Virus record (IMG/VR): IMGVR_UViG_3300028920_000095 | Coordinates: 1-50,590 of that record | Source: a virus | Reading direction: 5' to 3' (one strand) | DNA: 50,590 nucleotides | Shown here: positions 1 to 50,590 of the stretch, piece after piece | How positions within the stretch are numbered: position 1 is the stretch's first letter | Layout: the number at the start of each line of letters is the position of its first letter | Translations under genes and position numbers: made by a program | The notes under the pieces: model-generated | Seen by the model: the letters and a program-made list of their open reading frames with translations, nothing else | Database searches by the model: none | What the model was told of the DNA's origin: nothing

Positions 1-213
1 CGAGACGACCAACTCGAGTGGATACTCATTATGCTCGAGTGCCCACACATCACAGTGGAACCGTTTCTTACAAGTTTTGCAAATTGATTGTGTACTTTGT
101 TTGTTGTCGGATGCGGAAGTAGTGCCTTCCTTTATTTTGTTGCGTAGCTTCATATTATCAGCTATCGAAAGTATCAGCAACGCTATTAATACTGCACATA
201 CTGTTGACCACAT
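1..213 (-). CDS. Partial small membrane-anchored Cys-motif protein (runs off left edge)
   Basis: The minus strand is open from an ATG at 213-211 through the window edge (71 codons, no stop). A GAGG sits 6 bases before the ATG. The protein begins with a hydrophobic segment (about residues 2-18, rich in V, L, I and A) that could be a membrane anchor or uncleaved signal. A polar stretch follows, then CKTCKKRFHC, a CxxC-x5-C pattern that could bind zinc or be redox active. A TATAAT-like sequence lies upstream on the same strand near 265-270. It is probably the last visible gene of the leftward operon. I do not recognise the family and the C-terminus is missing. Confidence 0.5.
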   Translation of the reverse strand, partial: MWSTVCAVLIALLILSIADNMKLRNKIKEGTTSASDNKQSTQSICKTCKKRFHCDVWALEHNEYPLELVVS

Positions 214-284
214 AAGCAACCTCAATATTGTTAAAAGTACGACTGGAGTTTACGACAACCCCCTATTATACGAAATTCCCTTAT

Positions 285-497
285 TTAACTTATTGATTTA
301 TAAAATTTATCAAATTTATGAGTTATTTTATTTAAAGGATAACCATCTTTAATTAATCCTCTTATAATACAATATCTAATATATTTAGACCTTGTAATTT
401 TTAATTTTGCTCCTTCTGCTAAACAAGCACTTGCTAATAATGGCTCCAGATAAATTTTATAATCTTGCCTGAATTTATCTGACCATTCACAAATCAT
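285..497 (-). CDS. Small protein, possible ribbon-helix-helix DNA-binding protein
   Basis: A 70-aa protein whose ATG overlaps the stop of the upstream gene as ATGA, so translation is probably coupled; no strong SD precedes it. The middle reads like a ribbon-helix-helix second helix: TRSKYIRYCIIRGLIKDGYP (about residues 35-54) resembles the SRSxYIRxAI pattern of MetJ/Arc-type repressors. If so, it could be a small transcription regulator of the phage. This rests only on the residue pattern; the N-terminal strand is not typical. The charged, non-repetitive composition supports a real gene. Confidence 0.5.
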   Translation of the reverse strand: MICEWSDKFRQDYKIYLEPLLASACLAEGAKLKITRSKYIRYCIIRGLIKDGYPLNKITHKFDKFYKSIS

Positions 498-679
498 ATA
501 TTTACTTTTTCAATAGTATTTTGAAACATATATGGACTCTGAGATTTAAAATTTTCTAAATAAGGCTTTAAATAGGATATAACTATAAAAGCCGTAAGAA
601 ACGCTGTAATCATAGCAATTAAGACAACCTCTATTATCTTATTTACAACAAATAACATTCTTTTTTTAATATCTTTCAT
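494..679 (-). CDS. Small single-pass membrane protein
   Basis: A 61-aa protein with a basic N-terminus (MKDIKKR), one long hydrophobic helix (about residues 9-36) and a polar C-terminal tail. It has a strong SD, AAAGGAG, 8 bases before the ATG, and its stop overlaps the next gene's start (ATGA). The likely location is the inner membrane with a short tail. The function is unknown; a superinfection-exclusion or host-takeover peptide is possible but not shown. It follows a TTTATTATATTA element on the same strand (703-714) that may be its promoter. Confidence 0.6.
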   Translation of the reverse strand: MKDIKKRMLFVVNKIIEVVLIAMITAFLTAFIVISYLKPYLENFKSQSPYMFQNTIEKVNI

Positions 680-702
680 ATAGCTTTCTCCTTTCTTAAT
701 AT

Positions 703-714
703 TAATATAATAAA
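703..714 (-). promoter_or_regulatory. Candidate minus-strand promoter element
   Basis: Read on the minus strand this is TTTATTATATTA, and the identical 12-mer occurs at 3489-3500 (minus) ahead of the exonuclease gene. Both lie shortly upstream of an SD and ATG. In an AT-rich genome a 12-mer of this kind can recur by chance, so the call is weak. Confidence 0.3.
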
Positions 715-740
715 TTTTCTATTGAAATACTATATGAAAA

Positions 741-890
741 TTAGACAATTCCTTTCTTACATTTTTTACAAGTTGTAACTATTTTTTGTTTAGTTTTCTC
801 TTTGAGCCATTCTTCATAAGAAAGTGGTTCTCTATCTTGCTTTATACAATAGTTCTTATATCCTTCATATTGAGTTGAAAGTTTTGGCAT
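741..890 (-). CDS. Small Cys-pair (CxxC) protein, 49 aa
   Basis: A minus-strand ORF from the ATG at 890-888 to TAA at 743-741, beginning MPKLSTQYEGYKNYC and ending TTCKKCKKGIV. It overlaps the 3' end of the sulfotransferase-like gene by 26 bases, and GGGATGAG precedes the ATG at suitable spacing. The YEEWLKEK stretch and the terminal CKKC pair look like a small phage protein with half a zinc ribbon, possibly completed by dimerisation. I do not recognise a function. Coding composition and operon position make it credible despite its length. Confidence 0.6.
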   Translation of the reverse strand: MPKLSTQYEGYKNYCIKQDREPLSYEEWLKEKTKQKIVTTCKKCKKGIV

Positions 891-1623
891 AATACTCATC
901 CCTTACTTCTGGAAATAAGTCTTGATATTTCATAGGTATCTTTTTAATACAATCTCTAAAGAATTCAGATTTTGAATAATATTTCCATCTATTAAGTACG
1001 CTCATATCTTGAGCTTTATCTGTATATTTTAATTTATCAAAACTTGAACCACCACCACGAGTAGATAAAATATTCAGGCCATTATTTTCAGCACCAGTAT
1101 TCAAATTTAAAACTTGGGCTAATCTTTTCCTATACTTAATATCGGTAAACCACATATTATAATTGATAATAATTGTAGAAGGTGCATACTTATAAGTCTT
1201 TAATTTTAAAGCAAATTCACACTGTTTATTATAGTAATTTATTTTCTTGTCAAGCTCTTTGACAACACTACCACCCATCTTTAATCTTGAAGCTAACCAA
1301 TTCCATGGATCACGCAATACCAATATGAAATATTTTTCTAAATATCGTTCCACATTATGAAAGTTTATTACATCATGTTTATCAAGCCAATCCATATTAA
1401 AATCTTCAATATTGAATATAGCATTACGGATATTTTTTATATCACCTACAGCAATTTCTTGAGCTTGTGGAGATTGATAATTAGAAGGTGTTAAAACTTT
1501 ATTTGACCATCCTTTACTACAATCATTAAATAGAATAGTGCCATATGGTATGTTAGCACTTATCCACATAACAGGCCCATGATGACCTGATCTTTTCATA
1601 CCTGCCACAATATATGCTTTCAT
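865..1623 (-). CDS. Sulfotransferase-like protein
   Basis: A 252-aa protein. I place the start at the ATG at 1623 (AAAGG 7 bases upstream) rather than an in-frame TTG two codons earlier. The ATG overlaps the methyltransferase stop as ATGA. The N-terminus MKAYIVAGMKRSGHH matches the P-loop-like 5'-phosphosulfate-binding loop of PAPS-dependent sulfotransferases (about residues 8-15). RDPWNWLASR (about 104-113) matches their 3'-phosphate-binding RDP..xxSR motif. Such enzymes move sulfate from PAPS to sugars or other acceptors. The acceptor is unknown; coupling to a methyltransferase suggests a shared small-molecule or glycan target. A kinase-like P-loop protein is the alternative. Confidence 0.7.
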   Translation of the reverse strand: MKAYIVAGMKRSGHHGPVMWISANIPYGTILFNDCSKGWSNKVLTPSNYQSPQAQEIAVGDIKNIRNAIFNIEDFNMDWLDKHDVINFHNVERYLEKYFILVLRDPWNWLASRLKMGGSVVKELDKKINYYNKQCEFALKLKTYKYAPSTIIINYNMWFTDIKYRKRLAQVLNLNTGAENNGLNILSTRGGGSSFDKLKYTDKAQDMSVLNRWKYYSKSEFFRDCIKKIPMKYQDLFPEVRDEYYAKTFNSI

Positions 1624-2225
1624 ACCCAAACCTTTATCAAAGAATGTTGTTCACCTTTATTAAGATGAGTATTAACTTGAAGTTTTCCAATATTAAAACC
1701 AACTTTTTTAATAAAATCAATATAATCAGAAGGTTTACGTCCAATAACATGAGATTTCTTAAATCCGTGACTATTTTCATATAAAGCAAATATAAAATTT
1801 GTTTTCTTTTGATAATAAACTGAATCTAATATTTTTAAAACTAATTCATCATCACAATGTTGAAGAACTGTGGCAGTAAAGAATTGTTGTATCCATTGGA
1901 TGCCACCTATATCATCAGAAATATACGGATTATTAGAGCATATATATGTTTTATTCGGATTGCGTTTCATAGCATAGCGGATTAATTGTTCAGTCATATC
2001 AATACCTAAATATGTTCCAGTAAAAGAAGGAGAGTGTCTTCCTATTCCGCAACCATAATCAACAGTACTAAGGGAACCATCAACAATATTAAATATAAAC
2101 TCCGACACTTCTTTATAAAAACCGTCTTGCTGTTCAAGACTTTTATCACCATAGCCAACAGTTCTTTCTCCCAATTTATTAGATCGTTCTTCCCAATACT
2201 CTTGAGTTTCATCTTCAGTCAGCAT
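1620..2225 (-). CDS. SAM-dependent methyltransferase (class I)
   Basis: A 201-aa protein with class I motif I VDYGCGIGRHS (about residues 55-65), followed by the acidic motif-II strand YLGIDMTEQ (about 72-80), as in Rossmann-fold methyltransferases. The N-terminal EYWEERSNKLG segment resembles methyltransferases acting on small molecules or sugars. No DNA-methylase motif (DPPY/NPPF) is visible, so base modification is less likely. It overlaps the zinc-ribbon gene by 11 bases and couples by ATGA to the sulfotransferase-like gene, suggesting the two act together. The substrate cannot be read from sequence. Confidence 0.75.
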   Translation of the reverse strand: MLTEDETQEYWEERSNKLGERTVGYGDKSLEQQDGFYKEVSEFIFNIVDGSLSTVDYGCGIGRHSPSFTGTYLGIDMTEQLIRYAMKRNPNKTYICSNNPYISDDIGGIQWIQQFFTATVLQHCDDELVLKILDSVYYQKKTNFIFALYENSHGFKKSHVIGRKPSDYIDFIKKVGFNIGKLQVNTHLNKGEQHSLIKVWV

Positions 2226-2541
2226 TAGTTTCTCTCTTTCTTTTGTAAAATTCTACAACATTCTTTTTATTTCTCTCAACACATTCAGAACATACTTTTT
2301 GATTATCTTCCAAATAGTATTTCCCACATTTAGGGCAGATTCCTTTTTCTACAAGCCACATTTTTCTATGGGTAGATGTAAGCTGAGAATTACTGACATC
2401 TTTAAATACTCCTTTTTTGTCAAGTTTGCGAAATTTTTTCCATCTGATTAAAGGTCTACTTTCAGATTTTTTACAAAGTTTCTTAAATAGTTCAACATGT
2501 TTTTCATTTTCCCAAAATAAGTTACGGATTCCGCTTGGCAT
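2215..2541 (-). CDS. Zinc-ribbon protein of unknown function
   Basis: A 108-aa basic protein. GGAG stands 8 bases before the ATG, which overlaps the exonuclease stop as TAATG. The C-terminal part has CPKCGKYYLE then VCSEC (Cys at about 69, 72, 84, 87), a CxxC-x11-CxxC zinc ribbon, followed by a lysine/arginine-rich tail. This layout is common in small phage nucleic-acid-binding proteins and at the edges of HNH-type proteins, but no HNH catalytic His/Asn set is visible. It is co-transcribed with the exonuclease. DNA or RNA binding is an inference. Confidence 0.6.
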   Translation of the reverse strand: MPSGIRNLFWENEKHVELFKKLCKKSESRPLIRWKKFRKLDKKGVFKDVSNSQLTSTHRKMWLVEKGICPKCGKYYLEDNQKVCSECVERNKKNVVEFYKRKRETNAD

Positions 2542-3464
2542 TAGAACAACTCCATTAATTTAAGGTTTAAAAGTGATGGTGTTTCAAAAATCATACATAG
2601 ATTTTTCCATTCATCTGTATTTGGCTCAGTAATCTTTTGAATTTCATAATCTATGTTCCATTTTAATCGAACTACTTTTTGATTTAATACCATCAATCTT
2701 ATATTGTGTGGTAAAAATAATTTAGACAAAAAAGGGTTATTTTTACCAAACATTTCATACAATTTAATGAAATAATCTTCTAAAGTTCCGTCACAATTAT
2801 CAAAAGCCTTTATAGATTTCTTAAATTGGTAACCTTTAACACCTTTAACATTATCACCACTATCTCCACGAATAATTTTATGTAAATAGATTTTTCTAAA
2901 ATCTGGTGTTTCAAATCGTTTTAAACACGCTTCTTGAGTAGGAGTATTACCATCACTATCAAAAATAACTCTGATATTTCTATGGTGTAAAGGCCATAAA
3001 TCTCTATCAGAAGAATATATAAAAATATCTTCTGTTGGATGTTTCATAACATAAGAAGCTATTACATCATCAGCTTCTTCACCATCAAGAAAAAACTTAG
3101 TATGTGGAATACAGTTGATATATTTTTGACATAGTTCTATTGGATTATAATCCAAATCTTTTTTATCACGGTTGCCTTTATATTTAATATACCCATCATA
3201 ATCTTTAAAAGCATCTTGATATTTTTTATAGAGTTGATGTTTTCTTTTCGGGTATCTATCTTCACATATTACTAACTTGGGTGTTCCATTATTGGAAGCA
3301 ATTTTCATAGCATGTCTTAATACTTTCATTAGACCCAATACTGAGCCAGTATGGATACCATCAGAGTTGGGTTGCATTTTCCTCTCGGTAGCGAAGTGAT
3401 TTCTCCATACTTGATTATTGAAATCTAATAGTACAGTAGTCCTTCTATCCATGCTTGTTTTCAT
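2541..3464 (-). CDS. 5'-3' exonuclease / flap endonuclease (FEN family)
   Basis: A 307-aa protein. The start is set at the ATG at 3464 because AAAGG lies 6 bases upstream; the longer in-frame reading to 3551 has no such signal. It shows the metal-binding and helical motifs of T5/T4-type FEN nucleases in order: LLDFNN with D14, GEEADD (about 128-133), YSSDRDLWPL (about 150-159), and a helix-three-turn-helix IRGDSGDNVKGVKG (about 198-211). Members remove RNA primers and 5' flaps during replication. Here it heads the leftward operon, well apart from the helicase/primase cluster at the right. Confidence 0.9.
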   Translation of the reverse strand: MKTSMDRRTTVLLDFNNQVWRNHFATERKMQPNSDGIHTGSVLGLMKVLRHAMKIASNNGTPKLVICEDRYPKRKHQLYKKYQDAFKDYDGYIKYKGNRDKKDLDYNPIELCQKYINCIPHTKFFLDGEEADDVIASYVMKHPTEDIFIYSSDRDLWPLHHRNIRVIFDSDGNTPTQEACLKRFETPDFRKIYLHKIIRGDSGDNVKGVKGYQFKKSIKAFDNCDGTLEDYFIKLYEMFGKNNPFLSKLFLPHNIRLMVLNQKVVRLKWNIDYEIQKITEPNTDEWKNLCMIFETPSLLNLKLMELF

Positions 3465-3488
3465 ATATAACCTTTCTCGGCTTAGAGA

Positions 3489-3500
3489 TAATATAATAAA
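3489..3500 (-). promoter_or_regulatory. Candidate minus-strand promoter element for the exonuclease operon
   Basis: The minus-strand 12-mer TTTATTATATTA is identical to the one at 703-714 and lies about 25 bases upstream of the exonuclease ATG at 3464. It falls in the divergent gap between leftward and rightward genes, where promoters for both arms are expected. No clear -35 hexamer is seen, and AT-rich chance matches are possible. Confidence 0.35.
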
Positions 3501-3618
3501 AACTTTACCTGATACTAAATACTTTTTTCGACATTTTAAAGAAAGTATCATATATTTATTACTTCATAACTGTTTTTTAGTTATATTAGCTTTATAGGTT
3601 TTTATCCAGAGAATGCTC

Positions 3619-3813
3619 ATGAAATGTCCATTATGCAAAAGTATTAAAATTATTCCTCATCTTCAGGAACCAATCATATATGGTAGTAGAAATAATGTGC
3701 AGTATTATTCTTGTGAAGATTGCGGAATTTTATTTGTACCTACTTTATCAAACAAAGTAACAGAACATAATAAATGTAATAATTCTAATAGTTTGAATGA
3801 ATTTGATGTATAG
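3619..3813 (+). CDS. Small zinc-ribbon protein
   Basis: A 64-aa protein, first rightward gene after the divergent region. Two ATGs (3613, 3619) are in frame; 3619 is preferred because AGAGA is spaced about 6 bases before it. The sequence has CPLC near the N-terminus and CEDCG about 30 residues later, a four-Cys zinc ribbon. The tail is Asn/Ser rich. It ends TAG TGA, a double stop. The function is unknown; a nucleic-acid-binding or regulatory role is inferred only from the zinc ribbon. Confidence 0.6.
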   Translation: MKCPLCKSIKIIPHLQEPIIYGSRNNVQYYSCEDCGILFVPTLSNKVTEHNKCNNSNSLNEFDV

Positions 3814-3947
3814 TGAGGGAAAATTTAAAACTTAAAAATCAAAGTAAACACAATAATTTACTGTGAAATGTGTTAAGTAAACCTCCTATATACGATAGTA
3901 TAAATAATAATATTATCTGGTAAAAGGTAAATAAACTGTTCTTTTCT

Positions 3948-3990
3948 TATAAGGAAGATATATTAGCTACGCTAATATATATTTCTTATA
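3948..3990 (+). ncRNA. Long imperfect hairpin (hairpin 1)
   Basis: Bases 3948-3967 pair with 3971-3990: nine pairs including one G-U, one G/A mismatch at 3957/3981, then ten perfect pairs closed by a three-base loop TAC. This is a 19-pair stem, far longer than expected by chance even in AT-rich DNA. It lies just 5' of the GGGAGAG SD at 3991-3997. In RNA it could be an RNase III site, a 5' stabilising stem, or part of a structured RNA; in DNA it could be a protein-binding inverted repeat. Confidence 0.6.
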
Positions 3991-4004
3991 GGGAGAGTTA
4001 CAGT

Positions 4005-4097
4005 ATGAAAGTTTCAAATAAGAAACTTTGCTGCACCTTACGGTGCAGCGGTTGTGTGAATTCACACAACCGTTCTATGATTTTAAGATTAGGGTAA
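4005..4097 (+). CDS. Possible 30-aa Cys-rich leader peptide embedded in hairpins
   Basis: ATG at 4005 follows GGGAGAG with 7-base spacing and opens 30 codons ending TAA: MKVSNKKLCCTLRCSGCVNS and ten more residues. It has four cysteines. The three perfect hairpins at 4008-4072 lie entirely within it, so the sequence is constrained by structure and the ORF may be incidental. If translated, ribosome passage would melt the hairpins, as in leader-peptide control of downstream genes. There is no homology I recognise. Confidence 0.3.
   Translation: MKVSNKKLCCTLRCSGCVNSHNRSMILRLG
4008..4072 (+). ncRNA. Three directly abutting perfect hairpins (hairpins 2-4)
   Basis: Hairpin 2: AAAGTTTC / GAAACTTT (4008-4015, 4022-4029) with loop AAATAA. 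Hairpin 3: GCTGCACC / GGTGCAGC (4030-4037, 4042-4049) with loop TTAC. Hairpin 4: a perfect 22-base palindrome at 4050-4071, reaching 24 bases with C4049/G4072, centred on GAATTC. No base separates the stems, so they could stack coaxially. Hairpins 3 and 4 are GC-rich compared with the surroundings. Candidates are a structured phage RNA, a packaging site, a terminator cluster or an operator for a dimeric protein. Confidence 0.6.
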
Positions 4098-4122
4098 TTA
4101 TAACAAAATTAGGAAATGGAAT

Positions 4123-4416
4123 ATGATACCAAAATACTTAGTACCAAAAGAACCAGTTAAACCTAATTCTGAATTCATCAAAATTAGTATGTCTTCTGGT
4201 AAAGTAGAGTGTTGTAATTGTTTAGACAAATATCATATTGAGTCAGGATTTATAATTTTAAGACCAGATTCTAATAAATTTGAACCTATGTGTGGTAAGT
4301 GTGCTCAAATAAGAATGTTTGGAAAAGTTATCTACTTTGAAGATTATCCTACATTCATAAAGAGATTGAAAACAAACCAATTTAAAGAATGGAAAGTAAC
4401 ATATGAGGAAAATTAA
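4123..4416 (+). CDS. Small Cys-motif protein before the terminase
   Basis: A 97-aa protein with AGGA 8 bases before its ATG. CCNCLDKYHIESGF (about residues 30-43) and CGKCAQIRMF (about 57-66) provide CxxC pairs for a zinc ribbon. The next gene overlaps its end by 14 bases, so it belongs to the terminase operon. Small zinc proteins in this position are common in phages. It might assist packaging or DNA recognition, but no family is recognised. Confidence 0.6.
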   Translation: MIPKYLVPKEPVKPNSEFIKISMSSGKVECCNCLDKYHIESGFIILRPDSNKFEPMCGKCAQIRMFGKVIYFEDYPTFIKRLKTNQFKEWKVTYEEN

Positions 4417-4726
4417 AGAAGTCCTTGATGAAGAAATTCATAATGGTTCTATTAATTGGGAAAAATTAGAATTAAAGATTCACACAGCTTTACCTATCCT
4501 TGAAGAAAAGTACACAGCTTCTACAGTAGAAGGCAAACAAGTTGATGCTAAATGGAAAGATGCTTTAGATTTTTCTTGCACAAATCCTAAAACCAAAGTT
4601 AAACATTGCTATAGACTTTTTCAACCACGTTTCTTAAATGGATACCTTTATTGTTCTGGTATACAAATTGGTATTTATGATGATTCTGGTAAACCAATAT
4701 TAATTGAACAGCCACAGAGGTTCTAA
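4403..4726 (+). CDS. Hypothetical protein directly upstream of large terminase
   Basis: A 107-aa protein overlapping the previous gene by 14 bases and the terminase start by one base (TAATG). A GGAAAG lies upstream at about 8-base spacing. The N-terminal half is charged and helical, and the C-terminal half is strand-rich (CYRLFQPRFLNGYLYCSGIQ). The small terminase subunit is usually encoded here, but there is no visible helix-turn-helix and it is short, so I leave it unassigned. If the phage has a small terminase within the window, this is the best-placed candidate. Confidence 0.6.
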   Translation: MRKIKEVLDEEIHNGSINWEKLELKIHTALPILEEKYTASTVEGKQVDAKWKDALDFSCTNPKTKVKHCYRLFQPRFLNGYLYCSGIQIGIYDDSGKPILIEQPQRF

Positions 4727-6645
4727 TGTCAAGAAAGACTTTTTCAGATGTTTTAAAATCAGAAAGGTCAATTTTAGGTTCTGGCAAAAAGAATCTAAAA
4801 GAAGCATATATTGATACTCTATTTGATGAAATGGAAGATTTAGCAAAAACACGTGATGAGAAATTTAAAGAACAAAAACAAAATGAAACATTTACAGAAG
4901 AATTTCCTACAGGATTCTCTCCATTTAATGAAGAGTGGAGATATGAGCCAGTAGATTCTCGCTATTTCTTTGAAAAGATGCTTGGAGAGTCTTGTTCTGC
5001 TAAACAACAAGAAACTGTTGATGTTATTTGTGGTAGAAATCCTTTTGAATATACAGACTTAAATTGGGCAGAGTCTATCTTAATGTGGGGTAAAGGTAGT
5101 GGAAAAGATTCTACTATTGCAAAATGTTTTGATTATCAGTGTTATAAATTAGCCTGTATGACAAATCCTCAAAAGTTTTTAGGGCTTGGTGTAGGTTCCC
5201 CTATAGACCTTGTAAATGTAGCTTCTAATGCAAAACAAGCTAAAAATATATTTTTCAAATATCTTGTTGCTTTCATTAAGAAAACTCGTGATCCAGATAC
5301 AGGTATGCCTTGGTTCTCAACTAAAAACTTTTACTTTGATGTTGGAACAAGAAAATTTAAGTATATGGATTTGCGTGATAGAGATGGAGATATTAAACAA
5401 GTTAATATTGAGTTCAAAAGAGGAATAACTTGTCATTCTCTAACATCAGATAAATTTACTGGTGAAGGTCTTACTATTGTTTTAGGAGTTATGGATGAAG
5501 TTGGAGCAATGAGACCTGAAAGAGTATTTGGTGTATCTACTGGTAAGAGTGATGATAAACTTATAGGACAATATGATTCTTTAGGCTCTTCAATACGAAG
5601 AAGTTCTAAGTTTGGTAAATTAATGTGCATAAGCTATAAGTATGGGACAAACTGTCCTATGAGCATAATGTTAAAGAAAGCATCTAAAAATCCCAGAGCA
5701 TTTGTACGGAAGTATTCAACTTATGAAGTAAGAACTGATAAATCAGAAGGAGATTTGAGAGAACAGTTTAGGGATGATTATGAAAAAGACCCTGAAAAGG
5801 CTGCAATGATATATGAGTGCAAAGACCCTAAATTTGAAACTTCTAATCTTTTCAGCAATACTTTTGTTATAGATGGTGCTATAGATACTGTGCAGAGATT
5901 TTCTATAAATCCTCTGAGAAATGATACTCATACAATAAAAGATATTTCTATTGGAATTAATAATCTTGTAGAACCATGGTTTAAAGGAGATGATGAATAT
6001 TATTATGCGCTTCATATAGACTTAGCTAAAGGCCAGACTTTTAATGGTGGAGATGCCATAGGAATGGTATTAGCTCATATGCAACAAATGAGAGTACATT
6101 ATGATAAAGCATGGATAGATTATTATAAAAAGCAATATGGGATAGATTTATCTGAATATCAAGGTCAGTTAAGATATGGCATAGTAATTGATCTTGCTGC
6201 ACAAATTGTTTGCACAAGAGAAGCCAAAGAAGTACGCATAGCTGACGTTAGGAAGTTTGCTATAGATTTACAAGAGAAGCGTAGTTTTGGAATTTTAAAA
6301 GTAACTCTTGATAGATGGAATAGTGCAGAGTCTATTCAAGAATTTAACCGAAAAGGAATAGATGCTGAAGAATTTTCTGTTGATAGAAGTAAAGCACCTT
6401 ATTACACTATGAAAGATTATATGCAACAGGGAATATTTAAAATTTATAGCAATCCTATTTTCAGACGTGAAGCTAAAGAAGTTTTAGATGTAGGTAATAA
6501 AATTGATCATCCAGACATTTCTACTGAGAGATTTGAAACAGAAGGGATAGAGAATGGTAGTAAAGATGTATTAGATGGATGTGCAGCAGTTACAAATACT
6601 TTAGTGAAGGAGTTAGCAGGAGATGGAGAAGTATACTTTGGATGA
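4726..6645 (+). CDS. terL: Terminase large subunit (packaging ATPase/nuclease)
   Basis: A 639-aa protein. The N-terminal ATPase has Walker A WGKGSGKDST (about residues 121-130) and a Walker B-like strand VLGVMDEVGAM (about 251-261). The C-terminal RNase H-like nuclease begins near ALHIDLAKGQTFNGGDAIG (about 428-446), with further acidic strands YGIVIDLAAQ and DVLDGCAAV near the end. It powers DNA translocation into the prohead through the portal and cuts concatemers. The start overlaps the previous stop (TAATG). The next gene starts inside its last 23 bases. Family assignment is firm; the packaging type (cos or headful) is not evident. Confidence 0.93.
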   Translation: MSRKTFSDVLKSERSILGSGKKNLKEAYIDTLFDEMEDLAKTRDEKFKEQKQNETFTEEFPTGFSPFNEEWRYEPVDSRYFFEKMLGESCSAKQQETVDVICGRNPFEYTDLNWAESILMWGKGSGKDSTIAKCFDYQCYKLACMTNPQKFLGLGVGSPIDLVNVASNAKQAKNIFFKYLVAFIKKTRDPDTGMPWFSTKNFYFDVGTRKFKYMDLRDRDGDIKQVNIEFKRGITCHSLTSDKFTGEGLTIVLGVMDEVGAMRPERVFGVSTGKSDDKLIGQYDSLGSSIRRSSKFGKLMCISYKYGTNCPMSIMLKKASKNPRAFVRKYSTYEVRTDKSEGDLREQFRDDYEKDPEKAAMIYECKDPKFETSNLFSNTFVIDGAIDTVQRFSINPLRNDTHTIKDISIGINNLVEPWFKGDDEYYYALHIDLAKGQTFNGGDAIGMVLAHMQQMRVHYDKAWIDYYKKQYGIDLSEYQGQLRYGIVIDLAAQIVCTREAKEVRIADVRKFAIDLQEKRSFGILKVTLDRWNSAESIQEFNRKGIDAEEFSVDRSKAPYYTMKDYMQQGIFKIYSNPIFRREAKEVLDVGNKIDHPDISTERFETEGIENGSKDVLDGCAAVTNTLVKELAGDGEVYFG

Positions 6646-7078
6646 TGTTGTAGAGAAACCGCAGAAATCTATGATGGGAAAAGTAAAAGATACTTTTGAT
6701 GATATTAAAGAGAACATATCAGGTTCTTTACCTGAAAAGAAAAAAGATAATAAACCTGAAAGTAATTTTAAACGTGATTTAAAAAGGCAAAAAAGGAAAG
6801 AATTATGGTTGAGGATAAAAAATATTATTGCAATTTTTTTAGACCCTGATACATATGCAGAAATTATTCAGAAGTTTGAAACTTTATTGTCTGTAATCTT
6901 TATTGATACTTTTTATGTGTTATTACTTTTTTCTATTGTGTACGGAGTGTATATTATAATTAACTTTGACTCATATGAAATACCAACTGCTATATCTAAA
7001 TTTGTTGGAGCAATTATTGTAAGTATAATCTGCATAATAGTACAAATAAACGTGCATAGTAAATCAAATAAAACTTAA
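6623..7078 (+). CDS. Two-helix membrane protein between terminase and portal
   Basis: A 151-aa protein starting inside the terminase 3' end, with AAGGAG about 10 bases upstream. The first 65 residues are highly charged and lysine-rich. Two hydrophobic helices follow (about residues 90-112 and 122-143), and the C-terminus is short and basic. It would sit in the inner membrane with the charged N-terminus probably cytoplasmic. Its place between terminase and portal is unusual for a holin, though a holin or a membrane tether for assembly remains possible. Confidence 0.7.
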   Translation: MEKYTLDDVVEKPQKSMMGKVKDTFDDIKENISGSLPEKKKDNKPESNFKRDLKRQKRKELWLRIKNIIAIFLDPDTYAEIIQKFETLLSVIFIDTFYVLLLFSIVYGVYIIINFDSYEIPTAISKFVGAIIVSIICIIVQINVHSKSNKT

Positions 7079-7093
7079 ACATTAAGGAAAAAT

Positions 7094-8719
7094 ATGATAG
7101 CACCTTCAAGAACTATGGTTAAAACTGCCAGAGCAATGACTCTGGAAAAGAAGTTAAAAGGCAAAGTGCGTCATAGTGATATGATGACTTCTTCTGATAC
7201 TGAACCTCATGAAGATCCTGATTTCGCAGTAACCAGAGATTTTATGACTAATGCTTATGAAACTAATGAATGGATTAGAGCAATCATAGACCTTACTGTA
7301 GAGCGTTCTTGTCAAGTTGAACTATTTCCTATGCCAATACAAAGTAGAGTTGATGGGAAAGGTGATATATCTGATGCAGTTAAAAGAAAGATGGAAACTA
7401 TAGCCAAGCTTCTACTTAGACCTAATTCAGATAATGAAAGTTTTTATGAAATCCGTAAGAAAATTCTTAAAGATGTTCTTATATATGATGAAGCTGGTGC
7501 TCAAATTATAAAAGAATCAAAATATTCTTCTGAAAAGAATGAGTATTCTATATGGACTAATATTACTGGTGAAGAACTTTTTGTTAATCCAAAACCAGAT
7601 GGAACATTACCAGATACTAAAACTTACGTTCAGTATCGAAATAGAGAAACTATAGCAACTTTTGATAAATATTCTTTTATGAATTTTATTAAAAACCGTA
7701 GGGCAGGATATGCAAATGGTCTTTCCCCTATTACTTCTTTGGCAATATCTATTCTTGGTGATCTTGAAATGGTCAATTATAATTATAAATTCTTTCAGAA
7801 TAATGCAAAACCTAATATAGCATTTCTGTTTGAGAATCTCGGTTTTGGTAAAGGTCAAGGTGCTTTAGAAAGAGCAAAAACTTGGTATAATCGTGAGCTT
7901 AAAGGAAAACCTCATTTGCCTTTATTTATGGGAGCAGAAAAAGGTAATGTAAAGATTCACGAATTGAGAACTTCTCATAAAGACATGGAATTTATAAATT
8001 GGGATTTATTATTATTAAGCCGTATGTTAGCAATATATGGTTGTCAACCTATGGTTCTTGGTGTTCTTACTGATACAACAGGGAAATTAAATTCTGAAGT
8101 GCAAACTGAACAATTTAAGAAGAATGCAATAATTCCTCTCATTAGGATGTTGGTTCATACTATGAATGCAACTCTTATATGGGCAGATCAGAATTTGAAT
8201 TTTGATGATATTTATTTGACATCTACTAATCTTGATATAGAAGATGAAAAGAAGCAAGCAGAGATAGATGAAATATATTTAGAGCATGGAGTAATTACTA
8301 TAAATCAATTAAGAAGTAAGTTACAAATGAATTCTGTACCTTGGGGTGATGAGCCTTTTGTGCCTCTTAATTTTGCTCCGCTTTCAATTTTAGAAGAATA
8401 TCATCAAGCTAAATTAGCTCCTGATGCTGCTGATAATAATGTTAAAAGTGATAATGCAGATGATAATGCAGATGATAATGCAGATGATAAGAAAAAGAAA
8501 ATTGCTTCAGTATCTGACCCAAATTATAGGTATTTAATAAATAATTTTAAAGTACCAACTGGATTAGAAAAAATGAGCAATACTGAGCTTAAAGAAGTGG
8601 TGACTTCTCTTGTTAAAAAGAGAGAGCATTTTTATAGTAAGGCTTATTCTTTTCCAACAAATAATGCAGTAGTAGATACAGTACAGAGATTTGATATTAA
8701 TTTTAATGGTAAAAGGTAA
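7094..8719 (+). CDS. Portal protein (HK97-like family)
   Basis: A 541-aa protein with AAGGA before the ATG. It has portal-family features: RAIIDLTVERS near residue 63, a mid-region GYANGLSPITSLAISILGDLEMVNYNYKFFQNNAKP (around 203-240; compare the SPL...Y..fFxNgA signature), and a helical stem/wing including GKLNSEVQTEQFKKN. It forms the dodecameric vertex through which DNA passes. Near the C-terminus three perfect 12-base repeats encode DNADDNADDNADD (around residue 452), an acidic low-complexity tail. The position between terminase and protease fits. Confidence 0.9.
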   Translation: MIAPSRTMVKTARAMTLEKKLKGKVRHSDMMTSSDTEPHEDPDFAVTRDFMTNAYETNEWIRAIIDLTVERSCQVELFPMPIQSRVDGKGDISDAVKRKMETIAKLLLRPNSDNESFYEIRKKILKDVLIYDEAGAQIIKESKYSSEKNEYSIWTNITGEELFVNPKPDGTLPDTKTYVQYRNRETIATFDKYSFMNFIKNRRAGYANGLSPITSLAISILGDLEMVNYNYKFFQNNAKPNIAFLFENLGFGKGQGALERAKTWYNRELKGKPHLPLFMGAEKGNVKIHELRTSHKDMEFINWDLLLLSRMLAIYGCQPMVLGVLTDTTGKLNSEVQTEQFKKNAIIPLIRMLVHTMNATLIWADQNLNFDDIYLTSTNLDIEDEKKQAEIDEIYLEHGVITINQLRSKLQMNSVPWGDEPFVPLNFAPLSILEEYHQAKLAPDAADNNVKSDNADDNADDNADDKKKKIASVSDPNYRYLINNFKVPTGLEKMSNTELKEVVTSLVKKREHFYSKAYSFPTNNAVVDTVQRFDINFNGKR

Positions 8720-10416
8720 TGATGCAAGATATTCATTTTAAACCTATTAATGGTGATTACAGCAGCTATGGATTTATTAAAGTTGCAGAAGATAAACTTT
8801 TATTTTCATTATTAAAATATGACCATCCTAAAGAGTGGAAAAATTTTGTAACTGAAAATTTTGAAGATTTTGCAAAAGCTCAATATTATGCTATGTATTT
8901 TGACTACAACAATCCTTCTTCTCGAAGAAGAAAGCTGTCTAATTTTATTAAGTCTATATTTGATCAAAAGAATAGTGATGTTGCTTTGATAATGATTAAG
9001 AGTATAGCTCATAAGTGTGATAAACTTGAAGAAGAAGAAATAGTAAAATTTGTAACTCAAGTATCACTACCTACTGCTGGGTATTTTAAGAAAATGATTA
9101 ATGGAAGATATTTATGGGACATTGATGATAAAAAAAGATTCAATAAAGGTATAGGTAAAGCATTTGTTATAACGTATATTAATAATAAGTTTGATAAAGA
9201 TGAAACCTGGAAATATATAAAGAAACATTGTTATTTAAAAGATGATATATGGTGTTACAAATCTAATAGAAATAAGGAAATTATTGAGAAAACTTTCCTT
9301 TCTTATTTTAAAAATGGAGGCAAAATTTTGAAAGAAGTTATTTTAAAAGAACCCAAAAAATTTGAGGGTTTCATAAAACTTGGTAAAATTCTTACTGAAG
9401 ATGGAGAAGATTTTCTTTCACTCGAAAAAGAAATTGCTGATAGTAAACATCCTGTACTTTACGGTACAGCCTCTACTACTAATATTGATAGAGAAGATGA
9501 AAGAGTATCTAAGAATTTTATAGCAAAAATGCAGAGAACTGGTAAAGGTTTGCCTCTTACTGATAATACGCATTATCCGCAAGAATCTAAGCAGACTATT
9601 GGGGTAGTTAAGGAATCAGGTGGAGATGAAGAAAATTTTAATATTAAAGCAAAATTAATGAAGCCTTCTGATAGTCCTGCTGTTGATTTTATTATAAAGC
9701 AGATGAAAACAGGAATTAATTACGGCCTTTCTATAGGTGGAAAGATTACTAAAGTATTTAGAGAATTTAGTGATGAAATGAAAAAAGAAATTTTTGTTCT
9801 TGATGATGGAGAACTTTTTCATATTTGTCTAACTACTCAACCTGCTAATGCTGATACATTAGGAGTAGCAATAGGAAAGGCTTTGAGCGAATGCGAAAAG
9901 GAAAACCCTTCTGAAAAAGAAATTTTAACATTCAAGCATAGTTCAAAATTAAGCAAATCAGAACCTGAAAATGTTGATATAGATAAACTTCCTGATATTG
10001 CTTTCCCTCAAGAATATTCTACTAAGAAAGTACACAAAGACTATCCGCATCATTTTGTTACTGATAAAGATATGTTGTTTTTACATTCTGGACTTTTATT
10101 AAAAGTTTTTGCTGAAGCAATTTCTAAGAAAGCACCAGAATATGTTCTCAATCATCTTGCTACTCATCTCCAAGTAATTGGAATGCAGGGTAAGATTGAT
10201 GAGATTAAGAAAGCTGTTGTTGCTGTTGAATCTATGGACAAAGTAAAACAAGTTACTGATGAACTTACTGTAGAGCTGAAACAGTTCTTTGATTCTATTA
10301 AATCTGTAAGTAAATTACAGACTGAGACTGGTAAGGATAAAATAATTGGTAAAATTGTAGGAGATGTGAGCACAAAAATATCTGATATATTGAAACCTCT
10401 TCAAAATGAGGACTAA
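8719..10416 (+). CDS. Prohead protease with extra N-terminal and C-terminal domains
   Basis: A 565-aa protein. The start overlaps the portal stop (TAATG); the ATG at 8722 has better SD spacing (AAAAGG). The central part (about residues 240-390) matches HK97-type prohead serine proteases: GTASTTNIDREDERVSKNF, the His motif LTDNTHYPQ (H285), the Ser motif YGLSIGG (S338) and LTTQPANADT. It processes capsid and scaffold during maturation. The 200-residue N-terminal domain is unknown, and the C-terminal about 150 residues are helical and scaffold-like. A GGAGG plus in-frame TTG at 9328 could start a shorter form that keeps the protease. Confidence 0.85.
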   Translation: MMQDIHFKPINGDYSSYGFIKVAEDKLLFSLLKYDHPKEWKNFVTENFEDFAKAQYYAMYFDYNNPSSRRRKLSNFIKSIFDQKNSDVALIMIKSIAHKCDKLEEEEIVKFVTQVSLPTAGYFKKMINGRYLWDIDDKKRFNKGIGKAFVITYINNKFDKDETWKYIKKHCYLKDDIWCYKSNRNKEIIEKTFLSYFKNGGKILKEVILKEPKKFEGFIKLGKILTEDGEDFLSLEKEIADSKHPVLYGTASTTNIDREDERVSKNFIAKMQRTGKGLPLTDNTHYPQESKQTIGVVKESGGDEENFNIKAKLMKPSDSPAVDFIIKQMKTGINYGLSIGGKITKVFREFSDEMKKEIFVLDDGELFHICLTTQPANADTLGVAIGKALSECEKENPSEKEILTFKHSSKLSKSEPENVDIDKLPDIAFPQEYSTKKVHKDYPHHFVTDKDMLFLHSGLLLKVFAEAISKKAPEYVLNHLATHLQVIGMQGKIDEIKKAVVAVESMDKVKQVTDELTVELKQFFDSIKSVSKLQTETGKDKIIGKIVGDVSTKISDILKPLQNED

Positions 10417-10417
10417 A

Positions 10418-11017
10418 ATGAATCCTGAAGAAATTGCTGCAATTTTGCAGAAAGCTATTGCTGGCGCAATTAAGCCAGAAGAAAAGAATACTGAAAATAA
10501 TAATAGTGAAGCTATTGCTGGTATTGCTAAAGCTGTCAAGGCTATTTCTGAAAAAGTAGACAACCTTGATAAGTCTGTTGAGAAGAAAACTGTAGAAACT
10601 ACTGATGATAAAATTAACAAAGTTGCTTCAGCAGTTGAAGCACTTACTGCTAAAATAGAAGAAATCCAGAATCCTGTTAATGATGAGGACAAACCTATTG
10701 ATCTGAATAAAATGACTAAGAAAGAGTTTGCTGAGTATATTTCTGGTATTATTAATCCGGAAATTAATCAGAAGCCAAAAGGCAAAGGCAAAGAAACTCA
10801 GAAAACTATTCTTAATGGTACAAATGATAATGATGAAATTGAAGTTGATCTTGCTGACGTTGAAACTACTGATGTTGCAGGCAATCCGCTTTCTGAAGAA
10901 CAGCGTCTTGCTCGTAAGAACCTTGATGATGTACTCGGTGCAAAACTTACCGGAGTTCTGCAGAAACAAGGTTTAGTTGAGATTGAAGAAGCAGATGAAG
11001 ATACACAGGAAGATTAA
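10418..11017 (+). CDS. Scaffold-like head assembly protein
   Basis: A 199-aa acidic, Ala/Lys/Glu-rich protein with long helical heptads (about residues 30-95), no cysteine and an acidic tail EEADEDTQED. The ATG at 10418 is preferred over 10406 because GAGG is 6 bases upstream. It lies between protease and major capsid genes, the usual scaffold position, and its composition fits a coiled-coil scaffold. The assignment is by context and composition, not by a motif. Confidence 0.65.
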   Translation: MNPEEIAAILQKAIAGAIKPEEKNTENNNSEAIAGIAKAVKAISEKVDNLDKSVEKKTVETTDDKINKVASAVEALTAKIEEIQNPVNDEDKPIDLNKMTKKEFAEYISGIINPEINQKPKGKGKETQKTILNGTNDNDEIEVDLADVETTDVAGNPLSEEQRLARKNLDDVLGAKLTGVLQKQGLVEIEEADEDTQED

Positions 11018-11115
11018 TTCCTTTTAATATATGAATATAATATTAGACTATATCCACCCGAATAACAACGTAAGTTGCATTAATTTATAAAACATTTAAA
11101 TTATGGAGTCTTATA
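11018..11115 (+). promoter_or_regulatory. AT-rich leader before the major capsid gene
   Basis: A 98-base gap between scaffold and capsid genes, wider than most gaps here. It holds an AT-rich stretch with TATAAT (within about 11035-11042) and ends with an SD GGAG close to the capsid ATG. A capsid-specific promoter or mRNA leader is plausible because the gene is followed by its own terminator and has a more GC-rich codon style. No clear -35 is seen. Confidence 0.35.
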
Positions 11116-12102
11116 ATGAAAGTAAAGGTCAAAAATGTTAAAGACCTTCAGAGGTTAGTTAAGGCTATAACGATTGGTGCTGGCCAAAGTGGTAATGCAG
11201 CAAATCCGTTCCTGCCTGCTCCTCTTGCTGCGACTTTTATTGATATTGTTACTGAATATAATAACTTCCGCAAAGTGTTTCGTAGCTTTCCTATGAAATC
11301 TGCTACACGCACAGTGCCGAAGCTCCTGACTGGTACCAATGTGTATTATCAGGCTAATGAAGCAACTGAAGGTCAGGAAACTACCTTCACAGCTTCCAGC
11401 ATTACACTGACAGCTAAAAAGCTGTTTGCATGGTTGGAAGTTTCTGAAGAAACTTTTGAAGATGGTGTTATTGATATGAAATCTATGATAAGGAAGATTT
11501 TTGCACGTGGTATGGGGATCCATGAAGAAAAGGCTTTTCTTACTGGTGATGTTGATCATACTCCTACTACTGCTACTGAAGCAAGTGCAACTCCCACTAC
11601 ATGGTTTAATAAAGATGCTCGTTTGGCGTTTGATGGTATTCTTACTATTGGACGTGAATCTGGCACCTCTATGCATGTCAATGGCAATGCTACTACTGAT
11701 GTTTTTGGTGAAGCTATGTACCGTCTTGGCCTTTATGCCAAGCAGACTTCTCAGCTGATTTCTTTCCTTAATCCTTGGTCATGTAATCAGTTGCTTCGTG
11801 ATACTTCTCTAAAAACTGTTGATAAGTATGGCCCAAAAGCTACACTTCTGACTGGTGAAATTGGTGAGATTTATAATAAATGGAAGATCATTAATAGTGA
11901 TTACATTCCTAACGGTCAGGGTGTCACAACTCACCGTGATAATGTTATTATTGGTGACCGTAGGCGTATCAAAATGGCTGAAGATGTTGTTATCAAAAAT
12001 GATAGCACTATTATGGCTATTTCTGAACGTATTGCGATGGAAGTTGAATATGATGATGCAGTTCTTGCAATGTTTGGACTGACTTCTCCGTCAGCTTCAT
12101 AA
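11116..12102 (+). CDS. Major capsid protein (HK97 fold)
   Basis: A 328-aa protein. Family features are the N-terminal stretch GGxxx-free arm followed by PFLPAPLAATFIDIVTEYNNF, the P-domain and E-loop region, LFAWLEVSEETFEDG (about residues 95-110) and FARGMGIHEEKAFLTG (about 119-134), as in phage_capsid (HK97-type) proteins. The codons are richer in G and C than in neighbouring genes, as is also true for the tail tube gene, suggesting selection for high expression. The preceding protease and scaffold-like genes, and the terminator just after it, support the call. Confidence 0.92.
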   Translation: MKVKVKNVKDLQRLVKAITIGAGQSGNAANPFLPAPLAATFIDIVTEYNNFRKVFRSFPMKSATRTVPKLLTGTNVYYQANEATEGQETTFTASSITLTAKKLFAWLEVSEETFEDGVIDMKSMIRKIFARGMGIHEEKAFLTGDVDHTPTTATEASATPTTWFNKDARLAFDGILTIGRESGTSMHVNGNATTDVFGEAMYRLGLYAKQTSQLISFLNPWSCNQLLRDTSLKTVDKYGPKATLLTGEIGEIYNKWKIINSDYIPNGQGVTTHRDNVIIGDRRRIKMAEDVVIKNDSTIMAISERIAMEVEYDDAVLAMFGLTSPSAS

Positions 12103-12124
12103 CTGATAATAATATTGATATAGT

Positions 12125-12160
12125 AGAGAAAGGGGCAAATTATAGCCCCTTTCTCTCTTA
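12125..12160 (+). terminator. Rho-independent terminator after the capsid gene
   Basis: A 12-pair stem AGAGAAAGGGGC (12125-12136) with GCCCCTTTCTCT (12145-12156), loop AAATTATA, followed by a short pyrimidine run. It lies 22 bases after the capsid stop and 27 bases before the next start, so it can limit read-through from the capsid transcript. Confidence 0.85.
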
Positions 12161-12183
12161 CCATTATAATATTGGAGAATTTA

Positions 12184-14529
12184 ATGTTACCAAATAACCA
12201 GCCTATGCATAGGAAAAATCGTCATTTAACAGCTCGTCAATTATCAAGAAGAAGAATTAAAGTAGAGAATAGTGAAACCCATTCCCAAATAGATATTCCA
12301 TCATCTAAAGGTGCTGATTTATTTTATAAATTTGGCAAAGATTCTAAAGTATTTAAAAATGGAAAAAGATTCCTCTTTGATATAGATAGTGATGATATCA
12401 AAGACTTTGATGCCATTAAATTTAATGCTTTAGTAAGTTCTATAAATAATCCTATTTTTAAAGCGTTTCAGCAAGATTCTAATGGTAATATTAATTATCC
12501 TGTAAGGCCAGCTAAATCTGGAATGTTACATTTTGGAATATGGATGAATAATGTAAAACATTATTCAGGTGGTAGAATTCATACTTTATTAGCAGCTCAT
12601 CATTTAGCAGAAATGGGTCACAAAGTAACTATTATATCTGATTTATATCCTGCTAATATTATAAAAGATTATAGATTTTTTGATATTGAAGATAGAATAG
12701 AATGGATAGCAGGAGATGTATGTTTTAAAAGTAATTGGCTTTTAAAAAATGATTTTAATAATATTGATATTGTAATTTGTGTTCCGAGAATTTTGGAAGG
12801 CTTTTCTTATGCAGATAAATGGCAGTTACCTTGCTATCCTTTAGTTCTTGAGACACCTAATTTTGTAAGAAAATATCGTGGTGGTACTGATGGAACAGAA
12901 TTATATTGGCAAGAATGGAAATCTTGTGTAAGCCGTTTTGCTACAAATATATTATCTAATCCTGGCCCAACTATAGAAGCTGCAAAAGAATGGTATTCAG
13001 ATACTAAGTTTGAAGGTGAGTTTTATGAATTTCCACCTCCTATAAATACTTACATGATTGATAGGATTGATGCTGAAGAAAAGAATGAAATATGTTTTAT
13101 TGGAAGACATGTTGATTTTAAGTGTCCAGATGATGTTATTAAAGCTGTAGGAAATTTACCGCAAAAAATAAAACCAAAAATTAATTTCATAGGTTCTCAT
13201 AATGCTAAGGTTAGAGAAAGATTAATGTTATGTGCTTCTAATAATGATGTTAAGGTAGAATTTTTTGCAGGTATAGGAGATGATAAAAAATTCACACTTA
13301 TCAAGCAATCTAAGCTATTAGTTATACCTACAAGATTTGAAGGATTTGGGATGCCTCCTGCTGAAGCTATTTATTGTGGCAAGCCTGTGATAGCTTATGA
13401 TTTAGCCATAACTAAATGGGTATATGGAGATGCTGTACAATTTGTTAAAACAGGAGATGTGAAGAAATTAGGTAAGATGATAAGAAAGTATCTTTCTGAT
13501 GAAATACTTCAGAAAGATAGAGCAGAGTATGCTTTAGAACAAATGTGGAGTCCTGATAGTAACATACCTTGTTTACCATATAAATGTAAGAACAATTACC
13601 GTAGAATTTTCTATGGTAAGAATTATCCTAAGTTTACAGCTGGTGTAATTATACTAAATGGTATGGATGTGATAAAAGATACTTTAGACAGTATATATGA
13701 TAGCGTAGAAAAAATTATTTTAGTAGAAGGTGCTGTAGAGGATTATGCAGAGCATAATCCTAATTTAGTTAATAAAGGACATTCTATTGATGATACTATT
13801 AATTACTTAAAGAATATATATATTGATCCACTTAATAAGATTCAAGTTGTTACTATAGAAGATGTCTATCCTGATAGAAAAAGCAAATTGTGGAAGAATA
13901 AGAATGAGATGCAAAATGCAATCGCTGAAAGGATAGATACCGAGTTATATCTTAAAGTAGATAGTGACGAAGTGTGGAGAGAAAGTGATATAGAGTATTT
14001 GAGAAGATTATTTATGAATAAACCTGATTTGACTGTAATAAATACACAAAGATGGCATTTTTGGAAAAATCTTGATACCGTAGCTATTGGTGGGCAATGG
14101 AATTGTGCAGAATCAAGAGCATGGAGATGGAGAAAAGATTTTCATCACCCTGTAGATATAAAAAATGGATTTAATTATTATGTAGATAAAGAAGGCAGGA
14201 AAGTATGTGAGCCTTTTTATCGGTTAATGAAAATAATGATGAGAATGCATTATCATTTAGGTTATTGTAGAAAAGATGAACATATTGTTGGAAAGATTAA
14301 TTATTATAAAAATAGAGGAATAGAGAAAAATGTAAATGACAATTATAGCAATTGGAAAGAGGGTTGTCCTACTAATTCAACTCATCCTGCTGGAACTACT
14401 GCTATGAAATTTACTGGTACATTACCGAGAATTTTAGATAAAGAAAAATTTCCTGATAAAATTAAAGTAAAGGTTGCTGAATCTACCGAGAATAATATTT
14501 CTATGTTAGATTCACCTCTTAAAAAATAA
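12184..14529 (+). CDS. Bifunctional glycosyltransferase (GT4-like plus GT2/GT-A-like)
   Basis: A 781-aa protein. ATG at 12184 has GGAG 6 bases upstream; an in-frame TTG at 12172 lies within that SD and is rejected. Residues about 113-430 form a GT-B domain: FGIWMNNVKHYSGGRIHTLL, CFIGRHVDFKCPD, and the nucleotide-sugar motif EGFGMPPAEAIYCGKPV (about 384-400). Residues about 480-700 form a GT-A domain: AGVIILNGMDVIKDTLDSIY, then KVDSDEVW with DSD (593-595), followed by aromatic/His residues. It should build a glycan in two steps. Its place next to the capsid suggests decoration of virion proteins, but host-surface change is possible. Confidence 0.85.
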   Translation: MLPNNQPMHRKNRHLTARQLSRRRIKVENSETHSQIDIPSSKGADLFYKFGKDSKVFKNGKRFLFDIDSDDIKDFDAIKFNALVSSINNPIFKAFQQDSNGNINYPVRPAKSGMLHFGIWMNNVKHYSGGRIHTLLAAHHLAEMGHKVTIISDLYPANIIKDYRFFDIEDRIEWIAGDVCFKSNWLLKNDFNNIDIVICVPRILEGFSYADKWQLPCYPLVLETPNFVRKYRGGTDGTELYWQEWKSCVSRFATNILSNPGPTIEAAKEWYSDTKFEGEFYEFPPPINTYMIDRIDAEEKNEICFIGRHVDFKCPDDVIKAVGNLPQKIKPKINFIGSHNAKVRERLMLCASNNDVKVEFFAGIGDDKKFTLIKQSKLLVIPTRFEGFGMPPAEAIYCGKPVIAYDLAITKWVYGDAVQFVKTGDVKKLGKMIRKYLSDEILQKDRAEYALEQMWSPDSNIPCLPYKCKNNYRRIFYGKNYPKFTAGVIILNGMDVIKDTLDSIYDSVEKIILVEGAVEDYAEHNPNLVNKGHSIDDTINYLKNIYIDPLNKIQVVTIEDVYPDRKSKLWKNKNEMQNAIAERIDTELYLKVDSDEVWRESDIEYLRRLFMNKPDLTVINTQRWHFWKNLDTVAIGGQWNCAESRAWRWRKDFHHPVDIKNGFNYYVDKEGRKVCEPFYRLMKIMMRMHYHLGYCRKDEHIVGKINYYKNRGIEKNVNDNYSNWKEGCPTNSTHPAGTTAMKFTGTLPRILDKEKFPDKIKVKVAESTENNISMLDSPLKK

Positions 14530-14544
14530 CCAGCTGGAGGGAAG

Positions 14545-15006
14545 ATGGTACTTAGATGTTTAGCAACTAATAATATAAGAGACCCTATTTTGAGTAGATG
14601 TAAAGAATCTCCTGATTCTCCTAATGGGATACTTTGCAAGAAGCATACAGAGTTAGCAAAGAAAGGGCCAGTTAATGTTTTAATGCATCATCAGGTTAGT
14701 AAAAGATTTAAAATTCCTTTTAAAAATCAAGTTTATGTTACTATTGATTTAAGACCTGAAAAAGAAAAATTAAGCAAACCTGCTTCTAAAACTGCAATTG
14801 AAGAGAAGAAAATAAATACTCGTAATAAATTGCTTCAAGATATGCAACAATTTGGAGTGGATAAACTAAAGGAATTTCACGATACATTAAAACTTAATAT
14901 ATGGGATAATCTTAAAAAGGGTAAAAATGAGTATTCTTTTAGGTATTTTATGAGTAAAAACATAATTGATACTTTAGAGCGATATTCTTCTACTGTATTA
15001 GGTTAA
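14545..15006 (+). CDS. Hypothetical protein, N-terminal Cys residues
   Basis: A 153-aa basic protein with a strong SD GGAGG 4-5 bases before the ATG. The N-terminus contains RCLATN, SRCKES and LCKKH, a Cys/His set that may bind a metal. The rest is charged and helical. It lies 15 bases after the glycosyltransferase and is presumably co-transcribed with it. I do not recognise the family. Confidence 0.6.
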   Translation: MVLRCLATNNIRDPILSRCKESPDSPNGILCKKHTELAKKGPVNVLMHHQVSKRFKIPFKNQVYVTIDLRPEKEKLSKPASKTAIEEKKINTRNKLLQDMQQFGVDKLKEFHDTLKLNIWDNLKKGKNEYSFRYFMSKNIIDTLERYSSTVLG

Positions 15007-15047
15007 TTTGGCTGTTTTTTTTATATTATATAATAAAGGAGATGTGT

Positions 15048-15419
15048 ATGCAAAGTAACAAAGATGTGAAAATTTTAGAAGTTAGCACTTCTGGTATTCA
15101 AACTAAAACTACTTTAATTGAAACTGGTGTTACAATAATTGATGGTGGAATTGTTGATAGAAATTCTAAGATTCATGTTCATGAAGTAGATTTGGTAATT
15201 TCTGATGCAGCAACTATTACATTATATCTGGGTGATACTGCTATATATGAAAGAACTTTAACTGCATCTGGTGAAGTACATTCTACTGATAGGGATATAT
15301 TCTTACCATCTAATGCTAATAATATTTTGAGCATAAGTGTAAGTGCTAATGTAACTGTTTCAGGCAGAATATTTTTTACACGTGAGTTTACAGGTGGTAA
15401 AAAGTTAGCAACTGTATAG
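15048..15419 (+). CDS. Beta-rich small structural protein
   Basis: A 123-aa protein. Two ATGs occur; the second (15048) has AGGAG at 6-base spacing while the first is too close. The sequence is rich in Thr, Val, Ile and Ser with alternating strands (TLIETGVTIIDGGIVD, AATITLYLGDTAIYERTLT), suggesting a small jelly-roll or decoration-type virion protein. A T-rich and TATATTATATAAT-rich upstream stretch (15013-15034) could carry a promoter. The gene ends in TAG, and the next gene is in the same frame but has its own SD. Confidence 0.6.
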   Translation: MQSNKDVKILEVSTSGIQTKTTLIETGVTIIDGGIVDRNSKIHVHEVDLVISDAATITLYLGDTAIYERTLTASGEVHSTDRDIFLPSNANNILSISVSANVTVSGRIFFTREFTGGKKLATV

Positions 15420-15428
15420 GGAGTACAT

Positions 15429-15785
15429 ATGATTAAGTATTCTTTTTTAGTATTGAGTTTGACTTGTATAGCATATGCTGGTGGTTTTGGTGATAAGATT
15501 AATGATATCAAAGGTCTATTAGCTATAGCTGGTGCTTGTGGTATTGGCCTTGGAACTATAATTTTTGTTATAACAAATTTGATTAAAATTTATAAAAAAG
15601 TTGGGAATCTTATTGAGCACTTGAAACAAATATCTGATAAATTCAAACAAGATGAAGATGTAAAAAATTTAGTTAAAGAAGCTGATGATATTTTAGAGAT
15701 TATGGCAAAGATGGCAAAGCGTTTCGGTCAAATTAAATTGGCTAAGAAATTAAGTGATATTATTAAATTGGATAAAAAAGGTTAG
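15429..15785 (+). CDS. Small membrane protein with signal-like N-terminus and coiled coil
   Basis: A 118-aa protein with GGGAG before its ATG. The N-terminus MIKYSFLVLSLTCIAYAGG looks like a signal peptide with possible cleavage after AYA. A glycine-rich hydrophobic helix follows (about residues 30-52), then an amphipathic, charged helix to the C-terminus. It would be exported or membrane-bound. In a virion block this might be a host-surface or lysis accessory protein (holin-like size), but no family is recognised. Confidence 0.6.
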   Translation: MIKYSFLVLSLTCIAYAGGFGDKINDIKGLLAIAGACGIGLGTIIFVITNLIKIYKKVGNLIEHLKQISDKFKQDEDVKNLVKEADDILEIMAKMAKRFGQIKLAKKLSDIIKLDKKG

Positions 15786-15822
15786 TGGTTTAAATAAAAT
15801 AATTTAACAAAAGGAGTTTATT

Positions 15823-16266
15823 GTGGCAGACGTAATCCCTCATGACTTTTTTCGAGCAGTTTGTGAAAAAGAGCAAGACCTGAACAGTACAGATACTGTA
15901 AAAGTTGCACTGGTAGATAATACCTATACTCCGAGTGCTGATCATACTCAGTATTCAGATGTATCTGGTGATGAACTTGCCAATAGTAATGGTTATACTA
16001 CTGGTGGTTATACTGTTACTTGTACAGTGACTGATGATGATTCAAATGACCTTGTTAAAATTGATATTACAGACCCAACATGGACAGCTTCAGGTGGAAC
16101 ACTTGGTGGTGTTGCTGCTCGTTATGCTGTTGTATATAATGATAGTTCAACTCCTAAGTCAATTCTTTATATAATTGATCTTGGTGGAGATCAGACTGTT
16201 TCTGACGGTCAGACTTTCACTATCAATATTGACAGTGACGGACTGATGACTATTGCACAGGCATAA
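15823..16266 (+). CDS. Virion structural protein, common phage beta-sandwich type
   Basis: A 147-aa protein starting with GTG at 15823 (AAGGAG 6 bases upstream). TVKVALVDNTYTPSADHTQYSDVSGDE, GYTTGGYTVT, WTASGGTLGGVAARYAVVY and DLGGDQTVSDGQTFTINIDSDG follow the pattern of a widespread small phage structural protein found near tail or head decoration genes. It lies in the block between capsid and connector genes. The exact role (decoration or fibre attachment) is not known. Confidence 0.65.
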   Translation: MADVIPHDFFRAVCEKEQDLNSTDTVKVALVDNTYTPSADHTQYSDVSGDELANSNGYTTGGYTVTCTVTDDDSNDLVKIDITDPTWTASGGTLGGVAARYAVVYNDSSTPKSILYIIDLGGDQTVSDGQTFTINIDSDGLMTIAQA

Positions 16267-16323
16267 ACTTAATTTAAAAGGGGGAATTGTGAGTTCTTCC
16301 TTAATAATCTAAAGGAGTAAATT

Positions 16324-16608
16324 ATGGCAGAAGGAGATACCACAATTACTGATTGCACAAGATGCGGTCATACACTTGCACAACCAATAAAATCACGACA
16401 AATGGTTTCGATTAAACTGAATGGTACAGGCGGTCAGTTTCCGGCAGCAACACTTAATGTTGATGATACAATCGGCGCAGCATTCAAAAAGAATGATGGT
16501 GCGTTTCAGGAACTGAATAAGACGTATGCAATTAATCATGCTCCGTCTGAAGGTATGCGGCTTGTAGCAACGGTGTATCTAAAAATTGAAGAAGAACCAA
16601 TCTCATAA
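16324..16608 (+). CDS. Hypothetical small structural protein
   Basis: A 94-aa protein with AAAGGAG before the ATG. It has an N-terminal TRCGH Cys/His pair and then a strand-rich, low-charge sequence. Base composition is more GC-rich than in the tape-measure region, as in the adjoining adhesin gene. It is likely a virion component by position; the function is unknown. Confidence 0.5.
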   Translation: MAEGDTTITDCTRCGHTLAQPIKSRQMVSIKLNGTGGQFPAATLNVDDTIGAAFKKNDGAFQELNKTYAINHAPSEGMRLVATVYLKIEEEPIS

Positions 16609-16622
16609 TAAGGGTATAGACT

Positions 16623-19600
16623 ATGGCTGACAGATATTGGGTCGGTAATGGTGGTAACTGGAGTGATGATACTAACCACTGGGCAACGTCAAGCGGTGGA
16701 ACGCCTGGTGCTGGTAATAAGCCCGGAACCGGTGATCGTGGTGTTGTAGATGCATCCAGCGGAACAGGCACCATAACGGTTGATGAAACAATAGATGTTG
16801 ACGAAATAGATTGTTTATCCAGTCAGTCAATGTCGTTTGACCAAAATGGGTATGCGATGACAGCTTCTGAGTTCCGTTTTTATTCAGACGGAACCGGAAG
16901 CCTTACACTTGACGCTTCTATAACTTGTGATGGTGCTTCGCGTGTGGCTGTTGTAACTGATCAATGGGCTTCTGAAGATACGTCAAATGTTGATCTGACA
17001 ATAAGCGCAAACGTGAGCGTAAACTGGCAGCCAGATATTAAAAGCCTTACGGTTGATAATGGCGCAAATATGTCTTTGGGAAGTTATGACCTGCATGTAC
17101 AAGGGTCAAGCGACTTAGTAACTTTTGTTAATGGTGGAAGTATAAATCTTAGCAAACATATTTACATTGAACCGACAGCAAGTATAGCAGCAACAAAGAT
17201 TACTGCAGGGTCTCCGTCAATGTATGGTTCAAAAAGGGTATTTATATTACCACAGAGCGCAGGTCTTTCAATTGACATTGCTGGAATGCCTTATCCATGG
17301 GTTGATATTAGAACAGATTCTGGCATAACATCTACAACAATAAGACAAACAGGCAATGTAACGATAACTCAAAATCTTGCTTTTTTATCTCAAAGTTACG
17401 GTATTATTAATTATTATACCGATAATTATAATTTAACTGCTGCAAATTTATATATACAAGGAAATAATGCTGCGGCTTATCCTGTTTTAAATTGTGGGTC
17501 ATCAACTATTGATTTATCAAACTATGTGTTTTCTGAAGTAAATGATTATTCAGTAATTAATTTCGGTACGTCAACATGGTTTGTCGGTGGGGACTTTGAT
17601 CTAACTACGAATACAACCGTTAATGGAGCTGATACTTGTACAAAAATAGAATTTGATGGAACAGCAGCTTGTTCGCTAACTTCCGGTGGACAAACTTTGC
17701 CACCAATAGTGATAAAGAAAACAGGTAGTGGGTTTACATTCTCTGATTCAGCAACAATAGAATCCTTAACTGTTGATGCAACAAATAATCAAGCTGTATC
17801 ATGGAGCGGTCAGGTATTGACTTCTAACGGTAATGTTAATATTGGTGGTACTGGTACCTTGAATATGGGTAACGGACTAACCATTTCAGATGACGGAACT
17901 TTTACTCTTGGCGCATCTATTGGATCAATAACTTCAGCATCCTGTGTTTTCACTCTACAAGGTGATAATGCTATTGTTCTTAATCAAGCATTAACCGTTT
18001 CCAGACTGCTAACTAAAACTCCTAATAAAACAATAACTTGGACAGCGGCAAGCGGAAATAAATTAACAATCAGTAGTTATACTGCTGATGATGTTGGTGG
18101 TACTTCTGGAAACCTTGTTACATGGGTAAGTTCCAGTCCTTCTACTCAATATTATATTGATGCACCGGCCTCGATGGAAGTATCCTACCTTAGTGTAACA
18201 GACTGTAATAATACTGATACCGGAAATGAACCTGTTGCTGGTAACGGCACAAATGTAGATGGTGGAAATAATACTAACTGGGATTTTGATACACATTATT
18301 ATCATAGTACTGATACTGTTGAAATAACAACAAAGACACATACTTTTATTAAATATATGCCTGCTTTCAATCATACAACAGGAATTATTGAGGCAACAAC
18401 AAAAACTCATACTACATCAATTGGTATTGCAGTAACTCATACTACCAGTACTGTTGAAGCAGCAACTAAAAATCACACTGTAAATTATAAAATTAAATAT
18501 TGGGTTGGTAATGGTGGTAACTGGAGTGATGACACTAATCACTGGGCAATAGTAAGTGGTGGTACACCAATTTCAGGTAATAAACCTGATGCAAATAGTA
18601 TTACTATTATAGATGCAAATAGCGGTACAGGTACTATAACAGTAGATGAGGTAATTGACGTTGATGAGATAGACTGCCAAGCAACTCATTCTATGTCTTT
18701 TGATCAGAATGGGTATGCAATGACAGCTTCACAGTTCCAATTTAATTCAGACGGAACCGGAAGCCTTACACTTGACGCTTCTATAACTTGTGACGGTGCA
18801 GCCGCTAATTTATGCTTTGTTTCTAATTCATGGGCTTCAGAAGATACATCAGATGTAGATTTAACCATAAAAACAAATATTTATGTTCAATGCTATCCTA
18901 CTATTAAATCGCTTACCGTGGATGATGGCGCAGATATGCGTATTCAGACTTGGAATCTACATATACAAGGGTCAAGCGACTTAGTAACTTTTGTTAATGG
19001 TGGAAGTATATATCATCATGGTAGAAATCTTTATCTTGAACCAACAGCAAGCACAGCCGCAACAAAGATTACCGCAGGGTCTCCGTCAATATATGGTGCA
19101 ACAAAAAGATTATTTATAGTACCACAGAGTTCAGGGCTTTCGATTGATATTGCTGGAATGCCTTATCAATGGATTGATATTAGAACAGATTCTGGTATTA
19201 CATCTACAACAATAAGACAAACAGGCAATGTAACGATAACGGAAAATCTTGCTTTTTTATGTCAAAGTTACGGTATTATTAATTATTATACCGATAACTA
19301 TAATTTAACGGCTGCAAATTTATATTTTGATGGGCAGACTGGTAGCACATATCCTGTTTTAAATTGTGGCTCGTCTACTATTGATTTATCGAATTATGTA
19401 ACATTTGATCCTGTTCGTCCGTATCATACAATTAATTTCGATACCTCAACATGGTTTGTCGGTGGTGATTTTGATTTAAGTACCAACGCTACTGTAAATG
19501 GAGCTGATACTTGTACAAAGATAGAATTTGATGGAACAGCAGCTTGTTCACTAACTTCCGGTGGGCAAACACTGCCGCCGATAGTGATAAAGAAAACAGG

Positions 19601-20543
19601 CGGTGGGTTTACATTTAGTGACTCTGCGACAATGCAATCACTGACTGTTGATGCTGCAAATGATCAAGCAGTATCTTGGAGTGGTCAATCAATAATATCT
19701 AACGGTAATGTTAATATTGGTGGTACTGGTACCTTGAATATGGGTAACGGACTAACCATTTCAGATGACGGAACTTTTACTCTCGGCGCATCCGTTGGTT
19801 CAATAACTTCAGCGTCATGCGTATTTACTTTACAGGGTGATAATGCTATTGTTCTTAATCAAGCATTAACTGTTTCCAGACTGCTCACTAAGACTCCTAA
19901 TAAAACAATTACATGGACTGCTGCCAGTGGTAATAAGCTGACAATCAGTAGTTATACTGACAGTGATGTTGGAGGCACTTCTGGAAACCTTGTTACATGG
20001 GTAAGTTCCAGTCCATCTACGCAATACTACATTGATGCACCGGCCTCGATGGAAGTATCCTACCTTAGTGTAACAGACTGTAATAATACCGATACCGGAA
20101 ATGAACCAGTAGCAGGTAATGGAACAAATGTAAATGGTGGAAATAACACAAACTGGAATTTCGATCCGTACTATAATCACACGACTGGAACTGCCGAAGC
20201 AACAACTAAAACACATACCCTATCAACAGATACTGTAATAACTCATACTACTGGTACTGTTGCTACAACTTTAAAAACTCATACAGTAACTTATCTATTT
20301 AATCATACTAAATCATCTGCTATAATTTCTACTGGTACACATGCAATTATTGTTGATGCAATAGTAATAAACCATACTACTAATATAATTGAAATGTTAT
20401 CTCAAACACATACTGTATCAATAATTTCTCCATCCTCTGAGGTATTTAATCCAAGATCAGGAGTTGTACCTAATGGTAGAGATGAAATAAGTATTGGAAG
20501 TTTTAATAATTTTGCTAATCCTGAAGAAGATAGATATATTTAA
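16623..20543 (+). CDS. Large internally duplicated adhesin / head-fibre-like protein
   Basis: A 1306-aa protein rich in Gly, Asn, Thr and Ser without an obvious signal peptide. It opens with YWVGNGGNWSDDTNHWA, a motif typical of bacterial and phage beta-helix adhesins, and the same motif returns near residue 626. Each half continues with matching beta-solenoid-like repeats and ends with several HTTGxxEATTKTHT-type repeats. The C-terminus NPRSGVVPNGRDEISIGSFN may anchor it. It probably forms a fibre binding host or environmental glycans. Its position between capsid and connector genes rather than after the tape measure suggests head attachment, but that is inference. Confidence 0.75.
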   Translation: MADRYWVGNGGNWSDDTNHWATSSGGTPGAGNKPGTGDRGVVDASSGTGTITVDETIDVDEIDCLSSQSMSFDQNGYAMTASEFRFYSDGTGSLTLDASITCDGASRVAVVTDQWASEDTSNVDLTISANVSVNWQPDIKSLTVDNGANMSLGSYDLHVQGSSDLVTFVNGGSINLSKHIYIEPTASIAATKITAGSPSMYGSKRVFILPQSAGLSIDIAGMPYPWVDIRTDSGITSTTIRQTGNVTITQNLAFLSQSYGIINYYTDNYNLTAANLYIQGNNAAAYPVLNCGSSTIDLSNYVFSEVNDYSVINFGTSTWFVGGDFDLTTNTTVNGADTCTKIEFDGTAACSLTSGGQTLPPIVIKKTGSGFTFSDSATIESLTVDATNNQAVSWSGQVLTSNGNVNIGGTGTLNMGNGLTISDDGTFTLGASIGSITSASCVFTLQGDNAIVLNQALTVSRLLTKTPNKTITWTAASGNKLTISSYTADDVGGTSGNLVTWVSSSPSTQYYIDAPASMEVSYLSVTDCNNTDTGNEPVAGNGTNVDGGNNTNWDFDTHYYHSTDTVEITTKTHTFIKYMPAFNHTTGIIEATTKTHTTSIGIAVTHTTSTVEAATKNHTVNYKIKYWVGNGGNWSDDTNHWAIVSGGTPISGNKPDANSITIIDANSGTGTITVDEVIDVDEIDCQATHSMSFDQNGYAMTASQFQFNSDGTGSLTLDASITCDGAAANLCFVSNSWASEDTSDVDLTIKTNIYVQCYPTIKSLTVDDGADMRIQTWNLHIQGSSDLVTFVNGGSIYHHGRNLYLEPTASTAATKITAGSPSIYGATKRLFIVPQSSGLSIDIAGMPYQWIDIRTDSGITSTTIRQTGNVTITENLAFLCQSYGIINYYTDNYNLTAANLYFDGQTGSTYPVLNCGSSTIDLSNYVTFDPVRPYHTINFDTSTWFVGGDFDLSTNATVNGADTCTKIEFDGTAACSLTSGGQTLPPIVIKKTGGGFTFSDSATMQSLTVDAANDQAVSWSGQSIISNGNVNIGGTGTLNMGNGLTISDDGTFTLGASVGSITSASCVFTLQGDNAIVLNQALTVSRLLTKTPNKTITWTAASGNKLTISSYTDSDVGGTSGNLVTWVSSSPSTQYYIDAPASMEVSYLSVTDCNNTDTGNEPVAGNGTNVNGGNNTNWNFDPYYNHTTGTAEATTKTHTLSTDTVITHTTGTVATTLKTHTVTYLFNHTKSSAIISTGTHAIIVDAIVINHTTNIIEMLSQTHTVSIISPSSEVFNPRSGVVPNGRDEISIGSFNNFANPEEDRYI
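16635..18290 (+). repeat. Internal duplication, copy A
   Basis: First unit of the duplicated adhesin half. It aligns with copy B with an offset of 1863 bases at the start and 1875 bases towards the end, all differences being in frame. Exact runs shared with copy B include 86 bases (17823-17908) and 59 bases (18156-18214); between these the DNA differs while much of the protein stays the same. Confidence 0.85.
18498..20165 (+). repeat. Internal duplication, copy B
   Basis: Second unit, starting at the second YWVGNGGNWSDD motif. Exact matches with copy A lie at 19698-19783 (86 bases) and 20031-20089 (59 bases), separated by synonymously diverged stretches. Confidence 0.85.
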
Positions 20544-20563
20544 TTAATTAAAGTAGAGGAAAT

Positions 20564-23071
20564 ATGGCAACATATAAAGGCTTTACCTATAATTTAGCTG
20601 GATCGCCAAAACCACCTGGTGGATGGGGAACTGTAGAAAACCAACTTGATTTTGATTTAATAGATAATATAGTAGGTGATTGTATAACTGCTTTAAGTGA
20701 TACAACAGGACACAAACATGATAAATTATATAATACTATTTCTAATGTTGGTGTAAGGGTAAATGGTCAAGGCGATATTCGTTTAGAATATGATGCATTT
20801 AATTATATTACTTTTGGAATTAATTCTTCTGGTAATTTAAATATTACTCCAAGTGGTGGAAATGTCGGTATCGGTGTTAGTGATCCTGATGTAATATTGG
20901 AAGTATATAGTACAACCAGCCCTCAGTTTAAAATATCATATGATGGTTCTAATTATACCACGTTTGATTGTAGTTCTGGTGGTAATTTAACTATTGCACC
21001 CAGCGGTGGCAACATGTTCTTGACTGGTAGTGCTTATGCAATAAATTCTACTACTACTGCAACTATGTATATATCATCTGACACAGATGATAATAGTGCT
21101 GATGCAGACGCAAAGATGTTTTTCTATACTAATGGAGCACCAGGATCAGGAACAGCAAAAGGTAATATTGGATATGATGAGGGTGACGATAGACTTGTTA
21201 TTGGTTATGGATCTAATAAAGATGTTTATATTGATACTGATGGTGACACTGGGTTTGGAATTTCTGTACCAACCGCAGTCGTAGATATTAAGTCTCCCGG
21301 CGGTGGAAATTATAATGCTCTACAGGTGGTTAATTCGCAGGATACCGACCCGCTGTTTGCGATATTTGAGGAAGGTAGTAATCACGGTATGGCATACCTG
21401 TATAATGCTTCTGGTGCCGCTCGGGTGCAGTTATCTTCGACAGATAGCTATCCTAATTACTTTATGGAAAACGTGGGTATTGGCATTTCATCTCTCGATA
21501 GCTGGGACGGTTCGTATAATGCTTTACAGCTTGGCACTGCTGGCGCATTAATGGCGAATGAATCCACTGGACAAGGCTTTTATATATTGTCAAATCAATT
21601 TTACGACGGTACATGGAAGGCACGAAAAGCCGGAGTATCTGCTCGTATAGACATGACTTCCGGTGCATATATTTTCTATACTGCTGCGTCAGAGCCGGGA
21701 GATGGCGATGAGGTTGTGGATTATAATGCTATGACGATTCTGAATGGCGGCAATGTCGGTATTGGAGTATCTGACCCAGACACTCCACTGGAAATATTAT
21801 ACACAGGAAATCAATTAAAACTTTCTTATGACGGTACTGATAACGCTACTTTTGCGGTTGATACAAACGGATATATGACTATTACTCCGTCAGGTAGTTC
21901 AATAGGATTAAATGTAATAAGTAATGTATCACTTTTAAATATTGGTGGTACTAAGACTGCTGTTACTGCTTTTGCAATAGGTTTAAGGCATGGAGAAACA
22001 CTTACTGCATCTGCTGATAATGATGGTCTATATACTGTTTTTGGTAATGCTACATATAATGATTCTGGTTATAGTGGAGTAAAACATTATTTCCTATATC
22101 AACAGACAGAAGCAGATAATTACTTACAGGGTAATGTCGGTATCGGCACTGCTACACCAGATAGACTATTACACGTTGAAGTTGAGGATGCTGTAACAAA
22201 TGCAGTAACTTATGTTTCGCGCTTCTCTCATTTTACATCCGGAACAGCGGATGACGGTATAGGTGTTGGCCTTGAATTTGAAGTTGAAGGTATGTATGGT
22301 ACTGATGTATATGGAGAATTGACTTGTACTGCTTCCAGTAGCACTGGTGACGGAAAGATGAATATACGCGCCTATGATGTAACAGCAACAGGAGTTGTTG
22401 ATGTAATTAATGCCGATCCAAGTAATGTGGTAATCGGTAATGGGTTAGATACACGGCTCGGTATAGGCGTAACCCCCACGCAAAAATTTGAAATCGGCTC
22501 GACAAATAATAGTGACCGAATATCCATTTATCATTCAAATGTTCACGCGAATATTGACTGGGATGATGGCTTTCTTAAACTTAATACCGTTGAAACCGGG
22601 CAAGATACTGTCGTAACGATTAACGAAACGAATACTCAAGGCGTTGGCTATTTACGGGTTTATAATCAAGACAGTACCCAGAGTATTCAATTAATTGCGG
22701 GCGGTTCCGAAGCACGAATGAGGGGGAACGGGTGTCCGTTAAGTTTTCAACATACTGCGGAAGAAGATGTGTATTTTTTTAGTACCGCTTCGGCGGGAGA
22801 AACGCCAACGATTCAAATTAGCGGCAGAAACGGCACAGATACGGTACGCCGTACGTTGTCTATCGGTATGAGTTCAACGGTAGATGATCAAGTCGATTTT
22901 ACAGGGCTTAGCACTTATGAATTTACAGGTGATTTAAACGAAAGCGGTGTACGTGTTGCAACAGGTGATGGCACAACAGGGGGCACAGGATCGGCAGGGG
23001 CAGGGAATCAATATATTGAAATCAGCGTTGCAGGGACAACGTATAAAGTTTTACACGACGGAACAGTATAA
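20564..23071 (+). CDS. Fibre / receptor-binding structural protein
   Basis: An 835-aa protein with a GAGG-type SD. The N-terminal part (KGFTYNLAGSPKPPGGWGTVENQLDFDLID) looks like a virion attachment domain. Repeats of the NVGIGVSDPD / NVGIGTATPD type (near residues 99, 395 and 523) are typical of trimeric phage fibres and bacterial beta-rich adhesins. The C-terminal end is Gly-rich (GTTGGTGSAGAGNQ), with a final strand AGTTYKVLHDG. Base composition rises in GC in patches at about 21,240-21,780 and 22,240-23,071, suggesting exchange of receptor-binding parts. The host receptor is unknown. Confidence 0.75.
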   Translation: MATYKGFTYNLAGSPKPPGGWGTVENQLDFDLIDNIVGDCITALSDTTGHKHDKLYNTISNVGVRVNGQGDIRLEYDAFNYITFGINSSGNLNITPSGGNVGIGVSDPDVILEVYSTTSPQFKISYDGSNYTTFDCSSGGNLTIAPSGGNMFLTGSAYAINSTTTATMYISSDTDDNSADADAKMFFYTNGAPGSGTAKGNIGYDEGDDRLVIGYGSNKDVYIDTDGDTGFGISVPTAVVDIKSPGGGNYNALQVVNSQDTDPLFAIFEEGSNHGMAYLYNASGAARVQLSSTDSYPNYFMENVGIGISSLDSWDGSYNALQLGTAGALMANESTGQGFYILSNQFYDGTWKARKAGVSARIDMTSGAYIFYTAASEPGDGDEVVDYNAMTILNGGNVGIGVSDPDTPLEILYTGNQLKLSYDGTDNATFAVDTNGYMTITPSGSSIGLNVISNVSLLNIGGTKTAVTAFAIGLRHGETLTASADNDGLYTVFGNATYNDSGYSGVKHYFLYQQTEADNYLQGNVGIGTATPDRLLHVEVEDAVTNAVTYVSRFSHFTSGTADDGIGVGLEFEVEGMYGTDVYGELTCTASSSTGDGKMNIRAYDVTATGVVDVINADPSNVVIGNGLDTRLGIGVTPTQKFEIGSTNNSDRISIYHSNVHANIDWDDGFLKLNTVETGQDTVVTINETNTQGVGYLRVYNQDSTQSIQLIAGGSEARMRGNGCPLSFQHTAEEDVYFFSTASAGETPTIQISGRNGTDTVRRTLSIGMSSTVDDQVDFTGLSTYEFTGDLNESGVRVATGDGTTGGTGSAGAGNQYIEISVAGTTYKVLHDGTV

Positions 23072-23083
23072 AGGAGATAAATT

Positions 23084-23341
23084 ATGTCAGATATAACCAT
23101 TACAACGACAACGGAATATCAGAAGATACAGCAGTGTATCGCTATCGGTAAATGGGAACCGGGCGAAGATTTTGAATTTAAAATCGGCGACAAAATAAAC
23201 GGATATACAATTTATTACGATATGAAGGGCTTGTATGTAATTTACGAAAATGAAAGAAAACACGCGCCGTTGGTATTTTGCGAACACGGCGGCGTATGCG
23301 AATTATCGACGTTTGAGTCCATGTATGAGCCGACAGCATGA
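23084..23341 (+). CDS. Hypothetical protein following the fibre gene
   Basis: An 85-aa protein with AAGGAG before the ATG. It shares the GC-richer composition of the fibre 3' end, suggesting they moved together. It has an aromatic strand-rich sequence (GYTIYYDMKGLYVIYENERK) and three cysteines. It could be a fibre-associated or chaperone protein by position only. Its stop overlaps the next start (ATGA). Confidence 0.55.
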   Translation: MSDITITTTTEYQKIQQCIAIGKWEPGEDFEFKIGDKINGYTIYYDMKGLYVIYENERKHAPLVFCEHGGVCELSTFESMYEPTA

Positions 23342-23781
23342 TAACTCAAATCTGGTGCGGCAACAATCACCCTGAACCAATACAGGGTGCAAGGGTATTG
23401 ACTATACCAGAGAGCAATACGCCAACGATATCTGCTGATTATGCGCGGTTTGAACTGGCAATAAAGGAACCAGATTTAATCTATGCAGATTTTGACATAG
23501 AACCGTTTGATGGATTTTATGAATATTTTAAAAGCCTTAAACCTGGAAAACCACATTTTGTAAAATATGCTAATTATCCTGAATGCTGTTTATTTGCTGT
23601 AAATGGTTGCTGTGATTTTTTTAAAGAATTATTAGAAGATAAGAAAAGGCGAAATATATCAGATTGTTATTCATGGACATTTAAAATATTGAGGATGAAA
23701 AAAACTCAGGTATATTATATACCGAATGAAATTTATAATCATAGACATGATACTTATTCAAAATTAAAAAAGGAGAAATAA
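23338..23781 (+). CDS. Small GT32-like glycosyltransferase (possibly minimal)
   Basis: A 147-aa protein coupled by ATGA to the previous gene. The N-terminus ITQIWCGNNHPEP resembles the IPKIIHxxWFGGxPLP start of GT32 (Gly_transf_sug) enzymes. SADYARFELAIKEPDLIYAD followed by FDIEP resembles their ..SDxxRyxiLyxxGGiYlDxDve region with a DxD pair at D51/D53. It is shorter than usual GT32 enzymes, so it may be a minimal or decayed enzyme. It could glycosylate the adjacent fibre or modify a sugar receptor. The match is by pattern only. Confidence 0.5.
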   Translation: MITQIWCGNNHPEPIQGARVLTIPESNTPTISADYARFELAIKEPDLIYADFDIEPFDGFYEYFKSLKPGKPHFVKYANYPECCLFAVNGCCDFFKELLEDKKRRNISDCYSWTFKILRMKKTQVYYIPNEIYNHRHDTYSKLKKEK

Positions 23782-23782
23782 A

Positions 23783-24043
23783 ATGGCAGACGTATGGAAT
23801 GTACAAGATAGTAGAGTTCCAACCAGTATTGGAGAAATTGGAATTGCACTATATAATGTTGATGGACAAGTAGCAAATCATATGGCAAAATATAATGTGA
23901 AAGTATTAGATCAAAATGGAGAAGTATTGAAGCAATTAAATGGAGATTTAAAGCCACATTTGACAACAGAACAAACTACTACTATTGTTAATTTTCTTGC
24001 AGATATGAGAACAAAAGTAGAAACCCAAATTATACCAGATTAA
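23783..24043 (+). CDS. Small conserved-type phage protein, unknown function
   Basis: An 86-aa protein with AAAAAGGAG before the ATG. The pattern KYNVKVLDQNGEVLKQLNGD, then PHLTTEQTTTIVNFLADMRTKVETQIIP, resembles small proteins found beside fibre or tail genes in other phages. It has a strand-rich first half and a helical second half. It ends the fibre block, before a 92-base AT-rich gap. Confidence 0.55.
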   Translation: MADVWNVQDSRVPTSIGEIGIALYNVDGQVANHMAKYNVKVLDQNGEVLKQLNGDLKPHLTTEQTTTIVNFLADMRTKVETQIIPD

Positions 24044-24135
24044 TATTTAATAATGATATTATAATTTTGTTATTTTAATAATAATGATAATTAATTTAGT
24101 ATTTATTAAATTTAACCAGTCAAAATAGGAATATT
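24044..24135 (+). promoter_or_regulatory. AT-rich gap before the neck gene cluster
   Basis: A 92-base stretch that is almost entirely A and T, with overlapping imperfect inverted repeats of AATAATGATA-type words. It separates the fibre block from the neck genes and ends with AGGAATATT before the ATG at 24136. It could hold a promoter for the neck/tail genes; no specific hexamers can be chosen with confidence. Confidence 0.3.
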
Positions 24136-24555
24136 ATGAAGATTTCAAGAAAAGATTTGAATAGTTTGTACAACAATATCACAACAATCATCAATTCTAA
24201 AGATGATAAATACAATTATGGATTGATTCACGCATTGATTCGTAATAAACATAAAATTAAAAATTTTATTGAAGAAATGGCAGATCAGCAAAAAGAATTT
24301 GCAGAACGTAGTAATTCATTATTTTTAGAATATGCTAATAAAGATGATGAAGGAAAACCTATTGAAATTAATTCAGGAGAAAAACCAGAATTTGATATCA
24401 AAAGGAAAGAATTGGAGAAAATAATTACAGATTATTTCAAGGAAGAAATAGAGTTTGATCATTACAAAATCCTAAATAAGTATGTTCCTGATGAGAATGA
24501 AAAAGTAATGGGTTCAGTTGCTGAAGTTTGTTATTATTTTTCTGAAGAGGAATAA
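24136..24555 (+). CDS. Hypothetical protein, DUF1617-like pattern
   Basis: A 139-aa charged, helical protein with an AGGA SD. The layout KISRKDLNSLYNNITTI... followed by FAERSNSLFLEYANKDDEGKPIEI and a final EIEFDHYKI segment resembles DUF1617-type small phage proteins, whose role is unknown. It lies just before the connector genes. Resemblance is by overall pattern only. Confidence 0.5.
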   Translation: MKISRKDLNSLYNNITTIINSKDDKYNYGLIHALIRNKHKIKNFIEEMADQQKEFAERSNSLFLEYANKDDEGKPIEINSGEKPEFDIKRKELEKIITDYFKEEIEFDHYKILNKYVPDENEKVMGSVAEVCYYFSEEE

Positions 24556-24558
24556 TAT

Positions 24559-24771
24559 ATGGCTGGATATGGTGATAATTATGACTATGGGGATTCATTA
24601 TATAAAGATGAAGATGAACCTACTTCATCTACAGCTAAATGCATAAGAAATCTCCTTAAATTTGATAACATGTTGATAATGCTGAATTCTCCTGCTGTTA
24701 GCAATGGCATCATGGGATTCCGTAGTGGTCAAGAATTAAAATCTACAACTGATTTTATTGAGTTTCAATAA
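24559..24771 (+). CDS. Small hypothetical protein
   Basis: A 70-aa protein starting 3 bases after the previous stop, with GAGG about 9 bases before its ATG. The N-terminus is Gly/Tyr/Asp-rich (MAGYGDNYDYGDSLYKDEDE), and the rest is short and mixed. No family is recognised. It is translated in line with the neck cluster. Confidence 0.5.
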   Translation: MAGYGDNYDYGDSLYKDEDEPTSSTAKCIRNLLKFDNMLIMLNSPAVSNGIMGFRSGQELKSTTDFIEFQ

Positions 24772-24785
24772 GGGGTAATTTATAT

Positions 24786-25439
24786 ATGTCTTATGCAACA
24801 TTAGCTAATGTAGCTGTAATATCTGGAAAAAGTGAATCCAGTATAGATAGTCTATTTCTCACCATTGCAGATAGAGAAGTAGAGAGAGTTTGTGGAAGAA
24901 GTTTTGGCTCATCTACTTCTAAAACTGAATATTTTGATATTGAAAACCGTAATGTATTTATTGATGGAGATATAGGGGCAAGAGAATTTGCCCTTTCTAA
25001 ACATCCTGTGAATTCAGTATCTTCTGTTACAGCTATAAGAAGATATAGTGATGCAAATAATGTAATACAAGAAACTGAAACAGCATTAGATTCAGAGGAT
25101 GATTATTATCTTTGGAATGATGATAATGAAGGGATTATTAAGATTCCTTGGGATTATGAATTAGTTCCTGGCCCAAAGGCTTTGAAAATAGTTTATAATT
25201 GGGGATATGATACTGTTCCTAATGATGTGAAAGATTTTGCAGATTATTATGCAGCAAGAATTGCAGATAGTGGATTAAGTATACCTTCTAATACAAGTGG
25301 ACATCCATTAGCTGAAATTGAAATAGGTAGGTATCGAGAGAAATATGCTGATATTCTTAAAATACAAAAAAGTAAATATGATAGTGTATTAAGTAGATTA
25401 GAAGAAATATTAATAACAAAATATAAGTTGTGGGATTAA
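24786..25439 (+). CDS. Head-tail connector (adaptor, HK97 gp6-like)
   Basis: A 217-aa protein. The N-terminus ATLANVAVISGKSESSIDSLFLTIADREVERVCGRSFG matches the helical start of gp6/gp15-type adaptors, followed by strands (YFDIENRNVFIDG, VSSVTAIRRY) and the helix VPNDVKDFADYYAARI typical of the family. Such proteins form the ring below the portal. The following genes have the order of the siphovirus neck (closure, tail completion, tail terminator), which supports the call. Confidence 0.75.
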   Translation: MSYATLANVAVISGKSESSIDSLFLTIADREVERVCGRSFGSSTSKTEYFDIENRNVFIDGDIGAREFALSKHPVNSVSSVTAIRRYSDANNVIQETETALDSEDDYYLWNDDNEGIIKIPWDYELVPGPKALKIVYNWGYDTVPNDVKDFADYYAARIADSGLSIPSNTSGHPLAEIEIGRYREKYADILKIQKSKYDSVLSRLEEILITKYKLWD

Positions 25440-25442
25440 ATT

Positions 25443-25835
25443 ATGTCATTACCAACTCATATAGCTAATCATACTTATGAAATTTATAGAATGTCTGAAA
25501 ATCAAGTTTTTTCAGATATGGGAGCTATGCCAGCTGCTACTAATGGCAATATGACAAAAATAGGAGAAGTAAATGGTAGAATTACTTATGGAGATAGTAA
25601 TGAACCAGATGTATTGGGAGTAAGGAGAGATGGTGGTATTGATCTTTCTACATATTGGATTGGACACTTTGACCCACCTTCTGGCTTTGAGATATATGTT
25701 GGAGATTGGGTACAAAATGCAGATCAGTCAAGACGTAGATTTCAGATACAACATTTAGATAGAATTACTGGTGGAGTTGTAGGCCACCACTATGAAGCAA
25801 GATTAGTAGAAACTGAGGTAACTTCAGGTGGCTAA
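25443..25835 (+). CDS. Head-closure (stopper) protein
   Basis: A 130-aa strand-rich protein. Segments such as GEVNGRITYGDSNEPDVLG, FDPPSGFEIYVGDWVQNADQ and RRRFQIQHLDRI fit the small beta-barrel stopper proteins (SPP1 gp16-like) that close the connector. It lies between the adaptor and the HK97 gp10-like gene, the usual order. It has no strong signature motif, so context carries weight. Confidence 0.6.
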   Translation: MSLPTHIANHTYEIYRMSENQVFSDMGAMPAATNGNMTKIGEVNGRITYGDSNEPDVLGVRRDGGIDLSTYWIGHFDPPSGFEIYVGDWVQNADQSRRRFQIQHLDRITGGVVGHHYEARLVETEVTSGG

Positions 25836-26445
25836 ACCTTTATACGGTTCTAAAAGATATATCCAAAGAGATATACAAGTATTTCGCTCTGCGAATCTTG
25901 AAAAACATATTAATGAATTAAGGTCAAATAAATTCCCATCTATTAAATATTGGAAAATTGTTGAGAGATATATTAAGAAAGCTATGCTGATAGTTGTAAA
26001 TAGAGCAAAGACTAATATACAAACTATGAATGCTGTTGCTACTGGTTTTATGAGAAATAGTATAGTCTCTGTTGTTAATGTTAGATATGGAAAAACTCCA
26101 ATATTGGCAAAAATTGGTACAAAAGCTTGGTATGATATTCTTGTACATGAAGGCTTAGGTCGTCATTCTCCATCAGGTAAGATACCAGATAAATATCGAC
26201 CTACTCCTGAACAACTTGCTATTATACCTCATTCAATATCAAAAGAATTTCAGAAAGAATATTGGAAGCATTCTCCTAAAAGACCAAGACCATTCTTAAA
26301 AATGGCTATTCAACAAACTAAGGGTGCAGTGCGTTCTATGATAAATAAAGGATTGAAAGAAGCTCAAAAGCAAACAGGCAAAAAAGGTTCTCAAACTTTA
26401 GTTAATGTAACTAAAAAGGTACTTAATTCTGCAGGTGGCATTTAA
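25828..26445 (+). CDS. Tail-completion / neck protein (HK97 gp10-like)
   Basis: A 205-aa basic protein starting with GTG at 25828, overlapping the stopper gene by 8 bases; GAGG is about 9 bases upstream. VERYIKKAMLIVVNRAKTNI, ATGFMRNSIVS, WYDILVHEGLGRHSP and KRPRPFLKMAIQQTK follow the HK97 gp10 pattern (helix, ..TGxLrxSI.., fvE.GT.., PFLxPA). It joins head and tail. The lysine-rich C-terminal tail is longer than usual. Confidence 0.7.
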   Translation: MAKPLYGSKRYIQRDIQVFRSANLEKHINELRSNKFPSIKYWKIVERYIKKAMLIVVNRAKTNIQTMNAVATGFMRNSIVSVVNVRYGKTPILAKIGTKAWYDILVHEGLGRHSPSGKIPDKYRPTPEQLAIIPHSISKEFQKEYWKHSPKRPRPFLKMAIQQTKGAVRSMINKGLKEAQKQTGKKGSQTLVNVTKKVLNSAGGI

Positions 26446-26936
26446 TGGATACAATTGCTGTAATTAAAACTTTAAGGTATTTACTTGCTAATAATTCTGA
26501 TATAAGAAGTTATCTTGGAACATCTACGGTTGATGCTGCTTTATTACAAATTCCATATCAAGATGGAATAGTAGCACAAAGAGTAAATTTTCAAAGCTAT
26601 CCAGTTATTGCTATGAAAATAGATGATGACGATGAAGATGTTTTAAGAGGAAGTGATAGCAATACAATCTTTGTTACTATGGTTGTAATTAACTATATTA
26701 ATAATAACGTAGGGAGCTTTAATTGGTTAGAAGTTTTACATAGAATTAAAGATAAAATGAAACTATTGATTAAAGACAATCATGAGACTATTAATTCTCA
26801 GGGAACTGCTTTGAGTTTGAACCTTAAAATAAGGGATGCTCACTGGGTGGGTGGCGTCACTTATGATGATAAAACTCAAGGAACTGAAGACCTGCATAAG
26901 ATTATTTGTACTACTAAATTCATTGTAGGAGACTGA
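26445..26936 (+). CDS. Tail terminator / tail completion protein
   Basis: A 163-aa protein overlapping the previous stop by one base (TAATG). The helix IAVIKTLRYLLANNSDI, then strands SYPVIAMKIDDDDED, NTIFVTMVVINYINN and LHKIICTTKFIV, match the layout of tail terminator proteins (gpU/DUF3168-like). It precedes the major tail protein as expected. Function is by layout and order. Confidence 0.6.
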   Translation: MDTIAVIKTLRYLLANNSDIRSYLGTSTVDAALLQIPYQDGIVAQRVNFQSYPVIAMKIDDDDEDVLRGSDSNTIFVTMVVINYINNNVGSFNWLEVLHRIKDKMKLLIKDNHETINSQGTALSLNLKIRDAHWVGGVTYDDKTQGTEDLHKIICTTKFIVGD

Positions 26937-26939
26937 TAA

Positions 26940-27413
26940 ATGGCTTATCAGTTTGGTATTGGGGTACTATATGGTGGCCCCTCTGGCAGTGAAATGGAGT
27001 TTGGTTGCATTCAGGGAGTCACACTTGACTTCTCTTTTGATAAAGCCATGCTCTATTGTGGTAATGCACTCTATCCAAGTGATGTACGCATTCATACTGC
27101 GTCTGTTACAGGTAGGGCGCAATTTGCTGATATTGATGGTGAAGCTATTTATAAAATTCTTGGTGGGGATAACTACAGCGCAGGTGATTCTATCCTGACT
27201 CTGAGTAATACTACTAAGCCGTCAGCTTTCAGGATTCGTTTCCTGACAACTACGGATACTGTGAGCTTGATATTCACACTTAATAGCTGCACAAGCGATT
27301 CTATATCATGGAACTTCAGCAGGACTGACTATGTTATTCCTGATTTTAGTTTCACAGCTTATGCTGACTCTAATGGAACTGTTGGTGTAGTTAATTTAGG
27401 TGACCCGTCATAA
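26940..27413 (+). CDS. Major tail (tube) protein
   Basis: A 157-aa protein of beta-strand-rich sequence (FGIGVLYGGPSG, VTLDFSFDKAMLYCGN, ASVTGRAQFADIDGEAIYKILGG, TVSLIFTLNSCTSDS). It lies between the tail terminator and chaperone genes, the standard tube position. Its codons are more GC-rich than the neighbours', as for the major capsid, which suits a very abundant protein. It is followed by a stem-loop that may end its transcript. Confidence 0.8.
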   Translation: MAYQFGIGVLYGGPSGSEMEFGCIQGVTLDFSFDKAMLYCGNALYPSDVRIHTASVTGRAQFADIDGEAIYKILGGDNYSAGDSILTLSNTTKPSAFRIRFLTTTDTVSLIFTLNSCTSDSISWNFSRTDYVIPDFSFTAYADSNGTVGVVNLGDPS

Positions 27414-27424
27414 AGATGGGCATA

Positions 27425-27480
27425 GGTAGGAAGTGGAAGAAAAAGGTTTGGCTGGTTTCCCTTTTCTGAAACTTCCTACC
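27425..27480 (+). terminator. Stem-loop after the tail tube gene
   Basis: The outer stem GGTAGGAAGT (27425-27434) pairs with ACTTCCTACC (27471-27480), and an inner AGAAAAAGG / CCTTTTCT pairing extends it. There is no U-run after it, so it may be a weak terminator or a 3' stabiliser that keeps tube mRNA above the downstream chaperone level. Confidence 0.6.
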
Positions 27481-27524
27481 AATTTAAATAACCAGTAATA
27501 AAACCAGTACATAAGGAGTAATAA

Positions 27525-27968
27525 ATGGCAGAGCAAAGTAAAGTTGAAAAGAATATTGTTGAGCAAACTGATGAGATAGTTAAGAATATAGGAGATGAAG
27601 GAGAGAAATTAAAAGATATATCTAATACTAATGGTCAAAAAATTATGGCTTCATCTACAGGAGAAGAATTTACCATTAGACCTTGTTCTATTTCTAAGAT
27701 TCCTGAACTTGTTGATCTATTATCTAAACTTGATGAAGGATTCAAGAAATTTGGTAATGATGCCGCAGCAGCTATTACAGAACCTAAAGGCGAAGTTCTT
27801 AATAATATGTCTGAGTTAATTTTGATGGGTTTGAAGAGAGATTATCCTGAAATGAAAATAGAAGATATCAAAGAAAAATTTGCTATAACTGACTTTCCTA
27901 TAGCTTATAAAATGATATTGGATATGAACGATTTTTTATCAAAAATGAGGAAGATTACCCAGATGTAG
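27525..27968 (+). CDS. Tail assembly chaperone (G-type, unshifted product)
   Basis: A 147-aa acidic, helical protein with AAGGAG before its ATG. It lies between the tube and tape measure genes, the position of lambda G-like chaperones. It contains IRPCSISKIPELVDLLSKLDE and a helical end MILDMNDFLSKMRKITQM, closing with TAG. The T TTT TTA at 27932-27938 lies nine codons from the end and gives the longer GT product by -1 frameshift. It wraps the tape measure during tail assembly. Confidence 0.75.
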   Translation: MAEQSKVEKNIVEQTDEIVKNIGDEGEKLKDISNTNGQKIMASSTGEEFTIRPCSISKIPELVDLLSKLDEGFKKFGNDAAAAITEPKGEVLNNMSELILMGLKRDYPEMKIEDIKEKFAITDFPIAYKMILDMNDFLSKMRKITQM

Positions 27969-28483
27969 AAAAGAAGTATAATGTAAAGACTTATAGCAAA
28001 AATTATTATTCTGATATAGTAGATATATTTGCTAAAAGATACGGATGGAGTATTGAATATATTTTAAGTCTTACAAAACGTCAAATTCGACTTCTTACTA
28101 TAAGTGCTGGTGATCATGAGAGAATACCTGAAGATGAAGAATCTTCCTCAGAGGAAATAGAACTAACTAATAATAAAAATGAAAAACCTGCAAAATTTGA
28201 AAAGAAACATTTAGCAAAAATAAGAAAAGCTGCTGGTGTAAGAAATGGGAAAATGGAAAAGTCCTCTATACTTGATAAATATATAGGAAAGGAAATTAAA
28301 GCAAAATATAAAACACCTGTTAAAAGTAAATATAAACCTTCTCAAAATAATTTGCCTCCAAGAGATGGAGAACCTGGAAATACTGGTAACATAAAAGATA
28401 TTATTGACCTTGCCAGACAAGGTGGGCAAGGATTTAAAATGGGTAATAAATTGAAAAAGAAATTGCAAAGAAAGAGAAGATAA
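27525..28483 (+). CDS. Tail assembly chaperone GT fusion by programmed -1 frameshift
   Basis: Reading frame 0 to codon 138 (TTA, 27936-27938), then slipping back one base, gives an open frame to 28483 (about 319 aa). The T-part is stop-free: after the slip it reads IKNEEDYPDVEKKYNVKTYS, then DIVDIFAKRYGWSIEYILSL (common GT pattern), an acidic/Ser stretch, and a basic end QGFKMGNKLKKKLQRKRR. Without the shift the region 27969-28252 would have no gene. The small ORF at 28253 is only the tail of this frame. Family precedent is lambda gpG/gpGT. The site is exact; efficiency is unknown. Confidence 0.8.
27932..27938 (+). promoter_or_regulatory. Slippery heptamer T TTT TTA for -1 frameshift
   Basis: In the frame of the chaperone gene the codons are GAT TTT TTA, giving X XXY YYZ = T TTT TTA. 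This is a known efficient -1 slippery sequence (the same as in HIV-1 gag-pol). It links the frame-0 ORF to the -1 ORF that ends at 28483. No clear downstream pseudoknot is recognised by eye. Confidence 0.8.
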
Positions 28484-31400
28484 ATGGCTACTAAAGAAGT
28501 CATTGGACAATCGGTAGTAAAGTATAGTATAGATGCTTCTGGTCTTGCACAAGGTGTAAATCAGATTTCTTCTCATTTAGCAAAACTTGCTAAAGATGAA
28601 GGGGTATTGATAAAAGGTAGTGCTAAGTTTGGAGACACTTCTATACGTCTTGGTGCAAGTATGGCAAAAACCACAGATGAGTCCAAGAAAATGGGCATGT
28701 CTATGGGTGCTCTTAATGGCCAGCTTCTTCAAGCAACACTTACTTTCTCTGCATTAGCTGGTTCTATAAATTACTTTAATAAACAATTTGTTGGGTTTAC
28801 TTATAACTTTGATAGAAATATGACTCTTGTTAGAGCTGTGTCTGGAGCAACTCAACAAGAGTTTGAGAAACTTAGTGATACTGCTTTAGAAATGGGAAGT
28901 CAAATGGAGTTTGGTGCTGCAAAAGCAGCAGAAGCTCTTCTGACACTATCTCGGATGGGTTTAAATGCAGCAGAGAGTGCTACTGTTCTTGGGCCAGCAA
29001 TGCAATTAGCTCAATCTCAGCAATATGGGTTAGCAGAATCTGCTACTATTGTTATACAACAATTAAAAACTTTTAATAAGTCAGTATTTGAAGCTGCTGA
29101 TGTTTCAAACACTCTTGCTGCTATTTCTGCTAAGTCTGCTGCTGATATGGAAAAGTTAGGGCAATCTCTATCTTATGTTGGGCCAGTTGCTGCTGTTGCA
29201 GGACGTTCTTTTGAAGAAGTTAATGCAGCATTAGGTTTGATGTATAATGCTGGTATTAGAGCATCCACTGCTGGTACTTCTTTACGTTTTGCTTTTTCTC
29301 GTTTAATGTCTGATATTCCTAATGTGAAAAAATCAGTTCAAGCTATTGGATTGAGTATGGATGATATTCATCCTTCTTTTAATAGTATGAATGATATTCT
29401 TTTGAAGTTTGCTGATGCATTGAGAAATACTAAAGACCGTGCTTCTGCAATGTTTAAGATATTTGGCCCACGTGCTGCTCCAGGTATGGCAATTCTTGTT
29501 GAACAAGTTATTCGGAATAGATATGCTTTTGAAAATATGCAAGATGCCATTACTGGTACTAATGAAGCAGCAAGACAAGCAGAAGTTCAGATGCAGTCTT
29601 TTTCAGGACAAGCATTACGTTTGAGAGCAGGTATTGAGAGATTGGGAATAGTTTTTGGTAAAACTATTGTTCCAACAATGCAAATGGGAATGGATGTAGC
29701 AGAAGGTTTATTTCAAGTATTTCTTAAACTTCCTCAACCAATTAAAGAAATTGCTGGTGCAATGGCACTAACTGCTGGTGGTGGAACTGCTTTCTTAGCT
29801 ATGCTAACTATGGGTGCATATTCAGCAAGAATATTTGGTAGCACTTTAGGGATGGTATCTAAAGCATTTCAGGGAATAAAAGTTAATATTGGTTCTACTT
29901 TAAAACCACTACAAGAAAGTGCAGCTATACATAGGGCTTTTAATAAAGTAATGCAAGAAGAAGTTATCACTAATGCTATTTCAGTAAGAGGAATAGGGCA
30001 GAGGAATAGGGCATTAGCAGAAGGTGTGATGCAAGAAGCTATGGCAAGAGCTTCTAAAAAAGCATTAGTTGCTCAAAAGAGAGAGGTAATAATAGCAACT
30101 ATACAAGAAGCTCATACTCATGGTATATTACAAAAAGAACAAACTAAAGCTATGGTGAGTTCTGTTAATTCTACTTTAGCAATGCATGGTCTTACTAAGG
30201 CTCAACTTGGAGCTGCAACTTCTACTGGTGTGTTGTCTGGAGCTTTTAGAAAACTTGGCTTAACAATTAAAGCAGTTGTCACATCTTCTATGTTTTGGCT
30301 TACAGCTTTAACTATTGGAATTGGAATATTAATTTCTGCAATTGCTAAATGGAGAGCAGAAGAAGAAAAGATTAAAAGAGTAAGGGAAGAAAATATTGAT
30401 GCAACTAAAGAATTTCTTAAATATCACAATCAAGAATTAGCAATAAGAAAAGAAATACTTGCTCAAAGTGAAAAAGAGAAAAAGGATTTAGATACATTAA
30501 AGCAACTTAGAGAAGAATTAAATAATGTTCTTGATACATCTTCTAAAGCAAGAAATAAACTTGCATTAGCATATCCTGAAATAATTGATGGTTATAATAA
30601 AGAAAATGGCCAATTAATATTGAATATAGAGCTATTGAAAGAAAAATTAAAAGTTGAAGAAGTTTTGGCTAAAAAAGCTAAAGGACAAAGTGATGAGATA
30701 ATTAATAGAGTTGATAAGTGGAAAAAGGAAGCTGATGCAGCTACAAGTGTAGCTGAAAAATTGAGAATACTTCAAGGTGCTTTAGATACTTTAAAATTTG
30801 AATCTAAAGAGATTCAAATTGGCATGGGTATTTCCAATAAAGAAATAGAAAGATTAGAAAAAATTAAATCAGCTTCTGGTACTATTGGTGGAGGTATTGC
30901 AGCAGATGTCCAATATGCAATAGATTCTGAAACAAAAAAGAGAGAAGGACTAAAACAAAAATTAAAAGAACAAGCTGAAGCAATGATTGAAATTTCTAAA
31001 GAATATAATAATTTAAAAAATGCTGGAAAAGATTCAGGTAATGCTACTGATATGTTTGCTGATAAAATTGGTGATGCTGGTAAAAAAGTTACAGATTATG
31101 CTTCTAAATTAGATAGATTAAAAGATAGATTAGATAAAATTAAAGAAACTATGGAAAAGGATATTTTTAATATTAATGCTACTCAGCTTGCTAAAGACCT
31201 TAATGATATGGGTTTGAAAGCTAAAAAGTTTAGAAGTGATATGATAAAGATACTTAATGATATAGAAAAAATATTAAACACTACTGGGGTAGAAGATAAG
31301 ATAGGTAGTGAAAAATTCAATGCTATGAAAGATACACTATCTGAAACAAGAAAAGGATTAGAAGCAAGTGTAAAGCAATGGCATGATGCTATGACTGGTG

Positions 31401-34400
31401 ATTTATTGGAAAAGACTTTAGAAAAAAGGCAAGAAAAATTACTTGACAATGCAAAAGAAGTTTCTGAAAATGAAAATAAAATATATGAAAAGATGTATGG
31501 AAAAAATATAGAATTATCTGTTAAGTCATTAAAAGATAAGCATAAAAAAGAATCTACTATAATTAAGAATAACATTAAAAATACTGAAAGAATGTTAGTT
31601 AAAGCTCGTAAAGATCAGAATGAAGTCGATATAAGTTATTTAAGTGAAAAATTATCACAAGAAAGAGAACTTCAGAGACAGCATACTGAATCTTTGAATG
31701 ATGAAATAGCACGAGCAAAAATTGAGGCAATTGATGAAGTTTTTGATTATGAATCACAGGTAGCTGATACTACTATTCAGAATGAATTAGAGAAAGCAAA
31801 GGTTATAAAAGACTTACATGTAAATCGTGTTAAAGCTATTGAAGAAGCCCATGTAGAAGGAACTGCAGCTCATAAGAAAGCCTTACTTGAGATGAAGAAG
31901 GCAGATGAGAATTATGTTAATGAACTTACTAATACTTGGCGAGATGCCATGAAACTTATTGGAAACTCTATTGTTGATTTAACTGATATATTTAATGATG
32001 AACTTTCAGAATTATTTACTTCTATTAATAAAATAGCAGATGGAATATTTAATCTTATACAGGGTATTGCTAAAGAAAATTATTTACAAGCAGCATCAGG
32101 AGCAATAGAAGCAATTATAGGAGTAGTAGAATGGGTAGCAAGAGAAGTCAAAAATGATGAAGAAGAAAGGAAGAAAAGGGAAAAAGAGTATCAAAAGCAT
32201 ATGAAAGATATTGCTAATACTTTTTCCGAGTTAAATGCTGAAGCAGACTTATTAAAATTTGGTTTTATTGATTTAGCAAGGAATGTAGTAAGTTTAAATA
32301 AAAGTATAGAAGATGTGTTAAAGGATGCTGCTGGTAGGAGAGTAGGATTTGAAGAATCTATGAGTAGTTTGGATCCTTTAGGTTCTGCAAGAATGTCTGC
32401 ATCCAGAGCATTTTCTTCTCTACAAAGTGGTACTTTTGACACCAGTAGTTTACCTGATGATTTTCAAAGATTTTTTTCTCAGCCTATAGATAGTTTGACT
32501 GATGAATTATATAGGGTAGGTAGGAAACTTGCAGACCCTAATGCAGTAGGTTCTACTGCATATTATAAATACTTTAAAGATGCATTGGGAGATAATGAAC
32601 AAAATTTATCAGCAGATGCTGTTAATTTTTTAAAAGCTATAGCAAAATCTTCTGAAGAATTTGCTCGACAAAAAGATCCAACTGGATTTGCTGATATGCT
32701 CGGTTTATTAAGGGATGAATATTTTCTTACAATTGCAGCAAAAAATACTGAAGGGTTTAGAGATGTATCTGATTTATTAGCAGATGGAAATATTACTGCA
32801 TCTGAATATTTATCAAAACTTGAAGATATAGAGAAAGTTCTTAAACAGCAAGCTGGTAAAAAAGTTACACTATCTACTGGAGAAGAAATACCTTTAGCAA
32901 GCGGTCAAGATTATGTAAGTATTGTTAAAGGGATATTAGAGTCAAAACTTGAAGAGGCAGGAAGAATTGGTGGAGAAAAAGGTGAACAAATTGCAAGAGA
33001 TGCATATAAAGAATTTCAAGAAAGAATGTCTTTTGCTATTGGTAGTTTTACAGATATTACCACCAATACTATTCTAAGTTTGATGAAAGATATGAGAGAT
33101 ATACCTAAAGAATTAAAGGATTTTCTTGAAGGATTATCTCAAAGTGTAGAAGCTAAAATTAATGAGATGCAAACTGGTATTGATACTGCTACTGGTCTTG
33201 TTGATTTTTTCAATGATTATGAAGCTGAGATAGATTCTATTAAAGATAAATATGAAGGTATAAAAGAAGTATGGGAAGGATTACTTGAAGATAGAGAAGA
33301 ATTAAGGCAATCATTTGAAGAAGATAAAGCAAAAATATTAAGTGATTCATCTGATAGGATTGGCGCATTAGAGGAAGAAAGAGAAGCAGTTATAGGATTA
33401 TTTGATTTTTCTGAAACTCAAAATAAAAGGTCTCAGCGTTTTGCTAAAGCCAGAGAGATTGAAAAGAAAGTTATTGATGAAATAGCAAAAGCCAGTGAAA
33501 AACTAACAAAACTTAATGAAAAATTTCAAGATGATTTAGATAAGATAAATGAGAAGATAAAAGAATTTGAAGATGAATATATAAGTATTGCTAATTTACA
33601 AACTATAGTTAATGCAAGAACTGCTGAGGCATATGAGAATATGGTTAGAGAACTCAATAAAATGAAAATTGAATTAGAAGGTATATTGGGTTATAGTATT
33701 GATATACTTAAAGCTTGGAGAGAAGGAGATATTGCTGGGTTAGTTAATAAAACTGTTTCAGAAATAAGTAGGAATATAGAAAGTTCAGGTGGTACACCTA
33801 ATTTATCTGGAGCATCTGGAGCATCTGGAGCATCTGGTGGTTCATTTGAAGGTCAGCCTACTTTAGAATCTTTTGGTATTGAATCTTTTAAAGACCCTAA
33901 AACAAATGCTCTTATTGATTATTCAAAAGGCAAAGCTGAATCTCCAAATCAATGGAATTCTGATGTAACGGCAGTTGACATTAATAATGGAAATCACAAC
34001 TTTCCTATTACTTCTGACCCTGTTGAATATGTAAGAAGAACAGGCAAAAGAGTAGAGGTTGTAAACTGGGCAGGAATCCCACCAGCTACAGTAATTAGGA
34101 GAGGTAATACTGAAGGAAGTGTATCTTATGATTATCCTAATTCTGGTGATGGTAAAGGTAATTATAATAAAACTGGAAATATTGATGAGGCTATGTGGGA
34201 TGCAATCCCTAAAACTCCTCAACAAGCAGGATATTTTGAAGCTCAACATGGATTTCATGGTATAGTAAGAAAACCAACTAATTTTACAGTAGGTGAATTT
34301 AATAAACCTGAAATGGTATCTATTACTCCTTTAGCTAAAGCAGTTAATGGTTTAGCTGGTTCAAACAATACTAATATTACTATTGTTGAAAATCTTGATT

Positions 34401-34525
34401 TTCGTGGAGCCTATGGTATACAAAATAAAAGAATGGCTGAACAAGTTTACCGTAAAGTATGGGCACCAGCCAGAAGAAATAATCTCAATAGATATTTCAA
34501 TCAGAGAGGCAAGGTAATTAGATAA
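28484..34525 (+). CDS. Tail tape measure protein
   Basis: A 2013-aa protein starting one base after the GT stop. The N-terminal 400 residues match the phage tail tape measure/minor tail family (FNRNMTLVRAVSGATQQEFEKL-type, ALLTLSRMGLNAAESATVL, YNAGIRASTAGTSLRFAF). Hydrophobic segments lie at about 423-455 and 598-624, followed by long coiled coils. A (SGA)-type 9-base repeat encodes SGASGASGASGG near 1775. The C-terminal HGIVRKPTNFTVGE is typical of the family's end region. At about 0.15 nm per residue the tail would be near 300 nm. It spans the tail tube and sets its length. Confidence 0.9.
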   Translation: MATKEVIGQSVVKYSIDASGLAQGVNQISSHLAKLAKDEGVLIKGSAKFGDTSIRLGASMAKTTDESKKMGMSMGALNGQLLQATLTFSALAGSINYFNKQFVGFTYNFDRNMTLVRAVSGATQQEFEKLSDTALEMGSQMEFGAAKAAEALLTLSRMGLNAAESATVLGPAMQLAQSQQYGLAESATIVIQQLKTFNKSVFEAADVSNTLAAISAKSAADMEKLGQSLSYVGPVAAVAGRSFEEVNAALGLMYNAGIRASTAGTSLRFAFSRLMSDIPNVKKSVQAIGLSMDDIHPSFNSMNDILLKFADALRNTKDRASAMFKIFGPRAAPGMAILVEQVIRNRYAFENMQDAITGTNEAARQAEVQMQSFSGQALRLRAGIERLGIVFGKTIVPTMQMGMDVAEGLFQVFLKLPQPIKEIAGAMALTAGGGTAFLAMLTMGAYSARIFGSTLGMVSKAFQGIKVNIGSTLKPLQESAAIHRAFNKVMQEEVITNAISVRGIGQRNRALAEGVMQEAMARASKKALVAQKREVIIATIQEAHTHGILQKEQTKAMVSSVNSTLAMHGLTKAQLGAATSTGVLSGAFRKLGLTIKAVVTSSMFWLTALTIGIGILISAIAKWRAEEEKIKRVREENIDATKEFLKYHNQELAIRKEILAQSEKEKKDLDTLKQLREELNNVLDTSSKARNKLALAYPEIIDGYNKENGQLILNIELLKEKLKVEEVLAKKAKGQSDEIINRVDKWKKEADAATSVAEKLRILQGALDTLKFESKEIQIGMGISNKEIERLEKIKSASGTIGGGIAADVQYAIDSETKKREGLKQKLKEQAEAMIEISKEYNNLKNAGKDSGNATDMFADKIGDAGKKVTDYASKLDRLKDRLDKIKETMEKDIFNINATQLAKDLNDMGLKAKKFRSDMIKILNDIEKILNTTGVEDKIGSEKFNAMKDTLSETRKGLEASVKQWHDAMTGDLLEKTLEKRQEKLLDNAKEVSENENKIYEKMYGKNIELSVKSLKDKHKKESTIIKNNIKNTERMLVKARKDQNEVDISYLSEKLSQERELQRQHTESLNDEIARAKIEAIDEVFDYESQVADTTIQNELEKAKVIKDLHVNRVKAIEEAHVEGTAAHKKALLEMKKADENYVNELTNTWRDAMKLIGNSIVDLTDIFNDELSELFTSINKIADGIFNLIQGIAKENYLQAASGAIEAIIGVVEWVAREVKNDEEERKKREKEYQKHMKDIANTFSELNAEADLLKFGFIDLARNVVSLNKSIEDVLKDAAGRRVGFEESMSSLDPLGSARMSASRAFSSLQSGTFDTSSLPDDFQRFFSQPIDSLTDELYRVGRKLADPNAVGSTAYYKYFKDALGDNEQNLSADAVNFLKAIAKSSEEFARQKDPTGFADMLGLLRDEYFLTIAAKNTEGFRDVSDLLADGNITASEYLSKLEDIEKVLKQQAGKKVTLSTGEEIPLASGQDYVSIVKGILESKLEEAGRIGGEKGEQIARDAYKEFQERMSFAIGSFTDITTNTILSLMKDMRDIPKELKDFLEGLSQSVEAKINEMQTGIDTATGLVDFFNDYEAEIDSIKDKYEGIKEVWEGLLEDREELRQSFEEDKAKILSDSSDRIGALEEEREAVIGLFDFSETQNKRSQRFAKAREIEKKVIDEIAKASEKLTKLNEKFQDDLDKINEKIKEFEDEYISIANLQTIVNARTAEAYENMVRELNKMKIELEGILGYSIDILKAWREGDIAGLVNKTVSEISRNIESSGGTPNLSGASGASGASGGSFEGQPTLESFGIESFKDPKTNALIDYSKGKAESPNQWNSDVTAVDINNGNHNFPITSDPVEYVRRTGKRVEVVNWAGIPPATVIRRGNTEGSVSYDYPNSGDGKGNYNKTGNIDEAMWDAIPKTPQQAGYFEAQHGFHGIVRKPTNFTVGEFNKPEMVSITPLAKAVNGLAGSNNTNITIVENLDFRGAYGIQNKRMAEQVYRKVWAPARRNNLNRYFNQRGKVIR

Positions 34526-37500
34526 TGCAATCATCTGATGTGCAGAATACTATAAAATCTCTTTCAAGAACTGGAGTAGGTATAGATGGAATAGGTCATT
34601 CTATGCATCTATTTCATCAGCTTAATTGCAAAATAGTTGCTCATAAAATTGCTGAGTCTGGTTCTAATTCTGGTATATATTATATTGAAGGAGATGTAAC
34701 TAATTTCCTTTCAGGATATACTTATTTTCATATTGATGGTAGAGAGTTTGATGACAATAATATATTTCAAGTTGATTCTTCTACTTATGATGAAAATGCC
34801 CAGTGGACTCAAGTGGTGATTACAGAAAATGCCAATTATAAAGCTAATGCGAATGATGTGGGATTTAACATTTGTGGTAGATATGATTTGGTATCAAATA
34901 AAATATTACAATCTATTGGAGATGTTAATTATGAATTGTATGAAGAAGGTTCTTTGGGGAATTTATCTTCTGGTGAATTTAGTTTTAAAATTACAGATAG
35001 TGCCAGAACATTTTATGATAAAGTAAATAGAACTGGATATTTTTATCAAAAGGATATATTTACTGAAGTCACTTCTATTTCAAGTGAAACAAAATATTCA
35101 GCTAAGTCTGGAGTATGTACAACTTGGATAAATGTTAAAGATTTAGATATTTATGATGGAAGTGATTTTCAATTTGGTTTTGTTGAATTTCTTACTGGTA
35201 GAGCAGCAGGAATCAAATTTCCTATTATACAATCTAATGGTTATTATCTTAAAGTTATAGGCCATATTAGTAAGAGTTATGAGCAATTAAATGAATTCCA
35301 TATCCCTATTGAAGTTGGAGATAAATTAAGAGTATTTAAAGCAAATACATTTTATGTTTTATTTCAAGTTTGGGCAAGAAATGCTTTAGATGAAAAGTTA
35401 CCTAATTTTTCTGGTAAGGTTGATTTAAGTACTGTTGAGACTGATGATTTAGAAAGAACCGTAGAAGTCAAAGCCTATGATGGAATTAAAAATACTTTTG
35501 AGAAAACTTTATCTGACATAGATTGGGATTTTGGATTAGGACTTCCAAGATTAACAGAAATTAAGGCTTTTTATCAAGATGCTTATTTAAGAAGAATGAG
35601 GAGAGTTTTGAGAGAAGAAGTTGAAGAAAATCCTCTTTCTTCTGTAAGAGTAATTGAAGTAGCACATGATGTAACTCAAGGTTGGCACTCTATTGATTAC
35701 CATCCTACTCATCTTTTTCGTTTTGATTTAGGAAAATGGTATTATGTACATGATGAAGGTTCTTTTGAAAAAAGTACACAGTCTGTTTTCTTAGCATCTA
35801 ATGAAGATGGTTCTAATTATGATTATTATGCTGAATTACCACCTCATAATGTTGATGATTTACAAAATGATTTAATTGAAAGAGAGTGGCACGGTGGTTG
35901 GGCAAGAATAAATATTGCAACAGAAGAAGCATCTTTTGTGGGAGCAGTAGGTGCACAGAATAATAATTCTGGAAATGTATATTGGAAGAAATTAAGTGGA
36001 CTTCCTTCTATACCTGCTAAACTTATTTTCCATGTAAATGATAAACGTGAAATAGATTATCAAACAGTATTTTCTTATCGTTATGATGATGGCTCTCCTA
36101 TTGTTCCTGCATATTTATTTGATTTGATAATAGAGATGGAATCTGAAAATGGAGTATCTATAAGAGATTTGACTTATCCTCTTGGTATGGGAAGCAAACT
36201 TGATGTAAATTTTACAGGATATTATGATTATCCTATGAAATATAATTTAGGGGATACTCCTGAAGAAAAACAATTAAGATGTTATAGTAGTAGGAAATTT
36301 CACGGTATTGAAATAGTTTTTAGGAATTTTGAATATTGGTATTATTCTTATCCAGACTATTATATAGAAGCCAGTTCTTTTGGTAATTTACTCACTACTT
36401 ATGTACAACATATGAGTTTACATTTTACTAATGGTAATAGTTGGCAAGAAAATATTAATTTAATTTATGCTGGCGGTTATAAATCTGATGCTGCATCTTC
36501 AACTACTACTTTGACTTTAAATACTGTACAATCTATTTCAAGAGATGGTGGAGCAGATGGTGAGTATGGAGATTATCAAACTGCAATGGTTGGAATGAGA
36601 CTTTTGTGTGTTAGTTCTACTAATTTTGGAGTAAGTAAAGAAATATTGACAGTATCTGATGGCGGTGGAGATGGAGAAGATTTAGATATAACAACTGAAG
36701 CATTTCCAAATAATTTAACTCAATATGATAGATTTTTAGTTGTTAATAAGAATTTTGATATAAAGTTTATGGGTAATGGAGATGCTTTTAAAGATGGTGA
36801 ACATCCTGATGTATTAGCTCTGAATAAGTTTAAATCCAGTGGATCAACTGGAACTATATTTCAAGATTTGAAAAAGCATTCAGGTGCAGCTGTTAATACA
36901 TTACCTGCTCTTTCAGTAGCATTTAGTCCAGAAGATAAATTATATATTGGTCATAAAAATAAATTTAACGGAGTTGCTTTTTCTTTATCTGTTATTAATA
37001 ATTCTGAATATGAAGATTATGCTGATATAGCTTGGTATATTAAACAAAATAAATATATAGTGGAATATTGGAATGGTTTGGAATGGGTAACTGCTAATGA
37101 AGTTTCTATAGTTCCTACTACATTAGTTGGATTAGATGATGATGATACTGATAAGTTTTCTTATGATGATTTAGTAAAGTATAGAATATATTTTAAAGCT
37201 GACGATTGGCATACTGGTGGATATGATTATACTACTTGGTTAGATAATGAAACATCAAGCCAAGCCCCTTCTAATATAGATGAAGATAATATATATTGCA
37301 TAAGGGTTATACCTACTAATAATTATCCTATGTGGTTATCTTATGTAAGTCTTGCTGAAGTTTCTGATGTAAATATAGCAGTAACTTGGAAAGATATACC
37401 AGGTTGGGCAAAGAACTCTGTAGAATTAAGTGATGGAAAATATTTTGTAGATACTTTACAAGATGCAGATGTTAATTTAGATTTATATGGTATAGAATTA

Positions 37501-40500
37501 CAATGCAGGAAGTCTCTATTATATATGAGACAAGTAAGACCTCTTAGTAAATTAGAAGGTTCTCTTGAAGACAATCTTTATGCTGCATTTGATTATACTC
37601 AAATAAATCCTCAGATAACTGAAGATTTAATTACTGTTAATGATAAAGGTTTTTCTACAATACCTCAAAATATAAATTATATACATTTATTGAAAAAGAT
37701 ATTTGAAAATATAGGTTATATTAAAAATCAAAAATTCTTTCTACATAATGATGATTATACTATATTTGATAAAAACTTTTTGAATATTATAGGTACTGGA
37801 TATGACGGAGTAAAACCTATTGATATAGGATGGGATAGGGCTTTTGTGCCGGAATTGTTATTAGACTTTACTGATGAAACTACTTGGGGTCAGACTTATA
37901 GACATATAAGTGTATTAAGAATACCTGAACTTAGTAAATATTTTCTATATGGAATACGTTCTACTATTGGGCCAAATATTGATTTATGGGTTTCTGATGA
38001 TGCTAAAAATTGGACATTAGATTCTACTGATAGTGATAATGTTTCTGATGACATTCTTGCATATACTACTGTTAAAAATAGAGACAATCAATATTATACT
38101 CATTATAGAACAGTATGGGATTCTGGAAATAGTAGGTATATTGTAGAAGTTGGTGTAGCAACAGATGATTATACTGAATATGCTTCTCCTACAACTCCAG
38201 GTTGGACTTCAATTCTTACTACTGCTTCTAAGAATTATGGTTCTTGTTCTGTATTACATATAAAAGGTAATCCTAATGCTACCAGTAATTGTTATAGATT
38301 AATGGCTGTAGTTCAGTATAGTACAGCAGCAGTAGATGGAAATGGAGTACCTACTGGAATACCTTCTATTTTATTTTATAAAAGTGATAGTGTAGATTGT
38401 ACATCTTGGTCATATTTATTTACATTACCTGTAAATGGTACTGATCCGGTATTTGTAGAAGCAAGTGTTTGTGAAAATGATGTTAATGTTTCTTCTTCTG
38501 AAATGTTAAATAATATAGCTTTGATATTCAAAGGAACTGACAACAAACTTTATAGGGTTTATCCTTCTGCTGGTGATTTAGAAAGCCAATGGAAAGTACC
38601 TGTAGCAATAAATGATACTACTACTACTTATTCAGGATTTTCAGCTATAAATGATAGTTATAGATATAATTATGTAAAAGATGAAGATAGAGATGCTTTT
38701 ACTCTTGTTCCTTATGAGAAAGAATTAAATGTATTAATAGGAGTTAATGGAAGTAATGCTCCTAAAGCATTAGCTATAAATAAAACAGTAACAGATTGGA
38801 ATACTGATCTATTTTGGTTAGATAAAACTCAAGAGATGAATGAAGTAGATTGGTTTAAATCTGATACTGAAAGAATTACTATAAGTGATGGAGTAAGTGC
38901 AAATGGAAAACATAAAAGAATTTATCTTGGTTTAAGAGTACCTTTCAATAAAATACTTTCTCGCAGTATATCTATACCTTATCTTAATAGGTTGAAAGCA
39001 AGGTATTGGAATGGTATAGAGTGGAGTGATTTTGATAGAATTTATCAAAATGGAAAACTTATTACTGATAGTAAAGTAAATCCGATTTTTGGATTTTATT
39101 TTGACAATCCTACTGATTGGGTATCTTCTAACTTTGATAATATTATTTCTGATTTTACTTATGATGGTTTAAGTCAACCAAGTAATAGTCTTTATTGGAT
39201 TGAACTTAGTTTACCTTCTGATGCAACAAGCTCTTCAATAATAGTGAAGGGTTTTAGAAATTGTTTTACTAATATATTTGCTTGGAAAGGTAACTCTTTG
39301 TTTATGATGCAAAACTGGGAGTATATGAAACATTTATATACTTTTAGTGCAGAATTAGATAAAGGAATAAATATTGATAGTATTAGCTATGATAAAGCTG
39401 ATAAATTAATTTTAGTTAATACTATTTCTGAAACTAAATATGATTATAGAATTTCAGAAACTTATCCTTTTGATGTATTTGGAAAAATAAAAGCATCTTA
39501 TCCTTTATGGAATGAAAATCTTTATGATTCAGAATATCACAGAGTATCTTCTGAAAAACCAGCTTCATTAGTAAGAATAGGTAAACCTAATGAAGCAACT
39601 ATAAGTGGTACTGATTATGATTTTAGATTAATTGGGATTTGGGATGAAAGTTTTTTGGAAGATATATATTATGGTTCCAGTGCTGTAAATGTAGCATCTG
39701 CTGGATTAAATATTCCTATTCCTAAAGAACAAGATGTAAAACTTTGGTGGAGAAGGAATACAGATTCTGAATTAGATATTGATGGCGAATGGACATATAA
39801 AAATAATATATGGATAGCAAGAAGATTAGGACTCAGAAATGTAGAAACATATTCTCCTGATAGTGGTGGGCAATATAGATATACTAATTCATATTCTTAT
39901 CTTGTGGCTTCTTTAACAAGAAGTGGTCTACTTTATGAAGAATTAATTAATTCACCTTTTAGAAGGCTTCCAGTTGGATATTATGCTTTTTGCGAAAAGA
40001 ATAGATTAGATAGGAATGAATTATTTCCCAGATTAATCATAGTTTATGGTTTTATAACTACTGAACCTGTAACACCATCAGATGGATATGTTTATGTAAT
40101 ATCTAATGTTGTTGATAATAGTTCATTAGATGCAGTATTAAGAGGGAAAAAAGGTTGGTTGATGAGATGGAATGCTTCTTTGTCTGAATGGTCATATAAT
40201 GTACCAGCAGAAGGAACTATAATTTCTGATGCCAGTGATAGTAATACTTTATATGAATTTAAGAAAGGTTATTGGGAAGCTCCTGATTCAGATAATATTT
40301 GGCCTGGATTAGATATTGTAGAAACTGCTCTTGATAAATTATGGTTGAACTGGACAGTAGGACAAGAAGGAGTATTATTAGATTATTTCAGGGATTATAA
40401 TCTAAGACCTTTAAGATTTAGAAGCAATAATACTGAACAGTATTTTGATAAGAAAAGGATATTATCATTCAGAGACTTATTTGATGATTTGCTTCTTAAT

Positions 40501-41712
40501 AATAGTATAGGTGGAGTAAATTATGATGGATTTCAAGAAAATTTGAAAGCAACTTGTGCTGTTCTATTACCTGATGCAACAGCTATGAAGGATTCACCTG
40601 GAGATGTTTCTATAACTGAAAATGATGGTTATGATGCTTCTGCAACAGTTAGAGTAATGGAGCCGAATACTCCTGCTGTAGCTTTCGGAATGTATGCTTT
40701 TAAAGATATAGATGAATATAGTGGTAGTACTGTTAGGGATAATACTTCAGAAGTTAATCCTTATGCATATTCCGGTATAGGTTTGATGAAGTATGGTGGC
40801 AAGATAAGAAATTGGAAAAAGGCTTTTTATTATAATGGAGCAAGCCATAGTGATGTTACTAATGATATGAATTATAAGATATATGGTGGTTCTTATGGTT
40901 TAGATTTCTTTGGTTCAGGAGAATATATGTACTTATGCTCTGATAGTAAATGTTTTGCTTTTACTATAGCATTTGAAGAAATATTTTCTTCTGGTTCTAT
41001 ACTTATTGAATATTATGATGGTTCCAACTGGCAAACAATAGATTACTCTAATGCAGATTTCTCTCGTGTAATAAATCCTGCTAATGATAGAGATAATTGG
41101 AATTATAAAACAAGAGGAATGCATGTAACATTTGATCCATTTTATGATAGTTGGCAAAGAGCTAATTATCAAGGGACAACAGGTTATTGGATAAGAGTTT
41201 CTGCAAATTTAATATCTGGTTCTGCTATTGCAAAATGGATAGTTCTTTCAGGAACTATGCTTTGGGATAATATGTGGTGGTGGAATGATTATACTATAAA
41301 TTCAAATAAATATCCTGGTGGTTCTCCTACTGATGATGAAAAGGAATATTTTGATACTTTTATCCCAGTATCTATAGAATATGATATTCATAATAAAAAA
41401 TTATTAGGATGTTTTTGGGATTGCAATCCAAGTTCAAATAAATATTATCCATTTAAAATTTCTTTTGATAGAGAAGAATTATGGAATGAAGCAGGAGAGT
41501 ATTTTTGGTCTTGGGATAATCAAGAAGAAATAACTATTGTAGATAAAGATGAATTTGATTATTCTATGAATATGAAAAGTCTATCTTGTATAAGTAGGAT
41601 TAATACAAAAGTAGTGGTAGCTGATGATAGTAATCCAGATAAAATACCTTTTATAGCTAACTTAAAAAATTTAGAATCAGGTGAATCTCTATTTCCTTTT
41701 TATATAGAATAG
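34525..41712 (+). CDS. Giant tail-tip structural protein
   Basis: A 2395-aa protein overlapping the tape measure stop (TAATG). No single known domain covers it. The N-terminal about 350 residues are strand-rich and may be a distal-tail-like domain that docks on the tube. The middle has a sialidase/BNR-like pattern, DLWVSDDAKNWT (near residue 1150), and repeated Trp/Tyr strands. It is rich in Asp, Tyr, Ser and Trp, suggesting a carbohydrate-facing tip. It ends at TAG (41710-41712), and the next ORF continues in the same frame after three codons, so read-through or a split gene must be considered. Confidence 0.7.
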   Translation: MQSSDVQNTIKSLSRTGVGIDGIGHSMHLFHQLNCKIVAHKIAESGSNSGIYYIEGDVTNFLSGYTYFHIDGREFDDNNIFQVDSSTYDENAQWTQVVITENANYKANANDVGFNICGRYDLVSNKILQSIGDVNYELYEEGSLGNLSSGEFSFKITDSARTFYDKVNRTGYFYQKDIFTEVTSISSETKYSAKSGVCTTWINVKDLDIYDGSDFQFGFVEFLTGRAAGIKFPIIQSNGYYLKVIGHISKSYEQLNEFHIPIEVGDKLRVFKANTFYVLFQVWARNALDEKLPNFSGKVDLSTVETDDLERTVEVKAYDGIKNTFEKTLSDIDWDFGLGLPRLTEIKAFYQDAYLRRMRRVLREEVEENPLSSVRVIEVAHDVTQGWHSIDYHPTHLFRFDLGKWYYVHDEGSFEKSTQSVFLASNEDGSNYDYYAELPPHNVDDLQNDLIEREWHGGWARINIATEEASFVGAVGAQNNNSGNVYWKKLSGLPSIPAKLIFHVNDKREIDYQTVFSYRYDDGSPIVPAYLFDLIIEMESENGVSIRDLTYPLGMGSKLDVNFTGYYDYPMKYNLGDTPEEKQLRCYSSRKFHGIEIVFRNFEYWYYSYPDYYIEASSFGNLLTTYVQHMSLHFTNGNSWQENINLIYAGGYKSDAASSTTTLTLNTVQSISRDGGADGEYGDYQTAMVGMRLLCVSSTNFGVSKEILTVSDGGGDGEDLDITTEAFPNNLTQYDRFLVVNKNFDIKFMGNGDAFKDGEHPDVLALNKFKSSGSTGTIFQDLKKHSGAAVNTLPALSVAFSPEDKLYIGHKNKFNGVAFSLSVINNSEYEDYADIAWYIKQNKYIVEYWNGLEWVTANEVSIVPTTLVGLDDDDTDKFSYDDLVKYRIYFKADDWHTGGYDYTTWLDNETSSQAPSNIDEDNIYCIRVIPTNNYPMWLSYVSLAEVSDVNIAVTWKDIPGWAKNSVELSDGKYFVDTLQDADVNLDLYGIELQCRKSLLYMRQVRPLSKLEGSLEDNLYAAFDYTQINPQITEDLITVNDKGFSTIPQNINYIHLLKKIFENIGYIKNQKFFLHNDDYTIFDKNFLNIIGTGYDGVKPIDIGWDRAFVPELLLDFTDETTWGQTYRHISVLRIPELSKYFLYGIRSTIGPNIDLWVSDDAKNWTLDSTDSDNVSDDILAYTTVKNRDNQYYTHYRTVWDSGNSRYIVEVGVATDDYTEYASPTTPGWTSILTTASKNYGSCSVLHIKGNPNATSNCYRLMAVVQYSTAAVDGNGVPTGIPSILFYKSDSVDCTSWSYLFTLPVNGTDPVFVEASVCENDVNVSSSEMLNNIALIFKGTDNKLYRVYPSAGDLESQWKVPVAINDTTTTYSGFSAINDSYRYNYVKDEDRDAFTLVPYEKELNVLIGVNGSNAPKALAINKTVTDWNTDLFWLDKTQEMNEVDWFKSDTERITISDGVSANGKHKRIYLGLRVPFNKILSRSISIPYLNRLKARYWNGIEWSDFDRIYQNGKLITDSKVNPIFGFYFDNPTDWVSSNFDNIISDFTYDGLSQPSNSLYWIELSLPSDATSSSIIVKGFRNCFTNIFAWKGNSLFMMQNWEYMKHLYTFSAELDKGINIDSISYDKADKLILVNTISETKYDYRISETYPFDVFGKIKASYPLWNENLYDSEYHRVSSEKPASLVRIGKPNEATISGTDYDFRLIGIWDESFLEDIYYGSSAVNVASAGLNIPIPKEQDVKLWWRRNTDSELDIDGEWTYKNNIWIARRLGLRNVETYSPDSGGQYRYTNSYSYLVASLTRSGLLYEELINSPFRRLPVGYYAFCEKNRLDRNELFPRLIIVYGFITTEPVTPSDGYVYVISNVVDNSSLDAVLRGKKGWLMRWNASLSEWSYNVPAEGTIISDASDSNTLYEFKKGYWEAPDSDNIWPGLDIVETALDKLWLNWTVGQEGVLLDYFRDYNLRPLRFRSNNTEQYFDKKRILSFRDLFDDLLLNNSIGGVNYDGFQENLKATCAVLLPDATAMKDSPGDVSITENDGYDASATVRVMEPNTPAVAFGMYAFKDIDEYSGSTVRDNTSEVNPYAYSGIGLMKYGGKIRNWKKAFYYNGASHSDVTNDMNYKIYGGSYGLDFFGSGEYMYLCSDSKCFAFTIAFEEIFSSGSILIEYYDGSNWQTIDYSNADFSRVINPANDRDNWNYKTRGMHVTFDPFYDSWQRANYQGTTGYWIRVSANLISGSAIAKWIVLSGTMLWDNMWWWNDYTINSNKYPGGSPTDDEKEYFDTFIPVSIEYDIHNKKLLGCFWDCNPSSNKYYPFKISFDREELWNEAGEYFWSWDNQEEITIVDKDEFDYSMNMKSLSCISRINTKVVVADDSNPDKIPFIANLKNLESGESLFPFYIE

Positions 41713-41721
41713 AAAATATTT

Positions 41722-43260
41722 ATGGAAAGCGGAATTGATTATAAAGGTTTGTTATTTGTTTTTGATGATAATACTTCATCAATTAAAGTATGGCAAGGTG
41801 AAACTACTAAAACAAGTAAAAGTGGTTTTGTTTCAGACTATATAGTTAAATTTTTAATTTGGAAAAATGAATTATATGCTTTAAGAAGTAGTGGAGAATT
41901 ATATCAGTTAATAAATATGGTTTCTGGAGATGTAGATAATTGGTCAGAATTAGCAGATGCTTCTGAAACTGTATCTGATATGGTATTATATAATGGTAAT
42001 ATTTACATAATAGGTTCTACTCAAATGTTTTATTGGAATGGAGCCAATCTTACAACTTCTACTTCTTTACCTGCTAATCATACTTATTATTGTGGAGTAT
42101 CTTCTCATGATAAAATATTTTTATATGGTGATGATAATACTTACAATATAGTTGATGAATATGATGGCAGTTCTTTTACTGAATTGTTTTCTTCTAATTC
42201 TGAAGCTATGATTAGTTATAGTTTTTATAATGTAAAAGGTAAGCCACTAATTATTGAATATAAAGGTAAGTTATATTTTAATTATAGGAATGCAACAGCA
42301 GCAGAAACAATATTAGTTAGCTATGATATCAGCTCTGGAAAAACTACTGATAATCTAATGGCTGTTTCTGAATATCCAACTTCTATGATTATTGAAGATG
42401 GCATTATTACTATGAGTATGTATATATATGATAGAGCAATAGTAAGAGTTTATATTATTGATGATTATATTAAAGAGAAAGAAATATCTTTAGGGAATAG
42501 TGATAAGATTGGTAAATTGTATAGGATAGAGTCTGATCCTATTTTAGCTTCTTCTCATGATAAGGAGAGGTTAGTATATTATCCTCAATATACTTGTATT
42601 GGTAATGTTAGCGGTGCAAAACCTATTTTTAAATATGGTAAGAGATTAGAATGTTATACTGACTTATATGATGCTAATATAGGTAATGTTAGTTTAAAAG
42701 AAATAGCTGACAATTTATGTAACTTATTAGATGCATATGTTTCTATTAAACCTGAAAATATAATAGAAACAGATATGAAAGATTTATCCGGTAAATCTGA
42801 TATATTTCTAACTTTATCTGATTCTGATGATTATGGTGATTTACAAATTCACGAGATAGAAGATTATATACAAGGCTCTAATAATTTTAGAAGAATTATG
42901 ATAGGTTGGGAAAATAAATTAATGGAAGGTGGAAAAGAGATTGTTGGAACATCTGGTTTAATAAATGTAAATGAATTTTCTTATGATAGTACTTTAGTTA
43001 ATAATTCTAATACTGCTAAAAATATAGCAGAGTATTTATTTAGTAAAATGTATAGTGGAGATGAAATGGTATGTATATTAGAATATGCTCCATTTTTAAG
43101 AGTAAACCAAAATGTTTCTGTTAAGGCTATTGGTAGTAATTTATATTTAGGAGATAAAAAGGAATTTAAAATTGTAGGGATAGATCATTCTTGGGACTCT
43201 AAAACTACAAAACTTAATTTAATAGAACGTAATATTATTTTTAATAATTTGGAGATATAG
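41722..43260 (+). CDS. Tail-tip protein with beta-propeller-like region
   Basis: A 512-aa protein. Its ATG lacks a visible SD (upstream is AT-rich), unlike almost all genes here, and it lies in the same frame as the 2395-aa ORF with one TAG between. The first half has repeated strands (LYALRSSGELYQL, DMVLYNGNIYIIGSTQMFYWNG, KIFLYGDDNTYNIVDEYDG) like a Kelch/BNR-type propeller. The second half ends with YLGDKKEFKIVGIDHSWDSK and NLIER, as in tail-tip hub proteins. It may be translated by coupling, or as the end of a read-through fusion. Confidence 0.65.
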   Translation: MESGIDYKGLLFVFDDNTSSIKVWQGETTKTSKSGFVSDYIVKFLIWKNELYALRSSGELYQLINMVSGDVDNWSELADASETVSDMVLYNGNIYIIGSTQMFYWNGANLTTSTSLPANHTYYCGVSSHDKIFLYGDDNTYNIVDEYDGSSFTELFSSNSEAMISYSFYNVKGKPLIIEYKGKLYFNYRNATAAETILVSYDISSGKTTDNLMAVSEYPTSMIIEDGIITMSMYIYDRAIVRVYIIDDYIKEKEISLGNSDKIGKLYRIESDPILASSHDKERLVYYPQYTCIGNVSGAKPIFKYGKRLECYTDLYDANIGNVSLKEIADNLCNLLDAYVSIKPENIIETDMKDLSGKSDIFLTLSDSDDYGDLQIHEIEDYIQGSNNFRRIMIGWENKLMEGGKEIVGTSGLINVNEFSYDSTLVNNSNTAKNIAEYLFSKMYSGDEMVCILEYAPFLRVNQNVSVKAIGSNLYLGDKKEFKIVGIDHSWDSKTTKLNLIERNIIFNNLEI

Positions 43261-43644
43261 ATGTCTGCATATTTAGTTCCTATCATTTCAAGCATTATAG
43301 CTATTTTGTTTACAGGTTTTGTTACATATTATTTTGCAACTCGAAATCATCATAAAAGAATGAGAGATATTGCAAAAGAAGAAATAAGAGATGAGGAAAG
43401 TAATTTTGTGAATAAAACATATGATATTGTAAGGAAAGAGTGTAAAGAATCTGTTGAATTACATAATAAAGAGAAGCACAAAATGGATACAGCAGTAACT
43501 AATTCTATGCATCATATGGAACTTAAACAAAATTCTATGAATCTTAAATTAAATTTTTTAACAACTTTAATGAGTGAGATGGCAAAGAAAATGCAAATAA
43601 TAATAACGCCTGATATGTTTCCTAAAGAAGAAAATGGAGAATAA
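43261..43644 (+). CDS. Membrane-anchored coiled-coil protein (holin/spanin candidate)
   Basis: A 127-aa protein starting directly after the TAG of the previous gene, with GGAG 6 bases before the ATG. The N-terminal helix (about residues 3-27, AYLVPIISSIIAILFTGFVTYYF) is membrane spanning; the rest is charged, Met/Lys/Glu-rich and coiled. Single-pass proteins of this type near tail genes may be holins, inner-membrane spanins or signal-anchor structural proteins. No endolysin gene is visible nearby to confirm a lysis role. Confidence 0.6.
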   Translation: MSAYLVPIISSIIAILFTGFVTYYFATRNHHKRMRDIAKEEIRDEESNFVNKTYDIVRKECKESVELHNKEKHKMDTAVTNSMHHMELKQNSMNLKLNFLTTLMSEMAKKMQIIITPDMFPKEENGE

Positions 43645-43646
43645 TA

Positions 43647-44618
43647 ATGTCTAATTATCCTGAGACACTGGCTGCGCAACATGCGTGGAAAGATGAAGTA
43701 GTTGGTGGTTCATATGGAGAACCTGTATTATTGAAATTATATGAAACAGAGCTTATATCTAATGGTTCATTTGATGATACATTAGTAGGATGGGATGGGT
43801 CAGGAGATAGAAGTGATTTTGGTGAAGAAGCTATGGTAGGTAATTATGTTTTAGCTATGGAATCTTCTGTAGCTTATATGCATACTTATTTTGATAGAAC
43901 TTCTACTGATAATGGTAATGAGATGGATTTAATTTTAGTAAGTGGCTTTGTTAAAGTTACAGTTGCTACTACTACTGATAAAACTATTAAGTTGAGAGTA
44001 TATACTGATAATGGAACAGCCAGAGATGCAACACCATCTAATTATGTTGATTTAGTTATTAAATTAGATGATGATGCTTTAGTATATGATTCTGATGATA
44101 CCAGCCAATGGATAAGATTTTATTTTGTTGCTGATATGACTGGGTTTACTGGAACTAACGTACATTTTGAAATATATTCTGGATATAGTTCTACTGTGGA
44201 TTATTATTTAGATGATCTTAAAGTATATGAAGTGAAAGAAGTAGTTGAATTAGAGTGCCCTAATTCTCTTAGGCTTAAATGGGAAAGAAAGACTGATGCT
44301 AATTATGAAATGGTAGATGGAACTGATAAAGATTATGTAAGAGGATGGCGTCCAATATATAGTTTGAATTATGAATATTGTTCAAGAGCACAAATGATAA
44401 AGAGTATAGGTATTACCGAAAGTGATTTTAATTTTTTCATACCTCATAAAGATAACATAAATGGAGATTTTGTTAGAATAATAGATGATTTTAGTGGAAA
44501 CTATTTTCATGATAAATTTTTAGGTCATACTAATGATTTAGTATTAAGAGGCATTTATTTGAGAAAATTTAAGAATATTGAATATGGTGGAGAATATTTT
44601 GAAATTGATAATGCTTGA
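43647..44618 (+). CDS. Tail protein with carbohydrate-binding-module-like domain
   Basis: A 323-aa protein, last gene of the structural arm. ELISNGSFDDTLVGWDGSGD (about residues 35-54) and the strand pair ending YYLDDLKVYEV (about 188-198) match the jelly-roll CBM4/9 pattern (..NGsFE..l.gW.., ..yyiDdv.v). The C-terminal third (RLKWERKTD, WRPIYSLNYEYCSR) looks like an attachment or tip domain. It may bind host polysaccharide. The CBM call is pattern-based. Confidence 0.65.
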   Translation: MSNYPETLAAQHAWKDEVVGGSYGEPVLLKLYETELISNGSFDDTLVGWDGSGDRSDFGEEAMVGNYVLAMESSVAYMHTYFDRTSTDNGNEMDLILVSGFVKVTVATTTDKTIKLRVYTDNGTARDATPSNYVDLVIKLDDDALVYDSDDTSQWIRFYFVADMTGFTGTNVHFEIYSGYSSTVDYYLDDLKVYEVKEVVELECPNSLRLKWERKTDANYEMVDGTDKDYVRGWRPIYSLNYEYCSRAQMIKSIGITESDFNFFIPHKDNINGDFVRIIDDFSGNYFHDKFLGHTNDLVLRGIYLRKFKNIEYGGEYFEIDNA

Positions 44619-44773
44619 TATGAAAATAGTACATGAAATAACTATGGCATAAATTTTATAGTATATTATATAATTAAGAATAAATAAATCAGCATTTATC
44701 TTTACCGTGCCCGATTTTTATTAAGCTGATATAATAAATTTTTATTATATTTAGTTTAGGGATTAGTATATTT
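44619..44773 (+). other. Intergenic control region before the replication operon
   Basis: A 155-base region with the 18-base element, an ATCAGC / GCTGAT pair (44688-44693, 44725-44730) spanning a 31-base loop that contains the only GC-rich word here, ACCGTGCCCG, and the near-palindrome ATAATAAATTTTTATTAT (44731 on). It separates late structural genes from replication genes and may combine a termination signal and a promoter. No U-tailed terminator is clear. Confidence 0.45.
44653..44670 (+). promoter_or_regulatory. Candidate promoter, 18-base repeated element (copy 1)
   Basis: The 18-mer ATTTTATAGTATATTATA is identical at 50124-50141. Copy 1 stands about 100 bases before the SNF2 helicase gene, and copy 2 about 35 bases before the next operon's first ATG. 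Both follow the end of an operon and precede a new one. Such a shared site fits a phage-class promoter or regulator site. A related TTTATTATATTT lies at 44741-44752. Confidence 0.5.
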
Positions 44774-46537
44774 ATGATAAAGATATACCAAGATGATAAT
44801 GATAAGAGAAGAAAGCAAGTATCTGTTACTTTCTTTTCTAAGAAACATTTTTATGATATTTTGTCAAGGATTAAGAAATATCCATGTAAGAGAGAAAACA
44901 AAATATGGAAAATTACTCTGAATTCTATAGTAGAACTTTTAGAAGATTTAAATGAAATAAAGCAGGAGAATGTACAAATGGCTTTTGAGATTTTTAAACA
45001 ATATTTTGCTCAAAGAAAATATTTAAAAGAAATACTACAATTGCGTAATTCTCTTGAAGGCATTGATAGTGGTGTTAAACTTGAAAATGGAAATCAACTT
45101 CTACCTTTCCAACATGTTGGAGTTGAGTTTATAAAGAAAGTATATTATGGAGTTATTGCTGATAAAGTAGGGTTAGGTAAAACTGTTCAAGGTCTGGCAT
45201 CTTCTTATAGTTTATGGGATGATGGAGAGACTGAGAAAGTTTTTATAGTTGTTCCTTCTACTATTAAAAAGAAATGGCAGAATGATGCTAAAAAGTTTTT
45301 CAATATAATTCCTAATATTTTAGAAGGTACGCCTGATGTAAGAAGAAATATGTATAAAGATTTTATGGATAGTGAAGATCCATTTCTAATTCTTTCTTAT
45401 GATATTCTAAGAATAGATTATGATGCATATATTAAGAATTTCACCCCTAAGTTATTTACAGTAGTATTTGATGAAATACAAAAATTGAAAAATTCTAATA
45501 GTCAGAGGTCAAAAGCATGTAGAGCCTTTGCTAATAGTAAATTTTGTATTTCAAGAATAGGTCTTTCTGCAACTTATGTAGAGACAGGGTTATCTGACTT
45601 ATTTGGTGCTATGTTAGTTATTAATGAAAATGTTTTCGGAAATAGTTTTATTGGATTTGCTAATAAGTATCTAAAAATGGATTATTGGGGGAAAGTAATT
45701 GGAGCAAAAGCAGAAGGAATTAGTGATGCAAGGAATAAGATGAAGTATTGTTCAGTAAGAAGAAGAAAGCCGGAAGTTGCAGATCAACTTCAAGCTTATC
45801 TTCCTAAATTGAATGAAGATACTTTATGGATAGAAATGAGTAAACCTGAGAAGCAACTTTATAATCAAGTATTAGATAGAGTTGAAGATAATCTTTTTAA
45901 TAGTGATAAAGCAAGACAAGTTACTGCTGCAACAGCTATGACTGAATCTGGTTTACTTCTACAAGCTTGTTTATCTACTGAGATGTTTGATTATAAAGAA
46001 ATTGCTTCATCTAAATTGAATACATTATTAGAAATATTACCAGAAATTATTGAAGAGAATAAAGTGGTAATATTTTGCCATTATGTAAGGTTCGTAGACA
46101 TAATGGAAAGAGAGTTTAAGAAAGCTGGCATTAAGTGTATGGCTATGCATGGTCAGAGAGCAGAGGGTAAGGTTAAATATAGACAAGATATGATAGATAA
46201 ATTTTCTAATTCTGATTGCCAAGTATTAATAACTTCTGATATATTAGCAGAGGGAGTAGATATACCAGCAGCAAGCTATGTTATTAATACGGATATTCTA
46301 TGGAATCCTGCTAAGATGACTCAGAGAGCAGGAAGAATTGATAGGCTGAATCAAAAATCTGAAAATATATATGTAATAAATCTTCTTACTTCTGGAACAA
46401 TAGAAGAAGGGATGCATGACGTTGTATATAATCGTTATAACCTGGCTTTAAATGTTATGGATGATGGTGTTGAAGAAAATAGAATTAAGAGGTTAACATT
46501 CAGAGATATTAAAAATATGCTTCGGAGAGTGGTTTAA
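44774..46537 (+). CDS. SNF2-family DNA helicase / translocase
   Basis: A 587-aa protein. Motifs in order: LLPFQHVGVEFIKK (Q-like), Walker A ADKVGLGKTVQG (about residues 129-140), VVPSTIKKKWQND (Ia), DEIQ in VVFDEIQKLKN (about 230-240), GLSATYVETGLSDLFG (III), and the second RecA domain with VVIFCHYVRFVDIMERE and MTQRAGRIDRLNQ (VI, about 515-527). It translocates on duplex DNA; phage versions act in replication or recombination. The SD AGGG lies about 12 bases upstream, a long spacing. It leads the replication operon. Confidence 0.92.
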   Translation: MIKIYQDDNDKRRKQVSVTFFSKKHFYDILSRIKKYPCKRENKIWKITLNSIVELLEDLNEIKQENVQMAFEIFKQYFAQRKYLKEILQLRNSLEGIDSGVKLENGNQLLPFQHVGVEFIKKVYYGVIADKVGLGKTVQGLASSYSLWDDGETEKVFIVVPSTIKKKWQNDAKKFFNIIPNILEGTPDVRRNMYKDFMDSEDPFLILSYDILRIDYDAYIKNFTPKLFTVVFDEIQKLKNSNSQRSKACRAFANSKFCISRIGLSATYVETGLSDLFGAMLVINENVFGNSFIGFANKYLKMDYWGKVIGAKAEGISDARNKMKYCSVRRRKPEVADQLQAYLPKLNEDTLWIEMSKPEKQLYNQVLDRVEDNLFNSDKARQVTAATAMTESGLLLQACLSTEMFDYKEIASSKLNTLLEILPEIIEENKVVIFCHYVRFVDIMEREFKKAGIKCMAMHGQRAEGKVKYRQDMIDKFSNSDCQVLITSDILAEGVDIPAASYVINTDILWNPAKMTQRAGRIDRLNQKSENIYVINLLTSGTIEEGMHDVVYNRYNLALNVMDDGVEENRIKRLTFRDIKNMLRRVV

Positions 46538-46538
46538 T

Positions 46539-47204
46539 ATGAAGCTAAAAAGATTTAGTGATGTTGATAAGAAATATGTTACATCTCAATTTTTACCTAC
46601 AAAAATTAAATATAAAAAACTTAATGGACAAATTATAATAGATTTAAAAAGAATAATTGATGGAGTTCTTGCTGAAGAAGATATATCAACATTTAAAACA
46701 GATAAGATAAAACTTTCTATCCCTTATAATATTGATAAAGAAGTTACTGGAAATTCTATCAGAGTAATTGTTGACCAAAAAAGATTCACATTGAGATTAA
46801 AGAATATTGAAGTAATACCATCTAAACAACAAAAGATTGCTTTTGATAATACTCATCCGCATAGATGGAATAATGAAGAATGGATTAAATTTATTGAGAG
46901 CCTATTTTATGAGACATATGGGTTTAAAAGTATTGAAACAGATTTAGAAAGAAAATCAACACAGTTTAAAAGAGGAAAGATGTATGGGCTTATTAAAAAG
47001 CTCAAAGAAACTATTCTCAATTCTAAGGCTTTTGATACTGATTATAATAGTATTGTTGAATATCTGAAATGGGTCTTTTCTAAAAAAGGGCAAAAGACTT
47101 CTCTCACATTAGGTCTTATTTGTTCTGATGCTATGATACAAAATTGGTTTACAGAAAAGAAACAAGAAAGGAAAACTGATGATAAAAAAAGAAAGTGGGA
47201 CTGA
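46539..47204 (+). CDS. Hypothetical replication-operon protein
   Basis: A 221-aa basic protein, one base after the helicase stop. The N-terminal 90 residues are strand-rich, and the C-terminal half is helical (YGLIKKLKETILNSKAFDTD..VEYLKWVFSKKGQKT) with an aromatic WF pair, loosely like replication-accessory or Holliday-junction-associated phage proteins. No catalytic motif is seen. It overlaps the next gene by 26 bases. Confidence 0.6.
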   Translation: MKLKRFSDVDKKYVTSQFLPTKIKYKKLNGQIIIDLKRIIDGVLAEEDISTFKTDKIKLSIPYNIDKEVTGNSIRVIVDQKRFTLRLKNIEVIPSKQQKIAFDNTHPHRWNNEEWIKFIESLFYETYGFKSIETDLERKSTQFKRGKMYGLIKKLKETILNSKAFDTDYNSIVEYLKWVFSKKGQKTSLTLGLICSDAMIQNWFTEKKQERKTDDKKRKWD

Positions 47205-47643
47205 TTGGTTTAATAAATTAGTTCATGGACATTTTAAAATACCTTACATCAATCCTATACCAAAATTTGGTAGTGAGATACCAAAAGAGGCAGCATTGTT
47301 TATTAATGGTGATTCTAATTTAATATTAATAAGTTGTAACTATTATGCTTGGTGTATAAAAATGTTGAGATTAAAATTTATGGGAAATTTAGATGTGTCT
47401 TTAAAGTGGTTATCTCAAAGTGAATTAACACCTATATATGATAGACATTCAACTGCAGATATTATATGTTTAGTAAATTTATTTGAAGAGCAAAAGAAAG
47501 GTATGTTAGGCGGTTTTGTAAATACTTGTCTTAATAATGGTTCTCAATTATTAATTGGAGTACCTGAAGGCAAAATCCTTAATGAAGCCTTTCCCTATGA
47601 TCTGGATACATTAGAACATGAATTTGAAGTCTTAAAGATATGA
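47179..47643 (+). CDS. Hypothetical replication-operon protein
   Basis: A 154-aa protein with AAAGGA before its ATG, overlapping the previous gene. The sequence alternates strands and helices: AALFINGDSNLILISCNYY, STADIICLVNLFEEQKKGM and GSQLLIGVPEG resemble the core strands of an ATPase-like fold. It has no P-loop, so an inactive helicase loader relative is only a guess. Its position directly before the DnaB-like gene fits a loader or accessory. Confidence 0.55.
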   Translation: MIKKESGTDWFNKLVHGHFKIPYINPIPKFGSEIPKEAALFINGDSNLILISCNYYAWCIKMLRLKFMGNLDVSLKWLSQSELTPIYDRHSTADIICLVNLFEEQKKGMLGGFVNTCLNNGSQLLIGVPEGKILNEAFPYDLDTLEHEFEVLKI

Positions 47644-47650
47644 GGGAATA

Positions 47651-49147
47651 ATGGCTGAATATATAAATCTTGATATAGAAAGAAAGGTGCTCAAAACTTT
47701 ATTTTGGAATAAAGATATATTGTTAAGATGTGTAAGTAGGAATAAAATACCTGAAACCATTTTTTCAGACAAATCTTTTAGAATAGTTTTGAGATTAGTG
47801 AAGAAACATTTCTCTGGTACTGGAGAAATGATGACTATGGCATTGCTGAAAGGAAAAGTAGACAGGCTCAAATTAAAATCAAAAAAGAAATCCGATATTG
47901 AATTATATAGGGAGAAATTATATTCTGTTATTGAAAAGTTTCTTAACACTAAACCTAATAGCAAGACAGTTAAGAATTTCCCTGTATATCTTGAAGAATT
48001 AAATACTTTGAGAAAAGCAAGAAGTATGCAACAATTCAATATGGATTTATTTAATAACCTTGATGAATCTAAAATTGAAGAAGCTGAAAAACTTATTAGT
48101 AATTTTAGAATGGAAGATGATTCAGGTAATGTTGATCAGGCAGAGATTACAGAGAATTTTTTAGAACGTGAGAATTATGTTTTAGAGAGAAAGAATAATC
48201 CTGATAAATATAAATTGATACCGACTGGTATTTATGATTTAGATAATGCTTTGGAAGGCGGTTTGGATAGAGAGTTGGGATTTGTGACAGGTTCTTCTAA
48301 TGCTGGTAAATCTTTCTTTCTTCAAAGTTCAGCACTTAAAGCAAGGAGAAAAGGTTTTAATGTAGTTCTTTTTACTATAGAGATGCAATTATTAGAAACA
48401 CAATTTAGATTGGATTGCAATTTAGCTGGCATTGACTTTAAATTTTTTAGGAATCCTGCTAAACATTATACTGAGGAGATACATGAAAGATGGAAAAGAA
48501 AAATTGATAAAATTAAAAATGAAGATGGAAAACTGGAAGTTGTTTCATTTAAGAAAAATGCTAAGATGTCTTTTATAGTTAATAAAGTATATGAGATAAT
48601 GAATAAATGGCAAGAACCAGTTCATTTAATATGTATAGATTATCTTGATGATATTGAACCAGAAAAAGAACACAAAGAATATAAAGGATGGACTTCTTTT
48701 GGAGAAATATCTTGGGATATGCATTTAATGGCTAAACATTTTAATAACTTTGATGGAACAGAAGGAGTACCTATATGGACAGCTACTCAGATGCGTAAAT
48801 CATCTAAAGAAGTTGGCACTAATGCTCAAGATAAAAAAGGTCAATTTACAAAAAGAGCACCAGATGAACGTGATGTGGGCTCTTCTCCTTTAATGTTTAG
48901 ACATGCTGATGTATTTATAGGAATACAAAATGTGGAAGTAAATGAGGTAAGTTTATTGCATATGATGAAAGGTAGATTTACAGGGAAGCCTCATCCTATA
49001 CCGTGCTTTCATGATTTTGCAAAAGGTAGATTTCATTCAGAAACAAAGAAAACTAAGTTTTTAGAATCTAATCAGGATGAAGCTGATGAATTAGAAAAAG
49101 TGAAAAATACTATAGAGATGGAAATAGAACAAGATGACTCCAAGTGA
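47651..49147 (+). CDS. DnaB-like replicative helicase
   Basis: A 498-aa protein with GAGGGAA before the ATG. The N-terminal helical domain is followed by the RecA-like core with TGIYDLDNALEGGLDRELG, Walker A VTGSSNAGKSFF (about residues 212-223), VVLFTIEMQLLETQ, the Walker B strand LICIDYLDDIEPE (about 325-337), and a final GRFTGKPHPIPCFHDF. It unwinds DNA at the fork. It overlaps the primase gene by 14 bases, matching the usual helicase-primase pairing. Confidence 0.92.
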   Translation: MAEYINLDIERKVLKTLFWNKDILLRCVSRNKIPETIFSDKSFRIVLRLVKKHFSGTGEMMTMALLKGKVDRLKLKSKKKSDIELYREKLYSVIEKFLNTKPNSKTVKNFPVYLEELNTLRKARSMQQFNMDLFNNLDESKIEEAEKLISNFRMEDDSGNVDQAEITENFLERENYVLERKNNPDKYKLIPTGIYDLDNALEGGLDRELGFVTGSSNAGKSFFLQSSALKARRKGFNVVLFTIEMQLLETQFRLDCNLAGIDFKFFRNPAKHYTEEIHERWKRKIDKIKNEDGKLEVVSFKKNAKMSFIVNKVYEIMNKWQEPVHLICIDYLDDIEPEKEHKEYKGWTSFGEISWDMHLMAKHFNNFDGTEGVPIWTATQMRKSSKEVGTNAQDKKGQFTKRAPDERDVGSSPLMFRHADVFIGIQNVEVNEVSLLHMMKGRFTGKPHPIPCFHDFAKGRFHSETKKTKFLESNQDEADELEKVKNTIEMEIEQDDSK

Positions 49148-50090
49148 AGTTCAAGATTGGGAAGAATTTTTAAAAGATAATGGTTGTGATAATATCATAG
49201 ACTATGGTGAATGGATTTCATTTAATTGTATATTTCACGAACAATCTGATAAATCTCGGCCATCATTAGGTATTTATAAAGAAACTGGAACAGCTAATTG
49301 TTTTGGTTGTGGAAAACATTCTTGGGAAGATGTTTGTAATATATTTGGAATATCTGCTGAAGATTTTGTTGAAGGTATTAAAGAAGATATGTGGGAAAGA
49401 TTTAAGAAAAAAATATTGAAAATAGATAGATATAATAGGAAGTATAAAAGATTCAAGTTACCTCAACAATTATCTAATCCATATGGAGATAAAAATTGTG
49501 TAAGATATTTTAATGATAGAGGGATTAATAAATTAGTATTGATAGATAATGGAATAAGATTTTGTAGAGATAGTGATAGCAAATATAAAGATTGTTTAAT
49601 ATTCCCTATTACTGATGAGAAAGGTATATTATTTTTTGATGCAAGATATGTTAAAGAAGATAATTTAAAACCAAGATGGTGTAGACCAAAAAGTAGTGCA
49701 GTATGGAAATCATATTTTAATTATGAAAATGTTAAGAATGAAAAGGTATTAGTTTTTACAGAAGGTGCTACAGATGCTTTAAAATTAATACAATTTGGTT
49801 ATCCTGCTATTGCAGCAAAGAATTTTTCCCCATATCAAATAGATAGGATAATCAATTCAAATGTTAGATATATAATAACTATGTATGATAATGATGAAGC
49901 AGGTAGAACTGCTGTTAATAAATATGGTTATCCAATACATTTTACTGCTAAAGCTAATTATGTATTTTCTGATTGTGGTATAAAGGTTATTGATGCAAAG
50001 TTACCAGATTATGCAAAAGACCCTGCTGCTGTTAATTATGATTCTGATATTGTTAGGTGCAACCCTATTTTAAGAGAAATATTTGTATGA
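49134..50090 (+). CDS. DNA primase (DnaG-like, CHC2 zinc finger and TOPRIM)
   Basis: A 318-aa protein, ATG inside the helicase 3' end. A zinc-binding motif with C32, H35, C56 and C59 (NCIFHEQSDKS, TANCFGCGKHS) is followed by a TOPRIM region: VLVFTEGATDALKLIQFGYP (about residues 205-224) with the Glu, and MYDNDEAGR (about 250-258) with the DxD. It makes RNA primers. It is short, lacking a C-terminal helicase-binding extension, consistent with a phage enzyme working with the adjacent DnaB-like helicase. Confidence 0.93.
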   Translation: MTPSEVQDWEEFLKDNGCDNIIDYGEWISFNCIFHEQSDKSRPSLGIYKETGTANCFGCGKHSWEDVCNIFGISAEDFVEGIKEDMWERFKKKILKIDRYNRKYKRFKLPQQLSNPYGDKNCVRYFNDRGINKLVLIDNGIRFCRDSDSKYKDCLIFPITDEKGILFFDARYVKEDNLKPRWCRPKSSAVWKSYFNYENVKNEKVLVFTEGATDALKLIQFGYPAIAAKNFSPYQIDRIINSNVRYIITMYDNDEAGRTAVNKYGYPIHFTAKANYVFSDCGIKVIDAKLPDYAKDPAAVNYDSDIVRCNPILREIFV

Positions 50091-50123
50091 AATTAAATCA
50101 CACAGATTCTTTACTTTCAAGGT

Positions 50124-50141
50124 ATTTTATAGTATATTATA
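50124..50141 (+). promoter_or_regulatory. Candidate promoter, 18-base repeated element (copy 2)
   Basis: Identical to the 18-mer at 44653-44670. It lies in the 86-base gap after the primase gene and about 35 bases before the ATG of the acidic/lysine-repeat protein. The distance from element to start differs from copy 1, but both precede new transcription units. Confidence 0.5.
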
Positions 50142-50176
50142 AATATAAGAATTTTAGAAAGGTATTATAAATGTAA

Positions 50177-50590
50177 ATGAATACTAAAGATTTGAAAACA
50201 AAAACACTACCTGAACTTTATTTGATTGCAACTCAGTATAAGATTAAAGATTTTTTTGGTAAAAATGTTGAAGAAATGGTTCAAATATTGAAACCTTATA
50301 TTGAGAATATTGATGATGAAGCTGATGAAAAAGATGAAACCAGTCAAAAGGAGAATAAACCTGTGAGTAAAAAACAGAAACGTGATATTGAAGATGATGA
50401 TGATATTATTGATGTAGATGATGAAGATGAAGAAGAAATCATTAGCGATGATGATGAAGGTGATGATGAAGATGAAGCTCCTAAGAAAAAGAAAAAGGCT
50501 AAGCCTGTTGTAGAAGATGATGAAGATGAAGATGAAGCTCCTAAGAAAAAGAAAAAGGCTAAGCCTGTTGTAGAAGATGATGAAGATGAT
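50177..50590 (+). CDS. Partial acidic/lysine-repeat protein with Rho-N/SAP-like start
   Basis: Open from the ATG at 50177 to the right edge (138 codons). The first 45 residues (LKTKTLPELYLIATQYKIKD, FFGKNVEEMVQILKPYI) resemble Rho-N/SAP-like nucleic-acid-binding helices. The rest alternates acidic runs with APKKKKKAKPVVE and repeats with a 60-base (20-residue) period that is nearly identical between 50461-50520 and 50521-50580. A preceding ATG TAA at 50171 shares the AAAGG site, which is 14 bases from this ATG. It may be a DNA- or RNA-binding replication accessory. The C-terminus is missing. Confidence 0.65.
   Translation, partial: MNTKDLKTKTLPELYLIATQYKIKDFFGKNVEEMVQILKPYIENIDDEADEKDETSQKENKPVSKKQKRDIEDDDDIIDVDDEDEEEIISDDDEGDDEDEAPKKKKKAKPVVEDDEDEDEAPKKKKKAKPVVEDDEDD
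50461..50590 (+). repeat. 60-base tandem repeat in coding sequence
   Basis: Bases 50461-50520 and 50521-50580 agree except for one T/A change near the start, and a third unit appears to begin at 50581. Each unit encodes an acidic cluster plus APKKKKKAKPVVE. The array runs off the window edge, so the copy number is unknown. Confidence 0.85.

Follow-up and report, generated by a model that had tools for sequence, protein, structure and literature searches.

Why should four hairpins stand end to end ahead of the packaging and capsid genes of this virus, and do they act as DNA or as RNA? The window in which we addressed this question is one entire IMG/VR virus record (50,590 bases). Its genes lie on the minus strand up to 3551, where we find a 5'-3' exonuclease (2541-3551); from 3613 onward, as far as the right end, they lie on the plus strand. 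The immediate 5' neighbor of the hairpin cluster is a 66-aa zinc-type ORF (3613-3813, plus strand), and the first conserved gene on its 3' side is a 97-aa zinc-type gene (4123-4416, plus strand; a Phage_zn_bind_2 match below the cut-off), which is followed by a 107-aa ORF. Using PHROGs and Pfam we assigned the downstream plus-strand genes for the terminase large subunit (TerL, 4726-6645), the portal (7094-8719), a candidate head maturation protease (8719-10416) and the major head protein (11116-12102), as well as helicases and a primase at the far right of the record. The cluster is intergenic within this long co-directional operon, the plus-strand series of which spans more than 40 kb. A first-pass annotation had located it between small zinc genes and the terminase operon, just upstream of terminase; there is indeed a zinc-type ORF on the 5' side, but the cluster is not directly upstream of TerL, which lies ~650 nt away behind the 97-aa and 107-aa ORFs.

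Sequence inspection and folding recovered all four of the stems described in that annotation, arranged end to end between 3936 and 4072. Stem 1 (3936-4003, plus strand) had been taken for a 19-pair hairpin at 3948-3990, which is an underestimate: when G.U pairs are counted, plus-strand RNA forms a hairpin of 30 pairs with four G.U pairs (3943/3995, 3945/3993, 3947/3991 and 3954/3984), one G.A mismatch, a small internal loop near the base and a UAC loop. The folding energy of this stem is -30.9 kcal/mol on the plus strand and -15.8 kcal/mol on the minus strand, an asymmetry that stems from the four transition-type departures, each of which is a G.U pair in the plus sense and none A.C (only P about 1/16 for four of four, taken alone). 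Stems 2 to 4, also given here for the plus strand, are a perfect 8-bp hairpin with a 6-nt loop (stem 2, 4008-4029; -5.9 kcal/mol), a perfect GC-rich 8-bp hairpin with the 4-nt loop UUAC (stem 3, 4030-4049; -14.4 kcal/mol) and a spacerless perfect palindrome of 24 nt, CGGTTGTGTGAATTCACACAACCG (stem 4, 4049-4072; -15.4 kcal/mol), of which 4050-4071 is a part. These three abut without a spacer, and in its 24-nt form stem 4 has base 4049 in common with stem 3. Stems 2 to 4 are also flanked by 5-nt direct repeats of TATGA (4004-4008 and 4076-4080), 72 nt apart and in frame, which may be due to chance.

The cluster itself is real and far beyond chance, as had been claimed. Folding of 3930-4110 gave -71.9 kcal/mol on the plus strand (z = -11.0) and -55.8 kcal/mol on the minus strand (z = -8.2), with no shuffle reaching either value, and the region folded as single-stranded DNA gave z = -9.6. 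When we scanned both strands of the whole record for structure in 120-nt segments, with correction for composition, the top-ranking site was 3931(+) (-7.3 residual SD), followed by 3931(-) (-4.5) and then by a site scoring -3.7. Moreover, among 118 sequences (1.05 Mb, some overlapping), no other site packs three perfect stems, each of at least 8 bp, into 120 nt. Chance is thereby excluded, and the strand asymmetry together with the G.U pattern of stem 1 supports an RNA structure on the plus strand.

In order to place the cluster in a wider context, we compared it with the corresponding leaders of related viruses. Phage records contained no match to the first 25 kb of the window, and a TerL search of genome contigs produced no relative; relatives were found via TerL and the exonuclease, yielding eleven distinct leaders for comparison (L001, L002, L006, L007, L008, L017, L105, L108, L109, L113 and L114; L017 is near-identical to L018, L109 is the same in sequence as L016 and L111, L114 is the same as L115, and L105 is partial). 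Where a contig reaches far enough, the order is exonuclease (minus strand), leader, zinc-type gene, small gene and TerL, the zinc-type gene being of the same type and in the same place as the 97-aa gene of the window. No counterpart of the 66-aa ORF was seen in the same slot among the relatives examined, and a database search found no relatives of it. None of the eleven leaders has stems homologous to those of the window, nor did a multiple alignment of six of them contain shared stems. Searches with Rfam covariance models gave nothing at the gathering score (weak matches were far below the cut-off), and a distant blastn search of 3900-4125 against phages and plasmids returned only weak matches of 30-34 nt (best E 0.02). 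The exact sequences of stems 3 and 4 were absent from viral contigs, and no second copy of the palindromes was present in the record, the viral contigs or the other collections searched. The cluster is single copy, with no similar copies found in the genome or its relatives, and assignment to a dispersed palindromic element of the REP or MITE type was rejected. Among the relatives found, the cluster is specific to the lineage of the window, where it was most likely acquired.

These comparisons bear directly on packaging. The first-pass annotation had offered a cos/pac site, a structured packaging RNA, a terminator or attenuator cluster and a decoy RNA as candidate roles, had considered sequence unable to choose among them, and had named beforehand, as part of what would count against its proposals, the absence of the stems from relatives that keep the terminase operon. 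That absence is what we observed. Like phi29 pRNA and cos/pac sites, the cluster lies near packaging genes, ~650 nt upstream of TerL; unlike them, it is not conserved with terminase, has no Rfam match to a packaging RNA and is separated from TerL by two small genes. With the gene order retained and the stems missing in all eleven relatives, and with no Rfam match, the packaging readings are unlikely, and we regard either form of them as extremely improbable. Assignment to cos/pac is disfavored given that the stems are not kept with the cognate terminase in the eleven relatives, and assignment to a phi29-type packaging RNA, or to any other known structured RNA family, was rejected given the Rfam result. 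What the asymmetry and the G.U pairs support is a structured RNA on the plus strand.

A hairpin elsewhere in the group served as a positive control. Directly 3' of the major capsid gene there is a strong hairpin in the window (12125-12156) and in L095 (after 13761) and L097 (after 5463); for no other relative does the retrieved sequence extend past that gene. Its position is kept while its sequence is entirely different in all three, and it is probably a terminator or a processing stem. Because this hairpin persists despite turnover of its sequence, one would expect the same of a leader hairpin that packaging could not do without, and no such persistence is seen. A further long intergenic hairpin, with arms GGTAGGAAGT and ACTTCCTACC and no U-tract, is found at 27424-27480.

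We tentatively propose, with a probability that we put at roughly 0.45, that the cluster is a cis-acting structure in plus-strand mRNA that tunes the level and timing of terminase and capsid messages and is not a packaging signal. By computation, plus-strand RNA can form the 30-bp stem and then three abutting short stems far better than the minus strand does, the site is intergenic in a co-directional plus-strand operon, and its structure is the strongest in the record. A stem that stabilizes a 5' end or directs processing calls for a stable coding-strand stem in the intergenic stretch of an operon, which is what we find here. In addition, the eleven leaders of the relatives are above random in structure (mean z of -1.44 versus -0.33 for 144 controls, P = 0.004; the controls are random segments and not intergenic regions alone), and the slot after the capsid gene is likewise hairpin-bearing with turnover of sequence. 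The leader slot thus tends to be structured without sharing sequence, most extremely so in the window, with a plus-strand leader z of -12.8 versus -3.8 (L113), -3.4 (L002), -2.0 (L008), -1.9 (L114), -1.8 (L006), -1.2 (L007), -0.9 (L017), -0.8 (L105), -0.25 (L108), -0.04 (L001) and +0.25 (L109). Arguing against an mRNA element, some of these leaders are unstructured (those of L001, L109 and L108 fold no more strongly than shuffles), structure in the relatives is about equal on both strands, and the promoter-like match immediately upstream of the cluster is weak.

Such an element would lie in untranslated or barely translated mRNA, downstream of the 66-aa zinc ORF and upstream of the terminase, portal and capsid genes, and could be a 5' leader or a spacer between genes that share a transcript. 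Early mRNAs of the T7 type contain RNase III processing sites, each a long near-perfect stem between genes of a co-directional operon. Stem 1 is likewise long, near-perfect and located between genes of one co-directional operon; unlike those sites, the cluster adds three abutting perfect stems, and cleavage here is a prediction. Assuming RNase cleavage and the host enzymes for it, stem 1 could serve as a substrate for a double-strand-specific RNase, after which the tandem stems may protect the downstream messenger at its 5' end and, for the upstream messenger, form a 3' barrier. The outcome would be control of processing, decay or translation of the terminase/capsid operon. It is established that hairpins at or near the 5' end stabilize downstream mRNA in bacteria, as reviewed in PMC3997798, with the papA 5' stem-loop and the Bacillus subtilis aprE leader as examples. 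The cluster resembles these in that its hairpins are stable and lie toward the 5' side of a messenger, and differs in consisting of four stems end to end, one of them of 30 bp, and in possibly lying between genes of one transcript instead of at the 5' end. If the leader is functional, the phage can exchange wholesale the regulatory RNA that heads its packaging and capsid operon while keeping the genes, and the window and its eleven relatives constitute a natural set of variants for how leader structure sets late expression.

The cluster also overlaps a short ORF that the first-pass annotation did not mention. This candidate leader ORF of 30 aa, MKVSNKKLCCTLRCSGCVNSHNRSMILRLG (4005-4097, plus strand), is preceded by a Shine-Dalgarno-like AGGGAGAG (3990-3997), the end of which is seven bases from the start codon. 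The ORF opens in the gap that separates stem 1 from stem 2 and passes through stems 2 to 4. A Shine-Dalgarno-led ORF of equal or greater length arose by chance in 2.8% of leader shuffles and 4.6% of shuffles of 3814-4122, values (P = 0.028 and 0.046) that are suggestive only, twelve leaders having been looked at. The 30-aa product has no database match. As AGGGAGAG lies in the 3' arm of stem 1, the predicted ribosome site is fully paired, and within the proposed mRNA element this burial might prevent translation of the ORF until cleavage or opening of stem 1.

The same ORF could instead belong to a leader-peptide attenuator, in which its translation, by carrying ribosomes through stems 2 to 4, determines whether RNA polymerase is paused or terminated by stem 4, ahead of the terminase operon. 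The single-stranded position of the start codon, the good Shine-Dalgarno spacing and the path through all three abutting stems fit this model, as does a Shine-Dalgarno-led ORF of 46 codons in the same slot of L006 (4158-4298), which passes through a large palindrome with a CCCCTTAAGGGG core (P = 0.008). Nevertheless, we consider attenuation unlikely: the ribosome site is paired in stem 1, such ORFs are no more frequent than chance in the other ten relatives, folding of the cluster revealed no mutually exclusive alternative, and stem 4 has a poor U-tract. A lax scan for terminators identified two sites, one per strand (0.1 expected in shuffles). On the plus strand the site is stem 4, whose tail CTATGATTTT is broken (TTCTATGATTTT being interrupted by C, A and G); on the minus strand it is stem 3, with AAAGTTTCTT. 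An intrinsic terminator at the cluster is only weakly supported.

Two further explanations would dispense with RNA. The stems might be neutral or selfish palindromes, or a local product of replication or assembly, with no function; their lack of conservation in relatives, their single copy and the flanking TATGA repeats, which a small insertion could leave, are consistent with this. However, the record and the collections searched hold no other copies, a 5-nt flank match is weak, and a neutral origin leaves the G.U-only departures of stem 1 unexplained, and we judge it unlikely. Alternatively, the dyads, chiefly stem 4, may bind a dimeric regulator or a replication initiator as DNA, or form cruciforms. 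The spacerless 24-nt palindrome, the strong fold of single-stranded DNA (z = -9.6) and a switch in the sign of GC skew near 3500-3750 could each be read in this way. The skew switch, however, coincides with the change in gene direction, so a replication origin is not needed to account for it and was set aside as a candidate; furthermore, the departures in the stem 1 dyad are of the type tolerated by RNA pairing and the palindromes have no second copy in the record or viral contigs, making a DNA-level element unlikely.

At the level of RNA, a last known comparison is the put antiterminator of HK022, which is ~70 nt long, has two stem-loops (stem II having a non-canonical middle), follows an early promoter and has a reach of at least 10 kb (PMC9378689). 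An RNA of this sort, accompanying RNA polymerase along the long late operon, would suit tandem stem-loops that head a plus-strand gene series of more than 40 kb. With put (PMC9378689) the cluster shares its tandem stem-loops and its place at the start of a phage operon; unlike put, it is found at late and not early genes, it has four stems rather than two, and stems 2 to 4 are perfect, without the non-canonical pairs within put. Relatives of the same gene order, in addition, lack the stems. Membership in the put class was rejected on structure, and a put-like function is very improbable. It is a long shot, though less so, that the cluster represents a new kind of phage cis-acting RNA, in which perfect hairpins, abutting one another in a rod, follow a long stem that contains G.U pairs and overlap a very short ORF. 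Such an RNA would act on RNA polymerase or ribosomes to set expression of the late operon and would be replaced rather than conserved between related phages.

With regard to transcription of the region, we built a promoter-like motif from the relatives and scored it across the window. The motif recurs around TATTATATTA and TAGTATATTA, in relatives also beside the exonuclease and late genes, and fits well at 699-718(-), 50124-50143(+), 3485-3504(-) and 44653-44672(+). A moderate match lies upstream of the 66-aa ORF (3573-3592, plus strand; top 0.06% of positions), and the best match just upstream of the cluster is weak (3897-3916, plus strand; top 0.11% of positions, about chance level for the stretch searched). 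High-scoring matches occur within genes too, and the motif is a lead and not a mapped promoter. A short TATCAT motif, not enriched in the window on its own, is present in most relatives (leaders of L001, L006, L007, L016 and L017), in the interval from which the exonuclease and late genes diverge, and at 3544-3552 in the window. Other leaders have features of their own: long purine-rich tracts replace stems in L001 (5320-5360), L007 (1470-1510), L017 and L105 (1-40), and the leader of L113 (4400-4700), GC-rich within AT-rich DNA, contains multiple hairpins (z of -3.8 on the plus strand and -4.3 on the minus strand) and is unrelated in sequence to that of the window.
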